Positions 1 to 64,000 of a stretch of DNA of 64,000 nucleotides are shown piece after piece. Source of the stretch: Candidatus Aminicenantota bacterium (GTDB lineage Bacteria > Acidobacteriota > Aminicenantia > UBA2199); the NCBI GenBank assembly GCA_029938635.1, contig JAOZUQ010000002.1, positions 1-64,000 on the forward strand. The letters run 5' to 3'. The position numbers were made by a program, and so were the translations under genes. The notes under the pieces were generated by a model. That model was given only the letters and a program-made list of their open reading frames with translations, made no database searches and was not told the origin of the DNA. How positions within the stretch are numbered: position 1 is the first letter of the stretch; each line of letters starts with the position of its first letter.

Positions 1-309
1 AGCTTTTTTCCTTCGGAACATCGCCGCTTCGGTAAAACCGGTTCCCAGCCGCTCTTCAAGTTACAGGAGTGACTCATTGCACTCCTGCCTGATGGCTCCC
101 TGACTTTGTCAGGTCGTGAAGATCCACTTAAAGGCGGATCTTGCGTTCCCTCACAAAAAGAATGATATTTGTTGTGTTTCAGGCGTAGCCATCTATCTGC
201 TCTCGCGGGCCTGGAGGGGTGACTCGCTAATATCGTGAACCCCGAGGCCGGGCAGCGGAGACGGATGAGAACATCCGGAGCGGGAGCGAAGTGGATGATG
301 GCGAAAGCC
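1..309 (+). repeat. Structured dispersed repeat, copy 1 (possible mobile ncRNA)
   Basis: This stretch has no gene and is built of hairpins: GGAGTG/CACTCC near 65-84, CCTGAC/GTCAGG near 99-113, GATCC/GGATC near 121-140 and a perfect CGGATG-AGAA-CATCCG at 262-277. Bases 1-55 and 144-309 match 23861-23915 and 23920-24094 almost base for base. The terminal hairpin differs between the copies at paired positions and both versions still pair. The left end is probably cut by the window, because copy 2 has a further hairpin before the shared part. It resembles a large structured RNA; a HEARO/omega-RNA-like origin is a guess, and no HNH or other nuclease gene lies nearby. The strand is uncertain. Confidence 0.7.
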
Positions 310-368
310 AGAACTTGTTTTTTCCTTAAAGTACCTGTCCCCTTATATATATTTGGATCAATTTAGCG

Positions 369-374
369 TATAAT
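369..374 (+). promoter_or_regulatory. -10 box giving a probable leaderless rlmB transcript
   Basis: A perfect TATAAT lies 7 nt before the ATG at 382. It overlaps the upstream ATG at 373 chosen by the ORF track, so that ATG cannot be transcribed from this promoter. There is no Shine-Dalgarno sequence and no good -35. The arrangement matches other operon-first genes in the window. Confidence 0.5.
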
Positions 375-381
375 GAAATAT

Positions 382-1113
382 ATGAAGATCACATCGATAA
401 ATGCACTTCACGAGGCCTTGAGTTCAGGCCTGCCTGTAAACAAAGTTTTTATAAATGAGAGACGTCGGGACAGCAGAATAAAGAAGATCACTGATCTTTG
501 TAAAGAAAAAGGGATACCCTTTATGCTCATCCCCCAGATTGCTCTTAATAAGAGGGCCGGTAATGATAACCAGGGAGTATTTGCAGAGATATCCCCTGTC
601 CGCTTTTTTTCACTTGATGAGATACTGAAAGAAGGTAAAAACAGATTTATACTTATAGTGGATTCGGTTACAGATGCCGGGAATCTGGGTGCAATAATAA
701 GAACCTGTGTTGCCGCAGGAATTGATGGAATAATTTTATCCCGAAGAAATTCAGCGCCGTTAAATGAAACCGTCCTGAAAGCTTCAGCAGGAGCATTATT
801 AAAAGCAAGGATAGTCCCGTCAAAAAACATTTCAATAGAGATGAGGATTCTGAGGGATAAAGGATATTGGATAATCGCTACCGATGTCAAATCCGGAATA
901 CCATATCATGAGTATGGTTTTGATATGCCTACAGCTCTGGTAATCGGAAGTGAAGGAAAGGGTATCTCTACAATTGTAAAAAAATATACAGACCAGTTCG
1001 TAACAATCCCCCACTCTGATAAGATAGAATCTTTGAATGTTTCAGCTGCTACAGCCGTGATATTATTTGAGGCTGTCAGACAAAAAACAACTCAGGACTT
1101 AAATAAAAGTTAA
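382..1113 (+). CDS. rlmB: 23S rRNA (guanosine-2'-O)-methyltransferase, TrmH/SpoU family (RlmB-like)
   Basis: SPOUT-class methyltransferase that would put a 2'-O-methyl group on a guanosine, most likely in 23S rRNA. The N-terminal ~75 residues form the SpoU substrate-binding domain, with the typical N-A-L-x-E-A-L opening. The catalytic knot follows, with DSVTDAGNLGAIIRT (motif 1, N and R), VIGSEGKGI (motif 2) and IPHSDKIESLNVSAA (motif 3). The length of about 243 residues is normal. The ATG at 382 is preferred to 373 because 373 lies inside the -10 box. The gene stands alone and converges on groS. RlmB is the best fit, although another TrmH-family target RNA cannot be excluded. Confidence 0.85.
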   Translation: MKITSINALHEALSSGLPVNKVFINERRRDSRIKKITDLCKEKGIPFMLIPQIALNKRAGNDNQGVFAEISPVRFFSLDEILKEGKNRFILIVDSVTDAGNLGAIIRTCVAAGIDGIILSRRNSAPLNETVLKASAGALLKARIVPSKNISIEMRILRDKGYWIIATDVKSGIPYHEYGFDMPTALVIGSEGKGISTIVKKYTDQFVTIPHSDKIESLNVSAATAVILFEAVRQKTTQDLNKS

Positions 1114-1120
1114 AGGAAAA

Positions 1121-1154
1121 CTAAAATGCCCGGGCAGGCCGAACGGCTGCCCGA
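1121..1154 (-). terminator. Probable terminator between convergent rlmB and groS
   Basis: A strong GC hairpin (CGGGCAG...CTGCCCG with extra inner pairs) lies between the two convergent genes. Read on the minus strand it is followed by a short T-rich stretch, which fits termination of the glutaredoxin-groS transcript. It may also stop rlmB. Confidence 0.55.
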
Positions 1155-1171
1155 TCATTCTATAGTAAGGT

Positions 1172-1438
1172 TTACTCTACTATTGCAAGCAAATCTGACC
1201 GGGAGATCAGAAGATGTTTCTCACCATCTACTTTTAATTCTTCTCCGGCATATTTTCCATAAACAACCTTATCTCCAACTTTGATCATCTCTTTCAGTTC
1301 GTCGTCTGTACCTACTGCCTTCACTTCACCAACAACCGGTTTTTCCTTTGCAGTGTCTGGAATGATTATAGATCCCACCTGTTCTTCTTTCTCCAATGGC
1401 AATACTAATACTCTGTCATCTAATGGTTGAACTTTCAT
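1172..1438 (-). CDS. groS: Co-chaperonin GroES (Hsp10)
   Basis: The 88-residue lid subunit of the GroEL/GroES folding chamber. It has the family N-terminus (PLDDRVLVLP), the mobile-loop region around residues 17-35 (SIIIPDTAKEKPVVGEV), the GDKVVYGKYAG strand and the C-terminal LLISRSDLLAIVE. The Shine-Dalgarno AAGGAGGCTAAA precedes the ATG. It starts one base after the glutaredoxin gene ends, so the two are almost surely cotranscribed. Unusually, groEL is not adjacent, so it must lie elsewhere or this is an extra copy. No CIRCE (HrcA) inverted repeat is seen upstream. Confidence 0.95.
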   Translation of the reverse strand: MKVQPLDDRVLVLPLEKEEQVGSIIIPDTAKEKPVVGEVKAVGTDDELKEMIKVGDKVVYGKYAGEELKVDGEKHLLISRSDLLAIVE

Positions 1439-1439
1439 T

Positions 1440-1691
1440 TTAGCCTCCTTTTATATTTAAAAGTTTATTTATTTCAGTTTTATTAAAACCAACTATCGCT
1501 CTGTTATTTATCAAAGTAACAGGAACTCCCTGCTGGCCGGTCCTTCTGATCATATCTTTTGCCGCTGCCTGATCCCTTGAAACATCAATATCTTTAAACC
1601 TGATAGCATGCTTTTTTAAATACTGTTTCAGAGTTCTGCACCAGGAACAGGACTGTGTTGAAAAAACAACTACTTTGGGTTGAGTTCCCAT
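1440..1691 (-). CDS. Glutaredoxin-like thiol-disulfide protein
   Basis: Small 83-residue thioredoxin-fold protein with the active-site motif CSWC at residues 15-18 after a beta strand (VVVFSTQ), the cis-proline TGQQGVPVTLIN and the glutathione-side GFNKTEINKLL helix. It belongs to the NrdH/Grx-like family that reduces disulfides in the cytoplasm. The Shine-Dalgarno GGAGGAG decides the start. It is first in a two-gene operon with groS, suggesting that redox and folding stress responses are coupled. The exact reductant (thioredoxin reductase or glutathione) cannot be read from sequence. TrxB is encoded in the same window at 15.9-16.8 kb. Confidence 0.85.
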   Translation of the reverse strand: MGTQPKVVVFSTQSCSWCRTLKQYLKKHAIRFKDIDVSRDQAAAKDMIRRTGQQGVPVTLINNRAIVGFNKTEINKLLNIKGG

Positions 1692-1716
1692 TTACTCCTC
1701 CATAAATTTAAGTGTA

Positions 1717-1745
1717 ATTCTCTCATATTTCTCTGATCCTGTCAA
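1717..1745 (-). promoter_or_regulatory. Predicted promoter for glutaredoxin-groS
   Basis: On the minus strand a perfect TTGACA (1740-1745) is followed after 17 nt by GAGAAT (1717-1722), which has an upstream TGA (extended -10). This is a sigma-70-type arrangement about 25 nt before the glutaredoxin ATG. Confidence 0.5.
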
Positions 1746-1846
1746 TATAAAACACCTTGATCCTATAGGGATAAGACATGGTATTTTGATGATTTTTAAC
1801 AATATATCCAGTTCTTGAAATTCGTAAAAATACAATGTTAAACGGG

Positions 1847-1874
1847 TTGACGTGGAGATTTAAACTGATAAAAT
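1847..1874 (+). promoter_or_regulatory. Predicted promoter for ornithine aminotransferase
   Basis: TTGACG at 1847-1852, a 16-nt spacer and TAAAAT at 1869-1874. The ATG follows 33 nt later and is preceded by GAGGTG as ribosome-binding site. Confidence 0.55.
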
Positions 1875-1907
1875 GTGCTTAGATCATTACTATTTATGAG
1901 GTGAAAT

Positions 1908-3113
1908 ATGACAAATTTAAATTCTGAACAATTAATGGAAATGGAGCATAAGTATGGTGCTCATAACTATCATCCCCTTGAGGTTGTAATCTCAAAAGCC
2001 GAAGGCATTTGGGTTGAAGATCCGGAAGGAAAGAAATACATGGATATGCTCTCCGCATATTCAGCTGTAAACCAGGGCCACCGCCATCCCGCAATAATAA
2101 AAGCATTAAAGAATCAGGCTGACGAACTTACACTTACATCAAGAGCTTTCTTTAATGACAAATGGCCCCTGTTTGCAAAAAAACTTGCCGAATTGACCGA
2201 GAAGGATATGATCCTTCCAATGAATACCGGAGCTGAGGCCGTTGAAACAGCAATAAAGACCATGAGAAAATGGGGATACCTTGAAAAAGGTATAGAAACA
2301 GATAAGGCCGAGATCATTGTCTTTGAAGAGAATTTCCACGGAAGGACAACAACTGTTGTCTCTTTCTCTACCGATCCGGTTGCAAAAGATAATTACGGCC
2401 CTTTCACTCCCGGATTCAAGATCGTCCCCTACAATGATCTGGAAGCAGTAAAAAATGCTATCACAGAAAATACTGCAGGGATCCTGGTTGAACCTATTCA
2501 GGGAGAAGCAGGAGTTGTAGTACCTGCTGACGGATACCTGAAAGGACTAAGCGATATCTCCAAAGAAAATAATATCCTCCTCGCTGTCGATGAGATCCAG
2601 ACCGGATTCGCAAGAACCGGAAAGATGTTTGCATTCATGTATGACAACATAGACCCCGACATTATAATTATGGGTAAAGCTCTCGGTGGAGGTGTTTTCC
2701 CCGTAAGTGCTGTTGCTGCAAACAATGACATACTCGGTGTTTTCAAACCGGGAAGTCACGGATCTACATTCGGAGGAAATCCACTCGGATGCGCAGTAGC
2801 AATTGCATCTATCGAAGTTCTCCTTGATGAAAACCTGGCTGCAAAATCTTTTGAACTGGGGAAGTATTTCCGTGAACAGCTTATCGCCATGAACTCTGAC
2901 AAAATAGATATAGTCAGGGGTAAAGGGCTCCTCATAGGTATTGTATTGAAAGAATCTGCAGGTAAAGCAAGAATATATACAACAAAGCTCAAGGAAAAAG
3001 GACTCTTATGCAAAGAGACCCACGACTGGATAATCAGGTTCGCACCACCTCTGGTAATTACTAAAGAAGAGATTGATCAGGCAATGGAGAGTATCAGGGA
3101 AGTCCTGGGGTAA
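1908..3113 (+). CDS. rocD: Ornithine--oxo-acid (ornithine delta-) aminotransferase
   Basis: PLP enzyme, fold type I, class III, moving the delta-amino group of ornithine to a 2-oxo acid and giving glutamate semialdehyde. The 401 residues are full length. Family signatures are the N-terminal KYGAHNYHPLEVVIS, the cofactor-binding NTGAEAVETAIK (~105), the FHGRT loop (~143), DEIQTGFARTGK (~227) and the PLP lysine in IMGKALGGG (~256). The Shine-Dalgarno GAGGTG and a good promoter are upstream. The stop codon is followed directly by the ATG of the next gene. It suggests arginine/ornithine catabolism or proline synthesis. Confidence 0.92.
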   Translation: MTNLNSEQLMEMEHKYGAHNYHPLEVVISKAEGIWVEDPEGKKYMDMLSAYSAVNQGHRHPAIIKALKNQADELTLTSRAFFNDKWPLFAKKLAELTEKDMILPMNTGAEAVETAIKTMRKWGYLEKGIETDKAEIIVFEENFHGRTTTVVSFSTDPVAKDNYGPFTPGFKIVPYNDLEAVKNAITENTAGILVEPIQGEAGVVVPADGYLKGLSDISKENNILLAVDEIQTGFARTGKMFAFMYDNIDPDIIIMGKALGGGVFPVSAVAANNDILGVFKPGSHGSTFGGNPLGCAVAIASIEVLLDENLAAKSFELGKYFREQLIAMNSDKIDIVRGKGLLIGIVLKESAGKARIYTTKLKEKGLLCKETHDWIIRFAPPLVITKEEIDQAMESIREVLG

Positions 3114-4085
3114 ATGCTGCTTATCATAGCTGAAACATCTCCGGCAAACGGATTGTTCAGTTTACAAAAAGCTTTTCAATTAGCTTCAATTACCTGCAAC
3201 AAGAAAGATATTTCTTTTGTTGTTGAAGAGAGTAAGGATACACCATCATTTTTTGTTGGAAAGGGATTCAATTTTTCTATAAATACCGAGCCGCGTAAAA
3301 TATTTAAAGCGGATATTTCTCTTGTCCTGTTCTTTAAGGATAAATTATCCGGCAAAGACAAAAAGATCCTTGCCCGTGCCAAAAAAAAGGGGATCCCAAC
3401 CGCAAAACTCTCTTATATGGGCGCAAATCCGGAAAACACTAATATAGTCATTGACCCTTCTGCAACTTCTTATATTTCATCAGATGAAGGGAGAAAGATC
3501 CTTTCAGGGCCTGAATATTCGATACTGCATAACAAATATATTCATTTCCACACTATGAAGAAGAAATATAATAAAAAATTAAGAAACATCCTGTTATCAC
3601 CGGGTGATGAATTTCCATACAGAGAATTACGAAAATTAACAGAAACATTTATCAGCAACAACTATAATGTAAAGCTCATACCCGGGAAAAATTTTAAAAG
3701 ATTCAACAGGAAAACTCTAAAAAGGATATACCCCTCTCTGAAGATCGCAGGCACTCCCGAAAGTTCAGCCAGATCATATTTCGAAGCTGACCTTGCTATA
3801 ATCGATCCGGAATTCTCCGCAGCAAGAGCCTCGGCAACCGGCACACCTGCAATATATTTACCTCAAAACAAAAATGGTGATTTAACTGCATCTTACTATG
3901 AGGAAAATGGTGCAGGAGTTATCTTTAAAAGATGGAAAAAGGAAAACTACTCTGAAATGATCGAATTGCTGAAATTCTTCTCTCTTGAAAAAAGGGAAGA
4001 GAGCGGAAGAGCAGGCAAATCTATTGTGGACGGAAAGGGAATCTTCAGGATCGCAGAAGTACTAAAAACCTTTCTTAATTCCTGA
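3114..4085 (+). CDS. SpsG/PseG-like GT-B fold protein
   Basis: A 323-residue protein that begins immediately after the rocD stop codon (TAAATG), so it is translationally coupled. Its layout recalls SpsG/PseG, the UDP-sugar hydrolase family with a GT-B fold: an N-terminal Rossmann half, a short GPEYSILHNKY segment resembling the PseG 'GPEYALL' motif, then ILLSPGDE starting the second half where PseG has a glycine-rich nucleotide-binding loop. C-terminal segments (ADLAIIDPEFSAARASATGTPAIYLPQ) fit the donor-site helix of GT-B enzymes. The similarity is weak and key loops differ, so the substrate is unknown. The link to rocD suggests it acts in the same context. Confidence 0.45.
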   Translation: MLLIIAETSPANGLFSLQKAFQLASITCNKKDISFVVEESKDTPSFFVGKGFNFSINTEPRKIFKADISLVLFFKDKLSGKDKKILARAKKKGIPTAKLSYMGANPENTNIVIDPSATSYISSDEGRKILSGPEYSILHNKYIHFHTMKKKYNKKLRNILLSPGDEFPYRELRKLTETFISNNYNVKLIPGKNFKRFNRKTLKRIYPSLKIAGTPESSARSYFEADLAIIDPEFSAARASATGTPAIYLPQNKNGDLTASYYEENGAGVIFKRWKKENYSEMIELLKFFSLEKREESGRAGKSIVDGKGIFRIAEVLKTFLNS

Positions 4086-4092
4086 TCAGATC

Positions 4093-4122
4093 AAAAAAAG
4101 CCCCCCGGTTTCCCGGGAGGCC
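4093..4122 (-). terminator. Rho-independent terminator of the TonB receptor gene
   Basis: Hairpin GCCTCCCGGG-AAA-CCGGGGGGC, read on the minus strand, followed by seven T residues. It lies 27 nt past the stop codon of the receptor gene. Confidence 0.8.
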
Positions 4123-4148
4123 AATTTATATCCTAATTTATTATTAAA

Positions 4149-7100
4149 CTAGAATGAGAAACGGATACCAAACATTCCTTTCCATCTGGATAGGAGCTGA
4201 TTGATAGTAAATCTTGCATCATCATCTGCTTTTCCCCAGAATTCCATGATAGGCAAACCTGTTGTTGCATCGGTGCCTTTCCATGTGAGAGGTGAATCAT
4301 CGAAAGAGATGTATTTGTAAACACCCCAGTCTTTGTTCAGCATGTTGAGGAAGTTTTCCACTGTGAAAGAGAACTGAAGTTTTTTACCCTTCATTGGTAA
4401 TGGAATATTCTGTGTTAATTTAACATCAACAAAATGTGACCATGGATCTCTGCTTGAGTTTCTCGGAACGATTTTCCCTCTGTACTTATCAAGTCCGTCA
4501 GGATCATCTTTCATATACTGGTCAAGATCTGCCCATGTTCCCTTTGAAAGGATAACATCAGCCGATGTAGCAGGAAGCCATACGGCATCATTCTGTACTC
4601 CGTCTCCATTTACATCGTTATAAAAACGTGTTGAATAGGGACGGCCTGATCTTCCGTTATAGAAGAAAGAGAATGAAGTCGGTGCTTTCTTGATAAAATT
4701 AAACTGTTTTGTCATTGCAAACATCAGCCTGTGACGTGTATCGTGAGGAGACCAGCTTAACTTAGGATTATTCGGATCGCTTGAAGTAACATTATACTTC
4801 CAGTTCGAGATAGCTCTTGATGAAGTTCCACCGAACAATGATTTTGCTTCACCATAAGTGTAAGCAGCATTGATCATATTTCCACCCCACAATTTCTGAA
4901 GTTGGAATGTCAATGAATACTCATAACCTTCGCTGGTGTTGCTGAGTTTTATCACATTGCCAAAATTAGGATCAACATAGTCTGGTGATCCGTATTTGTA
5001 TGTTCCGGGAGTACCGAAAAGAGGCCTTCCATCAAAGAAAGTTGCTCCTGTTTTTGCAACATTGATATTCTGGAATAAAACATCGTTTATGTTCTTCGTA
5101 TAAATCGCTTCAAAAGTTCCTGTGAATCCCCAGAACATTTTTTTATCAACAGCAACGTTCATCCTGAATACCTGAGGGAACTTGAAATTCTTGTCGATCA
5201 GGTTGATATCTCCTGAAATAATAGCTGAAGGATTATCAGGCTGGTTGAACGGATCTGTAATAAACCAGTCCGGGCTGTAGCTCTTATATCTGGCGATCTC
5301 TGTAGCAGTGTTTGAGAACTGGTTAGAGATCCATACGTAAGGAGCTCTTCCTGAGAATATCCCTAATCCACCACGGATCTGGATTGAGTTATCACCCTTC
5401 AGATCATAGTTGAATCCGAATCTGGGCGACCACATCATATTCCCGCCTGCATTCTGATCTGTCGGGATCCCGAAGGAAGCCTCAACCGCAGCATTAGCAG
5501 GAGGTGTAGAATTCATTAATGGAACATCTGCTCTTAAACCGTATGTCAGTGTGAGCTTATCGTTAATAGCCCATTCGTCACCAGCATAGAAGCCGAGTTG
5601 GGCAACATTAAATTCAGCCGGAGCATTCGGATTATCAGTAATTGAATAATACCTGTCATAATATGAAGGATTTCCAGCTTCGAAATCATCGATACTGTCA
5701 AAAGAATATTTTCCGAATTCTCTCTGAATAAAAACATTGTAAAAACCAAAGAACTCATTGTGAGTACCGAAAATATATGTATGTTTTCCTGAATACAATG
5801 TAAGGTTATCTGTAATTTCAATAAGATCCTGTTTGAGGTCATTTCTGACCCTGTATTCTTCTGAACCGAAGGTAAATGAAACTCCGGTCCCTGTGTCTAC
5901 AGTAATATTCGGGAAAGGATCTCCCATATATGTCGGGTTATCATGAATTGATGTTATGTTGAGGATGAACTCATTGAACAATTTTTCTGAAAAATTACTG
6001 TTCAATTGTAAGACAGTTGAGTTATTATTATTTTCATAAACCCTTCCTGCATTACCAAACCAGAGATTACGATTACTGGTCCTGCCAAGGCGTTCATGAG
6101 TTGATTTAACATAATTGTTACGGAGTGTTAACCTGTGCTTGTCGTTGATGTTCCAATCCAGCCTGAAGAATATCTTCTGACTTTCTGTCTCATTTGTAAC
6201 CTGTCCGTATCCACCCGGATCATAACCATATCCTTTGATAAGGGATATTAGTCTGTCGGCTTCTGCCTTATGTCCGAAGTCATAATCAGCTCCAGATCCG
6301 TCAATATAAAAATCTTCAGGTGTCTTTGCTAATGATTTTTCTGCATTAAAGAAGAAGAACAATTTATTCTTGATGATCGGGCCTCCCAGAGAAACACCAT
6401 AAGTGACATCTGAAAATTCTGCGAATTCATAATCTGAAGGGCCGTTACCTACCAGGCCTTCATTTCTCCCTTCATAATAAACTGATCCGTGAAATTCATT
6501 TGTTCCACTCTTGGTGATAACATTAATTCCACCACCGGTGAATCCGCCTTGACGGACATCATAAGGAGCGAGAACTATCTGGAATTCCTGAACAACGTCC
6601 AGTGAGATCGGTGTTGACTCTGCCTGTCCACCGGGTGTACCACTGAGATCAAGACCGAAAAGGTCATTGTTCTGGGCACCATCGATCTGAATGTTGTTGT
6701 ACTTTGAGTTCCTTCCTGCAGCGACAAACGAACCTGAATCCTCACCACTTGCAAATTGAGGAGCAAGACGGGTGAAATCACTCAATGTACGTGAGATAGT
6801 AGGAAGGTCCTCAATTACATTCTGAGCAACGTTTTGTGTTGCACCGGTTCTTGATTTGTTTATAATTTCCTCAGTTCCGGTTACAACTATTTCACCAGCA
6901 TCAACTGTTGCTAACTGAAGTGCAAAGTTTACCTGAGTTTTTTCACCCAGTTTTACAGTAAGGCTGGTCTTTTTTTCAGTCCGGAATCCTGTTATAGCTG
7001 CGGTAACCGTATAAGGCCCACCAGCTTTAACTGCCGGTATCAGATACATCCCACCAGTTCTGGAAACTACCATAAAAGTTGTCCCTGTAGGTACATGGAC

Positions 7101-7247
7101 AGCAGTAATAGCAACTCCTGGAAGAGGTGTTCCGTCGTTATTAACGACGACTCCGGTAATAGCACCTGTGGTAGCACTTTGTGCCACTATCATAGCAGGT
7201 AATATCAACAGGAGTAACATTTTTAAGAAAAGGCTTTTTCTCATCAA
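4149..7247 (-). CDS. TonB-dependent receptor with CarboxypepD_reg N-terminal domain
   Basis: Large outer-membrane receptor (1032 residues) for energy-dependent uptake of an unknown nutrient. A signal peptide covers residues 1-22 and ends AMIVAQS. Residues ~27-110 form a carboxypeptidase regulatory-like (Ig-like) domain (ITGVVVNNDGTPLPGVAI). The plug follows (~125-255), then a beta barrel that ends in an aromatic residue (GIRFSF), as outer-membrane barrels do. The Shine-Dalgarno AAGGAGGATTTG fixes the start. This Oar-like architecture is common in Acidobacteriota and Bacteroidota relatives. No SusD-like partner, TonB or ExbBD gene is adjacent. The substrate cannot be deduced from sequence. Confidence 0.9.
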   Translation of the reverse strand: MMRKSLFLKMLLLLILPAMIVAQSATTGAITGVVVNNDGTPLPGVAITAVHVPTGTTFMVVSRTGGMYLIPAVKAGGPYTVTAAITGFRTEKKTSLTVKLGEKTQVNFALQLATVDAGEIVVTGTEEIINKSRTGATQNVAQNVIEDLPTISRTLSDFTRLAPQFASGEDSGSFVAAGRNSKYNNIQIDGAQNNDLFGLDLSGTPGGQAESTPISLDVVQEFQIVLAPYDVRQGGFTGGGINVITKSGTNEFHGSVYYEGRNEGLVGNGPSDYEFAEFSDVTYGVSLGGPIIKNKLFFFFNAEKSLAKTPEDFYIDGSGADYDFGHKAEADRLISLIKGYGYDPGGYGQVTNETESQKIFFRLDWNINDKHRLTLRNNYVKSTHERLGRTSNRNLWFGNAGRVYENNNNSTVLQLNSNFSEKLFNEFILNITSIHDNPTYMGDPFPNITVDTGTGVSFTFGSEEYRVRNDLKQDLIEITDNLTLYSGKHTYIFGTHNEFFGFYNVFIQREFGKYSFDSIDDFEAGNPSYYDRYYSITDNPNAPAEFNVAQLGFYAGDEWAINDKLTLTYGLRADVPLMNSTPPANAAVEASFGIPTDQNAGGNMMWSPRFGFNYDLKGDNSIQIRGGLGIFSGRAPYVWISNQFSNTATEIARYKSYSPDWFITDPFNQPDNPSAIISGDINLIDKNFKFPQVFRMNVAVDKKMFWGFTGTFEAIYTKNINDVLFQNINVAKTGATFFDGRPLFGTPGTYKYGSPDYVDPNFGNVIKLSNTSEGYEYSLTFQLQKLWGGNMINAAYTYGEAKSLFGGTSSRAISNWKYNVTSSDPNNPKLSWSPHDTRHRLMFAMTKQFNFIKKAPTSFSFFYNGRSGRPYSTRFYNDVNGDGVQNDAVWLPATSADVILSKGTWADLDQYMKDDPDGLDKYRGKIVPRNSSRDPWSHFVDVKLTQNIPLPMKGKKLQFSFTVENFLNMLNKDWGVYKYISFDDSPLTWKGTDATTGLPIMEFWGKADDDARFTINQLLSRWKGMFGIRFSF

Positions 7248-7282
7248 ATCCTCCTTTTTAAATTTAATTGATTTGCAAAAAA

Positions 7283-7288
7283 ATTATA
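7283..7288 (-). promoter_or_regulatory. Predicted -10 box of the TonB receptor gene, with A/T tract upstream
   Basis: A perfect TATAAT on the minus strand lies 35 nt before the receptor ATG. No clear -35 is seen, but a very AT-rich block at 7300-7360 (long A and T runs) sits where an UP element would act. Confidence 0.4.
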
Positions 7289-7411
7289 GCATAAATGAAA
7301 AAATAAATAGTTAAGATTATATTAAAAAAATTAAAAAAAAATTTATTTTTTTTAAGCCTTAAAATCAAGCCTCCGGAAATCAAACCCCGGGTCGGGAAAA
7401 TCTTAATATAT

Positions 7412-8737
7412 CTACTTTTTCCCAGGTTTTGCATTCCATATTTTAAGGAGGAGAAAAAACCCGATAATTCCGAACGGTATCAGGAACAAAGGCCAGTATG
7501 ACCAGTTCTTCGATGTCAGGAATCCCAAAGAGAAAGACTGTACGGCAGTTCCAAGATAAACAAAGCCGTCAATTATCCCCACAGCTGTGGCAGCCCCTTT
7601 TCTCCCTCCAAAGTCCATCGTTGCAGTTCCGGAAAGGAGTCCGTGGGTCCCGATAACAGATATTGACATTACAAAGATAAGAACAGCAAGGATCCAACCG
7701 TTATTCAGTGAGGGGATCATTATAAAAACACTTATAGTTAATATACCGTAAAGAAATGCCGCTGATGGTGCTCTCCTCGACTGGAAAAGTTTATCACTCA
7801 CTATCCCGGCTAAGTTCCCGCCCAATATCCCCGCGAACATGAGGATCAGGCCCCAATTATCAAGAGTAAAAGCCCATCCTCCCTTAAGGCCGAGGAGAAG
7901 CTGCTCTTTCGCATATATAGGATACCAGTGCATTACTCCGTTCCTTAAGATTCCGGTGCAGAATTCAATTGCCGCAATCGTCAATATGATACGATTTGTA
8001 AGGATCTTTTTTATAAGCTGGAATGGCGGAACTTTCTCTTCAATATCCTCCCCGCTTGAAGCATCTCCGGTGTCAAAATCTTTAAATCCGGCTTTCCCCG
8101 GAGTATCACGGAGGAGAAAAATTTCAATACCAAAGAAAAGGAAAAGCAACAATCCAGGTGTAATAAAAGCCCACCACAACGCATCTCCCCCTTCGAAACC
8201 TTTCCCGGCTACAAGGGGTGACCTCAGGATACGGCTGGTTACATCAAACGCAAGAAAGATACCGGAAGATATCATTATTCCAAAAATACCGGAAAATGTT
8301 CCTCTTTCGTTAACATGGAACCAGTGAGCATTAACTTTAACTATCGATACGGCTCCATAACTCTGAAAATACATATTCGCCCCGTAAAGGATCGAAAAAA
8401 CAAGAACAAGATTGGCCGAGGATGGATTTGCGGATGAAAGGACATGTTTCAGATAGATGCCCATCGCGATATTCATCGATCCGGCTCCGATAGCAGCTAT
8501 AAGGATACCTTTTTTTCCTCCTATCCTGTCGACGAGAGGGCCGTTAATCAGGAAAGAGAGGGCATATACGACAGCACCTATTCCAAATATCAGTCCAAAA
8601 TTTGATTTCGTCATAAGGTCCCCGAGTGCATTCTTTGAGACCGTCAGATTGTATCTTCCCATATAGAGAAGTGCATATGTAAGCCCCATCGGGAACCAGT
8701 TGAGAATTCTCCTTGTCCTGTATTCTTTAGTATGCAT
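7412..8737 (-). CDS. MFS transporter, organophosphate:phosphate antiporter (OPA) type
   Basis: Twelve-helix major facilitator protein (441 residues) of the GlpT/UhpT-like OPA group, probably exchanging an organic phosphate or related anion. The first helix carries LLYMGRYNLTVSKNAL, similar to the OPA signature region, and loop 2-3 has GPLVDRIGGKKG. The start at 8737 (MHTKEYRT) is chosen over 8764 because GAGG lies 5 nt before it and the upstream gene's stop ends 2 nt before it. It is therefore cotranscribed with the P-loop protein. The substrate is unknown. An alternative is a hexuronate-type MFS carrier. Confidence 0.75.
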   Translation of the reverse strand: MHTKEYRTRRILNWFPMGLTYALLYMGRYNLTVSKNALGDLMTKSNFGLIFGIGAVVYALSFLINGPLVDRIGGKKGILIAAIGAGSMNIAMGIYLKHVLSSANPSSANLVLVFSILYGANMYFQSYGAVSIVKVNAHWFHVNERGTFSGIFGIMISSGIFLAFDVTSRILRSPLVAGKGFEGGDALWWAFITPGLLLFLFFGIEIFLLRDTPGKAGFKDFDTGDASSGEDIEEKVPPFQLIKKILTNRIILTIAAIEFCTGILRNGVMHWYPIYAKEQLLLGLKGGWAFTLDNWGLILMFAGILGGNLAGIVSDKLFQSRRAPSAAFLYGILTISVFIMIPSLNNGWILAVLIFVMSISVIGTHGLLSGTATMDFGGRKGAATAVGIIDGFVYLGTAVQSFSLGFLTSKNWSYWPLFLIPFGIIGFFLLLKIWNAKPGKK

Positions 8738-8739
8738 TC

Positions 8740-9492
8740 TTACCTCTCGGAATAAATTTTCCATATATTGTTCAATACCTCTTCAAGGTGAGGCCCTATC
8801 TTGGCGGGGTCATCTGTTTTCTCCGGCATATTATTAAAAACACCATAGGGGATCCTCTGATCACCGATATGGATAAAATCTTTATCCCCCGAGATAAAGT
8901 CCTTCCAATCAGAACCTTTATAAAGTTTTTCGATTTTAATATCCTCAAGCGCATGTTCAAGTATCGAGTCAGGTTTGTCAGGATTATACCTTCTTCTGTT
9001 TTTCTTCAAAGACTCTTCCCAGGTAACATCTATGTAGAGGGTTGCGCTTTTTTTAAGGATCTCGTCAGAAAGGTGATCATATGCTGCTGTAAATCCCCCA
9101 TGCTCAGAGCCCCTTGAAAACTCAATAATGGCTGTTTTGTTATCATGGTACCCCGGATCTTCTTTCAGTTTTTTCCAATAGATAAAATTTATTTTTTTTA
9201 TAAGAAAATTCCAATACCATTTTTCCTTAAATACATGACCGTCATATTTCTTACCTTTATATTCAAAAAAAGGATCGGAAATGAGCCTCGGAAGCCCCAT
9301 TTTCTCAAGGATATCATCATCTTCAAATTGTTCCCAAAGGATCGGAAAGTCATCAATTTCCTCAAATTCTCCAATATGAAATTTCTCTATCCTCTCTGAA
9401 ACAGGTATATTTTTCAGATAATCTATAATCTCAGATTTTCCTGCTGCCGGTCTTCCGTTAAGAAGAATTATTTCAAAAATATTTTTGTTCAT
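8740..9492 (-). CDS. P-loop kinase-like NTPase of unknown function
   Basis: A 250-residue protein with one clear motif, a Walker A loop GRPAAGKSE at about residue 13 after a hydrophobic strand (IFEIILLN). The rest resembles small-molecule kinases: a mid-protein strand ending IIEFSRGSEHGG, and an arginine-rich lid-like segment (KKNRRRYNPDKPDS) near residue 190. The start at 9492 follows AGGAGGAGATCGG; the 13 codons before it in the ORF track are rejected. It is cotranscribed with the OPA transporter, which hints that it may phosphorylate or sense a transported compound. No substrate can be assigned. Confidence 0.6.
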   Translation of the reverse strand: MNKNIFEIILLNGRPAAGKSEIIDYLKNIPVSERIEKFHIGEFEEIDDFPILWEQFEDDDILEKMGLPRLISDPFFEYKGKKYDGHVFKEKWYWNFLIKKINFIYWKKLKEDPGYHDNKTAIIEFSRGSEHGGFTAAYDHLSDEILKKSATLYIDVTWEESLKKNRRRYNPDKPDSILEHALEDIKIEKLYKGSDWKDFISGDKDFIHIGDQRIPYGVFNNMPEKTDDPAKIGPHLEEVLNNIWKIYSER

Positions 9493-9570
9493 CCGATCTC
9501 CTCCTGAATTTAATTTATTATGATAATCCATAAAAGAAACAATATCAAAGAAAAAACGTATCGTTAGATA

Positions 9571-10491
9571 ATGGAAACAACAATTGAATTGAACGGGCTG
9601 AATTTTAGTTATGGCGACATTAAAGCCGTCGACAATGTCAGCCTGAACACAAAAAAAGGCATTTACGGCCTGCTCGGCCCTAATGGCGCAGGTAAGACGA
9701 CTCTCATGAAGCTCATTCTGGGCTTTCTTAAAGCTCAGTCGGGAAATGGTAAGGTCCTCGGCTATGGTATTGAAGAGAATAGAAGAGAATTGAGAGAACA
9801 GGTCGGTTATATGTCAGAGAGCGATTCTCTCATCCCGGGAATGGATGCAGTGGACTTTACTTCATACCTCGGAAGGCTGAGCGGTATGCCTAAACAGGAA
9901 GCCATCAAGAGGGCTCACGAAGTACTTTATTATGTCGGGCTTGAAGAATCCAGGTATAGAAAGATCGAAACCTACTCATCCGGCATGATGCAGAGGCTTA
10001 AGCTCGCATCATCAATAGTCCACGATCCGGTCCTGCTCTTCCTTGATGAACCTACATCCGGAATGGACCCCGGTTCCCGGAAGGAAATGATCGAACTGAT
10101 CAATGATATCTCAAGAAAAGGGACAATGAGCATAATCATCTCATCTCATATTCTGCCCGATATTGAAGCCACATGTGAAGATGTGATAATCATGGATAAG
10201 GGGAAAATAATAGCCAATGAGAAGATCTCGGTCATTGCTTCCAAAGAGATTGATATCTTCGAAATCAAACTTGGCAGAGATACTTCCGGTTTTTTAAAAA
10301 AATTCAGAAAATTTAAATACGAGGAAGGGGACAGGGGTGTGATCCGGATGCAGCTCCCATCTGACTTTTCAACAAAAGAGATCTTTGATGCTGCACTTGA
10401 ATCCGGAACCCACATCAAACATTTCCTGAAGAGGAAATCCACACTGGAGGATACGTTCATGAATGCAATAGGAGAGAACGGTGCCGATTAG
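9571..10491 (+). CDS. ABC transporter ATP-binding protein (ABC-2 type), first pair
   Basis: ATPase subunit of an exporter-like ABC system. It contains Walker A GPNGAGKTT (~37), the Q-loop region around EQVGYMSES, the signature YSSGMMQR (~140), Walker B LLFLDEPTSGMD (~158) and the H-loop SSHIL (~195). A ~90-residue C-terminal extension follows. Such extensions are common in CcmA/NatA-like ATPases of ABC-2 systems. It opens a four-gene operon and overlaps the next gene by 11 nt. There is no convincing Shine-Dalgarno sequence at the ATG. The substrate is unknown. Confidence 0.88.
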   Translation: METTIELNGLNFSYGDIKAVDNVSLNTKKGIYGLLGPNGAGKTTLMKLILGFLKAQSGNGKVLGYGIEENRRELREQVGYMSESDSLIPGMDAVDFTSYLGRLSGMPKQEAIKRAHEVLYYVGLEESRYRKIETYSSGMMQRLKLASSIVHDPVLLFLDEPTSGMDPGSRKEMIELINDISRKGTMSIIISSHILPDIEATCEDVIIMDKGKIIANEKISVIASKEIDIFEIKLGRDTSGFLKKFRKFKYEEGDRGVIRMQLPSDFSTKEIFDAALESGTHIKHFLKRKSTLEDTFMNAIGENGAD

Positions 10492-11329
10492 AGAAGGCGG
10501 TTATTACAATTGGGAGGGTACCCTCAATAAATCAAAGATAAAATGGTTCCCTATATTTACTAACGGTATAAGGGCTGTTTATAAAAAAAGATTTTCAAAA
10601 CTGCTTTTCGCTACTACATCATCACTTTTCTTTATTTTTTTGATTGCACTTTATGTGTCATCAAAACCAGAACTTAAAATTTGGACAAAACTTGTTCAGA
10701 TGATATCTTCGGATGCTCTCCTTTTCAGGACCTATTATACTAATGGATTTCTTGTTTTCATGAGTGCCATGATCTCGGTTTTTGCAGGATCGGAGTTGAT
10801 ATCTAATGACCTTAAGCATAAATCAATCTCACTTTACCTTGCAAGGCCGTTAAGTAAACTTGATTATATAACCGGAAAATTTTCCATAATACTTTTCTAC
10901 CTTCTCATGTTCACACTTGTCCCGGGTATACTTCTTGTGATCTTTAAGGTGATTTTTACCGGAGATTTTTCTGCGGGAATTGCTTTATTGGCCAAATCAA
11001 TTATATTCCCGGTCGTCATATCCCTCTTCTGGTCATCCCTTATGCTAATGCTCTCATCACTGAGCGAGAACGGAAGGTTTGTAAAGATAATCTTCTTCGT
11101 TGCCTTCTTCATGAGCCAGATGATCGCAGGGATGTTCTGGGGAATATTCAGAAATGATAATTTCATGTATATCTCCATTGAGAAAAATATTCAACAATTC
11201 GGATCATTCGTGTTCGGTACAAAACTCGAATTCAGTGCCCCGGGGTGGATATCGGGTGCAATTCTCCTCGGGCTGACGGCTGTATTCCTGCTAGTCCTCT
11301 CGTACAGGCTCAAAAAGGTGGAGGTATAG
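10481..11329 (+). CDS. ABC-2 type transporter permease, first pair
   Basis: Inner-membrane permease (282 residues) with about six hydrophobic segments, starting around residue 43 (LLFATTSSLFFIFLIAL). A conserved cytoplasmic loop (AGSELISNDLKHKSISLYLARPLSKLDYITGK) is typical of ABC-2/NosY-like permeases. It starts with GTG after GGAGAGAACG and overlaps the end of the preceding ATPase, so it is translationally coupled. It should pair with one of the two ATPases in the operon. Confidence 0.82.
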   Translation: MPIREGGYYNWEGTLNKSKIKWFPIFTNGIRAVYKKRFSKLLFATTSSLFFIFLIALYVSSKPELKIWTKLVQMISSDALLFRTYYTNGFLVFMSAMISVFAGSELISNDLKHKSISLYLARPLSKLDYITGKFSIILFYLLMFTLVPGILLVIFKVIFTGDFSAGIALLAKSIIFPVVISLFWSSLMLMLSSLSENGRFVKIIFFVAFFMSQMIAGMFWGIFRNDNFMYISIEKNIQQFGSFVFGTKLEFSAPGWISGAILLGLTAVFLLVLSYRLKKVEV

Positions 11330-11330
11330 A

Positions 11331-12257
11331 ATGGGTACGGTCATAAAAGGGGAAAACCTTTCAAAATGGTATGGAAATGTTCTCGGGCTGAGTGAAATAT
11401 CTGTAGATATCTCAAAAGGGATCCAGGGATTACTTGGGCCGAATGGCGCAGGCAAATCAACTTTCCTGAAGATCCTGACAGGGCAATTAAAACCGAATAT
11501 CGGCGAGATCAAAATATTTGACGAACCGGTGTTCAATAATCATGAGTTGTTCCACAGGATTGGATATTGCCCTGAATTTGATGCTTACTATCGTGAAGTT
11601 ACAGGTTGGGAATTTATCCGGTTCAAATCTGCCCTGTTCGGCTATAGCAAAAAAGAGACTGATCAGAGAGCTCTTACTGCTCTTGAAAAAGTGGGCCTGA
11701 CAGACAGTAAAGATAGAAAAATAACTGCATACAGCCTCGGAATGAGACAAAGGCTTAAGTTTGCATCGAGTATAATAAATGACTCTGACCTGCTTATCCT
11801 TGATGAGCCATTGAGAGGAGTTGACCCCCTCTGGCGGATCAGGATAATTAAGATGTTGAAAGAATTCGAGGAGGAGGGCAGGACAATTATAGTTTCCTCA
11901 CATATTCTATCTGAGATCGAGGCAATGACAAACAATGTGATCCTCATCCATCAGGGAAAAATATTTGCACATGGTGATATTCAGGAAATAAGAGATCTCA
12001 TCGGTTCTCATCCTCACAAGGTCTCAGTCGTTTGTGACGATGCCCGTGGACTTGCAAAAAAAATGATCGGCGATGATCTTCTCCTGAACATACAGTTTCT
12101 GGACAATGAACAAAAAGTGATATTTGAGACAGACAAGAGGGATAAATTCTTCGATACGCTTACTTATACAATAAGCAATTCGACAATCAACGTCAGTGAA
12201 ATAACTTCTCCTGATGATAATCTCCAATCTGTTTTTGACTATCTAATCGGAAGGTAA
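11331..12257 (+). CDS. ABC transporter ATP-binding protein (ABC-2 type), second pair
   Basis: Second ATPase of the operon (308 residues), clearly homologous to the first. Walker A is GPNGAGKST (~38), the signature YSLGMRQR (~142), Walker B LLILDEPLRGVDP (~158) and the H-loop SSHIL (~193). The ribosome-binding site AGGTGGAGGTATAG precedes the ATG. As in the first copy, a C-terminal domain of ~95 residues follows. The two ATPases probably arose by duplication and may form a heterodimer or serve separate permeases. Confidence 0.88.
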   Translation: MGTVIKGENLSKWYGNVLGLSEISVDISKGIQGLLGPNGAGKSTFLKILTGQLKPNIGEIKIFDEPVFNNHELFHRIGYCPEFDAYYREVTGWEFIRFKSALFGYSKKETDQRALTALEKVGLTDSKDRKITAYSLGMRQRLKFASSIINDSDLLILDEPLRGVDPLWRIRIIKMLKEFEEEGRTIIVSSHILSEIEAMTNNVILIHQGKIFAHGDIQEIRDLIGSHPHKVSVVCDDARGLAKKMIGDDLLLNIQFLDNEQKVIFETDKRDKFFDTLTYTISNSTINVSEITSPDDNLQSVFDYLIGR

Positions 12258-12259
12258 AA

Positions 12260-13051
12260 ATGGTCAATTTAAATAAAATTAAAATAATCTACGGTTTTTT
12301 TGTAAAGACCCTCCTGAGATCTAAAAAAACAAAATTCTTTATTCTGTTCTCGCTCGTTCCGCTTCTGATATTTTTGATCATTAACGGACTTAAGTTGATT
12401 TATCACGACAACCTGTTAGCAGGGAGTGATTTTTTTAAAAACGGGGGGATGCCTTTCTTTTTTCAGTTTTACATCCAATTGATCTCACTCCTTTTCGGTG
12501 CCGCAGTTATAAGTGATGAAATCGACAGCAAAACCCTTATCTATCTGAACACATCCCCGGTTTCAAAATTTTCTATTTTAGGCGGGAAATTTTCTGCATA
12601 TCTTTCTGTATCCTTTCTCAGTTTCGCAATCGGATCAACAATTCTATATGTTATGACCCACTTCAAAGGAATTCTCACCACGAAAAGTTTAGCGACTCTT
12701 CTTCAGCTTCAGTTTACCGGACTGATCGCCATTATTGCATACAGTTCACTTTTCCTCCTGTTTGGTGTTTCACTAAAAAAATCAACTATTATAGGATTGG
12801 TATTTATATTCGGATGGGAAACAATTGCACAAATATTACCCGGAACCGCTCAGAAGTTAACAATCTTTTTCTATCTCAATTCCCTGTCGCCAATAAGGAT
12901 ACCTAAAGAGAAAGGGATACTCAATATAAGTGTTATTCAGCCGGGTTATGGAGAAGCGCTGATAACCCTTCTGATCTTCTCTGCAATATTCTTTGCCGCG
13001 TCAGTATATGTTTTCAAAAAGAGAGAATACCTGCTTGCTGATCATACCTGA
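12260..13051 (+). CDS. ABC-2 type transporter permease, second pair
   Basis: Last gene of the ABC operon, 263 residues with about six membrane segments. It shares the permease layout of its upstream paralogue, including the loop FGAAVISDEIDSKTLIYLNTSPVSKFSILGGK after the second helix. It starts 2 nt after the ATPase stop and ends 3 nt before the end of the convergent propeller gene, leaving no room for a terminator. Its role is export of an unknown substrate or a membrane-homeostasis function. Confidence 0.82.
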   Translation: MVNLNKIKIIYGFFVKTLLRSKKTKFFILFSLVPLLIFLIINGLKLIYHDNLLAGSDFFKNGGMPFFFQFYIQLISLLFGAAVISDEIDSKTLIYLNTSPVSKFSILGGKFSAYLSVSFLSFAIGSTILYVMTHFKGILTTKSLATLLQLQFTGLIAIIAYSSLFLLFGVSLKKSTIIGLVFIFGWETIAQILPGTAQKLTIFFYLNSLSPIRIPKEKGILNISVIQPGYGEALITLLIFSAIFFAASVYVFKKREYLLADHT

Positions 13052-13053
13052 TC

Positions 13054-15852
13054 TCAAAATGAACTTCCGAGCCTGAAATAAAAAACCGGAGATTTTTCCG
13101 GATTGATCCCATAGCCAACGCCACCGGTTACTACATATCTTAAGGGACCAAGATACAATACCAGATTAAGTTCTCCACCGGCCGAAATTGCAGGATCAAA
13201 TTCCATCCTTTCTTTCCACACCTGGCCTGAATCAAAAAAAAGTGAAACATAAAGACTTTCGATACTTTTAAAAATCAGGAAAGATCTTTCGATTTTTTTT
13301 AAAATAAACCTGAGTTCAAAGTTTAGTGAAAAACCGGTAGTCCCGCTGAAGTATCCGGATGGGTACCCTCTGATAAGTCCGAACAATTTTTCACCTGAAT
13401 AACTCTGTTCATTACCAGCGCTGATTCCACCCATATAAAAAGTGCGCCTCCCCTCTCCCCATGACTCAGCAAAAGCCAGTCTCATCGCCAGAGTATTGAG
13501 TTTGGAAAAAGAGATGAACTGGGAATATTCAAGAGTAAAAACATTAGAATTATAGCGGCTTCCGAAAAGCTCCATCTCCTTCGAATATACGGCATTAAAA
13601 TTAAAACCATTATTTTCTGAAATTGAGTTGTAATAGATATCAGTGGAATTAATTGTTATACCGGTCCTTATTCCATTATGAACGGTATTGATATTCTCTA
13701 AGGTATCCTGGAATTCATCCACACCTTTTTCAAAATGGATATCTGTATAAAGTGAAAGAACACTGTCAGTATTCTTAAATAACGGGAAATTGAATGAAGC
13801 AGTAAACTTTTCCGCATTCTGGAAGAATTCCCCTTTCTCATCACTTCTGTTCAAATCAGAAAACTTTGTAAATTTCAGATCAAGTTCGCCTGGAAATCCG
13901 TTGAAAATATAATTCAAATAATAATTAGACCTCCCGCTTATCAGTCCTGCAAGATACTTTGCTTTGAAATAGTGACGGTGCAATGAATCAAATCCGGAGG
14001 CCATGATCCCCGCCTGAAGTTCATTCCCTCCTTCCCGGAAAGTAAGAGTAAAATATTTCGGGGAAAAATCTCTTAAGGCTTTATATTTGCTACCGACAGT
14101 ATCTGATATTACTTCAACTTCAGCTTCATCTTCTTCCTTCATCCCGGAGAATGAGTAGATTTTTAATTCCCGTTCCATCTTTCCAAGGTCGATCTTCATC
14201 AGATCATAACCTTTCCCGGTAAGAATAGGGGCAATTATCATATTTCCACCAATTACATCAAAATATTTGAATGACGAAAGTTTTTCAGAATTATAAACCT
14301 TCATCTCCCCCAACTTTACATTAAATGATACCAGGCCGAATCTCTTTTTAAGTGATGTCACGAACATCAGCTCATCATTATTTTTCCAGACAGGGGAAAA
14401 AGCCCTCTCACCACCATACTCAACAAGTCCTTTCAGGGCTCCTCTCAAATTGAAAACACCTATCTTCCAATTACCACTCCCGGTCTTGACAGATGCCGAA
14501 ATATATCCGGAATCAGGAGAAATAGAGAGTCCCGATAAAAGACTGAACCGCTTTGAAATAATATTTATTTTCGGATGACCGATCTCGAAATATGAGAGAT
14601 ATGATCCGAATTTGTCCCTTTTTATACAATAGATCCTGTTTTTCACTCTTACAGGATATGTGAGCCTTTCTCCTCTCGTTATCCTTGACACCTTTTTTTT
14701 ATCAAGGTCAAAACTATAGATATCAGCAAATTTATAATATTTCCGGAACATATCCACAGCTGCAAAATAGATTAATTTTTTTTCCTTGAAATAGCTTATC
14801 CCTTTCACAGATTTTTTTCTGAAAAGGAGAGACGGTTTTTTATCTGATGATCTTAGGATATATACTCCGGGATAGCTTTTGAAATTTTCACTGAAAAAAA
14901 CAACACTTCCGTCTGAAATATATAAAGGAAATTTTTTAACAAAACCTGTATCTGTTAATGTTCGGGGAAAGCTGACGTCTTTCTTCCCGATCTCAATTTC
15001 AAGATCTTTCCAGAAATCCTTGATTTCCTTACCGAACACCATCTTGAACCTCTCTGACATAGACATGAACCTGAGGTTGAACAAACCCCTGAATCTGAAC
15101 GGCAGCGGGTGGGAGGTATAATTTTTTACAAATTCTCTGATCTTATTTTTGTTCACGCTTGAGGAGAGAAATTTTACAAGACCGGTTCCGAATATGTTAG
15201 GAGAAAAAGGTCCCGGCCAATTTGATAATTTACTTTTCAAAGATCCAAGAGGTGGAAATTTTCCCCATTTTACAACTTTTTTTAATATCAGCTCGAATTC
15301 CGGCGAATGGAATCTTGTATTACTATTTGAATTGATCTCCTCATAAGCGGAAATTCCCGTTAAAGCCCACCCCGGAATAAACAGGGTCGGGAAGAAGATG
15401 GAATTTATTCCAAAATATTTCCTGAAGAACCTTAACGTTTTTGAGCCCTGGTTATAAACAAATATCCTGTTCAAGCCATGTCTTATTACATCTCTGATAT
15501 GATCAGTATAGTTGCCGAACAAAGAGTGGGGCTCCGGCGGATACAATGATATCCTGATCCGGTTATAAGGGAAAAAAGTGGAGTCCTCGTCAAAGCAATC
15601 TGATGAATCGTGAAGAAGTATCCTTACCCTGCCGTTAATCTCACACTTCCAGAAATCTTTAATAATGGGGTAAAGTTCCTCAGCAACAAGCAGAGAATAA
15701 TCTGCCTGCTCTTTGAAATCCTCAGGATAAATTATAGTAAATCTACCATGGGATATCTCTTTCCAATTGATCTCCGGATGGTATTTAGGTTGAAGAACTT
15801 CTATAGCTAAAATAGTAAAAATTATAAAAAAAGTTATACTTTTCAGATTCAA
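13054..15852 (-). CDS. Outer-membrane beta-propeller/surface-antigen protein with degenerate metallopeptidase-like domain
   Basis: A 932-residue exported protein with a hydrophobic N-terminus (residues 4-18). Residues ~25-240 look like the gluzincin-type 'peptidase MA-like' domain found before propellers in this family, including the segment FFPTLFIPGWALTGISAYEE. The usual HExxH is replaced by HGLNR (in VIRHGLNRIF), so zinc catalysis is unlikely. Residues ~320-590 read as WD40/TolB-like propeller repeats. Residues ~600-932 resemble a BamA/D15-type barrel ending in phenylalanine (RLGSSF). The start is TTG with no Shine-Dalgarno sequence. It follows trxB on the same strand after 36 nt. Function is unknown, probably surface binding or assembly. 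Confidence 0.7.
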   Translation of the reverse strand: MNLKSITFFIIFTILAIEVLQPKYHPEINWKEISHGRFTIIYPEDFKEQADYSLLVAEELYPIIKDFWKCEINGRVRILLHDSSDCFDEDSTFFPYNRIRISLYPPEPHSLFGNYTDHIRDVIRHGLNRIFVYNQGSKTLRFFRKYFGINSIFFPTLFIPGWALTGISAYEEINSNSNTRFHSPEFELILKKVVKWGKFPPLGSLKSKLSNWPGPFSPNIFGTGLVKFLSSSVNKNKIREFVKNYTSHPLPFRFRGLFNLRFMSMSERFKMVFGKEIKDFWKDLEIEIGKKDVSFPRTLTDTGFVKKFPLYISDGSVVFFSENFKSYPGVYILRSSDKKPSLLFRKKSVKGISYFKEKKLIYFAAVDMFRKYYKFADIYSFDLDKKKVSRITRGERLTYPVRVKNRIYCIKRDKFGSYLSYFEIGHPKINIISKRFSLLSGLSISPDSGYISASVKTGSGNWKIGVFNLRGALKGLVEYGGERAFSPVWKNNDELMFVTSLKKRFGLVSFNVKLGEMKVYNSEKLSSFKYFDVIGGNMIIAPILTGKGYDLMKIDLGKMERELKIYSFSGMKEEDEAEVEVISDTVGSKYKALRDFSPKYFTLTFREGGNELQAGIMASGFDSLHRHYFKAKYLAGLISGRSNYYLNYIFNGFPGELDLKFTKFSDLNRSDEKGEFFQNAEKFTASFNFPLFKNTDSVLSLYTDIHFEKGVDEFQDTLENINTVHNGIRTGITINSTDIYYNSISENNGFNFNAVYSKEMELFGSRYNSNVFTLEYSQFISFSKLNTLAMRLAFAESWGEGRRTFYMGGISAGNEQSYSGEKLFGLIRGYPSGYFSGTTGFSLNFELRFILKKIERSFLIFKSIESLYVSLFFDSGQVWKERMEFDPAISAGGELNLVLYLGPLRYVVTGGVGYGINPEKSPVFYFRLGSSF

Positions 15853-15888
15853 TTATCAACCATGTTTATGGATTATAAAAGAGTTCAG

Positions 15889-16821
15889 TTATTCTTTCTC
15901 CTCGAGATATCTTTCACAATCCAGAGCTGCCTGACATCCGCTCCCGGCTGCGGTAATTGCCTGCCTGTATGAGGAATCCTGAACATCTCCGCATGCAAAA
16001 ACTCCGGGAATGTTAGTATATGTTATTTTGTTCTTATCCTGTGAAGTAACAATATATCCTTTTTTATCCGTATCTATATGATCCTTAAATAATTTTGTAC
16101 TTGGAGTATGCCCGATCGCTACGAATATACCATCAAGGTCTATGTCCCTTTTTTCCCCTGTCTTTGTATCCTTGACCCTGATCCCGGTAACTCTCTCTTC
16201 ACCCAGCATCTCTTCAGGGACAGCATTGAGGACAAATTCAACCTTAATGTTTTTCTCAGCTTTTTCAACCATGATCTTGGAAGCACGGAACTCATCACGC
16301 CGGTGGATTATATATACTTTTTCTGCAAACTTTGTGAGAAAAGTACCCTCCTCCATCGCGCTGTCGCCTCCGCCGATCACACAGACAACTTTACCTTTGA
16401 AAAAGAAACCATCACATGTTGCACATGCACTGACCCCTCTCCCCATCAGCCTTGTTTCACTTTCAAGACCCAGTAGATTGGCAGTTGCCCCGGTTGAAAT
16501 TATAACGGCTTTAGCTTCATACCCGTTCTCATCTTCCCATACTATTTTCCTGTCTCCGGAAAGCTCCACTTTTGTAACATCTGCGGTCAGGAATTCAGTT
16601 CCGAACTTTTCAGCCTGAGCTCTCAGTTCAGCTATCAGGTCCGGGCCTGATATCCCCTCTCTGAATCCTGGGAAATTTTCCACTTCAGTTGTGATCATAA
16701 GCTGCCCTCCTGCACCATAACCTTCGATCACAAGTGGTTTAAGATTTGCTCTTGCAGCATATATAGCGGCAGTAAGGCCTGCCGGGCCCGAGCCGATTAT
16801 TATAACGTCTCTTTTTTCCAT
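15889..16821 (-). CDS. trxB: Thioredoxin-disulfide reductase
   Basis: Low-molecular-weight flavoprotein (310 residues) that reduces thioredoxin-like proteins with NADPH. The FAD-binding motif GSGPAGLTAAIYAAR is at the N-terminus, the redox motif CATC is at ~135 (SACATCDGFFFKG), the NADPH-binding GGGDSAMEEG lies at ~155, and the C-terminal FAD motif GVFACGDVQD is at ~278. All are intact. AAGGAGAAATGA precedes the ATG. It may recycle the glutaredoxin-like protein encoded at 1.4-1.7 kb, but this is inference. Confidence 0.95.
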   Translation of the reverse strand: MEKRDVIIIGSGPAGLTAAIYAARANLKPLVIEGYGAGGQLMITTEVENFPGFREGISGPDLIAELRAQAEKFGTEFLTADVTKVELSGDRKIVWEDENGYEAKAVIISTGATANLLGLESETRLMGRGVSACATCDGFFFKGKVVCVIGGGDSAMEEGTFLTKFAEKVYIIHRRDEFRASKIMVEKAEKNIKVEFVLNAVPEEMLGEERVTGIRVKDTKTGEKRDIDLDGIFVAIGHTPSTKLFKDHIDTDKKGYIVTSQDKNKITYTNIPGVFACGDVQDSSYRQAITAAGSGCQAALDCERYLEEKE

Positions 16822-16966
16822 TTCATTTCTCCTTTATGATTTTGAATAATATTATTTAGAACATTGTATTTCTAAATCTTGCTATAAGATTCTATTCAAG
16901 CATGTGATAAAAGTCAATTTTGATAAACTTCTAACATTATATTTCACCCCTTTTAGTTAAAGCTCT

Positions 16967-17232
16967 TCTGGACAGGGGTAACTTGTAATAGGTTATTTAA
17001 ATCTCCCACCAAAACCTCTTACCTCTCACCAATTACTCTATCACTATGGTGCCTGCCCCCTTTTAAAACAAATATCTAACTGAAAATATAAAGTCAGGAA
17101 GTCACGCACCGTCCCCATATAGTGCGTCTCAACATTTAATCCCCCGCTCCGGCTCCCCCCTTAAAAAGGGGGGCAGTATTACAAACAGATTTCCCCCTTC
17201 CTCAAGGGGGATCAAAGGGGGATCAGGTGAGG
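16967..17232. repeat. Gene-free region with REP/MITE-like inverted repeats
   Basis: The trxB to PNPOx gap (about 460 nt) holds no credible gene. It contains GGACAGGGGTA at 16970-16980 facing GGTGCCTGCCCC at 17049, a hairpin ACGCAC/GTGCGT (17104-17127) enclosing GCACCGTCCCC, then two GC hairpins with AT-rich junctions: CCCCCCTT-AAA-AAGGGGGG (around 17155-17173) and CCCCCTT-CCTC-AAGGGGG (around 17192-17210), followed by AAAGGGGGATC. GCACCGTCCCC recurs exactly at 41324. The block looks like accumulated remnants of short transposon-like repeats. Confidence 0.6.
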
Positions 17233-17279
17233 GTATAAACTATTTTGGGAATTATTTATAATGAATGTGTGGAGGAGAA

Positions 17280-17804
17280 ATGAAATATAGATATTCTCTT
17301 TTTATTATAATTTTCTTTTTAATTACCGGATTCGACTTTTCCGGAAACAACAATAAAGATATCATCCTGAAATCTGCAAAAGAAATAATTAAATCTTCAA
17401 AATTTTGTGTATTGATCTCAACCGGGGTGGATGGTTATCCGAATGCAAGGATGATGGACCCGTTTCCGCCTGACAATAAATGGATAGTCTGGATGGGTAC
17501 TAATTCCAAAAGCAGAAAAGTGGAGGAGATAAAAAAGAACAATAAGATCTCTCTCTATTATGAATCTCCCAATGGAGATGGATATGTAATTCTAAAAGGA
17601 AAAGGTATTATTAAAAATGATCGGGATGAAAAAATAAAATATTTTAAAAAAGGATGGGAAGAATTCTACTCCGGAAACAGAGAGGGCTTCACACTCATCA
17701 AATTCATTCCTGAAAAACTTGAAATTGTAAGCTATAAAAACGGCCTCATCGGAGACAATGTTACATGGGAAGCCCCGTCCCTTATTTTTAATACTAACAA
17801 GTGA
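17280..17804 (+). CDS. Exported pyridoxamine 5'-phosphate oxidase-like (FMN-binding split-barrel) protein
   Basis: The 174-residue product starts with a signal peptide (MKYRYSLFIIIFFLITGFDFSG). The mature part is a general-stress-protein-26-like split barrel: KFCVLISTGVDGYPNARMMDPF is the typical first strand pair with its arginine, followed by WIVWMGTNSKSRKVEEIKKNNKISLYY. PNPOx-like proteins bind FMN, haem or F420 and are usually cytoplasmic, so export is notable. GGAGGAGAA directly before the ATG at 17280 decides the start; the ORF track's 17265 lies ahead of this site. The cofactor is unknown. Confidence 0.72.
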   Translation: MKYRYSLFIIIFFLITGFDFSGNNNKDIILKSAKEIIKSSKFCVLISTGVDGYPNARMMDPFPPDNKWIVWMGTNSKSRKVEEIKKNNKISLYYESPNGDGYVILKGKGIIKNDRDEKIKYFKKGWEEFYSGNREGFTLIKFIPEKLEIVSYKNGLIGDNVTWEAPSLIFNTNK

Positions 17805-17809
17805 TTATC

Positions 17810-17818
17810 TGATATAAT
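17810..17818 (+). promoter_or_regulatory. Extended -10 promoter, leaderless SDR gene
   Basis: TGATATAAT ends 6 nt before the ATG at 17825. No Shine-Dalgarno sequence is present (the gap is A-only). This predicts transcription starting at or next to the start codon. Confidence 0.5.
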
Positions 17819-17824
17819 AAAAAA

Positions 17825-18622
17825 ATGGGAAAACTTGATTTCAAAAATAAATGGCTCGTGGTGACCGGTGCCTCTTCAGGTCTCGGTGAAGCTCTTGCAC
17901 TGGAACTGGCCTCAAAAGAGGGCGCGAACCTTATTATTACTGCTCGAAGAAAAGAGAAGCTCGATTCACTTAAATCGAGGATCGAGAGTGAATTTAAAAG
18001 AGAAGTAATTGTTATCGAATCTGACCTCTCCGATCCCAAAAGTGTTGAAAATCTTTTTCGGGAAAGCACAGGGAAAAGAGAAATTTTCGGGATAATCAAC
18101 AATGCAGGTATGACAGATTTCAATCCGGCAGATATAAAAGATTTTGAAAAATATGAAAAAATAATTGAAGTGAATATGAAAGCCCCGATTAAGTTGAGTT
18201 TGCTATTTCTTGACTATTTTAAAAAGAAAGGAGAAGGGGCGATCCTCAACATCACAAGTATGGGCGCTTTTTTTCCTCTTGTATATCAGGGGGCCTACAC
18301 AGCCAGCAAACATGGCGCACAGGTATTCACTGAAATTTTAAGCAAAGAGAACAGTGGGGAAAACATAACAATTTCATCATTCGCTCCCGGAGGGATAGCA
18401 ACAGAAATGCTCTCAAATTCAGGACTGGATAAACTCAGGGGATCAGATGATTTTTTCAACTGGAGTGCAGAAAGGGTTGCAGCGAAAGCGATCAAATCCT
18501 TTAAAAAGAAAAAACTACTGGGTATCCCCGGATTTGTTTATAAACTAATGCTATTCCTTAAACGATTTATGCCAAAGAAAGCACTGCTAAAAGCGGCTGA
18601 AAGAACATACAGAAAAAAATAG
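17825..18622 (+). CDS. Short-chain dehydrogenase/reductase (SDR)
   Basis: Classical SDR of 265 residues, using NAD(P)H on an unknown carbonyl or alcohol. The cofactor loop TGASSGLG is at ~14, NNAG at ~90, the catalytic serine in NITSMGAF (~143) and the catalytic pair in YTASK (~157-161). A basic residue pair after the second strand (TARRKEK) suggests NADPH preference. The C-terminus is basic with a hydrophobic stretch (FVYKLMLFLKRFMP), like the DltE/YqjQ group. It ends 3 nt from the end of convergent fusA. Confidence 0.85.
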   Translation: MGKLDFKNKWLVVTGASSGLGEALALELASKEGANLIITARRKEKLDSLKSRIESEFKREVIVIESDLSDPKSVENLFRESTGKREIFGIINNAGMTDFNPADIKDFEKYEKIIEVNMKAPIKLSLLFLDYFKKKGEGAILNITSMGAFFPLVYQGAYTASKHGAQVFTEILSKENSGENITISSFAPGGIATEMLSNSGLDKLRGSDDFFNWSAERVAAKAIKSFKKKKLLGIPGFVYKLMLFLKRFMPKKALLKAAERTYRKK

Positions 18623-18624
18623 TT

Positions 18625-20700
18625 CTATTTATCCTGCTCTTTATATTCTTTTATTATATCTTCTGCAATGGAGTTGGGTAATTGGGAATATTTCAAAAAT
18701 TCTATCGAATAGTTTGCCCTTCCGCTCGATATTGTCCTTAAAGCAGAAGCATATCCGAACATCTCCCTGAGGGGGACGATCCCGTTCAGTTTCTGAGATC
18801 CTTTCCTGTGTCTTCTCATGTTATCTATATGTCCGCGTCTTCTGTTCACATCACCGATTACATCACCCATATAATCATCCGGAGTGTTGATCTCGATCTT
18901 CATTATCGGTTCGAGAAGTTTTGGAGAAGCTTTGGAAATAATACTTCTCAATGCTTGTTCAGTACAACTTCTGAATGCCATTTCACTCGAGTCCACCGCA
19001 TGAAAACTTCCATCGATCAGAGTGAACTTAATATCAACCATCGGATGCCCCGCCAAAAGCCCCTTTTTCATGGTGCTTTCAAATCCTTTTCTTACTGCAG
19101 GAATATATTCCCTGGGGATATTACCCCCTTTTATCGTATCAACAAACTCAAGGCCGTTCCCGGGATTGGACTCGATCCTGAAGTCTATGTGTGCATACTG
19201 ACCATGGCCGCCTGACTGCTTTTTATATTTATATTCATGACGAACCTCTGCTGATATGGTCTCTCTGAATGCAACAGCAGGCTCTCCTACTTCAACATCC
19301 ACTTTATGTTCATTCTTTAACCTGTCTACTATTACTTCGAGATGCAATTCACCCATTCCTGATATAACGGTTTCTTCTGTTTCATTATCATAGTTGACCT
19401 TGAAAGACGGATCTTCGAGTGACATCTTATTGAGAGCCAGACCCAGCTTATCTCTGTCTTTTACGTTTGCCGGATTTATCTTCAGATCTACTACAGTTTC
19501 AGGATAATGGATGTTCTCGAGGAGTATCGGGTTATCTTCATCGCAAATAGTATCTCCTGTTGTAGTGAACTTGGTCCCTATCAACGCTCCGATATCTCCG
19601 GCTCTGATCTCACTCATATCTTCTCTGCTGTTAGCATGGATCCTCATGATCCTGCTTACTCTCTCTTTTTTATCTTTAGTTGAATTGTAAATATAACTCC
19701 CGGCTTTTAATTCACCGGAATATACTCTTATAAAAGTTTGTTGCCCGACAAAGTTATCATTGATAATTTTAAAAGCAAGAGCTGAGAATGGCCTCTTCCA
19801 GGAAGGCTTTCTTGATAATGTTTTTTCAGTATCATCCGGGTCATATCCGAGAACAATGCCCCTGTCTATTGGAGAAGGAAGATAATCGACAACTGCATCA
19901 AGAAGAAGCCTTACCCCTTTATTTTTAAAAGCTGTACCACAGAAGACCGGAGTTATAAGAAGCTTCAGAACTGCTTCCCTGGTAGCACTAATAATATCCT
20001 CAGCGATTATTTCCTCACCTTCAAGATATTTCTCCATAAGGCTGTCATTAAAGTCTGCCAGTTTTTCAACGATCGCATCTCTCGATTTCTCGGCCTGAAC
20101 TTTAAGATCTTCCGGAATATCTCCGACAATCTGCTCAATTCCGTTATAAGTGATAGCCTTCATTGATATCAGATCAACAACTCCCTGAAAATTTTCCTCT
20201 TTACCGATCGGTATCTGGAACGGAATAGCATTTGCACCCAGCATGTCATTCATCATATCGACAGTCTGGAGAAGGTCTCCCCCCTGACGGTCCATCTTAT
20301 TGATAAATGCGATCCTCGGAACTTTATATCTGTCCGCCTGATGCCATACGGTTTCACTCTGGGGTTCAACACCGCCAACAGCACAAAATACCATAACAAT
20401 TCCATCAAGGACACGAAGAGATCTTTCAACTTCCAGAGTAAAATCTATATGCCCCGGTGTATCGATCACATTGATCTTATGATCTTTCCATTGGGTTGTA
20501 ATAGCTGCAGAAGTGATAGTGATCCCTCTCTCCTGCTCCTGTTTCATAAAGTCCATTACAGCCTGCCCGTCATGAACTTCCCCTATCTTATGAGTAAGCC
20601 CCGTAAAAAAGAGGATCCTTTCACTTGTAGTGGTCTTGCCGGCATCAATATGGGCCACAATACCAATGTTTCTAATTTTTCTAATTACTGCATCTTCCAT
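18625..20700 (-). CDS. fusA: Translation elongation factor G
   Basis: Ribosomal translocase GTPase of 691 residues, the usual length. G1 is AHIDAGKT (~15-22), the switch region holds RGITITSAA (~60), G3 is DTPGHIDF (~80) and G4 is NKMD (~134). Domains II to V follow, including the domain IV region with GGHGQYAH (~500). The [14 protein letters not shown] segment is standard for bacterial EF-G. The gene stands outside a str-type operon (no rpsL/rpsG nearby), so the organism may have another EF-G paralogue. A GGGAAG element lies before the ATG. Confidence 0.93.
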
Positions 20701-20822
20701 TTTCTTCCCTATATATAATCATACTATTATTCAGATATCTTTAAGATTTCCCCAATAATTGATTAAGTTAATTTGGTAGAAAGGATTATACCATAAACAG
20801 CAGGATCAGGAAAGAGACGTGA

Positions 20823-21587
20823 TTACTTTTTCTTTCTCCCGAAGATTGACGGGAGTGCCTTTTTCAGCTTATCCTGAACTTCTCCAACGATATCTCTTTT
20901 ATCAGGCCCTGCAATTTCCTCAAGCCTTCTCCTTGCAAGAGCATGTGAAGAATCAAGTTCAAGAGCCTTCCGGAAATAGCCCTCTGACCTTTTCAGAAGT
21001 CTTTCATGGTAGAACAAAAGCCCCAGAGCTGCATATGGTTCTGCATTCCAGGATTCGAGTTCAGCAGCTTTAAGCAGATTCGTTTCAGACTTCCTCCTCA
21101 GTTCAGGGAAACCGGTCTGGATCATACCCACCAGGAGATAAGCATCTGCTTTGGGATCTATTGCTATAGATTGTTCCAGAAGAGAGATAGCCGGGAGAAA
21201 CTGCTGCCTTTGATAAAGGGCCTTACCTTTCCTGTACATATTTCTCGCCTTTTCAATCGGGTCATCTTCCTCTGGAATCTCTGATTTTTCTCTGAATCCG
21301 TTCTTCTCGTATTCTGCCCTTTTGCTATAATCCGCAACAATATTATATGCCTGCCTTCCTCTGTTCAGGATATAAGCAAATCTCTCCTTTATATCCGGGT
21401 CGGAAATTTGAGAATCACTTCCCGGTGGAAATTCATGCAGGAAGCTCTGGAATTTATCTTCGATCTCTTTCTGGGTTGCAGTTTTTGAAATTCCCAGGTA
21501 TTCAAAATGATCAAGTTCCCTGTCTTTTACTTCATAATAAAAAGTATTAACGCTGGCAATAATTCTCTTGATCTCTTCTTTATCCAT
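20823..21587 (-). CDS. J-domain-like plus TPR protein, HPD motif lost
   Basis: The 254-residue protein has an N-terminal stretch (~20-95) resembling a J-domain: the helix II pattern FEYLGISKTATQKEIEDKFQ and the helix IV pattern RQAYNIVADYSKRAEYEKNG. The HPD tripeptide that stimulates Hsp70 is missing; HEF occupies its approximate position. Residues ~120-240 are tetratricopeptide repeats (GKALYQRQQFLPAISLLEQSIAIDP and similar). The start at 21587 follows AAAAGGAG, so the first 15 codons in the ORF track are dropped. Similar J/TPR fusions act in cell-surface assembly in delta-proteobacteria-like bacteria, but the role here is unknown. Confidence 0.65.
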   Translation of the reverse strand: MDKEEIKRIIASVNTFYYEVKDRELDHFEYLGISKTATQKEIEDKFQSFLHEFPPGSDSQISDPDIKERFAYILNRGRQAYNIVADYSKRAEYEKNGFREKSEIPEEDDPIEKARNMYRKGKALYQRQQFLPAISLLEQSIAIDPKADAYLLVGMIQTGFPELRRKSETNLLKAAELESWNAEPYAALGLLFYHERLLKRSEGYFRKALELDSSHALARRRLEEIAGPDKRDIVGEVQDKLKKALPSIFGRKKK

Positions 21588-21651
21588 GAAAACTCCTTTT
21601 GTACATTTTATCAGATAGGGAAAAAGATACAAACATCAGGAAGCTAATAAT

Positions 21652-22470
21652 TCAGAATATACTTATAACCCTTGTGAGCAGAGTGATGAAATCTTCTTTA
21701 ACCCTGTCTGCAGTTTCTGTAACCTCTTTGTGGTCCAGCGGCTGATCTGTAATTCCCGCTGCAAAATTAGTAATACATGAGATCCCTGCAATATTCATCC
21801 CCATATGTTTAGCTGCAATGCTTTCGGGCACGGTTGACATCCCGACACTGTCGGCACCAATGGTCTTCAGCATTCTGATCTCTGCAGGAGTTTCATACGA
21901 AGGGCCTCTCAGTCCTGCATATACTCCTGATTTAATGGAAATACTCATAGATCTTGCTGTTGAGATTATTTTTTCGGACATGGATCTATCATAAATTGTA
22001 CTCATATCAGGGAACCGGGGCCCCATCCTCTCATCATTATCTCCTGACAAAGGATTTTCACCCATCAGGTTTATATGGTCATTTATTACCATCAGGTCTC
22101 CGGGAGCAAAAGCAGCATTGATCCCGCCGGCAGCATTAGTTATTATCAAATTTTTTATCCCAAGGGAACACAATACTCTCACCGGGAAAACAACATCTTT
22201 GATATCATGCCCTTCATAAAAATGATATCGTCCCTGAAGCACCGCAACAGGTTTCCCCGAAATGAGTCCTATTACCAGATTCCCGGCATGCCCTTTTACC
22301 ATGACCTTCTTAAAATGGGGGATATCCTCATAGGGAATAACAACACTATCATAAACATCATCAGCAAAGTCACCCAGTCCTGACCCTAGGATTATTCCTG
22401 TTTCCGGAGTTAGATTGGTCCTGCTCTTTATGAATTCAACTGCCTCGATCATATTTGCATAAATATCCAT
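21652..22470 (-). CDS. punA: Purine-nucleoside phosphorylase (class I, trimeric type)
   Basis: Phosphorolysis of inosine or guanosine to base plus ribose 1-phosphate. The 272 residues contain the class I signatures: GSGLGDFAD (phosphate loop), GRYHFYEGH (~85), NAAGGIN (~115), GLRGPSYETPAE (~190, base-site region), MSTVPE (~215) and CITNFAAG (~235). AAGGAGATATC precedes the ATG. It lies 23 nt downstream of deoB on the same strand. Together they convert nucleosides to ribose 5-phosphate plus free purine base, which could feed the purine-degradation genes at 31-40 kb. Confidence 0.93.
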   Translation of the reverse strand: MDIYANMIEAVEFIKSRTNLTPETGIILGSGLGDFADDVYDSVVIPYEDIPHFKKVMVKGHAGNLVIGLISGKPVAVLQGRYHFYEGHDIKDVVFPVRVLCSLGIKNLIITNAAGGINAAFAPGDLMVINDHINLMGENPLSGDNDERMGPRFPDMSTIYDRSMSEKIISTARSMSISIKSGVYAGLRGPSYETPAEIRMLKTIGADSVGMSTVPESIAAKHMGMNIAGISCITNFAAGITDQPLDHKEVTETADRVKEDFITLLTRVISIF

Positions 22471-22493
22471 GATATCTCCTTAATAATATACTC

Positions 22494-23651
22494 TTATATA
22501 AAACTCTTTCCCGGGAAACCCGGATTATTGATCCCGAGGTGATGAAGCACAGAAACACCTATATCTGCAAAAGTTTCCCTTATACCAAGATCTTCGGGAG
22601 AAATATTTTTACCGTAAACAAGCAGCGGGATAAATTCTCTAGTGTGATCAGTCCCTTTGAAGGTTGGGTCACAGCCATGATCTGCCGTTATCACAAGGAT
22701 ATCTTCCTGCTCCAATAAGCCGGTAAATTCTCCCAGCATTTTATCAAATTCTTCCAGAGCTGAAGCATACCCTTCCACATTCCGCCTGTGGCCGTAGAGC
22801 ATATCAAAATCAACCAGGTTTGCGAAGATCAGCCCCTCTTTAGTTATAGACATTTCTTTCGTAATAACATCCATTCCATCCTTGTTGCTCTTTGTATGGA
22901 TCGCTCTGCTCACTCCCTTCTTTGCATATATATCTTCTATTTTTCCTATCCCGGATACAACAAACCCGCTCTTCTCTATCAGATCAAGAATAGTATCTTT
23001 CGGAGGGATCATCGGATAGTCTCTCCTGTCGGTAGTACGACTGAACGATCCTTCATTGCCGATAAAAGGACGGGCAATCACTCTCCCGATTTTATACTTA
23101 TCACACATTTCCCTTGCTTGAACACAATACTCATAAAGTTTGTCCAGCGGGATCGTATCATTATGTGCCGCTATCTGAAAAACAGAATCACCGGAGGTAT
23201 AAATTATTGGGAAACCTGTCCTCATATGTTCAACTCCAAGCTCTTTTATGATCTCCGTACCCGAGGCTGCAATATTTCCGAGGACCCCCTTAACACCGGT
23301 CATCTTCTTGAACTCATTAATAATTTCTTCCGGGAAACCATCCGGGTAAAGAGGAAAAGCTTCCTCACTTATGATCCCCATCATTTCCCAATGGCCTGTC
23401 ATGGTATCCTTCCCTTTCGATGCTTCACTGATCTTTCCGAATTTCCCGGCAGGATATTTAACAGGATCAACACCTTTTATATCAATAATATTTCCCAATC
23501 CCAGTTTTTTCAGATTTGGAAGGTTGAGCCCTCCGACCCTTTCTGCAGTATTACCCAGAGTATTTGCGCCAATATCACCGAATTCAGCGGCATCATCCAT
23601 ATAGCCGGCACCGACACTATCTATTACTATTATAATTATTCTCTTTCCCAT
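22494..23651 (-). CDS. deoB: Phosphopentomutase
   Basis: Alkaline-phosphatase-superfamily enzyme interconverting (deoxy)ribose 1- and 5-phosphate. The 385 residues match the family length. The metal site VIDSVGAGYMDDAAEFGD is at the N-terminus, the phosphorylated threonine region is KDTMTGHWEMMG (~82), and further metal ligands lie in ITADHGCDPTFKGTDHTRE (~320). It is first in an operon with punA. No purine operator can be recognised. Confidence 0.94.
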   Translation of the reverse strand: MGKRIIIIVIDSVGAGYMDDAAEFGDIGANTLGNTAERVGGLNLPNLKKLGLGNIIDIKGVDPVKYPAGKFGKISEASKGKDTMTGHWEMMGIISEEAFPLYPDGFPEEIINEFKKMTGVKGVLGNIAASGTEIIKELGVEHMRTGFPIIYTSGDSVFQIAAHNDTIPLDKLYEYCVQAREMCDKYKIGRVIARPFIGNEGSFSRTTDRRDYPMIPPKDTILDLIEKSGFVVSGIGKIEDIYAKKGVSRAIHTKSNKDGMDVITKEMSITKEGLIFANLVDFDMLYGHRRNVEGYASALEEFDKMLGEFTGLLEQEDILVITADHGCDPTFKGTDHTREFIPLLVYGKNISPEDLGIRETFADIGVSVLHHLGINNPGFPGKSFI

Positions 23652-23663
23652 TTGCCCTGAAAA

Positions 23664-23692
23664 AAATTATCACACCCTCCTTCTAAAGTCAA
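23664..23692 (-). promoter_or_regulatory. Predicted promoter for deoB-punA
   Basis: TTGACT (minus strand, 23687-23692) precedes TGATAATTT. The -10 could be read as GATAAT with a 15-nt spacer or TAATTT with 17 nt. The ATG follows after about a dozen bases, with only a weak AGGG before it. Confidence 0.45.
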
Positions 23693-23831
23693 AAATGAAA
23701 TGTTTCAGGGAGGAGTGGCTTTTTCCGTAATTACTTTTGGAGTTAAGGAATTTTCAAATATCATTCATTTGTTCTTTCACCACGACGCGTCTGACCAGGT
23801 ATTATTCAGCGGCATTAAAAAGCCAACTCGC

Positions 23832-24094
23832 ATGCTTCTAAAGAAGCATACTCAGACAGTAGCTTTTTTCCTTCGGAACATCGCCGCTTCGGTAAAACCG
23901 GTTCCCAGCCGCTCTGTTTCGTTCCCTCACAAAAAGAATGATATTTTACTTGTAGGGAGAGTGTCAGGCGTAGCCATCTATCTGCTCTCGTGGGCCTGGA
24001 GGGGTGACTCGCTAATATCGTGAACCCCGAGGCCGGGCAGCATAGCCGTATGAGAGCATACGGCGCGGGAGCGAAGTGGATGATGGCGAGAGCC
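23832..24094 (+). repeat. Structured dispersed repeat, copy 2 (possible mobile ncRNA)
   Basis: Second copy of the element at 1-309. Positions 23861-23915 and 23920-24094 match copy 1, but the 88-nt hairpin-rich insert of copy 1 (56-143) is replaced by four bases. A hairpin ATGCTTC-TAAA-GAAGCAT (23832-23849) lies just before the shared part. The terminal stem is CCGTATG-AGAG-CATACGG (24046-24063), against CGGATG-AGAA-CATCCG in copy 1, so base changes are compensated across the stem. The element ends about 18 nt before the -35 of the porin promoter. Confidence 0.72.
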
Positions 24095-24111
24095 GAAACG
24101 AAATGAACAAA

Positions 24112-24140
24112 TTGATGATATTCAGGTTATCAGTTATAAT
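24112..24140 (+). promoter_or_regulatory. Predicted promoter, leaderless porin gene
   Basis: TTGATG (24112-24117), a 17-nt spacer, TATAAT (24135-24140), then 5 nt to the ATG at 24146. No Shine-Dalgarno sequence. It is one of the clearest leaderless arrangements in the window. Confidence 0.6.
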
Positions 24141-24145
24141 CGGGA

Positions 24146-25444
24146 ATGCAATTGAAACATTTTATATCCTTATCCCTGTTATTCTTTTTTATTCTCCTTT
24201 ACGCAACCCCTCTATCGGCCAATCTGAATGACAATCTGACAATAGATTTTTCGGAACGTTTCAGACTCGTCTCCTGGGATAATCCGATAACTCTCGATAG
24301 CTCAAAAGAGGGCAGTACCACCTTTACAAGAAACAGAACTTCATTAGGATTAAAATGGAAATTTTCAAAAAAAGCAGAGATCTATTTTAAGGTAACAAAC
24401 GAGTTCCGTATTTACTTCAAACCGGATAAAGATTTTAATCTACACGAAATATTTGTGGATAATCTCTACTTTAAGATACATGATATTTTCAGCATGCCGG
24501 TAACCCTTACCCTGGGAAGACAGAACATCTTTCTCGGTGAGGGATTTGTTGTGGTTGACAGCGGCACTTACGACGGATCCAGATCTATTTACTTTGATGC
24601 GATAAGGGCAGATATTAACCTTCGTAACATAGGGGAAATCTCCCTATTCCAATTGTATGCACAAAAAACCGACGAATTGTTACCTGTAATAAATGACAGA
24701 GAACAGAGAATGAACGAACATGATATCAGAGGGTATGGCTTTTATTATCAGAGGAAAATAAACAAAAATAATATTGACCTATACTATTTGAACAAGAAAA
24801 CCGATATTCATGATAACGGATCATGGAGTTTGTCTGCTAACACACTCGGAACAAAGTTATCCTTCAGGTTAAAAAACAATTTGCATCTTACAACCGAAGG
24901 CGCAATTCAAAACGGTAATTTTGAAAACAAAAAAATCAGAACGTTCGGAGGTCATTTTCATCTGGACAGAGATCTGGGTAACCGGATCCTGAAAAGAGTG
25001 ATAATCGGCGGGATATTCCTTTCGGGGAACTCTCCCGGAGATAAAATTATTAAGGGCTGGGAACCTCCGTTCTCAAAATGGCCGAAATGGAGCGAATCAT
25101 ATATCTACACACTGATAAATGAAAGCGGGATAGCCAATTGGAGCAATATCTCATCGATCTACATCTCCTTTGTAACCAGAATATTCAAGAAAGGGTATCT
25201 TAATACAACGTTTAATATACTCGGTGCCCCTGAAAAAAATCTCGCCCTGGATTTTCCCGGAGGTGCCGGCAAATATAGAGGATTCCTGATGATCAACCGT
25301 ATGAATTTTGTTATCTTAAAAAATCTTACCGGCCATTTTTTATGGGAACACTTCAAGCCGGGGAATTTTTATTTCACTGGAGCGGAAAGTTATAATTGGA
25401 TCAGATTTGAATTAATGTATAAAACAAAAACCCGGAGGAAGTAA
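24146..25444 (+). CDS. Alginate-export (AlgE-like) family outer-membrane porin
   Basis: A 432-residue exported barrel protein with a signal peptide at residues 1-25 (LFFFILLYATPLSA). It alternates polar and aromatic strands, and the segment LTLGRQNIFLGEGFVVVDSGTYDGSRS (~115-140) is the hallmark of the alginate_exp family, whose members include anion-selective pores that need not carry alginate. Its stop codon overlaps the start of the symporter gene by one base (TAATG). The three-gene unit porin, symporter, diaminopropionate lyase suggests uptake of the solute that the lyase pathway degrades. Confidence 0.75.
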   Translation: MQLKHFISLSLLFFFILLYATPLSANLNDNLTIDFSERFRLVSWDNPITLDSSKEGSTTFTRNRTSLGLKWKFSKKAEIYFKVTNEFRIYFKPDKDFNLHEIFVDNLYFKIHDIFSMPVTLTLGRQNIFLGEGFVVVDSGTYDGSRSIYFDAIRADINLRNIGEISLFQLYAQKTDELLPVINDREQRMNEHDIRGYGFYYQRKINKNNIDLYYLNKKTDIHDNGSWSLSANTLGTKLSFRLKNNLHLTTEGAIQNGNFENKKIRTFGGHFHLDRDLGNRILKRVIIGGIFLSGNSPGDKIIKGWEPPFSKWPKWSESYIYTLINESGIANWSNISSIYISFVTRIFKKGYLNTTFNILGAPEKNLALDFPGGAGKYRGFLMINRMNFVILKNLTGHFLWEHFKPGNFYFTGAESYNWIRFELMYKTKTRRK

Positions 25445-26886
25445 TGGCTGTAAAAATATTAGTATTAAGCCTGTATGCAATAATGATCGTAACTATCGGA
25501 GTGATCGGCCTCAGGAAGACCAGGTCATTCTCGGATTTTTTTCTGGGGGGAGGGAAAGTAGGCCCATGGATGTCTGCATTTTCCTATGGAACAGCATATT
25601 TTTCCGCAGTACTTTTTATCGGATTTGCGGGAAAGATCGGCTGGGGTTTCGGTTATTCCAGTTTGTGGATAGCACTCTTCAATTCTCTTGTCGGAGTGTT
25701 GGGGGTCTGGTGGATCATGGGCTGGAAGATAAAAAAGGTTTCTGTTGAATATAAGATCTCCACAATGAATGAATTTTTGGAAAAGAGGTATGATAGTAAA
25801 TTCCTGAAGCTATTCTCCTCCTTTTCGATCTTTATTTTTTTAATTCCATATTCAGCAGCTGTCTTTATGGGATTATCCTACCTTTTCGAAGCTAACTTTG
25901 GAATTGAATACTGGCAGGCTCTGGTATTCATCGGGTTATTCACAGCTACCTATATAGTACTTGGCGGATACAAATCCATGGCAATGATCGATATGATTTT
26001 CGGTATTATAATGACGATTGGAGTTCTTATACTTCTGGTCAGCACAATCAAAACCGGAAATGGATTAGGAAATATTACAGAGTCACTTAGAAATATTAAC
26101 CCCAAACTGGTATCCACAGTGGGGCCTCCGGGAATCTGGCCTCTGTTCTGTCTTATTTTTCTCACCAGCATTGCCCCTTTTGCAATGCCTCAACTGGTAC
26201 AAAAATTTTATGCAATAAAAGACAGATCTGCAGTAAGGACAGGCATGTTTGCTTCAACATTATTTGCTATTCTTATAGGAGGAGTCGCCTATTTCGTTGG
26301 GTCAACAACCAGGATATTTCTTAACCCGGCTAACAATCCTCTGGCATTCAAAGATGGTAAACCTGTTTTTGACATCCTGATGCCGGAACTTCTTGCCAGA
26401 GTAATTCCACAATCTCTATCGGTTGTAATCCTTTTGCTAATCCTCTCCGCGTCAATGTCAACCCTTGCAGCTCTTGTTCTCATATCAAGTTCTTCTTTCT
26501 CAAAAGATTTTTATGCCGGGTTTATTAACAAAAATATCTCTGACAAAAATCTGACACTTTTAATGAGATTCATGAACGGTTTTTTCGTCATGCTATCAGT
26601 TATTCTTGCTGCTCTGAATATAGACACGATAGTATCTGTCCTCAGTATCTCATGGGGCGCGATCGGCTCTGTTTTCCTCGGACCTTTCGTCTGGGGATTA
26701 TTCTCAAAGAAAGTTAACAGATTCGGGGCAATATTCTCTTCTATAACAGGATTGTCTGTCTGCTTGTTACTGTATTTTGCAGGACATTCTCCTCCTGAAG
26801 CAGGGACACTCGGGATGATCACATCTCTGGTTGCAAATCCGACAGGAAGCTTTTTTTACAACGTATTAAAAACCAAAAAGATATAA
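25444..26886 (+). CDS. Sodium:solute symporter (SSS family)
   Basis: Inner-membrane Na+-coupled carrier of 480 residues with about 13 helices. The N-terminal helix and the RKTRSFSDFFLGGGKVGPWMSAFSYGTAYFSAVLFIG segment are typical of the SSSF superfamily. Further support comes from FTATYIVLGGYKSMAMIDMIFG in the middle and SVVILLLILSASMSTLAALVL near helix 8, where the Na2-site serines lie. It is translationally coupled to the porin gene, and CGGAGGAAG precedes its start. Judging from its neighbour, the substrate may be an amino acid or a purine-derived metabolite, but this is unproved. Confidence 0.85.
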   Translation: MAVKILVLSLYAIMIVTIGVIGLRKTRSFSDFFLGGGKVGPWMSAFSYGTAYFSAVLFIGFAGKIGWGFGYSSLWIALFNSLVGVLGVWWIMGWKIKKVSVEYKISTMNEFLEKRYDSKFLKLFSSFSIFIFLIPYSAAVFMGLSYLFEANFGIEYWQALVFIGLFTATYIVLGGYKSMAMIDMIFGIIMTIGVLILLVSTIKTGNGLGNITESLRNINPKLVSTVGPPGIWPLFCLIFLTSIAPFAMPQLVQKFYAIKDRSAVRTGMFASTLFAILIGGVAYFVGSTTRIFLNPANNPLAFKDGKPVFDILMPELLARVIPQSLSVVILLLILSASMSTLAALVLISSSSFSKDFYAGFINKNISDKNLTLLMRFMNGFFVMLSVILAALNIDTIVSVLSISWGAIGSVFLGPFVWGLFSKKVNRFGAIFSSITGLSVCLLLYFAGHSPPEAGTLGMITSLVANPTGSFFYNVLKTKKI

Positions 26887-26888
26887 AA

Positions 26889-28067
26889 GTGAAAAAAATG
26901 TGTAAATATTATTTTAACTCAAAAAGAAAGGCTCTCCCGTCATGGAATGAAAAAGAATTTGATTTTCTTAAAAACAACGATATGATAGATTTCCACAGAT
27001 CATTATCCGGCTATAAACCAACTCCGTTTATTGAACTGACAAACACTTCAAATGATCTCGGAGTAAGGAAAATATTAGCAAAAGATGAATCAGGCAGATT
27101 CGGCATCAAGGCATTCAAAGCTCTTGGTGCAAGTTATGCGATCTTCAGAGTTCTTAAAAAGATCTGGGAAGAAAAATACGGGACAGGATTCGATTTCCAA
27201 AGCTTCAGGGATGAAGAGAAATTGGACAAGTTGGGGAAATTCACTTTCTGTGCCGCATCAGATGGCAATCACGGAAAAGCTGTCGCATGGACAGCAAAGA
27301 TGCTCGGCCACAATTCTGTTATTTTTATGCCTTCGGAAACTGTCAAATCAAGGATCAGGAATATTGAAGCTGAAAACGGAAAAGTTGTTATCGTGGACGG
27401 GACTTATGATGATTGCGTGAAAGTTGCTTCAGCGGAAGCTAAAAAGAACGGTTGGTTTGAGATCGCAGATACAGCATATCCGGGATATACCGATATCCCA
27501 TCATGGGTTCTGAACGGATATTCAACACTATTCAGGGAAATGGAAGAAAAAATTTCTGAATATAATATCGGGAAGAACGATTTTATTTTCCTTCAGGCCG
27601 GGGCCGGTGCATTTGCTGCTTCAGGTGCTTCCTGGCTTACAAAACAATTAGGGGCGGACAGGCCGAAGATAGTTATAGTTGAACCATTAGAAGCCTCATG
27701 CTATCTGGAATCGATCATAGAGGGGAAAGCTGTAGCAACAAAAGGGAAAATGAAAACCATCATGGCAGGGCTTAATTGCGGAGTACCTTCGACCCTGGCA
27801 TGGCCCATACTGAAAGATTCTGCAGATCTCTTTATTTCAATCCCTGACAAACATGCGAAGGATGCAATGAGATTGTATGCCTCTGAAGGAATTGTATCAG
27901 GAGAGTCCGGAGCTTCAGGCCTTGCAGGACTGATAGCATTGATGACCGACAAAGATCTTGAACCTGCAAAATCAAAGATAGAAATCGGGAAAGATTCAAA
28001 AGTGATCCTCGTCAACACCGAAGGGGACACCGACCCCGAAAACTACAAAAATATTATCAGTTCTTAA
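26889..28067 (+). CDS. dpaL: Diaminopropionate ammonia-lyase
   Basis: PLP fold-type II enzyme splitting 2,3-diaminopropionate to pyruvate and two ammonia (YgeX/DpaL family). The 392 residues carry the family pattern: KDESGRFGIKAFKALGASYA with the PLP lysine near residue 74, CAASDGNHGKAVAW (~120), LQAGAGAFAASGA for the phosphate-binding glycines (~240) and SGESGASGLAG near the C-terminus. The start is GTG at 26889, or ATG at 26898; neither has a Shine-Dalgarno sequence. In enterics the gene belongs to the anaerobic purine-degradation locus. Here it is separated from the rest of that locus by a minus-strand operon. Confidence 0.9.
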   Translation: MKKMCKYYFNSKRKALPSWNEKEFDFLKNNDMIDFHRSLSGYKPTPFIELTNTSNDLGVRKILAKDESGRFGIKAFKALGASYAIFRVLKKIWEEKYGTGFDFQSFRDEEKLDKLGKFTFCAASDGNHGKAVAWTAKMLGHNSVIFMPSETVKSRIRNIEAENGKVVIVDGTYDDCVKVASAEAKKNGWFEIADTAYPGYTDIPSWVLNGYSTLFREMEEKISEYNIGKNDFIFLQAGAGAFAASGASWLTKQLGADRPKIVIVEPLEASCYLESIIEGKAVATKGKMKTIMAGLNCGVPSTLAWPILKDSADLFISIPDKHAKDAMRLYASEGIVSGESGASGLAGLIALMTDKDLEPAKSKIEIGKDSKVILVNTEGDTDPENYKNIISS

Positions 28068-28093
28068 CATTAAATAATTTATAATAAATATAC

Positions 28094-28236
28094 TGGGGAC
28101 GGTCCTTTAATTTTTTAATTTTTTCCATAGCACGTAAATATATTCATACCCCATCCATTTTTGTTAACAAAAATGGAACCGTCCCCAGGAAATATTACAG
28201 GCTCATTAAAAAAATTAAAAGACCGTCCCCAAAAAA
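28094..28236. repeat. MITE/REPIN-like element with GGGGACGGTC termini
   Basis: The dpaL-PAP2 gap consists of this element. TGGGGACGGTC plus an A/T tract (28094-28124) is inverted as the same sequence at about 28204-28231. A perfect 22-nt palindrome CCATTTTTGTTAACAAAAATGG lies at 28155-28176. The segment ACCGTCCCC...TTACAGGCTCATT (from 28178) is repeated directly from 28222 with few changes, the second copy overlapping the last codons of the PAP2 gene. Confidence 0.65.
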
Positions 28237-28239
28237 ATG

Positions 28240-28974
28240 TTACAAGCTCATTTCAATGAATGCCAGGATGAATGCGAGGCAGAGCAGGATTATCACAAAG
28301 TTTCTGGAATTATGGATCCCGTACTTTTTGCTATATTTTTCAGCCAGTAAAGCAGATAAGGGAAAGAAAAGAAATGCGACTGCAACCCCCCCCATCACAT
28401 CACTTGGGAAATGGGCCTGAAGCGCGATCCTGGAATAAGCAACCATAATTCCCGTGAAAAGAATAAGTCCTTTGTATAAATTAAGGGATCTGACATTATT
28501 CATGGAAAGCGAAACAAAAGGGATAACCAGCCCCATTATTTTTGCAGTATGCCCGGAAGGAAATGAGAGAGTTCGATGTGTTTTTATACTTTCGATAGCA
28601 CCTGCCAATTCTACAACTGGCCTTTCACGCCCTATGATCAGTTTTAGTACATCACCCATTATTCCTGCAATGAACAGAGAAAAAGCAACAACCAAGAAAA
28701 ACTTTACATTTTCCCCTTTCTCATCTTTTTCTCCCGTATGGAAATAAACCAGGACCGAACAGATAATAATTGAAAAGGGTATCCCTGCATCAGTAAGAAA
28801 TTTCAGGAAACTGAGAAGAACTTCTTTATGATAAATCGGATTATGAAAAATGAGAATACTCTTATCCAATCCTGGTACAAACCAGAACACAAAAGCAATA
28901 GCAAAAAATACAAACGAAAATTGTAAGCCCGGTATAATATTCCGGCCCGGGCTTTTCCGGCCTTCAGCGATCAC
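28240..28974 (-). CDS. PAP2-family membrane phosphatase
   Basis: Integral membrane phosphatase (244 residues) of the PAP2/undecaprenyl-pyrophosphate phosphatase type, acting on a lipid phosphate. The three catalytic motifs are present: KLIIGRERP (motif 1), FPSGHT (motif 2) and SRIALQAHFPSDVMGG (motif 3). Five or six hydrophobic segments surround them. It starts with GTG overlapping the upstream gene's TGA (GTGA), so it is coupled to the TPM protein. Its last codons overlap a repeat element. It could recycle lipid carrier for envelope synthesis, but the exact substrate is unknown. Confidence 0.85.
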   Translation of the reverse strand: MIAEGRKSPGRNIIPGLQFSFVFFAIAFVFWFVPGLDKSILIFHNPIYHKEVLLSFLKFLTDAGIPFSIIICSVLVYFHTGEKDEKGENVKFFLVVAFSLFIAGIMGDVLKLIIGRERPVVELAGAIESIKTHRTLSFPSGHTAKIMGLVIPFVSLSMNNVRSLNLYKGLILFTGIMVAYSRIALQAHFPSDVMGGVAVAFLFFPLSALLAEKYSKKYGIHNSRNFVIILLCLAFILAFIEMSL

Positions 28975-29696
28975 CAGCCGCCTGATGCTCCACCACCACC
29001 AAAACTTCCACCACCTCCGGAGAAACCTCCGAATCCGCCGGAAGAACCGCCGCCAAAACCTCCTCCGCCCCAGAATATGGAGCCGCCTTTCCCCTTCGAT
29101 TTTGAAAAAGCGGGAAGTACGAAAAAGAAAAAGATTATTATGAAGATAATAAATGAGACACCCTGGTTCTCATTCTTTTTTTCTTTAAATTTTTTCAAAT
29201 CTTCGGGTGGTATATCGTACTCCTTGGAGATAATGCCGGAAACAGTAGTCAGTCCTCTCAGTATCGCATGATAATACTCCCCTTTTTTAAAACCGGGAAC
29301 AATCAATTTCCTGATTATATAACTGCTCTTAAGATCAGTCAGAGCACCTTCCAGTCCGTACCCTACCTCAAGCCGAAGTTTCCTCTCTTTCATTGAGATA
29401 ATCAGGATGACACCATTGTCAAGCCCTTTCTGCCCTATTTTCCAATCTTCCTGCTCGGTAAGCCTGATTGAATAATCTTCAATTGTATCTCCATTGAGCG
29501 TATCGATGGTAAGGAGAACAACCTGTGCAGAAGTTTTTTTCTCAAGATCCTCAAGCAACCATTCTATATTCTTCTCTTGATCATCATAAAGAATATGCGC
29601 ATAGTCATTCACTCTCCCTTTCAGTTTCGGAAATCCTGCCGGATGGAGAGTATTAACAAAAAAAATAATCAATATTAATAAAATTATTTTCTTCAT
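28971..29696 (-). CDS. Exported TPM-domain protein (YgcG family) with glycine-rich tail
   Basis: A 241-residue protein with a signal peptide (residues 2-19), a TPM/YgcG domain (~24-165; AHILYDDQEKNIEWLLEDLEKKTSAQVVLLTIDTL and GLDNGVILIISMKERKLRLEVGYGLEGALTD), one membrane helix (FIIFIIIFFFFVLPAF, ~190) and a Gly/Ser/Phe-rich tail. This is the classic architecture of TPM proteins paired with LemA. The start at 29696 follows GGAGAGATAAA, 1 nt after the preceding stop, so the 16 extra codons in the ORF track are dropped. TPM domains bind divalent metals, but their role is poorly known. Confidence 0.85.
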   Translation of the reverse strand: MKKIILLILIIFFVNTLHPAGFPKLKGRVNDYAHILYDDQEKNIEWLLEDLEKKTSAQVVLLTIDTLNGDTIEDYSIRLTEQEDWKIGQKGLDNGVILIISMKERKLRLEVGYGLEGALTDLKSSYIIRKLIVPGFKKGEYYHAILRGLTTVSGIISKEYDIPPEDLKKFKEKKNENQGVSFIIFIIIFFFFVLPAFSKSKGKGGSIFWGGGGFGGGSSGGFGGFSGGGGSFGGGGASGGW

Positions 29697-29697
29697 T

Positions 29698-30378
29698 TTA
29701 TCTCTCCAGAACTGAGACGTTATCTTCAAGTTCATTTTCATCATCAGGTTTTATCGGGAACTTATCAGCTTCTGACAAAATGATACCGCATTCCCTGACC
29801 GACTCAACCAAATTCTCCAGTGTTTTCCCTGATCTGATCCCATCGGTAATATGGGAAACTACACCCTCCCACCTATCTTTCGGGATTTTCGCACCAATTC
29901 CTTTGTCAGCAATAAGTTCAACTCTTCTCTCCAGAAATGACAAAAAAATCAGAATTCCGGTCCTGTCACGGGTGTTAAAAATTCCGGACTCCATAAAATA
30001 TCTTACCGCCCTTTCATTAACTTTTCTCGCCATTACAGACCCGGGAACGATCATCCTGTCAATAAATGAAAGATTACCGAGAAGATAGAAGATCGTAATT
30101 ATCAGAAAGGGAAAGATCCCGAAAAAGATAGCAGTATATACCGGAGAATACTCCCAGAACATATTCTTTACAAAAATCTCAATTTTTTCGGGGAATATCA
30201 TTAGAACTCCAAGGGAGAGGAATCCGGCGATCAATGCAAATAAAAGTTCAAATTTTGCATAATCATAACTTTCACGAATAAAAGCTACTTTTATCTCACC
30301 TGAGGTCTCCCCCTCTGCTTCCTTTACAGCTTTTTCGATCTTTTCAAGATCCGAATCAGAAAATTTTAGATTTTTCAT
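29698..30378 (-). CDS. Membrane TPM-domain protein
   Basis: The second TPM-type protein of the operon (226 residues). An N-terminal helical part (KIEKAVKEAEGETSGEIKVAFIRES) is followed by two membrane helices (~45-65 and ~78-100), then the rest of the domain (RTGILIFLSFLERRVELIADKGIGAKIP...W). This split form is typical of the shorter TPM partner found between LemA and the longer YgcG-like protein. It lies 4 nt downstream of lemA. Function is unknown. Confidence 0.8.
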   Translation of the reverse strand: MKNLKFSDSDLEKIEKAVKEAEGETSGEIKVAFIRESYDYAKFELLFALIAGFLSLGVLMIFPEKIEIFVKNMFWEYSPVYTAIFFGIFPFLIITIFYLLGNLSFIDRMIVPGSVMARKVNERAVRYFMESGIFNTRDRTGILIFLSFLERRVELIADKGIGAKIPKDRWEGVVSHITDGIRSGKTLENLVESVRECGIILSEADKFPIKPDDENELEDNVSVLER

Positions 30379-30382
30379 ATTT

Positions 30383-30994
30383 TTAGAACTCTACTTTCGG
30401 TGCTGTCTTTGCCCCCTCATCAGAAAGAAAATATGCTTTTTCTTTAAAGTTCCTGAATGATGCAATGAATGAATTGGGGATAACTTTTATGTATGTATTA
30501 AATTCACGTGCTGCTTCATTGAACCTTCTTCGCTCAACAGCGATCCTGTTCTCCGTACCTTCCAGCTGGTTTTGAAGATTGAGAAAGTTTTCATTAGCTT
30601 TCAGATCCGGATATTTTTCCACAACAACCATCAATCTCTGGAGTGCACTTCCCAAACTACTCTGAGCCTGCTGGAATTTCTGTAAAGCCTGAGGATTGTT
30701 AATTATGTCATCTGAAACATTAATTTGCCCTCCAACCTTGGACCTTGCTTCCGTAACCGCTATGAATGTATCTTTCTCATGCTCGGCATACCCTTTTACT
30801 GTAGCAACAAGGTTAGGTATCAGATCAAATCTCCTTTGATAAACATTCTCAACCTGACTCCATTTCTCTTTTACATTCTCTTCCTTCGCAACCATATTAT
30901 TGTTTACTTTAATACCCCACATTACCAGAATCACTACTATTACCAGAGCAATTATCAGAAATGTACCGCATCCAAGACCTAATTTTTTATTCAT
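30383..30994 (-). CDS. lemA: LemA family protein
   Basis: A 203-residue protein with one N-terminal membrane helix (GCGTFLIIALVIVVILVMWGI, ~8-28) and the LemA helical bundle outside: EENVKEKWSQVENVYQRRFDLIPNLVATVKGYA and LQNQLEGTENRIAVERRRFNEAAREFN are family hallmarks. AAGGAGGAAGA precedes the ATG. It is first in the operon lemA, TPM, TPM, PAP2. LemA/TPM modules occur widely in bacterial envelopes; their biochemical role is unsettled. Confidence 0.93.
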   Translation of the reverse strand: MNKKLGLGCGTFLIIALVIVVILVMWGIKVNNNMVAKEENVKEKWSQVENVYQRRFDLIPNLVATVKGYAEHEKDTFIAVTEARSKVGGQINVSDDIINNPQALQKFQQAQSSLGSALQRLMVVVEKYPDLKANENFLNLQNQLEGTENRIAVERRRFNEAAREFNTYIKVIPNSFIASFRNFKEKAYFLSDEGAKTAPKVEF

Positions 30995-31111
30995 TCTTCC
31001 TCCTTAAGTTTTCAATACCTAGATTTTAGATAATTATCGTAAGTTTGTAAAGACGAGCTAATTGCAATAATAGATTTGTTATGAAGTTTAGCGAAATTTT
31101 TCATGGTAAAG

Positions 31112-31205
31112 CATCTGAGTAAAAAAACCGGAGACGTAGCCACATGCTACATTGAGGATTTTTTTGTGAAGATGTGAAGCCAGGGAGAATTGCAGCAAAC
31201 TGCAA
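31112..31205. repeat. Intergenic palindromic element upstream of the molybdenum hydroxylase
   Basis: The 283-nt gap between lemA and the hydroxylase holds no credible gene. Positions 31112-31174 form a long imperfect palindrome: CATCT...AAAAAAACC...GTAGC/GCTAC...GG-A-TTTTTTT...AGATG. A second hairpin TTGCAG-CAAA-CTGCAA lies at 31190-31205. It may be a transcribed structure, a terminator pair or a repeat. No second copy is seen in this window. Confidence 0.45.
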
Positions 31206-31277
31206 TAGAATTTATTTTTGCAATTGGCTCGATATAAAAACCTGATACGATAATGTATAATTCTTCGGAGTAACAAA

Positions 31278-33833
31278 ATGACAAAATTCAAACTTAACGG
31301 TTCAAATAAAACATTCTCAGGAAATGGGGACCTGACCCTTCTCAATTATTTAAGGGATACGGAAAACATAAAAAGTGTCAGAGACGGATGTTCCGGTCAG
31401 GCTTTCTGTGGAGCATGTATGGTGGAGATGAACGGAAAACCTAAACTCTCCTGTATAACAAGGATGGATAAGATAGAAGGTGCTGAAATTTTTACAATGG
31501 AAGGATTTCCGGAAAGAGTTAAAGAGATCATAGCAAATGCATTCGTCAGGAAGGGAGCAGTTCAATGCGGATTCTGTACAACAGGATTTATAACAAGAAT
31601 TAAGATCCTTCTTGACCATGAACCATCACCATCAAAGGATTTAATTGTAAAATCATTAAGGGGAAATTATTGCAGATGTACGGGTTATAAAAAAATTATT
31701 GATGCATCAACAGAAGCAGTAAAAACCCTTAATAGCGGAGAGGCTGAAGTTATAGAAAAAAGCGGCAGAATCGGCACCAGTTTACCGAAGTATAAAGCTT
31801 ATGAAAAAGCAATAGGGACATCTCCGTATGTTGATGACCTTGACCTCCCGAATTTAGCCTACTCGGCTTTGAGATTCTCTGATCACCCGAGAGCAAAGAT
31901 CATCAGTATCAACACACAAAAAGCTGAAAGCCTGAACGGTGTCATCAGGATAGTCACTTCAACAGATATCCCCGGTAAAAGATATTTCGGACTGATCTAT
32001 AACGACTGGCCTCTCATGATCTCCACAGGCGAAACAACAAGATATATAGGTGATGTAATTGCCGGCGTTGTTGCCGACTCGGAAGATACAGCAAGGGAAG
32101 CTGCAGGACTCATTGATATTGAATATGAAGTATTAGAACCACTGACAGATATGGAAAAGGCGGAAAATAGTGAGATCAAAGTACATCCGGGGGGAAACCT
32201 TCTGGACACATCAATAATAAAAAGAGGAAGTGATGCAGGTGATTTGCTGTTTTCATCGGACTATTTAGTTAAAGGAAGATATGAGACCCAGAGAATAGAG
32301 CATGCATTTCTGGAAACTGAAGCTGCAATTGCAATACTTGCCGGAAATGAAGGACTGGAATTATATTCACAGAGTCAGGGAATATATGAGGACAGGAGAC
32401 AGGTAGCCCGCATTCTCGGAATACCCGAAGAGAAGGTTTCAGTAAAGCTCCTTGCTAATGGAGGAGGTTTCGGTGGAAAAGAAGATATGACAGTTCAGGG
32501 CCATGCTGCACTATTTTCATGGCTGACAAAACTCCCTGTAAAGCTTAAATTCTCAAGGGAAGAGTCGATCCGTATGCACCCTAAAAGACATCCTCTCATT
32601 ATGGATTACGAAGTCGGATGTGATAAAGACGGGAAATTCACTGCACTGAAGGCAAGGATAATCGGAGATACAGGTGCATATGCCTCAGTCGGGACCAAGG
32701 TGCTTGAGAGGGCAGGAGGACATGCTACAGGAGCATACCATTTTCCTTCGGTCGATATTGAATCTAAAACATTATATACAAACAATATACCATCCGGAGC
32801 CATGAGAGGATTCGGAGTTAACCAGGTAACATTCGCTATCGAAAGTTGTATAGATGAGCTTTGTTCAAAGGGCGGCTTTGACAGATGGCAGATAAGATAT
32901 GACAATGCGCTGGTCAAGGGGTCAAAAACAGCTACAGGACAGATCCTCGGAGACGGGGTCGGAGTAAGGGAAACACTTTTATCGGTCAGAGATGATTTTT
33001 ATATGGAAAAGTATGTAGGACTCGCCTGTGGAATAAAAAACTCCGGGATAGGAAACGGAATGATAGATTTCTCAGAAATAAAGATCGAGATCATATCCGA
33101 AAAGAAAGTCAGATTATGTCACGGATGGACTGAGATGGGGCAGGGAGTAGATACTGTTGCAGTTCAGGTCCTCAGCACAGAAACAGGTATTGACCCTGAG
33201 GTAATAGAAGTAAGGGTCAAAACCGAAGATGGTGCTATCGCTGGCATGACAACCTCAAGCCGTGGTACCGTATTGATAGGCAACGGAATAATAGAAGCCT
33301 GCAGGGAACTTAAAAAAGACCTGGAGAAAAATTCTCTCTCCCAACTAAAAGGAAAAACATATAGCGGAAGATGGAGTTTTGAAAACTCTACAAAGCCAGG
33401 TGCCGGTGGCGAAGTGATCACCCACTATTCTTACAGTTATGCAACACAACTTGTCTCTCTGGATGACCACGGCAATATAAAAAAGGTAATAGCGGCTCAT
33501 GATGGAGGGAAAATAATCAACCCGGCTCTTTTTGAAGGCCAGATTGAAGGTGCTGTTCTCATGGGACTTGGATATGCTGTTTCAGAGGAGCTGAAAGTCG
33601 AAAACGGGTATCCTGTCAGCACGAAACTAAAAGATCTGGGCCTTCCAAGGATAGGAGACCTTCCGGAAATAATAGTCAGAGGTGTCGAGGTGGAAGACCC
33701 GATAGGCCCCTATGGGGCAAAAGGGATAGGTGAGATCGGGCTTGTCCCGACAGCTGCAGCTGTAGCAAATGCATTTTGCACATTCAACGGAAAAAGGCAA
33801 AAGAAGCTCCCTTTGATTAAAATTAACAAATAA
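31278..33833 (+). CDS. Xanthine dehydrogenase-family molybdenum hydroxylase (selenium-dependent type)
   Basis: An 851-residue fusion of two [2Fe-2S] domains and a molybdopterin domain. First-cluster cysteines lie in CSGQAFCGAC...LSC (~37-62), second-cluster cysteines in QCGFC and NYCRCTGYKK (~95-135). The Mo domain (~165-851) has GGGFGGKEDM, AMRGFGVNQ and the catalytic glutamate in GEIGLVPTA near the end. There is no FAD domain and no FAD subunit next door. Length and context (SsnA, dihydropyrimidinase) match the selenium-dependent molybdenum hydroxylase family, which hydroxylates purines. GGAG precedes the ATG. No selenocysteine codon is involved; selenium in this family is a cofactor ligand. 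Confidence 0.85.
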   Translation: MTKFKLNGSNKTFSGNGDLTLLNYLRDTENIKSVRDGCSGQAFCGACMVEMNGKPKLSCITRMDKIEGAEIFTMEGFPERVKEIIANAFVRKGAVQCGFCTTGFITRIKILLDHEPSPSKDLIVKSLRGNYCRCTGYKKIIDASTEAVKTLNSGEAEVIEKSGRIGTSLPKYKAYEKAIGTSPYVDDLDLPNLAYSALRFSDHPRAKIISINTQKAESLNGVIRIVTSTDIPGKRYFGLIYNDWPLMISTGETTRYIGDVIAGVVADSEDTAREAAGLIDIEYEVLEPLTDMEKAENSEIKVHPGGNLLDTSIIKRGSDAGDLLFSSDYLVKGRYETQRIEHAFLETEAAIAILAGNEGLELYSQSQGIYEDRRQVARILGIPEEKVSVKLLANGGGFGGKEDMTVQGHAALFSWLTKLPVKLKFSREESIRMHPKRHPLIMDYEVGCDKDGKFTALKARIIGDTGAYASVGTKVLERAGGHATGAYHFPSVDIESKTLYTNNIPSGAMRGFGVNQVTFAIESCIDELCSKGGFDRWQIRYDNALVKGSKTATGQILGDGVGVRETLLSVRDDFYMEKYVGLACGIKNSGIGNGMIDFSEIKIEIISEKKVRLCHGWTEMGQGVDTVAVQVLSTETGIDPEVIEVRVKTEDGAIAGMTTSSRGTVLIGNGIIEACRELKKDLEKNSLSQLKGKTYSGRWSFENSTKPGAGGEVITHYSYSYATQLVSLDDHGNIKKVIAAHDGGKIINPALFEGQIEGAVLMGLGYAVSEELKVENGYPVSTKLKDLGLPRIGDLPEIIVRGVEVEDPIGPYGAKGIGEIGLVPTAAAVANAFCTFNGKRQKKLPLIKINK

Positions 33834-33851
33834 CTCTCTTCCTCATTCATG

Positions 33852-33880
33852 TTCAGATTGTTGAATTATTATGCTATACT
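33852..33880 (+). promoter_or_regulatory. Predicted promoter of the sensor kinase-ssnA unit
   Basis: TTCAGA (33852-33857), a 17-nt spacer and TATACT (33875-33880) with upstream TGC (extended -10). The ATG at 33871 proposed by the ORF track lies inside this box, which supports the downstream start at 33895. Confidence 0.5.
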
Positions 33881-33894
33881 TTGGAGTAATCTTA

Positions 33895-36330
33895 ATGGGC
33901 ACTCAACAAAACGAAAAGCAACCATTTAAAACAAGCTTTAAAAGCATAGCTGATGATAGTACTTCTCTCCTTAATTCCGTAAATGATGCAGTTCTGCTGA
34001 TGGATGGAATGGATTTCATCGACTGCAACGAAAAAGCACTTGAACTTTACGGGTGCAGATCAAAAGATGAACTTATGAATGCAAAACCTTATGAGCTTTC
34101 TCCGGAATATCAGCCAAGTGGGAAATTTTCAAAAGATGCTGCACTGGAGAAAGTTCAATCTGCGCTTAATGGAAATCCTCAGTTCTTTGAGTGGAAGCAT
34201 ACTAAACTTAACGGTGAACTTATCGATACTGAGGTCAGCCTGAATCTTGTTGAGATCAATGAAAACAAAAATATTATTGCGGTAGTAAGGGATATAACCA
34301 GGCGGAAGAAAGCTGAAAGGATCAATTCTGTGCTATTTAACATATCGAGAGCTACAGGAGAATCTGAAAGTCTTGAAGAATTCCTCTCAATAGTCAGGGA
34401 AGAAACTAACAAGTTAATGGATGCAAAGAATTTTTACATCGCTCTTGTTGTAGACAAAGAAGAGCATCTTTACCAGATCCCGTATGGAGTGGATGAGAAT
34501 CCTGAAGAGATCAATGAACCTGAGGAAATTCTATATCTGAAGAGTGGTTTTACCGACTATGTTGTTCAAAATGGAACTCCTCTCCTTGCAAACAAATATC
34601 AGATCGGACAGCTTTTTAAAAATGAGAAAATAGAACTTATCGGAACTGATAGTGCTTCATGGCTGGGCGTTCCCTTAAGATCAAGAAGTGAAGGAATCAT
34701 AGGAGTTCTTGCAGTTCAAAGTTATTCGGACCCGAATGCATATTCCGGAAAAGATATGGATGTCCTCCTTACTATTTCAACAACAATCGCAGCAGCAATA
34801 ATACAAAAAAGAGCTGATCAATCTCTTAAAGAGAGCGAACGGAGGTTTAAAAAACTTTCTGATGCTGCTGATGAAGGTATCCTTTTTTATGACGAGGACG
34901 AATTGATAGTAGATGTAAACAGGGCTTTACTTGAAATGACAGATTATTCCATGAAAGAACTTGTGGGTAAAAAAATATCTATACTTTTTCATGATGCTTC
35001 CTATATTGCACTCAGGAAGAAAGGGCTCTCCGGATCAGATACTCCGATAGAAGTTGTCCTGCTGACAAAAAACTATTCTGTTATATTTTGTATGAGCACA
35101 ATAAGGAATTTTGATCTGGGATCAGGGGATGCAAAAGTTGCTACATTTAAAGATATCTCATCACAAAAAGCATATGAAAAAGAGAAAAAATTTCTGCAGG
35201 AAAAATTAAACAGCTCGGAAAAAATGGAAGCTCTCGGAAGGCTTGCAGGAGGTGTCGCACACGATCTTAATAATGTATTGACATCAATTGTAAGTTACCC
35301 CGACCTTATCCGGATGAATATTTCAGATAAGAAAAAAGTTGAGGAATATATAACAAAACTAAAAAATTCAGGTCAGAAAGCTGCTGCGATCGTTGAGGAT
35401 CTTCTCACCCTGACAAGAAGGGGTATGGCAAATTTTCAACCCGAAAATATAAATCTGATAATTAAAGAGTTTTTTAATTCGACCGAATTCGAGAAAATAA
35501 AAAAAGATTATCAGAAAGTGAAATTTGATGTAAGGCTGCAGGATGACCTATATAATATCAAGGGTTCTAAAATTCATCTCACTGCAATGTTCATGAATCT
35601 AATCTCGAATAGTGCTGAAGCTATAAAAGAAAAAGGATCAATTATTCTCAGCACAAAAAACATCTCAGGGCAAAAATCGGGGGAAGAGAAAAAGATAAGA
35701 ATAACCATTCAGGATGAAGGGATCGGGATGACCAAAGAGGAAAAGGATAAGATCTTCGAACCCTTTTATACAAAGAAGATCAATGAAAGGAACGGGACCG
35801 GACTGGGAATGTCCGTCGTCTGGGGAACTGTCCAGGATCACAAAGGTATAATTAATATAGTCAGCAAAAAAGGTGAAGGGACAACAATTGTAGTAGACCT
35901 CCCTGCAACTTCGGAAAGAATACCCGAACCTAAAGAGAGCATCCCTGTTTCAGAACTTATGGGGAACAAAGAAAGAATACTTGTTGTTGATGATGAAGCA
36001 GGGCCGAGAGAGATCGCAAGTGAATATCTCACAAAACTGAATTACAGGATTGACACTGTTCACTCAGGAGAAGATGCCGTAAAACAATTTAAGAGAAAAA
36101 GGCACGATCTGATAGTCCTCGATATGCTTCTTGAGAACGGGATCGATGGGCTTGATACCTTTAAAGAACTTTGTAAAATCGATTCTAATGTTAAAGCAAT
36201 TATAGTAAGCGGGTTCTCAGAAACCGTCAGGGTCAAGGATGCTCAGAGAATGGGAGCGGGAGCGTATATTAAGAAACCTTATTCTTTCAGAGAGTTCGGC
36301 CTTGCAGTAAAGAAGGAGTTGGAAAGATGA
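33895..36330 (+). CDS. Hybrid sensor histidine kinase (PAS-GAF-PAS-HK-REC)
   Basis: Soluble two-component sensor of about 811 residues with no membrane helix. PAS (~25-140; LLMDGMDFIDCNEKALELYG), GAF (~150-315; VPLRSRSEGIIGVLAVQ), PAS (~320-435), HisKA with the phospho-acceptor histidine in GGVAHDLNNVLTS (~454), HATPase with N box NLISNSAEA, G1 DEGIGM and GTGLGMS, and a C-terminal receiver with the aspartate in IVLDMLLENG (~742) and KKPYS. The start at 33895 follows GGAG. It overlaps ssnA by 4 nt (ATGA). Being inside the purine cluster suggests it senses a pathway signal, but no separate output regulator is adjacent. Confidence 0.88.
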   Translation: MGTQQNEKQPFKTSFKSIADDSTSLLNSVNDAVLLMDGMDFIDCNEKALELYGCRSKDELMNAKPYELSPEYQPSGKFSKDAALEKVQSALNGNPQFFEWKHTKLNGELIDTEVSLNLVEINENKNIIAVVRDITRRKKAERINSVLFNISRATGESESLEEFLSIVREETNKLMDAKNFYIALVVDKEEHLYQIPYGVDENPEEINEPEEILYLKSGFTDYVVQNGTPLLANKYQIGQLFKNEKIELIGTDSASWLGVPLRSRSEGIIGVLAVQSYSDPNAYSGKDMDVLLTISTTIAAAIIQKRADQSLKESERRFKKLSDAADEGILFYDEDELIVDVNRALLEMTDYSMKELVGKKISILFHDASYIALRKKGLSGSDTPIEVVLLTKNYSVIFCMSTIRNFDLGSGDAKVATFKDISSQKAYEKEKKFLQEKLNSSEKMEALGRLAGGVAHDLNNVLTSIVSYPDLIRMNISDKKKVEEYITKLKNSGQKAAAIVEDLLTLTRRGMANFQPENINLIIKEFFNSTEFEKIKKDYQKVKFDVRLQDDLYNIKGSKIHLTAMFMNLISNSAEAIKEKGSIILSTKNISGQKSGEEKKIRITIQDEGIGMTKEEKDKIFEPFYTKKINERNGTGLGMSVVWGTVQDHKGIINIVSKKGEGTTIVVDLPATSERIPEPKESIPVSELMGNKERILVVDDEAGPREIASEYLTKLNYRIDTVHSGEDAVKQFKRKRHDLIVLDMLLENGIDGLDTFKELCKIDSNVKAIIVSGFSETVRVKDAQRMGAGAYIKKPYSFREFGLAVKKELER

Positions 36331-37601
36331 CGAAGCCTCTTTACCTGAAGAACGGAATATTTATTGATCACAAAACACTTGAATTTTCTGAGGGAAATTT
36401 CAGGATCGGCAAAGGATCTGACGGGAAAGTTGAGCTGGTTAACTCTATCCCGGAAGACTCGGAAATACTCGATTGCTCAGGAAAATTCATAACAAGATCC
36501 TTTGTTAATTCTCACCATCATATATATTCTGCACTGGCTATAGGAATGCCGGCTCCGGTAAAACAGCCGGTCGATTTCCATGAAATACTGAAATATATCT
36601 GGTGGAAACTTGACAGATCACTCACAAATGAGATGATCGAATTCAGTGCATTAACTACTGCAATTGCATCCATCAGAAACGGAGTTACATTTGTTATTGA
36701 CCACCATTCATCACCTTTTTCCATAACCGGTTCACTTGACACAATTGAAAGATCATTATCGAAGTGTGGAGTTTCATCACTTCTGTGTTATGAACTTTCT
36801 GACAGGGATGGTGAGAGCCATGCAAGTGAAGCCCTTTATGAGACCGAAGAATACCTAAAGAGCGGAAAGCAGGGCCTTGTAGGACTTCATGCCTCATTCA
36901 CGGTTTCGGAGAAATTGCTCGGCAAAGCCGTTTCCATGGCAGAACAATACGGGACAGGCATCCATATTCATGCAGCTGAAGATCAGGTTGATCAGAAAAT
37001 TACTCATAGCAAATATGGGAAGAGGGTGATCGAACGGCTTTCCGATTCCGGTGCCCTCTCTCTCAAAAGATCTATTCTCGCACACTGCATTCATATTGAT
37101 AAAAAAGAGAGAAATATCCTTGCTGATTCCGAATCCTGGATCGTGCAGAATCCGGAAAGCAATCTTAATAATGGCGTAGGGATCTTTGACCCTGAAAGAC
37201 TTGAAGAAAATTTACTCCTTGGAACTGACGGGATGAATAGTGATATGTTGAGCAGTGCAAGAACTGCATTTCTAACCGGTAATCTCTCCGGCGGGAATAG
37301 CCCTGCTGATATTTATAACAGGTTGAGAAACGGACATAATTATCTGCAGCATGGCGGATTTTCAGGTGATGGTGATAATAATCTTATTGTCCTTGATTAC
37401 AGGCCCGGTACAGATTTTAACAGAAGTAATTTTTTATCTCACTTTGTATACGGAATATCCGGTAATGATATAGATTCCGTCATTTCCGGCGGAAACATCA
37501 TAATGAAAGAGAAAAAGATCCTGAACCTGGATGAATCATCAATTCTGGAGCATTCTTCCGAATTGAGCAAAATTCTCTGGAACAGGATGAAAGAGATCTG
37601 A
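36327..37601 (+). CDS. ssnA: SsnA-type aminohydrolase (amidohydrolase superfamily)
   Basis: Metal-dependent hydrolase (424 residues) related to guanine/chlorohydrolase deaminases. Metal ligands are visible in SHHHIY (~71), HIHAAED (~215), LAHCIHID (~253) and GTDGMNSDML (~305). SsnA genes are associated with selenium-dependent molybdenum hydroxylases and anaerobic purine breakdown, which fits the neighbours here. The ATG overlaps the kinase stop (ATGA), so it is translationally coupled. The exact reaction, probably opening or deaminating a purine-derived ring, is not shown by sequence alone. Confidence 0.85.
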   Translation: MTKPLYLKNGIFIDHKTLEFSEGNFRIGKGSDGKVELVNSIPEDSEILDCSGKFITRSFVNSHHHIYSALAIGMPAPVKQPVDFHEILKYIWWKLDRSLTNEMIEFSALTTAIASIRNGVTFVIDHHSSPFSITGSLDTIERSLSKCGVSSLLCYELSDRDGESHASEALYETEEYLKSGKQGLVGLHASFTVSEKLLGKAVSMAEQYGTGIHIHAAEDQVDQKITHSKYGKRVIERLSDSGALSLKRSILAHCIHIDKKERNILADSESWIVQNPESNLNNGVGIFDPERLEENLLLGTDGMNSDMLSSARTAFLTGNLSGGNSPADIYNRLRNGHNYLQHGGFSGDGDNNLIVLDYRPGTDFNRSNFLSHFVYGISGNDIDSVISGGNIIMKEKKILNLDESSILEHSSELSKILWNRMKEI

Positions 37602-37627
37602 AACCACCCGTTCCAGACCCGTCACTC

Positions 37628-37655
37628 TTGACAAAACCATGAAAAAAGCTATATT
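37628..37655 (+). promoter_or_regulatory. Predicted promoter of the PLP enzyme-dihydropyrimidinase unit
   Basis: A perfect TTGACA at 37628-37633, a 16-nt spacer and TATATT at 37650-37655. The ATG follows 33 nt later behind AGGAGAAGG. Confidence 0.65.
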
Positions 37656-37688
37656 GTTTCTATACCCCGATTAATTACAGGAGAAGGA

Positions 37689-39164
37689 ATGTTAAGTATA
37701 ACCGACAAAATAATAAACGAAGAAATAGTTGAGAAGTCTGCTCAGAGATTCAGAGAAAAGAAAATAATTCTACCTACATTTGAACAGATGAGGAATCCGG
37801 AACTGGTCCCCGACTCGATCAAGAACGAACTCCGGAATATAGGGCTCTGGGATCTCCATCCGCTGAACCTTTTCAGAATAACATGGAAGAACGAACCTAA
37901 AAAGACCGGAGGTTTGTATGGCGGGGTAAATTATATCGAACTACCGAAGGAAATAACGGGAGTAGATGCAAGGATCGTTCTCCTTGTGGGAAAATATTTC
38001 CCTACGGGTGCGCACAAGGTCGGAGCGGCTTACGGTTGCCTTGCTCCGAAAATAATTACAGGTGAGTTTGACCCTACATTTCATAAAGCCGTATGGCCTT
38101 CTACAGGAAATTATTGCAGAGGTGGTGCATTCGATTCTTACATTATGGGATGTGAATCTATATCAATTCTTCCTGAAGAGATGAGCCGTGAAAGATTTGA
38201 ATGGCTTGAAGATATTGGATCGGAAGTCATAGCTACACCCGGATGTGAATCTAATGTAAAAGAGATATATGACAAATGCTGGGAGTTGAAAGATACCCGT
38301 GATGATGTAATGATCTTCAACCAGTTTGATGAATTCGGCAACAGTGTGTGGCACTACACGGTGACCGGGGATGCGCTGGATGAAATTTTCACTAAAGATC
38401 TGAAGGGAAAAGGAAATTTTGCAGCATACGTTTCAGCTACCGGATCTGCCGGGACCATCGCTGCAGGAGATTATCTGAGAAAAAAATATCCAATGATGAA
38501 AGTTGTAGCATCGGAAGCTCTCCAATGCCCTACTCTTCTAAGGAACGGATTCGGCGGACACAGGATCGAAGGTATTGGAGACAAACACGTTCCCTGGATC
38601 CATAATTCAAAAAATACAGATATGGTTGTTGCAATAGATGATGAGGATTGCATGAAAGTGCTCAGGCTTTTTAATGAAGAGAGTGGAGAGAAGGCCCTTG
38701 CTGATGAGGGTGTCCCGGTTGAAATTATAAATCAGCTTAACCTTCTGGGAATCTCCTCAATATCAAATCTTATCACTGCCATAAAAACAGCTAAATATTA
38801 TGAATTTACTTCCGAGGATGTGATCTTAACTGTTGCAACAGACTCAGCCGAGTTGTATCAGTCAAGAATAGCTGAACTGAACGAAGCGAAGGGAAAATAT
38901 ACAGAAGTTAATGCTCATAAAGATCTTGACCGGGTAATTTTCGGTGCAGGGACAGACAATCTGAAAGAATTGACTTATCAGGATAAAAAAGCTATCCATA
39001 ACCTTAAATATTTTACATGGGTGGAGCAGCAGCAGAAGGAAGTAGAAGACCTGAACCAACTATGGTATGACCGGACGATCTGGGATAAAATATTCAGCCA
39101 GCCCGAAAAGTGGGATGATCTGATCAGGGCATTTAATGAGAGGACAGGTTTGTTGAAGTCCTGA
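37689..39164 (+). CDS. TrpB-fold pyridoxal-phosphate-dependent enzyme of the purine cluster
   Basis: Fold-type II PLP enzyme of 491 residues. The PLP lysine lies in TGAHKVGAAYG (~117), with WPSTGNYCRGGA for the substrate/asparagine loop (~140) and ATGSAGTIAAGDYL as the phosphate-binding glycine loop (~258). It is longer than cysteine synthase and belongs to a poorly characterised group often found beside ssnA and selenium-dependent hydroxylases in clostridia. AGGAGAAGG precedes the ATG. It probably performs an elimination or deamination step on an amino-acid intermediate. The substrate is unknown; annotation as cysteine synthase or threonine synthase would be wrong. Confidence 0.72.
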   Translation: MLSITDKIINEEIVEKSAQRFREKKIILPTFEQMRNPELVPDSIKNELRNIGLWDLHPLNLFRITWKNEPKKTGGLYGGVNYIELPKEITGVDARIVLLVGKYFPTGAHKVGAAYGCLAPKIITGEFDPTFHKAVWPSTGNYCRGGAFDSYIMGCESISILPEEMSRERFEWLEDIGSEVIATPGCESNVKEIYDKCWELKDTRDDVMIFNQFDEFGNSVWHYTVTGDALDEIFTKDLKGKGNFAAYVSATGSAGTIAAGDYLRKKYPMMKVVASEALQCPTLLRNGFGGHRIEGIGDKHVPWIHNSKNTDMVVAIDDEDCMKVLRLFNEESGEKALADEGVPVEIINQLNLLGISSISNLITAIKTAKYYEFTSEDVILTVATDSAELYQSRIAELNEAKGKYTEVNAHKDLDRVIFGAGTDNLKELTYQDKKAIHNLKYFTWVEQQQKEVEDLNQLWYDRTIWDKIFSQPEKWDDLIRAFNERTGLLKS

Positions 39165-39173
39165 AAACCGGAT

Positions 39174-40550
39174 ATGGAAGATATTCTTGTCAGAAAAGGA
39201 CTGATAACCAACCATAACAGACAATACAAAAGCGATATACTGATCTCCGGCGGAAAGATCAAAAATATAGGAAAAGAGTTGATCCCGGATGACAAGAACA
39301 TCAGGATAATTGATGCTTCCGGGCACATTGTCCTTCCCGGAGGGGTTGACCCGCATGTTCACATGTCTCTCCCGACAGGAAACGGGAGATCATCAGATGA
39401 TTTTGAATCCGGATCAATAGCAGCCCTTTCCGGAGGAACAACAACCTTAATAGATTTTGTGACACCCGAAAAAGGGGAATCACTTCATTCGGCCCTTGCG
39501 AAAAGGAAGAATGAGGCTGGAAATTCATTATGTGATTATTCTCTCCATATGTCTGTCACTTCAATCGGGCCCGAAACAGAAAAAGAGATATTTGAAATGG
39601 TAAAAAATGAAGGGATCACTTCATTCAAACTCTATATGGCATATAAAGGTTCGATCGGGATGAATGACCCTGAGATACTCAAAGCGATGGAGATGATAAA
39701 GAAGGCCGGTGGAATTTCGATGATACATTGTGAGAATGGAGATATTGAAGATTTCCTCAGGGAAAAAATGGTCTCTTCAGGAAACACCGGCATCCGGAAT
39801 TATCCTGAGAGCAGGCCACCGGAAATGGAAATAGATGCAATTAACCGTGCAATTCTATTTTCAGGCATCACAAGGTGTCCTCTGTATATTGTACATCTGA
39901 CTACTGAGCAGGGTATTGATAGTGTATTGAAAGCAAAAAAGAAAGGAATTTCTGTTTTTGCAGAAACCTGCCCCCATTATCTGACCCTCGATGATTCTGT
40001 CTATGGAAAAGGGAAAAAAGCGGCAAAGTATCTAATGAGCCCACCTCTGAGAAAAGTTCATGATATCTCCCGGTTATGGGATGGCCTGAATGACGGGACG
40101 CTTGAAGTCATAAGTACCGACCATTGCCCGTTCAACTCAAAGGGTGAAAATTATTCAGGGCCGGATGATTTTTCTGCCATACCCAAGGGTGTAGGGGGAG
40201 TTGATCACAGAATGAGCCTTATATATTCGAAAGGTGTAGTAGAAAAAAAGATAAGCATTCACCGGTTCGTTAATCTTGTCTCGACACGACCGGCCAAGAT
40301 ATTCGGCCTTTATCCTCAAAAAGGGGCAATCATGAAGGGATCGGATGCAGATCTGGTTATCTGGGACCCGAACAGGAAATCAAAAATCACAGCTGAATCT
40401 CAACATCAAAATTGTGATTCCTCAGTATATGAAAACTTCAAAATTACCGGTGCACCTTCCAAAGTTATAGCCGGAGGAAAAATTGTTTTTGAAGACGGCA
40501 ATTTCGATCTCACCCGTGCTAAGGGTAATTATATTTACCGAAAAAGATAA
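39174..40550 (+). CDS. hydA: Dihydropyrimidinase/D-hydantoinase-type amidohydrolase
   Basis: Binuclear zinc amidohydrolase (458 residues) opening cyclic ureides. Metal site residues are in DPHVHMSLP (~59-62), the carboxylated lysine in FKLYMAYKG (~153), HCENG (~186), VHLTTEQG (~241) and the aspartate in STDHCPFN (~318). AETCPHYLTL is another family hallmark. It starts 9 nt after the PLP gene and shares its promoter. In anaerobic purine degradation this family hydrolyses a ureide intermediate. Pyrimidine breakdown is the alternative, but no dihydropyrimidine dehydrogenase or beta-ureidopropionase is seen here. Confidence 0.9.
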   Translation: MEDILVRKGLITNHNRQYKSDILISGGKIKNIGKELIPDDKNIRIIDASGHIVLPGGVDPHVHMSLPTGNGRSSDDFESGSIAALSGGTTTLIDFVTPEKGESLHSALAKRKNEAGNSLCDYSLHMSVTSIGPETEKEIFEMVKNEGITSFKLYMAYKGSIGMNDPEILKAMEMIKKAGGISMIHCENGDIEDFLREKMVSSGNTGIRNYPESRPPEMEIDAINRAILFSGITRCPLYIVHLTTEQGIDSVLKAKKKGISVFAETCPHYLTLDDSVYGKGKKAAKYLMSPPLRKVHDISRLWDGLNDGTLEVISTDHCPFNSKGENYSGPDDFSAIPKGVGGVDHRMSLIYSKGVVEKKISIHRFVNLVSTRPAKIFGLYPQKGAIMKGSDADLVIWDPNRKSKITAESQHQNCDSSVYENFKITGAPSKVIAGGKIVFEDGNFDLTRAKGNYIYRKR

Positions 40551-40552
40551 CT

Positions 40553-41152
40553 CTATTTTATTATATTTTTATCTCTGTCAAACCACTTTTCCAAATACTT
40601 CACATTTGAATTTGTAATTCTTTTGATCAACACGATTGGATCCTCCTCTACGATCAGGTATTCAAGATGCTCGCGCCTCAGGAACCCTTCCGACACAACA
40701 TTTTTCAAAAATCCGATCAGGCCGGAGTAGAATCCGTTTACATTAAGGAGTCCTATCGGCTTCTCAATATCACCAAGCTGATACCATGTGAACATTTCAA
40801 ATGTCTCTTCGATCGTCCCGATCCCGCCCGGAAGGACTATAAACCCATCGGAAAGTTTGTTCATAAGAGATTTGCGTTCATGCATCGAAGATGTAACTTT
40901 CATCTCGGTAAGCCCGGTATGCCCGACCTCCATATCCATGAGTTTTTCAGTTATAACTCCGGTCACCTTCCCGCCATTCTCAAGAGCAGCCTTTGCGGCC
41001 ATACCCATAAGGCCGACATTCCCCCCGCCGTAGATCATTTCTATCCCGTTTTCAGCCAATAATTTTCCGGTTTCGTATGCAGAATCGAGATATTTAGAGT
41101 TATGCCCTTTACTCGACCCGCAGAATAAACAAATACTTTTTATTTCACCCAT
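40553..41152 (-). CDS. LOG family nucleotide 5'-monophosphate phosphoribohydrolase
   Basis: A 199-residue LOG/TIGR00730-type protein that cleaves N-glycosidic bonds of nucleoside monophosphates. It has the N-terminal Rossmann strand with FCGSS, GGGNVGLMG (~40) and the catalytic hallmark PGGIGTIEE (~108), followed by MFTWYQLG. The initial strand and motif order are intact. It ends 3 nt from the end of hydA (convergent). Its own start is apparently leaderless. Bacterial homologues are often annotated as cytokinin-activating or lysine-decarboxylase-like; the latter name is a known misannotation. Confidence 0.9.
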   Translation of the reverse strand: MGEIKSICLFCGSSKGHNSKYLDSAYETGKLLAENGIEMIYGGGNVGLMGMAAKAALENGGKVTGVITEKLMDMEVGHTGLTEMKVTSSMHERKSLMNKLSDGFIVLPGGIGTIEETFEMFTWYQLGDIEKPIGLLNVNGFYSGLIGFLKNVVSEGFLRREHLEYLIVEEDPIVLIKRITNSNVKYLEKWFDRDKNIIK

Positions 41153-41158
41153 CAGGTA

Positions 41159-41187
41159 ATTCTACAAAAACATCAGGGCAATATCAA
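41159..41187 (-). promoter_or_regulatory. Predicted promoter, leaderless LOG gene
   Basis: On the minus strand TTGATA (41182-41187), a 17-nt spacer and TAGAAT (41159-41164), then 6 nt to the ATG. No Shine-Dalgarno sequence lies in the gap. Confidence 0.6.
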
Positions 41188-41189
41188 TC

Positions 41190-41334
41190 GGGGACGGTGC
41201 TTGGAAACTTGGATACAAGGTGAACTCGACTTATCGAAGAGAAAGCAGCCTGGGCTGTGGATCAGGGGTGATGGTCACTGAGCTTGTTGAAGTGACAATG
41301 ATATAAAAAAAACATACTTCAATGCACCGTCCCC
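41190..41334. repeat. REPIN/MITE-like element with perfect 11-bp terminal inverted repeats
   Basis: GGGGACGGTGC at 41190-41200 is exactly inverted as GCACCGTCCCC at 41324-41334, giving a 145-nt element with no ORF. Inside it, GTCACT (41274) pairs with AGTGAC (41291) around GAGCTTGTTGA, a hairpin of the 'cttcracaagctcagtgac' type found as repeats in many bacterial genomes. The right terminus recurs exactly at 17108. The element sits between two divergent promoters. Confidence 0.7.
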
Positions 41335-41344
41335 CCTGTATGCA

Positions 41345-41373
41345 TTGGATTTAGTTATTTTTTCTGCTATAAA
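41345..41373 (+). promoter_or_regulatory. Predicted promoter, leaderless WYL regulator gene
   Basis: TTGGAT (41345-41350), a 17-nt spacer, TATAAA (41368-41373) with upstream TGC, then 6 nt (TTTCCC) to the ATG. No Shine-Dalgarno sequence. Confidence 0.55.
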
Positions 41374-41379
41374 TTTCCC

Positions 41380-42342
41380 ATGGCTGGGAAATTGTCTTAT
41401 GAGAGGTATTTGTGGTTTCATTCCAGGTTGAAGGCCGAGAAATATCCGAAATTGTCCGATCTGTCTGAAAAATTCGAGATATCACAGAGGCAGGCCTCAA
41501 GAGAGATCGAGTTCATGAGGCTGTTTTTTGATGCTCCCATAGAATATTCCAATGACGAAAACGGATACTTTTATTCAGATGACAAATTCGAACTTCCCGG
41601 TATCTGGGCTTCCGAGGAAGAGATCGTAACTCTGATCATCGCAAAAAGACTGGCATCAACGATCCCTCACAAGAAAAGGAAAAAAAGATTTGATACTTTT
41701 ATAAGGAAATTCCTGAGCGATACAGGGATAGACATTTCCACCCTTGAAAAGAAGATCTCTATTAAAAATATCCGTTTCTACAAAGTGGATCCTATGGTAT
41801 TTGAGACAGTAGTGCTTGGCCTCAGCAATGGCATGAAATTAAAAATACACTATAGTTCTCCTTATAAAGATGACCCTGGAATGCGTATAGTGAATCCCCT
41901 CCACCTCCTCCTCTATATGGGCAACTGGCACCTCTTTGCATATTGTGACGAGAAAAAAGAGATCAGAGATTTTGTACTTTCAAGAATTTCAGATTCTGAG
42001 ATCACTAAAAATCAAATCCCTGAGAAACTAAAAAAGAAGAACCTGAGGAAAAAAGTATATGAGAATTACGGGATCTTTCTCGAAGGTAAAAAAACAGAAG
42101 TTGCCCTGAAATTTACAAGCAATACAGCAAAAGTGGCAAGGGAACAGATCTGGTTTTTGAACCAGGTAGTTGAAGAGTCCGGCAATGGTGAAATAACCAT
42201 TAAATTTCCCGTTACTGATTTCAGGGAAGTACTGAAAGATATTCTGGCCCTCGGCCCCGGGGTCGAGGTAATAAGCCCTCCGGAATTAAGAGAAATGGTA
42301 ACAGACGCTATCAGCGATATGAGAACACTTTATAAAATTTAA
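41380..42342 (+). CDS. WYL-domain transcriptional regulator
   Basis: A 320-residue regulator with an N-terminal helix-turn-helix (~5-60; PKLSDLSEKFEISQRQASREIEFMR) and a WYL ligand-sensing domain in the middle (~150-205; RIVNPLHLLLYMGNWHLFAYCDEKKEIRDFVLSRI). A C-terminal WCX-like extension follows (EVALKFTSNTAKVAREQIW...). WYL domains bind nucleic acid or nucleotide ligands and regulators of this type often control DNA-damage or defence genes. No defence system is adjacent. The downstream neighbours are dTDP-sugar genes, which have their own promoter. Confidence 0.85.
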   Translation: MAGKLSYERYLWFHSRLKAEKYPKLSDLSEKFEISQRQASREIEFMRLFFDAPIEYSNDENGYFYSDDKFELPGIWASEEEIVTLIIAKRLASTIPHKKRKKRFDTFIRKFLSDTGIDISTLEKKISIKNIRFYKVDPMVFETVVLGLSNGMKLKIHYSSPYKDDPGMRIVNPLHLLLYMGNWHLFAYCDEKKEIRDFVLSRISDSEITKNQIPEKLKKKNLRKKVYENYGIFLEGKKTEVALKFTSNTAKVAREQIWFLNQVVEESGNGEITIKFPVTDFREVLKDILALGPGVEVISPPELREMVTDAISDMRTLYKI

Positions 42343-42362
42343 TCCTTCATTCACCATCCTTA

Positions 42363-42391
42363 TTGATTATCCTGTAATTAATTGAGATAAT
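42363..42391 (+). promoter_or_regulatory. Predicted promoter of rfbA-rfbB
   Basis: TTGATT (42363-42368), a 17-nt spacer and GATAAT (42386-42391) with upstream TGA (extended -10). A leader of about 17-20 nt carries GGAGGCG before the TTG start codon. Confidence 0.6.
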
Positions 42392-42414
42392 CTGAATATC
42401 AACGGAGGCGAAAT

Positions 42415-43284
42415 TTGAAAGGTATAATTCTTGCAGGCGGACACGGGACAAGGCTTTATCCGATGACATTGCCTGTATCAAAACAACTTCTGCCGGTTTA
42501 TGACAAACCAATGGTCTACTATCCCCTTTCCACACTCATGCTTGCAGGGATCAGGGAAATATTGATAATTTCAACACCGGAAGAACTTCCGAGGTTTAAA
42601 AAATTATTAGGAACCGGTGAACAACTGGGATTAAAAATAGAATACAAAGAGCAGGCAAAGCCCCGTGGAATAGCAGATGCATTCATAGTAGGAAAAGATT
42701 TCATAGGCTCAGATAGTGTATGCCTTATTCTGGGAGATAATATTTTCTACGGCCACGATCTGATCTCAATGCTGGAGAAGAGCAGCAGGATAGAAAAAGG
42801 CGCTATTGTTTTCGGATACTATGTGAAAAGTCCAGAAAGATATGGCGTTGTGGAGTTCGATAAGAATAAAAAAGTTATTTCAATCGAGGAAAAACCTTCC
42901 AACCCCAAATCAAACTTTGCAGTAGTCGGATTGTATTTTTATGATAACAGCGTGGTTGAACTGGCTCACACAATAAAACCGTCAGCAAGGGGTGAGATCG
43001 AGATTACAGATATCAACAACGAATACCTGAAGAGGGGAGAAATGAAAGTGGAATTGATGGGGCGGGGATATGCCTGGCTTGATACAGGTACGAACAGCTC
43101 CCTTCTCGATGCATCAATGTTCGTTAAGACAATAGAGGACAGACAGGGATTGAAAATTTCCTGCCCTGAAGAGATCGCATTCAGGAGAAATTATATAAGC
43201 AGGCCTGAGCTTAAACACCTTGCTGACAAATTACATCCCAGTGAATATGGAAAATACCTTACAGATATACTTGAAGAGGAATAA
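42415..43284 (+). CDS. rfbA: Glucose-1-phosphate thymidylyltransferase
   Basis: Makes dTDP-glucose from dTTP and glucose 1-phosphate, the first step of dTDP-deoxysugar synthesis. The 289 residues are the standard short RmlA length. The nucleotide-binding motif [11 protein letters not shown] is at ~8-18, followed by [25 protein letters not shown]. Catalytic and metal residues fall in [11 protein letters not shown] (~105) and EIEITDIN (~196). The start is TTG behind a strong GGAGG. The stop codon directly abuts the rfbB ATG. rfbC and rfbD are not in the window, so the final sugar may not be L-rhamnose. Confidence 0.93.
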
Positions 43285-44328
43285 ATGCCCACTAAAAAAA
43301 GAGCTTTAAACAATATTCTTGTAACCGGTGGAGCAGGATTCATCGGGAGCAATTTCATCCGTTATATGTTTGAAGAAACAGGTTTTCGGGGAAAGATCGT
43401 CAATGCAGATAAGCTTACATATGCAGGAGATAAGAGCAATCTGGATGATATAGAATCAAAGTATGGAGGAGAGAGATATTTTTTCACTAGAACCGATATC
43501 TGCAGCCGGGAAGATATAAATAATATTTTTAAACAATTTGAGATAGATACGGTTGTTCATTTCGCAGCGGAATCTCATGTCGACAGGTCGATCACAGGCC
43601 CGGAGGATTTTATCCAGACAAATATTGTAGGGACTTTTGTTCTCCTCGAAACTGCAAGGGAACTCTGGGCGCCGGGTGAAAAGAATCTTTTTCATCACAT
43701 TTCAACGGATGAAGTTTACGGCAGCCTGGGGGCAGAAGGATATTTCCTTGAAACAACCCCTTACGATCCGAAGAGCCCGTATTCAGCATCAAAAGCATCT
43801 TCCGATCACCTTGTCCGGGCATTTGCAAACACTTACAAACTGCCTGTCACACTTTCCAATTGTTCAAATAATTACGGCCCTTATCAATATCCTGAAAAGT
43901 TGATCCCCCTGATGATCCACCATGCTTTAGAGGGGAAGGAACTCCCTGTTTATGGCGATGGATCAAATATAAGGGACTGGCTTTATGTGACAGATCATTG
44001 CTCTGCTATATCGAAGATCCTCTCTGACGGGAAGGCTGGAGAGACCTACAACGTAGGCGGGGACAGCGAAATGAAGAATATAGAAGTTGTCAGAGGAATA
44101 TGCGATATTCTGGACAAAATTTATCCTGTCAGCAAGAATCCCGAATCTTTCTGCAAAAAGAGTTATTCCGAGCTGATAAAATTTGTCACCGACAGGCCGG
44201 GACATGACAGAAGATATGCAATTAATTGTGAAAAGATAAAAATGGAGCTCGACTGGAAGCCATCTGTCAATTTCAACAGCGGACTCGAATCAACGGTCAG
44301 GTGGTATACTAAGAAATTCTCCTTATGA
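43285..44328 (+). CDS. rfbB: dTDP-glucose 4,6-dehydratase
   Basis: Extended SDR (347 residues) converting dTDP-glucose to dTDP-4-keto-6-deoxyglucose. The NAD loop TGGAGFIGSNF is at ~14, HFAAESHVDRSI at ~90, the catalytic THR region STDEVYG (~138), and YSASKASSDHLVRA holds the Tyr-Lys pair (~170). NNYGPYQYPEKLIP and IRDWLYVTDHC are RmlB signatures. It abuts rfbA with no gap. Downstream lie a GMC-type oxidoreductase and a second SDR, suggesting an unusual deoxysugar or surface-glycan pathway. Confidence 0.93.
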   Translation: MPTKKRALNNILVTGGAGFIGSNFIRYMFEETGFRGKIVNADKLTYAGDKSNLDDIESKYGGERYFFTRTDICSREDINNIFKQFEIDTVVHFAAESHVDRSITGPEDFIQTNIVGTFVLLETARELWAPGEKNLFHHISTDEVYGSLGAEGYFLETTPYDPKSPYSASKASSDHLVRAFANTYKLPVTLSNCSNNYGPYQYPEKLIPLMIHHALEGKELPVYGDGSNIRDWLYVTDHCSAISKILSDGKAGETYNVGGDSEMKNIEVVRGICDILDKIYPVSKNPESFCKKSYSELIKFVTDRPGHDRRYAINCEKIKMELDWKPSVNFNSGLESTVRWYTKKFSL

Positions 44329-44376
44329 CCATTTTTTCGAATAAGGATAAGAATTTTAATTGCCGGAAAAATAGGA

Positions 44377-44382
44377 TACAAT
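44377..44382 (+). promoter_or_regulatory. -10 box, probable leaderless start of the 133-residue gene
   Basis: TACAAT ends 7 nt before the ATG at 44390. No Shine-Dalgarno sequence and no convincing -35 are visible. Confidence 0.35.
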
Positions 44383-44389
44383 AGATAAG

Positions 44390-44791
44390 ATGAAAACCGA
44401 TGAAGCCGCAAAGATCTACCGTTCAATATTTCGAAAAAATATCCCCGGCATGGTAAAGCAAAGATTCTACAACTCCTCGTTAGAGATCGAATCGACTGTC
44501 CCTGAATGTGAATTAATAAATTACAGGACAATTATTAAAAAAATAGCTGACCTTGAATCTGTAGAATATGCATCGAGGGTTCTTAATTCCAACCCTCTTC
44601 TTAAAAAAAAATTTCAATTAATGATCTATCTTGCCGAATGTCTCCCAGAGAACTACTCAATATTTATAAATGAAAAAAAAGGGGTTTTAAAAGCATATTT
44701 TTTCCTTTTACTCATACCGTTCAATTCGTTGTATAAACTTACCAAAGGGATATTCATCCTTAAAATTAAAATGAGATGGATAAAGAAATAA
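44390..44791 (+). CDS. Uncharacterised 133-residue protein upstream of the GMC oxidoreductase
   Basis: Not recognised. The protein is basic and mostly helical, with a hydrophobic segment near the C-terminus (AYFFLLLIPFNSLYKLTKGIFIL) that could anchor it in the membrane, followed by a positively charged tail. The N-terminal 90 residues look soluble. It overlaps the GMC-type gene by 16 nt, so the two are translationally coupled. It might be a small partner subunit, comparable to the small subunit of membrane-bound GMC dehydrogenases, but no TAT signal or family motif supports this. Confidence 0.6.
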   Translation: MKTDEAAKIYRSIFRKNIPGMVKQRFYNSSLEIESTVPECELINYRTIIKKIADLESVEYASRVLNSNPLLKKKFQLMIYLAECLPENYSIFINEKKGVLKAYFFLLLIPFNSLYKLTKGIFILKIKMRWIKK

Positions 44792-46365
44792 TAATAATCG
44801 GAAGTGGAGCATCAGGAGTATCTGCTGCCTTGGGCTTTGAAAAAAGAGGAATAATCCCCACAATAATTGATGTAGGGAAAAAGATGGATAACACCACTTC
44901 GATTCATGGCAATCTTTATGACTTCCGTAAGAATAATGACCTTTATGACCTTCTGATAGGAGATAATCTTGAAGGAGTTTCCAATATATTAAGGGGAACA
45001 AGCTTGCCGCCAAAATTGACTGCTCCGATGAACAATTATATAGTTTCTGACTCGGAAGAACTTTCACCGGTGAAATCTGAAAATTTCGGTGCCATCCAGA
45101 GTTTTGCGATCGGCGGTCTTGCGGCCGGATGGGGGGCAGGCCTTTACAGGTATAATAATGACGATCTGAAGAAGCTCCCACTCAGTTCAGTAGAACTTGA
45201 GTCTTTTTATGACATTCTATCATCGGAGATAGGCATTTCAGGATCGAATGATGACTTGACCAGTTTTTTCGGTAACGATAACACTCTTCTTCCCCCTTTG
45301 CCTCTCTCAAAAAAATCAGATTATCTATATGAAAAATATCTCCGAAAAAAAAGAATGGCGAATAAAAATGGTGTATTTCTGGGGCATCCCCGTCTCGGCG
45401 TATTAAGCAGGGATCATGCTGAAAGGAAGATGTGTGATTTTTCAAATTTTGAAACATGGCTGCCGGATATCCCATGGGTATACAACCCGGCACAAACGCT
45501 CAGCAGATTAATAAAAGAAAAAAAAGTTAAATATAAAAACGGAATCCTAATAGAATCGTGGCGTAGAGAGAACGGCATGATAATTCTGGAAGGGAGAGAT
45601 ATTTCAGATGGTTCATCTTTTTCAACAAAAGCCGAAAAATTAATTATTGCAGCAGGGACTCTCAACACGACAAAGATAGTTTTAAGATCTAAGAAAGACA
45701 TAAAAAGCAAATTGAATCTGTTAGACAATCCATTGTTGCAGATACCTCTGATATTCCCCTCATTCATTGGAACCCCTATTGACAAATCCGCTTTCGGAAT
45801 GACCAACCTTAATCTTATCTATAAGCCCGGTCATGAAGGGAATACCCTCCAGGGAAGTATAATTGAATTAACGTCTCCGCCGAGATCGCTTTTTTACGAA
45901 GGATTTCCGGTTAGTGCCGCTCTCAATATCAAGCTGATAAAAATGGTTTCTCCTTCCCTTATGGCCCTTTTCCTCTTCTTCCCATCCTCTGCCGAAGAAG
46001 CCGGGACCATAAAACTCAATGGAAATAACGAACTTGAAATAGCCCAGAAAGATTATATGATCGACAGAAAGCCGGTCAAAAAGATAGTCAGAACCCTGAT
46101 GAAAATGGGGGCATGGAGTCACCCGTTAATAATAAAACAATCCATGCCGGGATATGCTATCCATTATGCAGGGACGATCCCCATGAAAAGAAGGACCTCT
46201 TCCGATTATGAATCTTCAATGGATGGTGAATTGCACAATGAACCGGGGATATATATTGCAGACGGTTCTCCTTTCTCAAACATTTCATCAAAAAATCTCT
46301 CATTTACAATTATGGCAAATGCCATGAGAATAGCAGACAGGATCTCAGCAAAAATCACAAAATGA
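44776..46365 (+). CDS. GMC-type FAD-dependent oxidoreductase
   Basis: A 529-residue flavoprotein with the ADP-binding motif IIIGSGASGVSAALGFEKRG at the N-terminus, the substrate-cap region with FAIGGLAAGWGAGL (~115), a mid-protein AAGTLNTTKIVL strand where GMC enzymes have their second FAD contact (~292), and the C-terminal pair HYAGTIPM (~460) and NLSFTIMANAMRIADRI that places the active-site histidine and asparagine/serine. Homologues sit in O-antigen and polysaccharide loci. It overlaps the downstream SDR by 4 nt. It probably oxidises a sugar or polyol, substrate unknown. Confidence 0.75.
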   Translation: MDKEIIIIGSGASGVSAALGFEKRGIIPTIIDVGKKMDNTTSIHGNLYDFRKNNDLYDLLIGDNLEGVSNILRGTSLPPKLTAPMNNYIVSDSEELSPVKSENFGAIQSFAIGGLAAGWGAGLYRYNNDDLKKLPLSSVELESFYDILSSEIGISGSNDDLTSFFGNDNTLLPPLPLSKKSDYLYEKYLRKKRMANKNGVFLGHPRLGVLSRDHAERKMCDFSNFETWLPDIPWVYNPAQTLSRLIKEKKVKYKNGILIESWRRENGMIILEGRDISDGSSFSTKAEKLIIAAGTLNTTKIVLRSKKDIKSKLNLLDNPLLQIPLIFPSFIGTPIDKSAFGMTNLNLIYKPGHEGNTLQGSIIELTSPPRSLFYEGFPVSAALNIKLIKMVSPSLMALFLFFPSSAEEAGTIKLNGNNELEIAQKDYMIDRKPVKKIVRTLMKMGAWSHPLIIKQSMPGYAIHYAGTIPMKRRTSSDYESSMDGELHNEPGIYIADGSPFSNISSKNLSFTIMANAMRIADRISAKITK

Positions 46366-47231
46366 AAAAAAAAGTTTTAATAACAGGTGCCGGCGGCCTT
46401 ATCGGACTCGGACTGGCTTCCCACATCAAAAACCATACGGATGGAGTAAAAATAACAGGTGTAACTTCCAGCAAAAAAAATATCAATAATTTTGACAATG
46501 TCATCACAGCCTTACTGGGTCAACCAATGAATATTCCAAAACAGGAATATGACGCAATAGTTCATTGCGCATTTGATAAAAATGAAAAATCCAATATACT
46601 CAACACGAGTGGTACTATTAAATGGGCCGATGAAGCCGAAAAAGCAGGGATAAAAGTTCAGATATTCATGAGCTCCATATCATCACAATCAGATTTTCTA
46701 TCGTCCTATGGAAGTAGCAAGAAGCAACTCGAAAAGTGGTTCCTTTCTAAGGGGCATTATGTCCTCAGACTTGGCCTTGTTATAGCAAACGGAGGTATGT
46801 TCGGCAGGCTTGTTAATTCAATATCAGCATCACCGGTTATACCTTTGATCGGCGGAGGAAAATACATGATATTCCCGACAGATCCCGAAATGATCTTTGA
46901 CCTCGTTAAGAGGATAATTGAAAGAGATATAATTCAACCAGACAAGACAGGATTCAATCTGCAATTCAAAAAAGGAGTTCGTCTCAAAAATATTCTTCAA
47001 ATTCTTAAACACAGAACAGGGAAAAGGCCAATATTGATCCCCGTCCCTTACTTCTTGGCCTATTCCCTTTTAAAGATAGCAGGTCTTTTCAAGTTCCTGA
47101 AAATGGATATCGATACTGGAAATCTTAAAGGCATGAAATGGAACAGCAGGATATCCATGCGCTCAGATATTTATCATCTCGGATATTCGGAACGATCTCT
47201 CTCTGAAATGATTAAAAATATTGAAATCTGA
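46362..47231 (+). CDS. NAD-dependent epimerase/dehydratase family protein
   Basis: Extended SDR of 289 residues. The nucleotide loop TGAGGLIGLGLA is at ~7, the serine region MSSISSQS at ~104 and the catalytic pair in YGSSKKQ (~116-120). The C-terminal half is shorter than in RmlB and lacks its signatures, fitting atypical sugar reductases/epimerases. ATG overlaps the previous stop (ATGA). Together with the GMC enzyme and the 133-residue protein it forms a compact three-gene unit, plausibly modifying a nucleotide sugar or lipid-linked glycan. The exact reaction is unknown. Confidence 0.78.
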   Translation: MKKKVLITGAGGLIGLGLASHIKNHTDGVKITGVTSSKKNINNFDNVITALLGQPMNIPKQEYDAIVHCAFDKNEKSNILNTSGTIKWADEAEKAGIKVQIFMSSISSQSDFLSSYGSSKKQLEKWFLSKGHYVLRLGLVIANGGMFGRLVNSISASPVIPLIGGGKYMIFPTDPEMIFDLVKRIIERDIIQPDKTGFNLQFKKGVRLKNILQILKHRTGKRPILIPVPYFLAYSLLKIAGLFKFLKMDIDTGNLKGMKWNSRISMRSDIYHLGYSERSLSEMIKNIEI

Positions 47232-47323
47232 AAATTTATTCTCTCATAAGTCTCTTGCTTGTTACTCTCTTGTTTTCTTTTGTGTTGAAGCAAATAACAA
47301 TTTTTCTTGGAATAATCGATTTT

Positions 47324-47357
47324 GAAGATATGATATGAAAAAATGGGGTGATGCCAG
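47324..47357 (+). repeat. Left imperfect direct repeat flanking the GT2/DUF2304 pair
   Basis: A 34-nt block (GAAGATATGATATG...GATGCCAG) matching 48875-48908 at about 29-30 of 34 positions in the same orientation. Weaker similarity extends some 20 nt further left. It lies just upstream of the glycosyltransferase promoter. Confidence 0.6.
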
Positions 47358-47368
47358 TCAAATTAGTG

Positions 47369-47397
47369 TTGACTAAAACTTGAATTCAAAGTAGCAT
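47369..47397 (+). promoter_or_regulatory. Predicted promoter of the glycosyltransferase gene
   Basis: TTGACT (47369-47374), a 17-nt spacer and TAGCAT (47392-47397), then 9 nt to the ATG. No Shine-Dalgarno sequence is seen. Confidence 0.4.
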
Positions 47398-47406
47398 ATA
47401 CAAATT

Positions 47407-48114
47407 ATGGACAAGAAAATTCTTGTAATTATTCCCGCTTATAATGAATCGTTTAGCATTGTCAATGTGATTAAATCTATAAAATCTATATCTACTTACA
47501 TTGATATTTTAGTAATAAACGATTGTTCAATTGATAATACTGAAGAATTAGCAAGATCTGTTGAAAGTACTATTGTATTAAACCTCCCTATTAATATGGG
47601 TATTGGAGGTGCAATTCAAACTGGATTTAAATATGCTGCAAATAAGAATTACGATATTATAGTAAGAATGGATGGCGATGGTCAACATGATCCAAAATAT
47701 GTTTTAGATTTAATCAAAACGATGCTCAATGGAAAAAATGACATTGTAATCGGTTCTAGATTTATAAACAAGAAAGGATTTCAATCAAGTTTTGTTAGAA
47801 GATTTGGGAAAACAATTTTGCAATTTTTTATTTATCTTATTACCAAACAGGTGATTTCGGATAGTACTTCTGGATTTAGAGCCTATAGTGCCAGAGCGGT
47901 GAAAATTTTTTGTAAAAAATATCCAGATGATTATCCAGAACCCGAAGAAGTTATTATTGCGAAGAAGAACAGATTAAAGGTAATTGAAATTCCTGTTGAG
48001 ATGAGAAGTAGAGATTATGGCAAATCTTCAATAAAAGGTTTAAATTCAATTTATTATATGATAAAAGTAATAATTGCATCCCTAATTGAATCAATCAGGA
48101 GTTCTAATGGATAA
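47407..48114 (+). CDS. Glycosyltransferase family 2 (polyprenyl-phosphate sugar transferase-like)
   Basis: GT-A fold transferase of 235 residues resembling DPM1-type enzymes that load a sugar onto a lipid carrier. The N-terminal VIIPAYNES opens the fold. INDCSIDNT carries an aspartate of the nucleotide site, and MDGDGQHDP (~91) holds the DxD-like metal motif. GSRFINKKG and SDSTSGFRAYS follow as in the family. No membrane helices are present except a weak C-terminal hydrophobic stretch. Base composition is visibly more AT-rich than neighbouring genes, and imperfect direct repeats flank this gene and the next, suggesting acquisition as a cassette. Confidence 0.88.
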   Translation: MDKKILVIIPAYNESFSIVNVIKSIKSISTYIDILVINDCSIDNTEELARSVESTIVLNLPINMGIGGAIQTGFKYAANKNYDIIVRMDGDGQHDPKYVLDLIKTMLNGKNDIVIGSRFINKKGFQSSFVRRFGKTILQFFIYLITKQVISDSTSGFRAYSARAVKIFCKKYPDDYPEPEEVIIAKKNRLKVIEIPVEMRSRDYGKSSIKGLNSIYYMIKVIIASLIESIRSSNG

Positions 48115-48454
48115 AATACAGCTCATTATGATCTGTTTTAGTTTTGTATTACTACTTTTTATAATTATCTTAACCCGTTTTAATCGGATAAAGGTACAAT
48201 ATTCTTTAATTTGGCTCTTTTCCGGTAGTATACTCTTACTGTTCTCTGTTTTTAGGAGCCTATTAGACACGATGGCACAATTTGTAGGAATCAAATATGC
48301 CCCATCACTTATTCTTTTAATTGTTGTATTTATAGGTTTTATCTTGGGAATCCATTTGTCTATTATAATTTCTAAACTAACTGAAGAAAATAGAACTCTT
48401 GCACAGGAAATCGCATTGTTTGCAAATAGAATTGAAAAACTAGAAAAAGAGTGA
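48107..48454 (+). CDS. DUF2304 membrane protein
   Basis: A 115-residue protein with three hydrophobic helices (~4-22, ~35-53, ~65-90) followed by a charged coiled coil (KLTEENRTLAQEIALFANRIEKLEKE), the DUF2304 pattern. This family is regularly encoded next to GT2 polyprenyl-phosphate transferases, probably as a membrane partner. The ATG at 48107 follows AGGAG; the ORF track's TTG at 48086 is rejected. It overlaps the glycosyltransferase gene by 8 nt. Confidence 0.85.
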   Translation: MDKIQLIMICFSFVLLLFIIILTRFNRIKVQYSLIWLFSGSILLLFSVFRSLLDTMAQFVGIKYAPSLILLIVVFIGFILGIHLSIIISKLTEENRTLAQEIALFANRIEKLEKE

Positions 48455-48706
48455 TAATTTAGCCGTCTTATGAGTTTAATTAATTCGGTAGAGTAGGAAG
48501 TTTTAATCTTATGCTTTTGTTGAGATAAAATAGATTTGATTAAACATAGAAAAATCTTATATGGTTTCATACTTAGATTTCACATAATATAACGATTTTA
48601 GAAATTATCCAATCTGCCATCACCCTGTTTTTTTGTCTAAACATTTGTAAAGAGTTGATATAGTTGGATTTATTAAGGTTTTTATATGTAAAAGAGACTC
48701 CTAAAG

Positions 48707-48813
48707 TGTTATAATAGTATTTGATGAAAAAGACCTATATAACAACAAAAGGAGCCAATATGATTATAGCAGTGATCAGCGACAGCAAAATTAGGTTCCG
48801 GATTGTTCTCTAA
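48707..48813 (+). pseudogene. 5' remnant of a truncated gene (MIIAVISDSK...)
   Basis: In the ~500-nt gap after the DUF2304 gene, an extended -10 TGTTATAAT (48707-48715) is followed by a strong AAAGGAG and an ATG at 48760. The frame reads MIIAVISDSK and then stops after 17 codons. The opening resembles NifX/NifB-type (dinitrogenase Fe-Mo cofactor family) proteins, whose N-termini read M-K-I-A-V-x-S-D-G-K. Coding similarity ends after about ten residues, as if the rest was lost. The rest of the gap shows no credible gene. Confidence 0.4.
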
Positions 48814-48874
48814 CCATTTACAATTTATCCCCTATACATTCTCAAATGGATTTTCAATGGAAAATGACAGGTCT

Positions 48875-48908
48875 GGAGATATGAAATGAAAAAGTGGGGT
48901 GATACCAG
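48875..48908 (+). repeat. Right imperfect direct repeat flanking the GT2/DUF2304 pair
   Basis: GGAGATATGAAATG...GATACCAG, the partner of 47324-47357 in direct orientation. It lies just upstream of the PASTA gene promoter, as the left copy lies just upstream of the glycosyltransferase promoter. Confidence 0.6.
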
Positions 48909-48920
48909 AAAGCCAATATA

Positions 48921-48949
48921 TTGAAATTGCGATGATTCTGTGATAAATT
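48921..48949 (+). promoter_or_regulatory. Predicted promoter, leaderless PASTA gene
   Basis: TTGAAA (48921-48926), a 17-nt spacer and TAAATT (48944-48949) with upstream TGA, then 8 nt to the ATG at 48958. It overlaps the alternative GTG at 48940, which therefore is unlikely to be the start. Confidence 0.45.
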
Positions 48950-48957
48950 CAAGTTCA

Positions 48958-49680
48958 ATGAAGAGGAGATTACTGCTTATATCAAAAGTATTGGGGATAG
49001 GAGCATTTTACATTTTTGTACTTGTGATCTCAGTTTTTTTCACAATGAGTTTCCTCATCAAAGGAGATGAGATCAAGGCACCTGACCTTATTGGAAAAAG
49101 TGTTGATAATGCTTTGAAAATTGCTCAGGACAATGGCTTTTTCCTGAAAAAAATAACAGGCAATTATAGTAACAATTATAAACCTCTTACAGTTATCGAA
49201 CAGATACCGGAGCCGGGAGTTTATATTAAAAAAAAATCAAACCTGAAAATATTCATCACTTCAGAACTTATAGAAGTTATAGTTCCAGACCTTGCTGGTT
49301 ATACAAGAGAGGAGAGTAAAAAACTGATAAGCGAGAGCGAATTGAAAAAAAGATACGTCTCCTACGTCCACTCTGACAGGGTCCCTCAGGATTTTATTAT
49401 TTCTCAATCTCTGACACCGGGGTCTCATGTCCCAATCAACTCAGATATGGATATTTTGGTAAGCAAAGGTAAAAAGAATAATGAATTTATTATGCCTGAT
49501 ATAATCGGAAAGAATGCAGAACGGATTCTCTCTTATTTTGAAGTAATAGGATTAAAGATAGAGAAGATCACCAAAGTGGCATATCCGGGGCTAAGGCCTA
49601 ACATTATTATCTGGCAAAATCCTGCACAGGGATTCAAGATCAGCTCAAAGAACAGGATCAGCATTCAGGTGAGCGAATGA
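48958..49680 (+). CDS. Membrane-anchored PASTA-domain protein
   Basis: About 240 residues: a short basic cytoplasmic N-terminus (MKRR), one membrane helix (~10-35) and three PASTA domains outside (APDLIGKSVDNALKIAQDNGFFL..., VPDLAGYTREESKKLISE..., MPDIIGKNAERILSYFEVIGL...). PASTA domains bind peptidoglycan fragments or assist cell-wall enzymes. Unlike PASTA kinases or penicillin-binding proteins, no catalytic domain is fused. The ATG at 48958 is preferred on promoter position; GTG at 48940 is the alternative. It overlaps rpe by 4 nt (ATGA). Confidence 0.85.
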   Translation: MKRRLLLISKVLGIGAFYIFVLVISVFFTMSFLIKGDEIKAPDLIGKSVDNALKIAQDNGFFLKKITGNYSNNYKPLTVIEQIPEPGVYIKKKSNLKIFITSELIEVIVPDLAGYTREESKKLISESELKKRYVSYVHSDRVPQDFIISQSLTPGSHVPINSDMDILVSKGKKNNEFIMPDIIGKNAERILSYFEVIGLKIEKITKVAYPGLRPNIIIWQNPAQGFKISSKNRISIQVSE

Positions 49681-50360
49681 ATCCGGTATTTCCTTCAATT
49701 TTATCTACAGATTTCTATGATCTGAAAGATAAACTCAGCAGCTTCAAAAGGGGGGGGATCGAATTTATCCACCTCGATATAATGGATGGCCACTTTGTTG
49801 ACAATTTATCATTCGGCCCTTCTATTGTCCAGCCGATAAGAAAAGAATTTAACTTTAAAATTGATTCACACCTGATGGTCTCAAATCCTGAAAAAATAAT
49901 CCCGTATTTTATCAATGCCGGATCGGACTGGATATCTTTTCACATCGAGATCAAAGAGGGGACAGAAAAAAATATAACAATGATTAAAGAGGCAGGCAAA
50001 AAAGTCGGCCTTGCCATTAATCCCGACACAAATATATCTGAACTTTTCCCATACATCACGAAGATCGACTACATTTTACTGATGAGTGTTTTCCCGGGTT
50101 ATGGAGGACAGAAATTTATAACAGGATCAAATGAGAGGGTAGTCAGTCTTAAGGAAAAGATCAGATCGTTAAATCCGGATTGCCTGATCCAGATAGACGG
50201 AGGAATTAACACAACCAATACGGGAACCCTCCACATGAAAGGTGTAGACCTTTTTGTAATGGGAACCTCACTTTATAATTCTGATAACATAGAAGAAGAG
50301 ATATTGAAGATATTAAAAACAATGGAAGGAGAAAAGAATGAAAAAGCTGGTATTAATTAA
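49677..50360 (+). CDS. rpe: Ribulose-phosphate 3-epimerase
   Basis: TIM-barrel enzyme of the pentose phosphate pathway, 227 residues. PSILSTDF opens the barrel, HLDIMDGHFVDNLSFGP carries the first metal ligands (~33-50), DSHLMVSNP the next (~64), MSVFPGYGGQKF the flexible loop (~138-150) and QIDGGINTTN the final aspartate ligand (~176). All are intact. The C-terminus runs 23 nt into the next gene. It sits in a PASTA, rpe, BamD-like operon. Confidence 0.95.
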   Translation: MNPVFPSILSTDFYDLKDKLSSFKRGGIEFIHLDIMDGHFVDNLSFGPSIVQPIRKEFNFKIDSHLMVSNPEKIIPYFINAGSDWISFHIEIKEGTEKNITMIKEAGKKVGLAINPDTNISELFPYITKIDYILLMSVFPGYGGQKFITGSNERVVSLKEKIRSLNPDCLIQIDGGINTTNTGTLHMKGVDLFVMGTSLYNSDNIEEEILKILKTMEGEKNEKAGIN

Positions 50361-51162
50361 TTTATTAATTGCGTTGATCGCAATAACAGGATGTAAAGCT
50401 AAAAAAGATGTAGAACTTGACCCGTCCGGATTAGGTTCCGATAAAGCCATCTATGAGAGAGCACAAAAACTGGGAAGAAAAGATGCGGAAAAATCCAGGT
50501 TATTATATAAAGAGATCCTGCAGGTTTATCCTGACAGTGTATATGCAAGAAAAGCAAAAATAGGGATAGCCGATTCTTACTTTAAACAAAGAGATTCAAG
50601 TTCATTGATAATAGCAGCATCTGAATACCAGGAATTTGTGAATCTGTACCCGAACTCACCCGATTCTATATATGCAAAATTCAGGATAGGTAAATGTTAT
50701 GAAAGACGGAGCAAGAGTGCCGGAAGAGACCAGACTAATACAAAACAGGCAATTACTGCATATGAAAGCCTGCAGAAGATGTATCCGGGAACAGAAGAAT
50801 CTGATAAAGCCGATGTGATTTTGAAAAAACTGAAACAGAGACTCGGGCAGCATTATTTCGGGATCGGAATGGCAAATTACAGATTAAAAGCATTCAAGGG
50901 AGCGATCGATCGTTTTAAGCAGGTTATTGACAATTACCCCGACTTCACAAAATATGACAAACTTTACTATTTCACCGGAAAAAGCTATGCCATGATGAAA
51001 GATTATGACTCTTCCATTTCATTCTATCAGAAGATCTTAAACAGCTTCCCGAAATCAAAATATGTGAATGGATCTAAAAAACAGATTAAAAAACTTATGA
51101 TAGAGAAAGAAGCAGCGCCGAAAATAGAGGAAAAAGAGGAAGAGAAAAAGGAAGAAAATTAA
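50338..51162 (+). CDS. BamD-like TPR lipoprotein
   Basis: A 274-residue lipoprotein. The lipobox ITGC places the acylated cysteine at about residue 19. Tetratricopeptide repeats fill residues ~35-245 (KSRLLYKEILQVYPDSVYARKAKIGIADSYF, AASEYQEFVNLYPNSPDSIYAKFRIGKCY and others), matching BamD/YfiO of the outer-membrane barrel assembly machine. The tail is a Glu/Lys-rich stretch (EEKEEEKKEE), likely disordered. AAGGAGAAAAGA precedes the ATG inside the rpe gene. The alternative is a CpoB/YbgF-like TPR protein. It ends convergently, overlapping rmuC by 4 nt. Confidence 0.75.
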   Translation: MKKLVLINLLIALIAITGCKAKKDVELDPSGLGSDKAIYERAQKLGRKDAEKSRLLYKEILQVYPDSVYARKAKIGIADSYFKQRDSSSLIIAASEYQEFVNLYPNSPDSIYAKFRIGKCYERRSKSAGRDQTNTKQAITAYESLQKMYPGTEESDKADVILKKLKQRLGQHYFGIGMANYRLKAFKGAIDRFKQVIDNYPDFTKYDKLYYFTGKSYAMMKDYDSSISFYQKILNSFPKSKYVNGSKKQIKKLMIEKEAAPKIEEKEEEKKEEN

Positions 51163-52475
51163 TCAGAATCCGGTAATTTTTCTGAAATATTTTTTGTAGT
51201 CTTTGCACCCAGTTCTTTCAGTTTTTCAATTCTGCCTAAAATTGTATCGCCCTTTTTACCTCCGGTTACAAGTTTATTCATAGCGGAATCATAACTGGAA
51301 CGGGCAATATCAAGTTTGTCACCGATATTCTCAAGATCAGATACAAAATTTACAAATTTATCATATAATGCACCACCCTGCCGGGCGATCTCAGAAACAT
51401 TCTTCTTCTGCTTTTCATGCTTCCACAGATATGAGACGGTCTTAAGGGTTGCCAGCAAAGTTGAAGTTGTCACAAACACTATGTTTCTTTCAAGCGCATC
51501 CTCTACTATTTTCTGATCATTCTTAAGGGCAAGAACAAGTGCAGATTCAATTGGCATATACATAAGAATATAATCAGGAGAATTGATCTCGTAAAGATTC
51601 TGATAATTCTTCTTACTTAAGCCTGAGATATGTTCAGTTATACTTTTCATATGATCTTTAAGAAAGTGCTCTCTTTCAACCTGATCCTCAGTGTTAAAAT
51701 ATCTTTCATAGGCTGTAAGAGAAACCTTTGAATCGATTATCACATGTTTCCCTTCCGGAAGATGAATAATGAAATCCGGCCTTTGCTTCCTGTTATCATC
51801 TGCAGTAAATACATCCTGCTTTGTGTAGTGAATATTCTCTTCCAGGCCTGCTTTTTCCAGTACTCTTTCCAGGCTCAACTCTCCCCAATCACCCTGAAGT
51901 TTCGAATCACCTTTCAGAGCTTTCGCCAGATTATCCGCATCCCTGCTAACCTGCCGGTTAAGATCCATGAGAGATTTTATCTCTCCCTTAAGTGAAATAA
52001 CCTCTCTGCTTTCATCTTTATGAAGAGTCTCTATATCTTTCTTAAAATCTGATAACTTATCTCTGAACGGAAAGATTATCTTTGAAATGTTCTGTTCATT
52101 AATTTCAGTAAATTTTCTGCTTTTCTCATCAAGGATACGATTAGCTACATTTTCAAATTCAGTTTGGAATTTTTTCTGAAGCTCACCCATCTCCTTTTTA
52201 TCATTTTCCAGTCTCTCTTTTATATTTCTGAATGATTCGCGGAGCGAAGTAAGATCATTGTTAAGGTTCAGGATGATCTCCCCTTTTTCTGTGAGAAGCC
52301 GTTCTTTACTTTTTAACTCCTCTTCCAGCTTGGTGTAGATCTCCCGGGGGACATAATCTTTAAGTATCTGATTTGAACTGACTCCGGCCGATTTTCCTCC
52401 TGCTATCTTCAGTACAAGTAAAAAAATAATCACCAATAATCCACCAAGAATGATCATCAATTCGGTATTCCCCAT
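51159..52475 (-). CDS. rmuC: DNA recombination protein RmuC
   Basis: About 438 residues: a membrane helix near the N-terminus (MIILGGLLVIIFLLVLKIAG), a long coiled coil (~40-185) and the RmuC nuclease-like domain (~195-370) with GDWGELSLERVLEKAGL, RPDFIIHLPEGKHVIIDSKVSLTAYE and YILMYMPIESAL. The E/D...D-S-K pattern in the IDSKV segment is the restriction-endonuclease-like core. RmuC limits inversions at short inverted repeats. The ATG at 52475 is chosen because AAAGGAG is 9 nt upstream; it abuts the TTG in the ORF track. It is divergent from mutS, another DNA-maintenance gene. Confidence 0.92.
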   Translation of the reverse strand: MGNTELMIILGGLLVIIFLLVLKIAGGKSAGVSSNQILKDYVPREIYTKLEEELKSKERLLTEKGEIILNLNNDLTSLRESFRNIKERLENDKKEMGELQKKFQTEFENVANRILDEKSRKFTEINEQNISKIIFPFRDKLSDFKKDIETLHKDESREVISLKGEIKSLMDLNRQVSRDADNLAKALKGDSKLQGDWGELSLERVLEKAGLEENIHYTKQDVFTADDNRKQRPDFIIHLPEGKHVIIDSKVSLTAYERYFNTEDQVEREHFLKDHMKSITEHISGLSKKNYQNLYEINSPDYILMYMPIESALVLALKNDQKIVEDALERNIVFVTTSTLLATLKTVSYLWKHEKQKKNVSEIARQGGALYDKFVNFVSDLENIGDKLDIARSSYDSAMNKLVTGGKKGDTILGRIEKLKELGAKTTKNISEKLPDSD

Positions 52476-52621
52476 AGTCTCCAACTCCTTTAAAAGACTT
52501 TAAATTAATTGTTATCACTTGTCAATCAACGCTGTTTCTTCCAGACGGTGTGGAATATACCTTCCGATTTTATAAGCTTTCCAGTCTTCTCTATTGTCAG
52601 CTTTTTGTACCAGCTGGCATA

Positions 52622-52630
52622 TGATATAAT
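52622..52630 (+). promoter_or_regulatory. Extended -10 promoter, leaderless mutS
   Basis: TGATATAAT ends 6 nt before the mutS ATG. The gap TTTCTA contains no Shine-Dalgarno sequence, and no -35 at the right distance is convincing, as expected for an extended -10 promoter. Confidence 0.55.
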
Positions 52631-52636
52631 TTTCTA

Positions 52637-55276
52637 ATGGAGAACGGAAAGATCACACCGATGGTGAAACAATATTTTGAGATCAAGAAAAACTATCCCG
52701 ACTCCATACTTTTTTTCCGAATGGGTGATTTTTACGAAATGTTCTTTGAAGATGCAAAGATCGCAGCTCCCATTCTGGAAGTTGTCCTCACTTCAAGGAA
52801 CAAAAAAAAGGACAACTCGGTTCCTCTTTGCGGAATACCCTACCATGCAAAAGACCACTATGCCTCAAAGCTGTTAAAGAAGGGGTTTAAAGTAGCTGTC
52901 TGTGAACAGATCGAAGATCCGGCACTTGCAATCGGCCTGGTTAAAAGAGATGTCACGCAGATACTTACTCCCGCAACAGCACTTGAGATCGATCTTCCGG
53001 AAGAAAAGATAAATAATTATGTTGTTTCGTTATACCGCGATGAGAAGACCATTGCGATTGCTTCGATAGATCTTGCTGTATCATCTTTCGAAGTAAGAAG
53101 TTTTGAACTTTCAAATATGGATTCCTTCTTTAACGAGTTTTACAAGAAAACTTCACAGGAGATCGTGATCCCGGATGATTTTGAAAATGAACTTAACAAT
53201 ATAATGAAAAGATTCCCGGAATTCTCCAATATACTTGTCAATAAATTTGAACTATTTGAATATAATTATTTCGAATGTGAAAATATAATCAAAACTCAAC
53301 TTGATGTAAAAACTCTCGAAGGATTAGGGTTAACCGGATACGATTCTGCTATTATAGCCGCAGGCGTATTGTTGAAATATATCAGATCGGTAAGAAGATC
53401 GGATTTTTCAAATATTTCCAGCCTCCACTTTGTTCCAAGAGAAGATTATCTGATCCTCGATCAGGTGACATTCAAGAATCTTGAAATCCTTAAAAATCTC
53501 CAGACAGGCACTTCGAAAGGGAGCCTGATAAATTCAATAGACCTTACCATAACTCCAATGGGAAGGCGATTATTGAAAGAATGGCTGTCATATCCTCTGA
53601 CTGATGCAAAAAAAATTGAGGACAGACTCAATGGCGTAGATGAATTCTCGCAAAACCTGATCGTTCGATCCGAGATGAGAAAACTTTTAAAGAGGTCCGG
53701 AGACCTTGCCAAACTCAACACCAAAATATCATTGAATATTGCTCTCCCCCTCCACCTTCTGACACTTAAGGAATCTTTGAGTATCATTCCGGAGATAAAA
53801 AAGGAGTCGGGAAGCCTCAGATCAGATATTCTCAGAAATGCAATTGATGGACTCGACAATCTGGAAAAAGTGATCGGCCTTATAGATTCTTCGATAGCGG
53901 AAGATCCTGCAAATAACATCAATAACGGAAATTTTATCAAAGATGGATACAACAGAGATCTTGATGAGTTGAGAACTATCAGCAGAGATGCAAAAGAGAT
54001 AATCTCCGCTATGGAGAGAGAGGAGAAAGAATCAACTGGTATCCCGTCATTGAAGATCAAATATAACAGGGTGTTCGGTTATTTTATCGAGGTCACTAAC
54101 ACCCACCTTAAACTTGTTCCACCCGATTATATCCGGAAACAGACATTAGTTAATTCCGAGAGATTTATAACTGATGAGCTGAAAAAAATGGAAGACAAGA
54201 TACTTAAAGCGGATGAAAAGATCATTAAGACAGAAAAAGAGTTGTTTTCAGGAGTGATCAGCAAGATCCGTGAATATTCAGCAGCACTAAATAAAAACTC
54301 AGATCTGTGTGCTCTTCTCGATGTCCTCTCCGCCGGGGGAGAATTGGCAATGGGGAGAAACTACATCCGGCCCGGGATCAACGAAAGCAGTGAAATTATA
54401 ATAAAGGAAGGGCGCCACCCAGTTCTCGAATCAAAAAACGAAACAAGTTTTATTCCCAATGATACGAACATGAGTTCGAGTTCAGATCAGATCCTTGTCA
54501 TTACCGGCCCGAATATGGGTGGAAAGTCTACCTATCTTCGCCAGAATGCTTTAATTATCATTCTTGCTCAGATCGGATATTTCATTCCGGCCGAGGAAGC
54601 ATCCATCGGTATATGCGACAGAATCTTCACAAGGATCGGTGCTTCGGATTCGCTGATCGAAGGTAAATCCACTTTTCTTGTCGAAATGATCGAAACATCT
54701 GTGATCCTCAACAATATGAGTAAAAGGTCCCTTATTCTACTCGATGAGATAGGGAGGGGAACTTCAACTTTCGACGGATTATCAATTGCCTGGTCGGTAA
54801 TTGAATACCTCCATTCAGTAAAAGAACAACCCAAGACACTCTTTGCAACACATTACCATGAGCTCACTGAATTATCCGATATTCTGGAAAGGGTGAAGAA
54901 TTATCATATTTCGGTCAGGGAGTGGGATGATAATGTAGTTTTTCTCCACAAAATAGTCCCGGGCGCTACAGATCAGAGCTTCGGTATTCATGTTGCAAAA
55001 ATCGCAGGGATCCCTCCTGCAGTTATCGAAAGGGCTAAGGATATTCTGCTCAACCTTGAGAAGAAGGAGTTGGACAGAATGGTCGTTGAAAGAATTTCCG
55101 GTAAGATAAACCTGATCCCTGAAAAACAGAAAGCACTATTTCCTAACGATAAGGAATTAAAAGTGTGGGATGAGATCAGAGATAGGCTTAAAGAGATAGA
55201 TATTACAAAAATGACCCCACTGGAAGCACTTAATATCCTCCACTACCTGAAACACAAAAGCGAACACTTTAAATAA
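52637..55276 (+). CDS. mutS: DNA mismatch repair protein MutS
   Basis: Mismatch sensor and ABC-type ATPase, 879 residues. The mismatch-binding F-x-E lies in RMGDFYEMF (~35), showing this is MutS1 rather than MutS2. Core and clamp domains follow (~270-580). The ATPase has Walker A GPNMGGKSTYLRQ (~622), Walker B LILLDEIGRGTSTFDG (~700) and the H-loop THYHEL. The C-terminal dimerisation tail is present. MutL is not adjacent. It is divergent from rmuC and ends 3 nt from convergent ahcY. Confidence 0.97.
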   Translation: MENGKITPMVKQYFEIKKNYPDSILFFRMGDFYEMFFEDAKIAAPILEVVLTSRNKKKDNSVPLCGIPYHAKDHYASKLLKKGFKVAVCEQIEDPALAIGLVKRDVTQILTPATALEIDLPEEKINNYVVSLYRDEKTIAIASIDLAVSSFEVRSFELSNMDSFFNEFYKKTSQEIVIPDDFENELNNIMKRFPEFSNILVNKFELFEYNYFECENIIKTQLDVKTLEGLGLTGYDSAIIAAGVLLKYIRSVRRSDFSNISSLHFVPREDYLILDQVTFKNLEILKNLQTGTSKGSLINSIDLTITPMGRRLLKEWLSYPLTDAKKIEDRLNGVDEFSQNLIVRSEMRKLLKRSGDLAKLNTKISLNIALPLHLLTLKESLSIIPEIKKESGSLRSDILRNAIDGLDNLEKVIGLIDSSIAEDPANNINNGNFIKDGYNRDLDELRTISRDAKEIISAMEREEKESTGIPSLKIKYNRVFGYFIEVTNTHLKLVPPDYIRKQTLVNSERFITDELKKMEDKILKADEKIIKTEKELFSGVISKIREYSAALNKNSDLCALLDVLSAGGELAMGRNYIRPGINESSEIIIKEGRHPVLESKNETSFIPNDTNMSSSSDQILVITGPNMGGKSTYLRQNALIIILAQIGYFIPAEEASIGICDRIFTRIGASDSLIEGKSTFLVEMIETSVILNNMSKRSLILLDEIGRGTSTFDGLSIAWSVIEYLHSVKEQPKTLFATHYHELTELSDILERVKNYHISVREWDDNVVFLHKIVPGATDQSFGIHVAKIAGIPPAVIERAKDILLNLEKKELDRMVVERISGKINLIPEKQKALFPNDKELKVWDEIRDRLKEIDITKMTPLEALNILHYLKHKSEHFK

Positions 55277-55279
55277 ATA

Positions 55280-56704
55280 TTAATATCTGTAGTAATCAGG
55301 TTTGTATGGTCCTTCTATAGGAACCTGGAGATAGTCAGATTGCTTCTGGGTCATTCTGGTCAATTTCACTCCAAGTTTATCAAGATGGAGTTGCGCTACC
55401 TCTTCGTCCAGTTTTTTCGGAAGAGTGTAAACCTTCTTTTCATATTTATTTTTTACTAATTCTATCTGAGCAAGGCATTGGTTTGTAAAACTTGTGCTCA
55501 TTACAAAACTCGGATGTCCGGTTGCACAGCCCAGATTAACAAGCCTTCCTTCAGCAAGAACTAAGATCGATCTGCCTGACTTGAGGGTCCATTTATCAAC
55601 CTGAGGTTTAATATTTGTTTTTTTACAATCGGAAGAATTCTCCAGATATGACATTTCGATCTCATTGTCAAAGTGTCCTATATTACATAAGATCGCACCT
55701 TCCTTCATCTCTTCCATATGCTTACCGTTTATAACATTCAGGTTCCCTGTAGCTGTTACAACTATATCTATATCATCAATAATATCTTCAACTTTGCACA
55801 CTTCAAAACCTTCCATTGCTGCCTGAAGAGCACAGATCGGGTCTATCTCCGTAACAAAAACCTTGGCCCCGAATCCGACCAGTGATTGCGCACTCCCTTT
55901 ACCAACATCACCATAACCGCATACAAGAACTTTTTTTCCTGCAAGCATTATATCTGTAGCTCTCTTGATCCCGTCAACAAGTGATTCACGGCATCCGTAA
56001 AGATTATCAAACTTCGATTTAGTAACAGAGTCATTTACATTAATGGCCGGGAAAAGCAACTTACCCTCTTTTTCAAACTGATAAAGCCTGTGAACTCCGG
56101 TAGTTGTTTCTTCAGAAACCCCTTTGATAGCTGATGAAAGTTTACTCCAATATTTCGGATCTTTTTTTAATCCCTCTTTTATTCTGTTCATCAGGATCCG
56201 CTCTTCTTCAATATCATAATTTTTTGAAACCATTTCAGGATTATTCTCAGCTTCCACACCTTTATGGATCAAGACAGTTGCATCTCCTCCATCATCAACA
56301 ATAAGGTCCGGGCCTGATCCGTCAGGCCATGTAAGAGCCTGCTCAAGAGCCCACCAGTATTCTTCAAGATTTTCACCCTTCCAGGCAAATACTGCCGCCT
56401 TTCCATTTGCTGCAATAGCTGCTGCTGCATGATCCTGGGTAGAAAAAATATTGCATGAAGACCATCTGACATCCGCGCCAAGTTCAAGCAGCGTATCTAT
56501 CAGCATTGCGGTTTGAATTGTCATATGGAGACTTCCGGTAACTTTCAACCCTTTCAAAGGTTTCTCTTTTCCGTATTTTTCCCTTACCGCCATAAGCCCG
56601 GGCATTTCTGCTTCAGCAAGGACCATCTCTTTATCTCCCCATTCAGCAAGTGAAAGATCTGCAACTTTATTTTTTAAATTAAGATCAAGCTCTATATATT
56701 CCAT
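55280..56704 (-). CDS. ahcY: Adenosylhomocysteinase
   Basis: NAD-dependent enzyme (474 residues) splitting S-adenosylhomocysteine to adenosine and homocysteine in the methyl cycle. Signatures are [16 protein letters not shown] (~82), [13 protein letters not shown] (~137), the NAD-binding [11 protein letters not shown] (~255), NIGHFDNEI (~337) and [19 protein letters not shown] (~395). The C-terminal KPDYYRY tail that closes the NAD site is present. The Shine-Dalgarno AGGAG precedes TATAAA and the ATG. The extra internal segment around residues 150-185 is the usual insert of bacterial long-form enzymes. It is not in an operon with metK or metH here. Confidence 0.96.
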
Positions 56705-56809
56705 TTTATACTCCTGTTATTTCCCTTCGGATTATTAATAAACTCGGCACTATATTAACATGTTTCAGCCTGATTGTCTAAATATCAGGTAAGAGTTATG
56801 GTGGAGATA

Positions 56810-58507
56810 TTAATTATTCAGGAAGTTATCTTTTAACATGCCGATCTCACTTCCATAATTTTCAATCAATGCAGTTATCCTGCTTATCAGATATGCCGAC
56901 TTCCCCTTTGAATCTGTGAGAAAGAACTTGAAAAGCTTTCTCTTCTCAGGGAACTTTTCTGCGACAGGGAGATAGAGAGCGAGACGGTAAACAACCGATG
57001 CCATTTCAATTAAATAGTTCGCAACAAAATCAAGAAACTCCTTTGAGTCAAGTTCTTTAACTCTGCCGGTGATATCCTCCATTTCATTAACAAAACCGAG
57101 GATCTGTTCCTTCTCATCGTTCAATGAGGAAATATTGATATCCAGAGTATCACTAATCAAATAAAAAAAGAATCCGGAAGTAACGGCACCTATTGCAGCC
57201 ACAACCTGCAATTGAGTAGTCCCTTCATAAATATTTGTGATCCTTGCATCACGATATAATCTTTCAATTGGGAAGTCCTTTATATAACCGACACCACCAT
57301 GGATCTGAAGCGAATCGTAAGCGATGCTGTTTGAAAGTTCAGTACAAACAAACTTACCGAGTGGGGTAAGAAAATTTGATAAGGTAGCTGCTTTTTTAAG
57401 CTCGGGCCTTACAATTTCCCCTCTGGCAGCTCTCTTTTCAAACATCTCATGCTCATCCACGGCTAGTGCTGCATTATACAGTAATAACCTGGAAGTTTCG
57501 ATCTCAACTTCCATCCTGTTCAGCATCTGATAAACCGCCGGGAAGTTAACAATTTTCTTTCCGAACTGGATTCTCTCATTTGAATATTTTACAGCCTCTT
57601 CAAAAGCAGCCTGAGCAATACCCAGAGCCTGAGCCGATGTGGCAAGCCTTGCACCATTCAGGAGGCTCATCATATATTTTATCAGCCCGAACCGTCTCTT
57701 TCCTACCAGTTCACATTCTGCCATATTGTATTGAAGTTCACATGTAGGGGAACCATGGATCCCGAGTTTTTCCTCGATCCTGCGCACTATAAGATTCTCA
57801 TCCTTTTCATACAGCATCATCGACAGGCCCCTTCCATCATTCTGATCTTCCTCTGTCCTTGCCAGAACCAGATGAACATCGCCCCCACCATTTGTAATAA
57901 AATGTTTAACACCATTTAAATACCACTTCCCGTCCTTTTCAATACCACGGAGTTTAACAGTTTGAAGATCACTTCCTGAATCCGGTTCCGTAAGCGACAT
58001 TGCCCCGCTGACCTCGCCGGAGGCAAACTTTGGAAGGACCCTGTTCTTTTGTTCTTCAGTTCCAAATTTCTGTATAGTTACCGCAATATCCTGCAGGCCG
58101 AAAAGATTCATAAGGGAAGCATCAGCTTGAGAGATCATCTCTATGATCACGTTGTTTATCACTATCGGAAGATGCAGTCCTCCATATTTTTTTTCAAGGG
58201 TCCCGCCCATTAAACCGGCATCCGCCAGAACATCCATATTCTCTTTTGTCCCATCCGCCCATTCAACATCTCCGTCTTTAAATCTGGCTCCGCTCTTATC
58301 AACAGATTCCGCCCTCGGCCAGATAAAATCAGTTGCTATTTTACCGGCATTATCAAGCAGCATACCATACCATTCCCATGCTTCTTCAACACTATTCAGG
58401 GATTCCGGCCCATTATCATTGAATCCATTCTCGAGTTCTGAAATTACTTCATCAATATTTATGAATTTGAGTAAAAACTCACGGTTCTCATTAAAATAAT
58501 TACCCAT
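56810..58507 (-). CDS. Acyl-CoA dehydrogenase with C-terminal extension
   Basis: FAD enzyme of 565 residues, longer than the usual ~380. The core has MSLTEPDSGSDLQTVKL (~170), the FAD contact FITNGG (~203), ERIQFGKKI (~312), the hallmark IHGGVGYIKDFPIERLYRDARI (~400) and the catalytic glutamate in NIYEGTTQLQ (~427). A ~55-residue N-terminal lead and a ~130-residue helical C-terminus are extra, as in AidB-like and DUF4445-free long ACADs of anaerobes. It overlaps etfA by 8 nt, so it forms an etfB-etfA-acd operon. The acyl substrate is unknown. Confidence 0.88.
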   Translation of the reverse strand: MGNYFNENREFLLKFINIDEVISELENGFNDNGPESLNSVEEAWEWYGMLLDNAGKIATDFIWPRAESVDKSGARFKDGDVEWADGTKENMDVLADAGLMGGTLEKKYGGLHLPIVINNVIIEMISQADASLMNLFGLQDIAVTIQKFGTEEQKNRVLPKFASGEVSGAMSLTEPDSGSDLQTVKLRGIEKDGKWYLNGVKHFITNGGGDVHLVLARTEEDQNDGRGLSMMLYEKDENLIVRRIEEKLGIHGSPTCELQYNMAECELVGKRRFGLIKYMMSLLNGARLATSAQALGIAQAAFEEAVKYSNERIQFGKKIVNFPAVYQMLNRMEVEIETSRLLLYNAALAVDEHEMFEKRAARGEIVRPELKKAATLSNFLTPLGKFVCTELSNSIAYDSLQIHGGVGYIKDFPIERLYRDARITNIYEGTTQLQVVAAIGAVTSGFFFYLISDTLDINISSLNDEKEQILGFVNEMEDITGRVKELDSKEFLDFVANYLIEMASVVYRLALYLPVAEKFPEKRKLFKFFLTDSKGKSAYLISRITALIENYGSEIGMLKDNFLNN

Positions 58508-59501
58508 TCAGGTCCTCCTTCAGATACCTCATCATCACCGGTATTATCGTTTTCATATCCTCAACTATTCCAAAATGTGAAATATGGAAGATTGGCGCTT
58601 TCGGATCGGAATTAACAGCAATGATCTTTGAGGATTCATCCATACCTGCTCTGTGCTGGATAGATCCTGATATCCCGAATGCAATATAGAGCTTCGGTCT
58701 GACCACCGCTCCCGTCTGGCCTATCTGCCGCGATTTATCTATATACCCTGAGTCAACTGCCGCCCGGCTGCCGCCAAGTTCAGCTCCCAGCATATCCGCC
58801 AGATCACTGAGGAGCTTGAAATTCTCTCTGGTACCTACACCGGCACCTCCTGCAACAATGATATCCGACCTGTTAAAATGCACTTTTTTCTCTTTTGGAA
58901 GAATTTTTAAAAAATCATTTATGAACCAATTATCCTGAAGGATCATTTCGAAATCTTCAGATTTGATCTCATTTTTATTCATACTTTCCGGAACCTTCAT
59001 AACACCTTCCCTCACCGTAGACATTACCGGCCTGGAATCGGGTGAAATAATCGTTGCAAGAATGTTCCCCCCGAATGCCGGCCTTACCTGATATAAGATT
59101 TTTCCCTTATCTTTGAAATCATCAATATAAAGGTGAGTGCAATCAGCCGTCAGGCCCGCCTTTAGAGATGAACTGATAAGCGGAGCTATCTCTCTTCCAA
59201 GGCTGGTTGCTCCGAACAACACTATATCCGGATCTTCGGAAAGGATCATTTTTTCGATTATATTCTTGATTGCAATTGTATGTGAATCCATAAGGCGTTT
59301 TTCACTGAATGAGACCAACCTGTTAAGGCCGGATGAGAAAAGATCGTCACTATTGACCGGAAGTTCATCTCCTGCAAACATTCCGACAACTTCTCCTCCA
59401 AATGGCTCTACCAGAGATGAGGCTTTAGCACTGAGTTCTGCTGTTACATCTCTGAGTTTGCCCGTAACAGGATTTTTTTCGATAAAGATTGCGATCTTCA
59501 T
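58500..59501 (-). CDS. etfA: Electron transfer flavoprotein, alpha subunit
   Basis: A 333-residue subunit with the N-terminal ETF Rossmann-like domain (IAIFIEKNPVTGKLRDVTAEL) and the C-terminal FAD domain (~205-325): VAGGAGVGTRENF, GGSRAAVDSGYI, RQIGQTGAVVRPKLYIAFGISGSIQHRAGM and IIAVNSDPKAPIF. It lies 1 nt downstream of etfB. It carries electrons between the acyl-CoA dehydrogenase and its partners. With the EtfB features it may belong to the bifurcating group, which holds a second FAD. Confidence 0.93.
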   Translation of the reverse strand: MKIAIFIEKNPVTGKLRDVTAELSAKASSLVEPFGGEVVGMFAGDELPVNSDDLFSSGLNRLVSFSEKRLMDSHTIAIKNIIEKMILSEDPDIVLFGATSLGREIAPLISSSLKAGLTADCTHLYIDDFKDKGKILYQVRPAFGGNILATIISPDSRPVMSTVREGVMKVPESMNKNEIKSEDFEMILQDNWFINDFLKILPKEKKVHFNRSDIIVAGGAGVGTRENFKLLSDLADMLGAELGGSRAAVDSGYIDKSRQIGQTGAVVRPKLYIAFGISGSIQHRAGMDESSKIIAVNSDPKAPIFHISHFGIVEDMKTIIPVMMRYLKEDLNG

Positions 59502-60359
59502 TTAGTTTTTCCCCGAATAATCTTTAACTATTTCTTTTACCAAACCCATTACGCCACCTTCATTATTCTCAAACAATGTAAGATCTCCACCTTTGAGAAC
59601 AATGCTTTTTATCTTATGAACTTTCGTGGGACTTCCGTTGAGTCCGCATTTATCCGGATCAAGCCCAAGATCATCGAAGGTGAGAACAGGAATTGCCCAT
59701 CCGTTTTTTTTATATCTGATTTTATCTTTATCGGAAATATTGGATTCGAGCTCAGATCTGAAATATTTAAGCATATTAATAGAATTCGGATATCTCGGTT
59801 CGTTCGCATCAGATGTAATGGTCATGAGGAGAGGAACCCAGGCACTTATTACTTCGGTCAGAACATCGCTGTCCTTTTCAACTACTATATTTTCATTTTT
59901 GATCTCTACGAGATTCCTTACATATGAAACAATATTGAGCCCCAGTTTTTCAGCTACCTGAGGCCCTACCTGTGCAGTATCCCCGTCAATAGCCTGCCTT
60001 CCGGCAAGGTAAAGATCAAATTTTCCCAGATATCTGATCGCTTCAGAAAGAACGTAGGACGTTGCAAGTGTATCAGAGCCGGCAAATTTTCTATCAGATA
60101 TTAAATAAACTTTGTCTGCCCCCATATATAAAGAGTGTTTGAGTATATCTACAGCTTTCGGTGGCCCCATAGTAATAATAGTTACTTCTGCTCCTGTAAG
60201 GCCTTTTATCTCAAGGGCCATTTCAAGTGCATTCAGATCCTCCGGATTAAAAATTGCAGGCAGTGCCGCCCGGTTTACAGTACCATCCTCTTTCATCGAA
60301 TCCCCGGTGACATTTGCCGTATCCGGAACCTGCTTTACCATTACAATGATTTTTTTCAT
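59502..60359 (-). CDS. etfB: Electron transfer flavoprotein, beta subunit (bifurcating-type motifs)
   Basis: A 285-residue beta subunit. MVKQVPDT opens the protein. NPEDLNALEMALEIK, VTIITMGPP and the segment GRQAIDGDTAQVGP (~122) are typical of EtfB from flavin-based electron-bifurcating systems, in which NADH reduces crotonyl-CoA-like acceptors and ferredoxin. The start at 60359 follows AGAGGTCGAT; the 10 extra codons in the ORF track are dropped. It opens the operon etfB, etfA, acd. Bifurcation is inferred from motifs and not shown by sequence alone. Confidence 0.92.
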   Translation of the reverse strand: MKKIIVMVKQVPDTANVTGDSMKEDGTVNRAALPAIFNPEDLNALEMALEIKGLTGAEVTIITMGPPKAVDILKHSLYMGADKVYLISDRKFAGSDTLATSYVLSEAIRYLGKFDLYLAGRQAIDGDTAQVGPQVAEKLGLNIVSYVRNLVEIKNENIVVEKDSDVLTEVISAWVPLLMTITSDANEPRYPNSINMLKYFRSELESNISDKDKIRYKKNGWAIPVLTFDDLGLDPDKCGLNGSPTKVHKIKSIVLKGGDLTLFENNEGGVMGLVKEIVKDYSGKN

Positions 60360-60522
60360 ATCGACCTCTGCTTCGTTTATCTTTAACAATATTTACCATA
60401 ATAGAAATTAAAGTCAACCAGGACACTCCCATTAAGCCGGACCGAACCTTATCCTTGACATTTTCTTTCAGGTAAAGTATTTCCTTTTTAAGGACGATTT
60501 TATTTAAACTTAAGGATTAACT

Positions 60523-60795
60523 TTGTATAAAAACTTACTTCCAGGCAGATATCCGATAACGGTCGAAGGAGAGATCATCAAATTTTCGATCGGTAAAAAA
60601 AAATTCGGAATTTCAAAGATCAATTTCATGAACAATGAGGATATAATAGTTGATTGTATTTTCGACCTGAAGAAAGAGAAGATGCTCTTCCCTCTTCAAA
60701 AGGGGACAGGGAACAATTTTTATCTCGGGAAGTACTCCGAATATCACATCCGGATCGATTTCAACGATCTGGAAATTGCAAGAATAATTTCCTGA
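60523..60795 (+). CDS. Uncharacterised 90-residue protein
   Basis: Not recognised. The product looks beta-rich, with short alternating strands (YPITVEGEIIKFSIGKKKFGISKINFM, YHIRIDFNDLEIARIIS), no signal peptide and no cysteines. The pattern vaguely recalls a PilZ-like or other small beta-barrel domain but lacks the RxxxR and DxSxxG motifs. It starts with TTG after AAGGA. It runs convergently towards a radical SAM gene, ending 6 nt away, and follows the etf promoter region divergently. Confidence 0.55.
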   Translation: MYKNLLPGRYPITVEGEIIKFSIGKKKFGISKINFMNNEDIIVDCIFDLKKEKMLFPLQKGTGNNFYLGKYSEYHIRIDFNDLEIARIIS

Positions 60796-60801
60796 TCTTT
60801 T

Positions 60802-61734
60802 CTATCCCGAAAGAAACATTCCAATGGGTTTATCATATTTCCGGAGCAGGGATATGCATGCATGACATTGATTTCTGAATCCATATTTCTCTGAGTTACT
60901 CTCTTCTGATCCAAATTTTTCAATTAATCCTCCCGAGCCGGTATCCCGGATCAAGTTGAACAATTTATTTGAATTGGTATATTTGTTTTTTATATGTCCG
61001 TCATCCCCTATATTTCCCAAAGCATATTTCTCAAATCCGGGAAGTGAAAATAATCCACAGCAGGGATAGATGTTTCCGTCCCAACCGATAACCAGATCCC
61101 TGCCTGCCATCCTGCATCCGGAATTTCTATATTTACCACTTGAATTATCAGTATACGGATCGCTCTTCGAAACCGGAACATGCGGAATATGGTGTATCCA
61201 CCTGTGGTCACTCCGTTTCTTTCTATAATATTCAGGAAAAGATTTTTTAATGTTTTCAAAAAAAGCAGAAACAATATTTTGGCTTTTTTTTATTTCTCTG
61301 ACTGTGAAATTAACTTCCGTCCCGGTATCAATACATTCCGAAATCAACGATGTCAATATATCTGTTCCTGTAAATTTCAGATGTTCAGGATCAATACTGA
61401 TCCTTAATGAGAAATTTCCAGCCTCATGAAGTTTTGCCAGATGCAGCTTTTCTTTATCATACCAATAACCGGCAGTAAGAATTTCTGAACGAAAACCCGA
61501 TCTGTCTGCAAGGCCTATCCCATAAACAAGGGATGAAAATGATTCAAATGGTTCTCCCCCTGTCCACAATATATACTTTCCGGATGATCCGCTCAGAGAA
61601 GAATTGTTGAAAATTGAATCAAGGTCATCGGCATGCAGCATGCCGGTGTTTTCGGGAGCTGCCAATATATTGCAGGTAGCACACCCCGACATACACCTGT
61701 TGGTCAGGAATATGATAAGGCTGGTGTAATTCAT
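60802..61734 (-). CDS. Radical SAM protein with SPASM-like C-terminus
   Basis: A 310-residue enzyme using S-adenosylmethionine and a [4Fe-4S] cluster. The cluster motif is CMSGCATC (CxxxCxxC, ~14-21), with WTGGEPFES as the GGE(P) SAM motif (~57) and RISIDPEHL further on. The C-terminal third has extra cysteines in GCRMAGRDLVIGWDGNIYPCCG and NQCHAC, fitting a SPASM/twitch auxiliary cluster. Such enzymes modify peptides or proteins or act in cofactor synthesis. No RiPP precursor is visible nearby. It lies 37 nt downstream of the ggt gene on the same strand. Substrate unknown. Confidence 0.8.
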   Translation of the reverse strand: MNYTSLIIFLTNRCMSGCATCNILAAPENTGMLHADDLDSIFNNSSLSGSSGKYILWTGGEPFESFSSLVYGIGLADRSGFRSEILTAGYWYDKEKLHLAKLHEAGNFSLRISIDPEHLKFTGTDILTSLISECIDTGTEVNFTVREIKKSQNIVSAFFENIKKSFPEYYRKKRSDHRWIHHIPHVPVSKSDPYTDNSSGKYRNSGCRMAGRDLVIGWDGNIYPCCGLFSLPGFEKYALGNIGDDGHIKNKYTNSNKLFNLIRDTGSGGLIEKFGSEESNSEKYGFRNQCHACISLLRKYDKPIGMFLSG

Positions 61735-61771
61735 TCCTGTCAGGCCGATATGAAACCTTGTATAATCAGGC

Positions 61772-63481
61772 TCAATATCCTATAGCTTCACCATCTTTTC
61801 TCGACTCACTTCCACCAATCAGAATTCCTCTTTTCCAATCGATCCAGATCCCCTGATAACCACCATACCCTCCTCTGGAAGAGCCGATCTTGTGACCGAG
61901 GGAAATAAGATTTCTGAGAACACCGGGCATAATCCCCGATTCAAGGAATAAAGTTCCGCCATCTTTCATGACTCCTGAGTCAGGCTGAGAAGATCCGCCA
62001 TGCCTGAATCTTGTTGCATCACCCGCCTCCTGAACATTCATCCCGAATACAAGGAGATTGAGAAGGACCTGAACATGCCCCTGAGGCTGCATAGATCCAC
62101 CCATAACCCCAAAGGAGAATACAGGTTTGCCATCCTTTGTCACCATCGCCGGAATAATAGTATGAAAAGGCCTCTTGCGAGGTTCAAAGGAATTAAAATG
62201 ATCTTTATCAAGACTGAACAAAGCCCCCCGGTCCTGTATGCAGAAACCGAGGCCATCCGGGACCATACCGGATCCGAACCCGAAATAATTACTCTGAATA
62301 AGAGAGACAACATTTCTGTCCTTATCTACAACTGTCAGGTAAATAGTGTCACCTTTTTCCGGGGGTGCTGAGTATACATTCAACTCCCTTGAAGCTTTAG
62401 CTCTATTAAACAGTTTCAGCCTATCTTTTGTATATTTATCTGTAAGAAAATTTTCATAATCAATTTTGCTGAATGCCGGATCTGCATAAAATTTTGCCCT
62501 GTCCTCATATACTATTTTTTTCATCTCTACCAATGTATGAAGATATTCGGAAGAATTATGACCCATTCCTTTAAGATCAATACCCCTGAGCATCTGCAGA
62601 ATCTGTAAAGCTGCAAGGCCCTGGCCATTAGGTGGAAGTTCCCATACATCATAACCCATGTAGTTGACACTCATCGGATCCACCCACTCAGCCTTGAAGC
62701 CCGCCAGATCTTCAAGTGAAAAATAACCACCAACTTTCTTTGAATAATTTACGATCTTCCTTGCAATTTCACCTTTATAAAAAGCATCTCTCCCTTTTTT
62801 GGCGATCAGCCTGTATGTTTTTGCAAGCATTGGATTGCTGAATATATCACCTTTTTCCGGAGACTTCCCCTCCGGTGCATAAGTGTCCTGAAAATTCTTA
62901 TACTTTTGGAAACGGTTTACTGAAATTTTCCAGTAGTATGCAATTAATTCGGTAAGGGGAAATCCTTTTTCGGCATATTTTATTGCCGGAGCAAGTATAT
63001 CCCTGAAAGGCAATTTCCCGAATTTTTTATGAAGAGAAAACCATCCGTCAACACATCCGGGCACTGTCCATGGGATCGGGCCGTAAAAAGGCATCCGTTT
63101 AAACCCTTTTTTCTTAAGAATGTTTAGATTCAGGGAAGCAGGAGAATATCCACTCGCATTCAGTCCGTGAAGCTTACCTGTCTTTGAATCCCAGACTATG
63201 GCAAACAGGTCTCCCCCGATTCCGGATCCGGTCGGTTCCATTAATCCGAGAGCTGCATTTACTGCTATTGCAGCGTCTACCGCAGTCCCGCCTTTTTTCA
63301 GAATATCAATTCCGATCTGTGCGGCAAGCGGATGACTGGCAGCAACCATCCCTTCAGTTGAGATAACCTCCGACCTGGTAACAAATGGTTTCCCGGTTAT
63401 CCGGTCTGCAGACATTTGAACTCCATTGAAATATATAAAAATCAATAAAAAAACAGATATGAATATTATATTCTTTTTCAT
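61772..63481 (-). CDS. ggt: Gamma-glutamyltransferase family protein (exported)
   Basis: N-terminal nucleophile hydrolase, 569 residues, made as an exported precursor (signal peptide ~1-24). The large-subunit start shows MVAASHPLAAQIGIDILKKGGTAVDAAIA and EPTGSGIGGD. The probable nucleophile threonine and cleavage site lie in KGDTIYLTVVD (~378), followed by QSNYFGFGSGMVP and MGGSMQPQGHVQ. This resembles the YwrD-like branch more than E. coli Ggt. It would cleave gamma-glutamyl peptides such as glutathione in the periplasm. The start appears leaderless. The radical SAM gene lies downstream on the same strand. Confidence 0.9.
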   Translation of the reverse strand: MKKNIIFISVFLLIFIYFNGVQMSADRITGKPFVTRSEVISTEGMVAASHPLAAQIGIDILKKGGTAVDAAIAVNAALGLMEPTGSGIGGDLFAIVWDSKTGKLHGLNASGYSPASLNLNILKKKGFKRMPFYGPIPWTVPGCVDGWFSLHKKFGKLPFRDILAPAIKYAEKGFPLTELIAYYWKISVNRFQKYKNFQDTYAPEGKSPEKGDIFSNPMLAKTYRLIAKKGRDAFYKGEIARKIVNYSKKVGGYFSLEDLAGFKAEWVDPMSVNYMGYDVWELPPNGQGLAALQILQMLRGIDLKGMGHNSSEYLHTLVEMKKIVYEDRAKFYADPAFSKIDYENFLTDKYTKDRLKLFNRAKASRELNVYSAPPEKGDTIYLTVVDKDRNVVSLIQSNYFGFGSGMVPDGLGFCIQDRGALFSLDKDHFNSFEPRKRPFHTIIPAMVTKDGKPVFSFGVMGGSMQPQGHVQVLLNLLVFGMNVQEAGDATRFRHGGSSQPDSGVMKDGGTLFLESGIMPGVLRNLISLGHKIGSSRGGYGGYQGIWIDWKRGILIGGSESRKDGEAIGY

Positions 63482-63487
63482 AAATAA

Positions 63488-63516
63488 CCTATACTACTTC
63501 AATTCCGAAAAATCAA
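63488..63516 (-). promoter_or_regulatory. Predicted promoter, leaderless ggt
   Basis: On the minus strand TTGATT (63511-63516), a 17-nt spacer, TATAGG (63488-63493), then 6 nt to the ATG. No clear Shine-Dalgarno sequence. Confidence 0.5.
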
Positions 63517-63522
63517 ATTTTT

Positions 63523-64000
63523 TTAGAAACTTACAGCTGCCTGAAAGGCAAGGATATTGTTCTCTTTCGAAGCAGATCTTTCCCCTTCCATAACAAAATC
63601 ATATTCAATTTTAAAAACCACTGAGCTATTCAAGTTCAAACTAAGGCCAAGTGCCAGCACCCTTTTATCTATATCAGTGAACGACCTGCCGATATCTTCT
63701 GCAGTATCAAGATAATCGAGAGTCCCGTACCGGATAGTAGTTCTAAGATATGTGTTCATCAGGTAAGAACCCTGAATAAAATAACCTTCCGCTTTACCTT
63801 CAGGATAAACATTAGTATTTTCGGAGTCAGCTTTTGAATACTCTCCATAAAACTGCAGGTCACCTATACTTCCGAGAAGGTGAAATCCATACATATTAAG
63901 ATCTAACAATCCTTCGTCATCCCATGGCCCTGAATAGTAAGAAACTCCTGCTTCAAGCCTGTCAGAAAAAATACCTGAAACTCTGATCCCTTTACTCAGC
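63523..64000 (-). CDS. Outer-membrane beta-barrel protein, C-terminal part (runs off the window)
   Basis: The ORF track begins this at an internal TTG (63909), but the reading frame stays open to the window edge (…KGIRVSGIFSDRLEAGVSYYSGPWDDEG…), so the true start is beyond 64000. About 159 codons are visible. They alternate polar and aromatic residues as transmembrane strands (LLGSIGDLQFYGEYSKADSE, GYFIQGSYLMNTYLRTTIRYG, VVFKIEYDFVMEGER) and end with a terminal phenylalanine (FQAAVSF), the barrel-insertion signal. It looks like a porin. The family cannot be named from the fragment. Confidence 0.75.
   Translation of the reverse strand, partial: LSKGIRVSGIFSDRLEAGVSYYSGPWDDEGLLDLNMYGFHLLGSIGDLQFYGEYSKADSENTNVYPEGKAEGYFIQGSYLMNTYLRTTIRYGTLDYLDTAEDIGRSFTDIDKRVLALGLSLNLNSSVVFKIEYDFVMEGERSASKENNILAFQAAVSF

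Follow-up and report, generated by a model that had tools for sequence, protein, structure and literature searches.

The beginning of this contig raises the question of what a gene-free, hairpin-rich sequence represents when it stands in two places of the window, by which we mean the whole 64,000-nucleotide stretch analysed, lying on contig C132 of a source genome of 3.05 Mb in 137 contigs. The original prediction for this locus was a dispersed mobile structured RNA, suspected to be related to the omega-RNAs of HEARO/IscB systems. We find that it belongs to a new element family, which matches no catalogued RNA family in Rfam. The MITE-like character of this family is well supported; the fuller account that we prefer, with somewhat better than even confidence, is that of an ORF-less MITE-like family in one Candidatus Aminicenantes family, with a fold core of ~135 nt, moved in trans and probably selected as RNA. 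The interiors of MITEs are commonly seen as filler, and, as far as a limited literature search allows, we know of no MITE with a fold kept by compensatory change across genera. Here a branched fold persists in dispersed copies in five genera despite exchanged stem letters and differing outer ends. It thereby becomes testable what a folded strand, whether RNA or DNA, does that preserves the interior of a gene-less transposon, and a new family entry could be built directly on our alignments and models.

The blocks shared by 1-309 and 23861-24094 are real and beyond chance: BLAST aligns 1-55 at 100% and 141-309 at 88% identity, a separate comparison of the two window copies gave 139 nt at 91%, and their cores, 137 nt each, agree at 125 of 137 positions (12 differences, 91%). 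The stretch from 1 to 309 had been treated as a single unit; instead it is a composite of the end of a 5' module, an insert, a linker and the structured core (Table 1). The 5' module of copy 1 is cut because the contig starts at position 1, and the element of copy 2 extends beyond 23861-24094, as its 5' module begins at 23755. Copy 1 stands upstream of a gene for a SpoU-type methyltransferase; copy 2 is flanked by a gene of the metalloenzyme superfamily on one side and a divergent alginate-export-like gene on the other. Copies on contigs C11 and C123 also contain the 85-nt insert of copy 1, and C137 has part of it; the hairpins of the insert vary in matched fashion, with GGAGTG/CACTCC in the window and GGTGTG/CACACC at locus L009.

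Table 1. Parts of the two window copies and an adjoining fragment, with the evidence for each
Feature	Position	Strand	Evidence
Copy 1 5' structured module, 3' part	1..55	+	100% identical to 23861-23915
Extra 85-nt segment with short hairpins	56..140	+	missing from copy 2
Linker, terminating in AATGATATTT, the 3' border of the 5' module	141..170	+	similarity block, module ends
Copy 1 structured core, family 1	177..313	+	R2 E 3.7e-8; R3 73.7 bits; fold z -3.56
Hairpin A, copy 1, apical motif CTCGCTAATATCG	209..253	+	MFE fold; motif recurrent in families 1-4
Hairpin B, copy 1, CGGATG-AGAA-CATCCG (hairpin of the original prediction)	262..277	+	pair 264-275 compensatory relative to copy 2
Family-2 core 3'-end fragment, 26 nt, adjoining copy 2	23715..23740	-	100% match
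Copy 2 complete 5' module, inverted ends CAAATATCATT / AATGATATTT	23755..23946	+	
Copy 2 structured core	23962..24098	+	R2 E 5.2e-6; R3 66.3 bits; fold z -3.52
Hairpin B, copy 2, GCCGTATG-AGAG-CATACGGC	24045..24064	+	fold; comparison with copy 1

Hairpin B had been singled out as a covarying stem. This was correct, and between the window copies the covariation amounts to a single double change, the one true compensatory pair being G264-C275 replaced by T-A; A261C and A279C extend the stem in copy 2. Since two copies by themselves constitute weak evidence, further copies were sought. BLAST returned 34 partial matches in the source genome, and among 41 genomes searched DNA-level matches were confined to it and two genomes of the same genus. 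Adjoining family-1 copies in the source genome we found a second repeat family (family 2) with the same layout and different stems. A covariance model trained on family 2 alone (R1) recovered nearly all family-1 copies and, over 297 genomes and under the stricter filters in force above 40 genomes, detected copies in four more genomes, all from the bacterial family of the source genome, and none beyond it. Both window copies were found by a family-2-trained model with the full fold including hairpin A (R2), whose training left out family 1 (E-values in Table 1); this full fold scored most copies from other genera higher, as at L130, which rose from 32.1 to 49.8 bits. The joint model (R3) placed the core in 8 of the 34 genomes of the bacterial family, spanning 5 genera, with 37 matches in G015, 26 in G003, 1 to 4 in the others and 29 in the source genome, the last of these bearing out the dispersed occurrence for which a genome-wide search had been suggested. 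The ORF-less, intergenic occurrence was confirmed as well, the element being short with stop codons in most frames, and no recurrent ORF was seen adjoining the copies at loci checked in G003, G009, G015 and G019. When a public genome collection was scanned by pattern, a single contig matched, from a Candidatus Aminicenantes MAG; phage and plasmid collections gave zero matches to the element, and the exact motif was absent from viral contigs.

The core folds on the plus strand into stacked closing stems that include an asymmetric internal loop, with a junction and two hairpins, A and B. An RNAalifold consensus on alignment A2 missed hairpin A and was replaced by a fold derived from per-sequence pairing probabilities. 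The internal loop of the closing stems reads GUA/GAAA in family 1 and UGA/GGAA in G003. The apex of hairpin A is TCG-nnAATAT-CGA in families 1 to 4 and differs in G003, G005 and some G015 copies; that of hairpin B is nGAGnAn, followed on its 3' side by GUAG, GUUAG or GUAAAG in most families. Families 1 and 4 have a REP-like GTAG beside the stem foot, as does part of family 2; it is missing in family 3. Several G015 cores (L207, L208, L209 and L210) have in common an insertion of ~60 nt, placed between the two hairpins, which has hairpins of its own and leaves the outer fold in place.

Compensatory changes were seen at 17 of 49 pairs in family 2 alone, at 41 of 49 in the joint alignment A4 (43 copies) and at 22 of 49 in the 22 copies of G003, which represents one other genus; the latter two counts come from model-fitted alignments, and A4 is biased towards the fold of the model. 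The covariation score was 0.414 in the joint alignment, where slid partners gave 0.06-0.10; for family 2 it was 0.221, compared with at most 0.078, and for G003 0.203, compared with at most 0.040. The signal is also visible without model fitting: plain MAFFT aligned the 22 G003 copies with one gap column, and the apical stem of hairpin A there appears as GCCTGG/CCAGGC, GCTCGG/CCGAGT, ATCCGG/CCGGAT and ACTCAG/CTGAGT. Both window cores are more stable than their dinucleotide shuffles (z-scores in Table 1). Selection on the fold is well supported by covariation, although part of this signal can also be produced when palindromes undergo templated repair.

That the element is mobile was borne out by comparison with related genomes, in that several copies are absent from the orthologous sites. 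Two sister species were searched for the flanking sequence of 14 copies, and at the sites of L003, L006, L020, L044 and L047 at least one of the two has no core: a sister species lacks it at L003, L020 and L044, the L047 site is cleanly empty, and at L006 (window copy 2) neither sister has the core, a RAYT-type palindrome or half of one standing there instead. At the L005 site G001 retains only a 25-nt remnant of both ends, and the L004 insertion is common to G002, where a RAYT palindrome later split the copy. The outer ends of the element vary from genus to genus. G015 and G019, from two genera, contain twelve complete units, mostly of 204 bp, between CC..AATYCACC and GGTGAAT..GG, the consensus of the inverted ends being CC[T/A][T/A]AAT[T/C]CACCA; 5 of the 12 have a 4-bp target duplication, where 0.18 are expected from mismatched flanks. 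In the source genus the cores are attached to a 5' module of ~190 nt, whose ends are inverted AAATATCATT repeats; the order and orientation of cores and modules vary. In the G003 copies inverted ends and target duplications were looked for and none were seen, the units ending a few bases from the core. As the ends differ between these groups and the fold is common to them, the core is the constant part and the outer ends are not, which argues that an activity of the core itself is probably under selection. The outer ends would be recognised by transposases acting in trans, which would move the element, and the core would be selected most likely as a folded RNA that aids the spread or persistence of the element. 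An autonomous partner could be missing from the assemblies, as these are fragmented at such repeats.

In 60 of 63 copies the plus strand folds with the greater stability, the mean difference being 6.2 kcal/mol; these counts are non-independent, as the copies are related. Paired cells hold 95 GU/UG as against 51 AC/CA. Both the stability bias and the G-U excess favour a single-stranded plus-strand molecule, RNA before DNA. A fold acting as single-stranded DNA, as the substrate of a structure-reading recombinase or of an HUH/Y1 transposase, is the strongest competitor, and we judge it unlikely. It would fit a strong one-strand fold without a conserved promoter (none is seen in G003, where on either side of the core conservation ends after a few bases) and an orientation without sense bias: the genes on both sides were called for 55 copies, of which 19 share the direction of the upstream gene and 23 run antisense to the two neighbours, which gives no sign of a role as sense leader or 3' UTR. 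The sharply bounded G003 units, with neither inverted ends nor detected duplications, and the RAYT-type Y1 transposase genes of G000-G002 point the same way. However, the RAYT genes examined sit inside their own GGGGACGGT/ACCGTCCCC ends, a motif distinct from the ends of the core elements, and just two cores are so bracketed; the inverted ends and 4-bp duplications of G015 and G019 are as expected from DDE enzymes, and the use of G-U favours RNA energies. A structured RNA is favoured over structured single-stranded DNA, and an RNA function of the core seems likely; of the proposed mobile structured RNA, mobility and a fold preserved by compensatory change beyond a single genus hold, and the RNA nature is favoured. 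That the core further constitutes a new class of structured non-coding RNA, a ribozyme or protein-bound scaffold selected for its own activity and riding on genus-specific non-autonomous transposon ends, is a tentative proposal in which we place rather less than even confidence. More improbable than the DNA reading is that these are ordinary MITEs with an unselected fold, whose stems are kept paired by templated repair of quasi-palindromes. Intrastrand templating is a known mutational route by which stems become perfect; conservation in G003 differs slightly between unpaired (0.86) and paired (0.83) positions, and unpaired positions are not consistently the more conserved between families. Such repair, however, leaves unexplained both the one-strand stability bias and the recurrence, in several genera, of the junction, internal loops and non-complementary apices where paired positions drop to 40-60% identity.

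An orphan omega-RNA of an IscB/HEARO- or TnpB-type system, as initially suspected, would agree with the size, the several stems, the dispersed ORF-less occurrence and the mobility, but this kinship found no support and we regard it as very improbable. The recommended Rfam cmscan, HEARO included, yielded nothing relevant: zero matches at the gathering threshold, among ribozymes and riboswitches as elsewhere; with an E cutoff of 10, six copy loci gave chance-level matches, HEARO not among them; and with an E cutoff of 1, six loci in other genera gave zero. RF02033 was absent from the source genome and likewise from the control genomes. The IscB N-terminal RRXRR domain was found in none of the eight carrier genomes, which are incomplete assemblies, nor in any control, and TnpB-type PF07282 in none of the eight as against 6 of 14 controls; nor does any ORF recur next to the copies at the loci checked. 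Least credible of all is that the cores are cargo of RAYT/REP-type palindromes: L031 and L032 alone are bracketed on both sides by RAYT-type ends, lying inside GGGGACGGTTC...GAACCGTCCCC palindromes, and RAYT genes do occur in the source genus, but nearly all other copies lack such ends on both sides, so that these were rejected as a general vehicle, and the palindromes insert independently at sister-species sites, once into a core (L035). Integron attC sites were set aside on general knowledge, the copies being dispersed and not arrayed.

The GGGGACGGT / ACCGTCCCC palindromes or their halves also occur in the window at 28095-28230, 41190-41334, 17111 and 337, and ends of this kind flank RAYT-type Y1 genes elsewhere in the genome (L065, L068 and L071). 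At L031:1100-1360 a structured core occupies the loop of a RAYT-type palindrome, as though it were cargo.

Among known systems, the element resembles bacterial MITEs such as Correia/NEMIS, ERIC and QMITE2 (PMC10969869) in being small, non-coding, intergenic and of high copy number, in the inverted ends and short target duplications of the G015/G019 type, and in that transcripts would form stable stems; it differs in a core fold kept by compensatory change across genera with differing outer ends. The BOX elements of Streptococcus (PMC3049150) are similarly modular mosaics of structured segments with a variable inter-module insert and high copy number, a likeness of layout, whereas the fold described here is supported by covariation in several genera. 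HEARO/IscB omega-RNAs (RF02033; PMC9755519) are likewise structured, mobile and dispersed, but neither an Rfam match nor an IscB/TnpB-type protein was found in the carriers. REP/BIME sequences with their RAYT (Y1) transposases compare in being palindromic, dispersed and moved in trans, with RAYT genes in the source genus, and contrast with the branched cores of ~135 nt, mostly without GGGGACGGT/ACCGTCCCC bracketing. The retrozymes of plants (PMC4918200), which contain hammerhead ribozymes, also are non-autonomous mobile elements around a structured RNA; the present element is bacterial, without a match to the hammerhead or any other Rfam ribozyme and without evidence of reverse transcription.

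Three contig ends at the same foreign sequence in family-1 copies had suggested an ORF-carrying full version of the element, which was not found. Family-1 cores of G000 are interrupted at one position by related sequence, and three contigs end there (loci L018, L019 and L027). Sequence related to the foreign sequence takes the form, in G001, of a short element beside a tRNA gene (L078:1448-1536), reading AACGATT...GATGTA after the gene and lying within a repeated T-arm segment.

Follow-up and report, generated by a model that had tools for sequence, protein, structure and literature searches.

The gene at the centre of this study encodes a protein of 932 aa, read from a putative TTG start on the reverse strand of the window (the whole stretch of 64,000 nucleotides of Candidatus Aminicenantota DNA that was analysed), and its parts and landmark residues are listed in Table 1. 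Close copies of the protein come from Candidatus Aminicenantes MAGs. Two tandem pairs of an ABC ATPase and an ABC-2 permease (window 9571-13051) are convergent with the gene, and one such pair also adjoins it in genus g6 (L019). A second large outer-membrane protein is encoded nearby (window 4149-7247, reverse strand), this being a barrel protein of 1032 aa with a CarboxypepD_reg domain and OMP_b-brl_4.

Table 1. Positions in the window of the gene, its predicted domains, the altered active-site residues and the upstream neighbour.
Feature	Residues	Window position	Strand	Basis
Whole gene: pseudo-gluzincin, beta-propeller and Omp85 barrel		13054..15852	-	ORF; model
Probable export signal (N-terminal hydrophobic segment)	1-21	15790..15852	-	Sequence; putative TTG start abuts stop codon
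Predicted gluzincin-fold N-terminal domain, dead by residues	22-292	14977..15789	-	N-domain model; Foldseek
Beta-propeller (TolB/PD40-like)	300-585	14098..14955	-	Full model; TolB 7mx5 match; PD40 in relative L027
16-strand Omp85-type barrel with C-terminal Phe	590-932	13057..14085	-	Model; Foldseek; weak BamA match (NCBIfam); Omp85 match in paralogue
RGY motif of Omp85 loop 6 (strands 11-12)	828-830	13363..13371	-	Model; alignment
HGLNR replacing HExxH; catalytic Glu and second zinc His gone	125-129	15466..15480	-	Alignment
Thr (both sisters have Ala); Glu of EG, the third zinc ligand, gone	165	15358..15360	-	Alignment
Asn (one sister genome has Ser); probable transition-state Tyr, invariant in the family, gone	219	15196..15198	-	Alignment
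Asp (intact orthologues all have Asn; nearly all intact relatives have Asn or His)	88	15589..15591	-	Alignment
trxB (thioredoxin-reductase-like), directly upstream; marks the orthologous locus in six genera		15889..16821	-	Synteny

Sequence libraries alone leave this protein unnamed: Pfam has no match for it, and NCBIfam offers only a weak match to BamA, at the C-terminus. A profile search of PDB sequences, run with the N-domain as query, gave no meaningful match. The full-length AlphaFold2 model, built with 26 homologues (pLDDT 84.4, pTM 0.86), consists of a mixed alpha/beta N-domain, a propeller (residues ∼300-585) and a 16-strand barrel (residues ∼590-932), and in Foldseek it is matched by the BamA, TamA, Sam50 and FhaC barrels, with a best E of 5e-9, and also by TolB. 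Modelled alone (pLDDT 84.1, pTM 0.83), the N-domain is matched in the PDB first by LTA4 hydrolase and M1 aminopeptidases and then by M9 collagenases (best E 3.2e-4, probability 1.00). Chain B of 7edx, from TFIID, is among these matches, and is presumably TAF2, a non-catalytic M1 relative. Judged by its model, the N-domain has a gluzincin fold (clan MA-like), of the kind found in the M1 enzymes (LTA4 hydrolase and the aminopeptidases), the M9 collagenases and Pfam Peptidase_MA_2 and BSP. Relatives of the protein keep HExxH, Glu and Tyr, and weak matches to BSP and Peptidase_MA_2 are seen among relatives. Both models and the structure comparison by Foldseek thus bear out the original prediction, made from the letters of this DNA, of a gluzincin-like N-domain followed by an intact propeller and an intact barrel.

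The C-terminal domain has the features of an Omp85 protein, as evidenced by a 16-strand barrel like that of BamA and TamA, a loop-6 motif of the (V/I)RG(F/Y) type (IRGY at residues 827-830) and an aromatic C-terminus (Phe932), with the motif and the terminal Phe kept in most orthologues. The curated Pfam cut-off for Omp85, which is a library criterion and not a biological one, is passed by the paralogue on contig C45 (25.1 vs the cut-off of 24 bits); the orthologue L013 falls below it and the protein under study has no match. In Omp85 proteins the segment that precedes strand 1 is periplasmic, as established for BamA and TamA, and the modelled barrel carries its long RGY-bearing loop between strands 11 and 12, as in loop 6 of BamA. 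Given this topology, the N-domain and propeller are most likely periplasmic and not surface-displayed, and the suggestion that the domain is displayed at the outer membrane is probably wrong if the cell surface was meant.

No POTRA domains precede the barrel, so the protein is not BamA proper, and a separate BamA-like ORF with five POTRA domains is present in the same genome, on C30. What does precede the barrel is a propeller, as seen in the model, the TolB match and the PD40 matches of relatives. This is the arrangement of the WD40-Omp85 subfamily of the Omp85/TpsB superfamily, in which a TolB-like propeller lies N-terminal to an Omp85 barrel without POTRA domains, and which has been likened to a fusion of BamA and BamB (Heinz and Lithgow, 2014; PMC4104836). 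Unlike the WD40-Omp85 proteins in the available part of that survey, for which only a WD40 propeller is mentioned (PMC4104836), the protein in this study adds a gluzincin domain ahead of the propeller. It is best read as belonging to the WD40-Omp85 class by its architecture, as a pseudopeptidase variant whose added domain was not found described in the literature searched. No papers on peptidase-Omp85 fusions, or on Omp85 proteins of Aminicenantes, were found in that literature either. PF00149 is, we presume, a metallophosphatase domain, unrelated to gluzincins. It is PF00149 that the "Metallo" class carries in the available part of the Omp85 survey (PMC4104836).

The alignment agrees with the expectation that the HExxH of the N-domain has become HGLNR, with the catalytic Glu and second zinc His gone. 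HGLNR is common to the three genomes of the genus (the present one and two sisters), against a complete site in 174 of 182 related N-domains, which rules out chance as well as a sequencing error. Where orthologues read HELTH...W..EG.A....Y..G, the protein reads HGLNR...WALTG...N, and Glu126, His129, Glu165 and Tyr219 are all lost. The claim that the family landmarks are kept, for which the motif FFPTLFIPGWALTGISAYEE (residues 153-172) had been quoted, stands only in part, as His125 and Gly166 do stay, but EG has become TG within that very motif, and Tyr219, further along, has become Asn. An active gluzincin has an HExxH with two zinc His and a catalytic Glu, a Glu on the following helix as third ligand and a Tyr near the site; unlike such metallopeptidases, this protein has none of the three complete, and it has no family match in Pfam. 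Positions 165 and 219 appear to be drifting within the genus, with EG read as TG in the present genome and AG in both sisters, and residue 219 as Asn in the present genome and as Asn and Ser in the two sisters. In M1 enzymes, a catalytic Tyr lies at the place that probably matches residue 219. The zinc ligands of LTA4H are His295, His299 and Glu318, and Tyr383 is used (PMC8954237). Because the order and spacing of His, Glu and Tyr agree, Tyr219 is likely the counterpart of Tyr383 in LTA4H.

Metal-dependent activity could conceivably persist through a rebuilt site, for instance one made of His118, Asp121 and His125 (residues 118-125, window 15478-15501, reverse strand), which share a helix and do not vary within the genus; His118 and Asp121 are common to its three genomes, with position 118 being Trp in 19 of 20 intact orthologues. 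Such a site is, however, highly improbable, as no acidic residue has taken over from Glu165, a position now drifting (Thr or Ala), as is residue 219 (Asn or Ser), and a cation would be repelled by the Arg and Lys that occupy the place of the second zinc His. A motif scan of the whole protein found neither HExxH nor HxxEH anywhere, which also rules out an HExxH shifted to another place. Another HExxH-like or metal site, or an N-terminal region of some other fold, had been named as results that would count against the original prediction; the scan returned no such motif, and Foldseek placed the region with the gluzincins.

The proposed survey of relatives for loss or retention of HExxH covered 182 related N-domains gathered within Acidobacteriota, each judged intact or not by its residues. 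H-E-H-E-G is kept in 174 of them, and the eight exceptions are HGLNR in the three genomes of this genus, HELTR twice in genus g6, HEMTL in G004, KELSK in G003 and HEGRR in a paralogue from G137. Seven of the eight are orthologues of the gene in this study, spread over four lineages, and all seven are without the second His and without the Tyr. The paralogue (L197, G137:C144) belongs to another family and has a separate, lighter loss, in which the second zinc His is gone with Tyr and EG kept. Tyr219 is present in every readable intact N-domain (one being masked at that stretch), and among 48 positions that are invariant in the intact orthologues, only His129 and Tyr219 are altered in all four dead lineages. 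This joint loss is what a loss of catalysis predicts, and from its co-loss with the second zinc His, Tyr219 is likely a catalytic residue. An N-domain match at E ≤ 1e-8 was found in 132 of 396 sampled Acidobacteriota genomes, mostly in ORFs of 850-1100 aa. The peptidase-propeller-Omp85 family is widespread and apparently undescribed, the full architecture having been checked in part of these matches.

Six genera of the family have the gene directly downstream of the trxB-like gene, with an intact site in g7, g8 and g9 and a dead one in g1, g3 and g6. This shared locus rules out a paralogue mistaken for an orthologue and indicates that the dead form is the same gene and not a side copy. Intact orthologues (e.g., G021, G015) share both the locus and the architecture, but have a complete HExxH..EG..Y. 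At least three changes of state are needed on a maximum-likelihood tree inferred with the active-site columns removed, and a single dead clade is not rejected by the AU test (p 0.20). The dead lineages sit on long branches, which makes their placement in the tree uncertain, and long branches are seen in the intact groups too. The residues lost differ between the lineages, however, and this suggests that the dead lineages decayed at least partly separately.

Comparison of the gene with the sister copy whose reading frame is intact gave the lowest dN/dS, 0.029, at residues 118-180; the N-domain as a whole came to 0.086, the barrel to 0.13 and the propeller to 0.14. With dS close to saturation, these values are rough. 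Branch lengths on a fixed tree show the N-domain evolving more slowly than either of the other two domains in the tips of the genus, and its branches in the dead lineages are for the most part no longer than those two domains predict. Faster evolution of the N-domain in dead lineages is absent, except on the short stem of g1 and G003 and as a mild excess in G003. The dead N-domain is under strong purifying selection and is being kept, something that fits a repurposed module; no ligand-binding signature was singled out among the three genomes of the genus.

A gene drifting to loss, with the dead site as an early step of decay, is very doubtful in the light of these values. The long branches of the dead lineages would agree with decay, as would the copy in the sister genome G002, which has several frameshifts in its 3′ half (L001, G002:C425, at about 2200-2960, small insertions), with the neighbouring ABC and trxB genes intact. 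The frames are, however, intact in two genomes that are about one synonymous change per site apart, the long branches are shared with intact groups, and substitutions in the G002 copy are still mostly at third positions, so that its breaks are recent or an assembly fault. The frameshifts may be either such a fault or a sign that the gene can be lost.

Selection of this kind might also act on a domain that is a passive structural remnant, needed only for the folding of the propeller and barrel and binding nothing. Among the conserved non-catalytic residues of the domain, Gly, Pro and hydrophobic ones prevail, and constraint is similar across the whole protein, both of which agree with a remnant, but the stretch around the dead-site helix (residues 118-180) is the most constrained part measured, and the N-domain is slower than the propeller and barrel in the genus tips. 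These two comparisons involve few substitutions and are suggestive, leaving a passive remnant unlikely, though still to be reckoned with.

The genome also encodes two paralogues, G000:C38 (HEGKH..EG) and G000:C45 (HELGH..EG), which have the same architecture as the protein in this study, but a complete HExxH..EG..Y. Their presence would allow the dead protein to regulate or compete with them, by binding their substrates or by pairing with them, and pseudoenzymes do sometimes regulate active cousins, according to the available part of a review (PMC11266112). Both paralogues are nevertheless on other contigs, are quite diverged and show no sign of an operon shared with the gene, and a regulatory role of this sort is doubtful. 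As in the metallopeptidase pseudopeptidases covered by the available part of that review, the fold is retained, catalysis is gone and selection keeps the protein, but, unlike in the known cases there (PMC11266112), the dead domain here is joined to a propeller and to a barrel of the outer membrane. A text search of the same review found no outer-membrane or gluzincin pseudopeptidase. Pseudopeptidases in general are already well known, and the protein is no new kind.

Taken as a whole, the protein is probably a genus-specific pseudopeptidase form of an Acidobacteriota outer-membrane family, with its N-domain kept as a non-catalytic module. The family, common in Acidobacteriota, puts a zinc-peptidase domain of the gluzincin type ahead of a TolB-like propeller and an Omp85 barrel. 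The barrel would lie in the outer membrane, with the two other domains facing the periplasm, where BamA has its POTRA domains. In most relatives the N-domain carries a complete zinc-peptidase site. With the catalytic Glu, the catalytic-type Tyr and two of the zinc ligands gone, the N-domain in this genus should bind no catalytic zinc and cleave no peptides, as far as can be judged from its residues. We infer that it most likely binds polypeptides or partners at the mouth of the barrel, or else holds the propeller and barrel together, and the proteolytic role may be left to the two intact paralogues.

A broader proposal, which is put forward tentatively and may well not hold, is that a single orthologous group of periplasmic proteases, anchored in the outer membrane, has more than once abandoned catalysis in favour of non-catalytic polypeptide binding. 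If this is true, related bacteria would offer the same barrel-anchored protein at the same locus in both a live and a dead version, and comparing the two would allow the effect of cleavage to be separated from that of binding. The family itself, with a match in a third of the sampled Acidobacteriota genomes, may be a so far unstudied class of periplasmic proteases tethered to the outer membrane.
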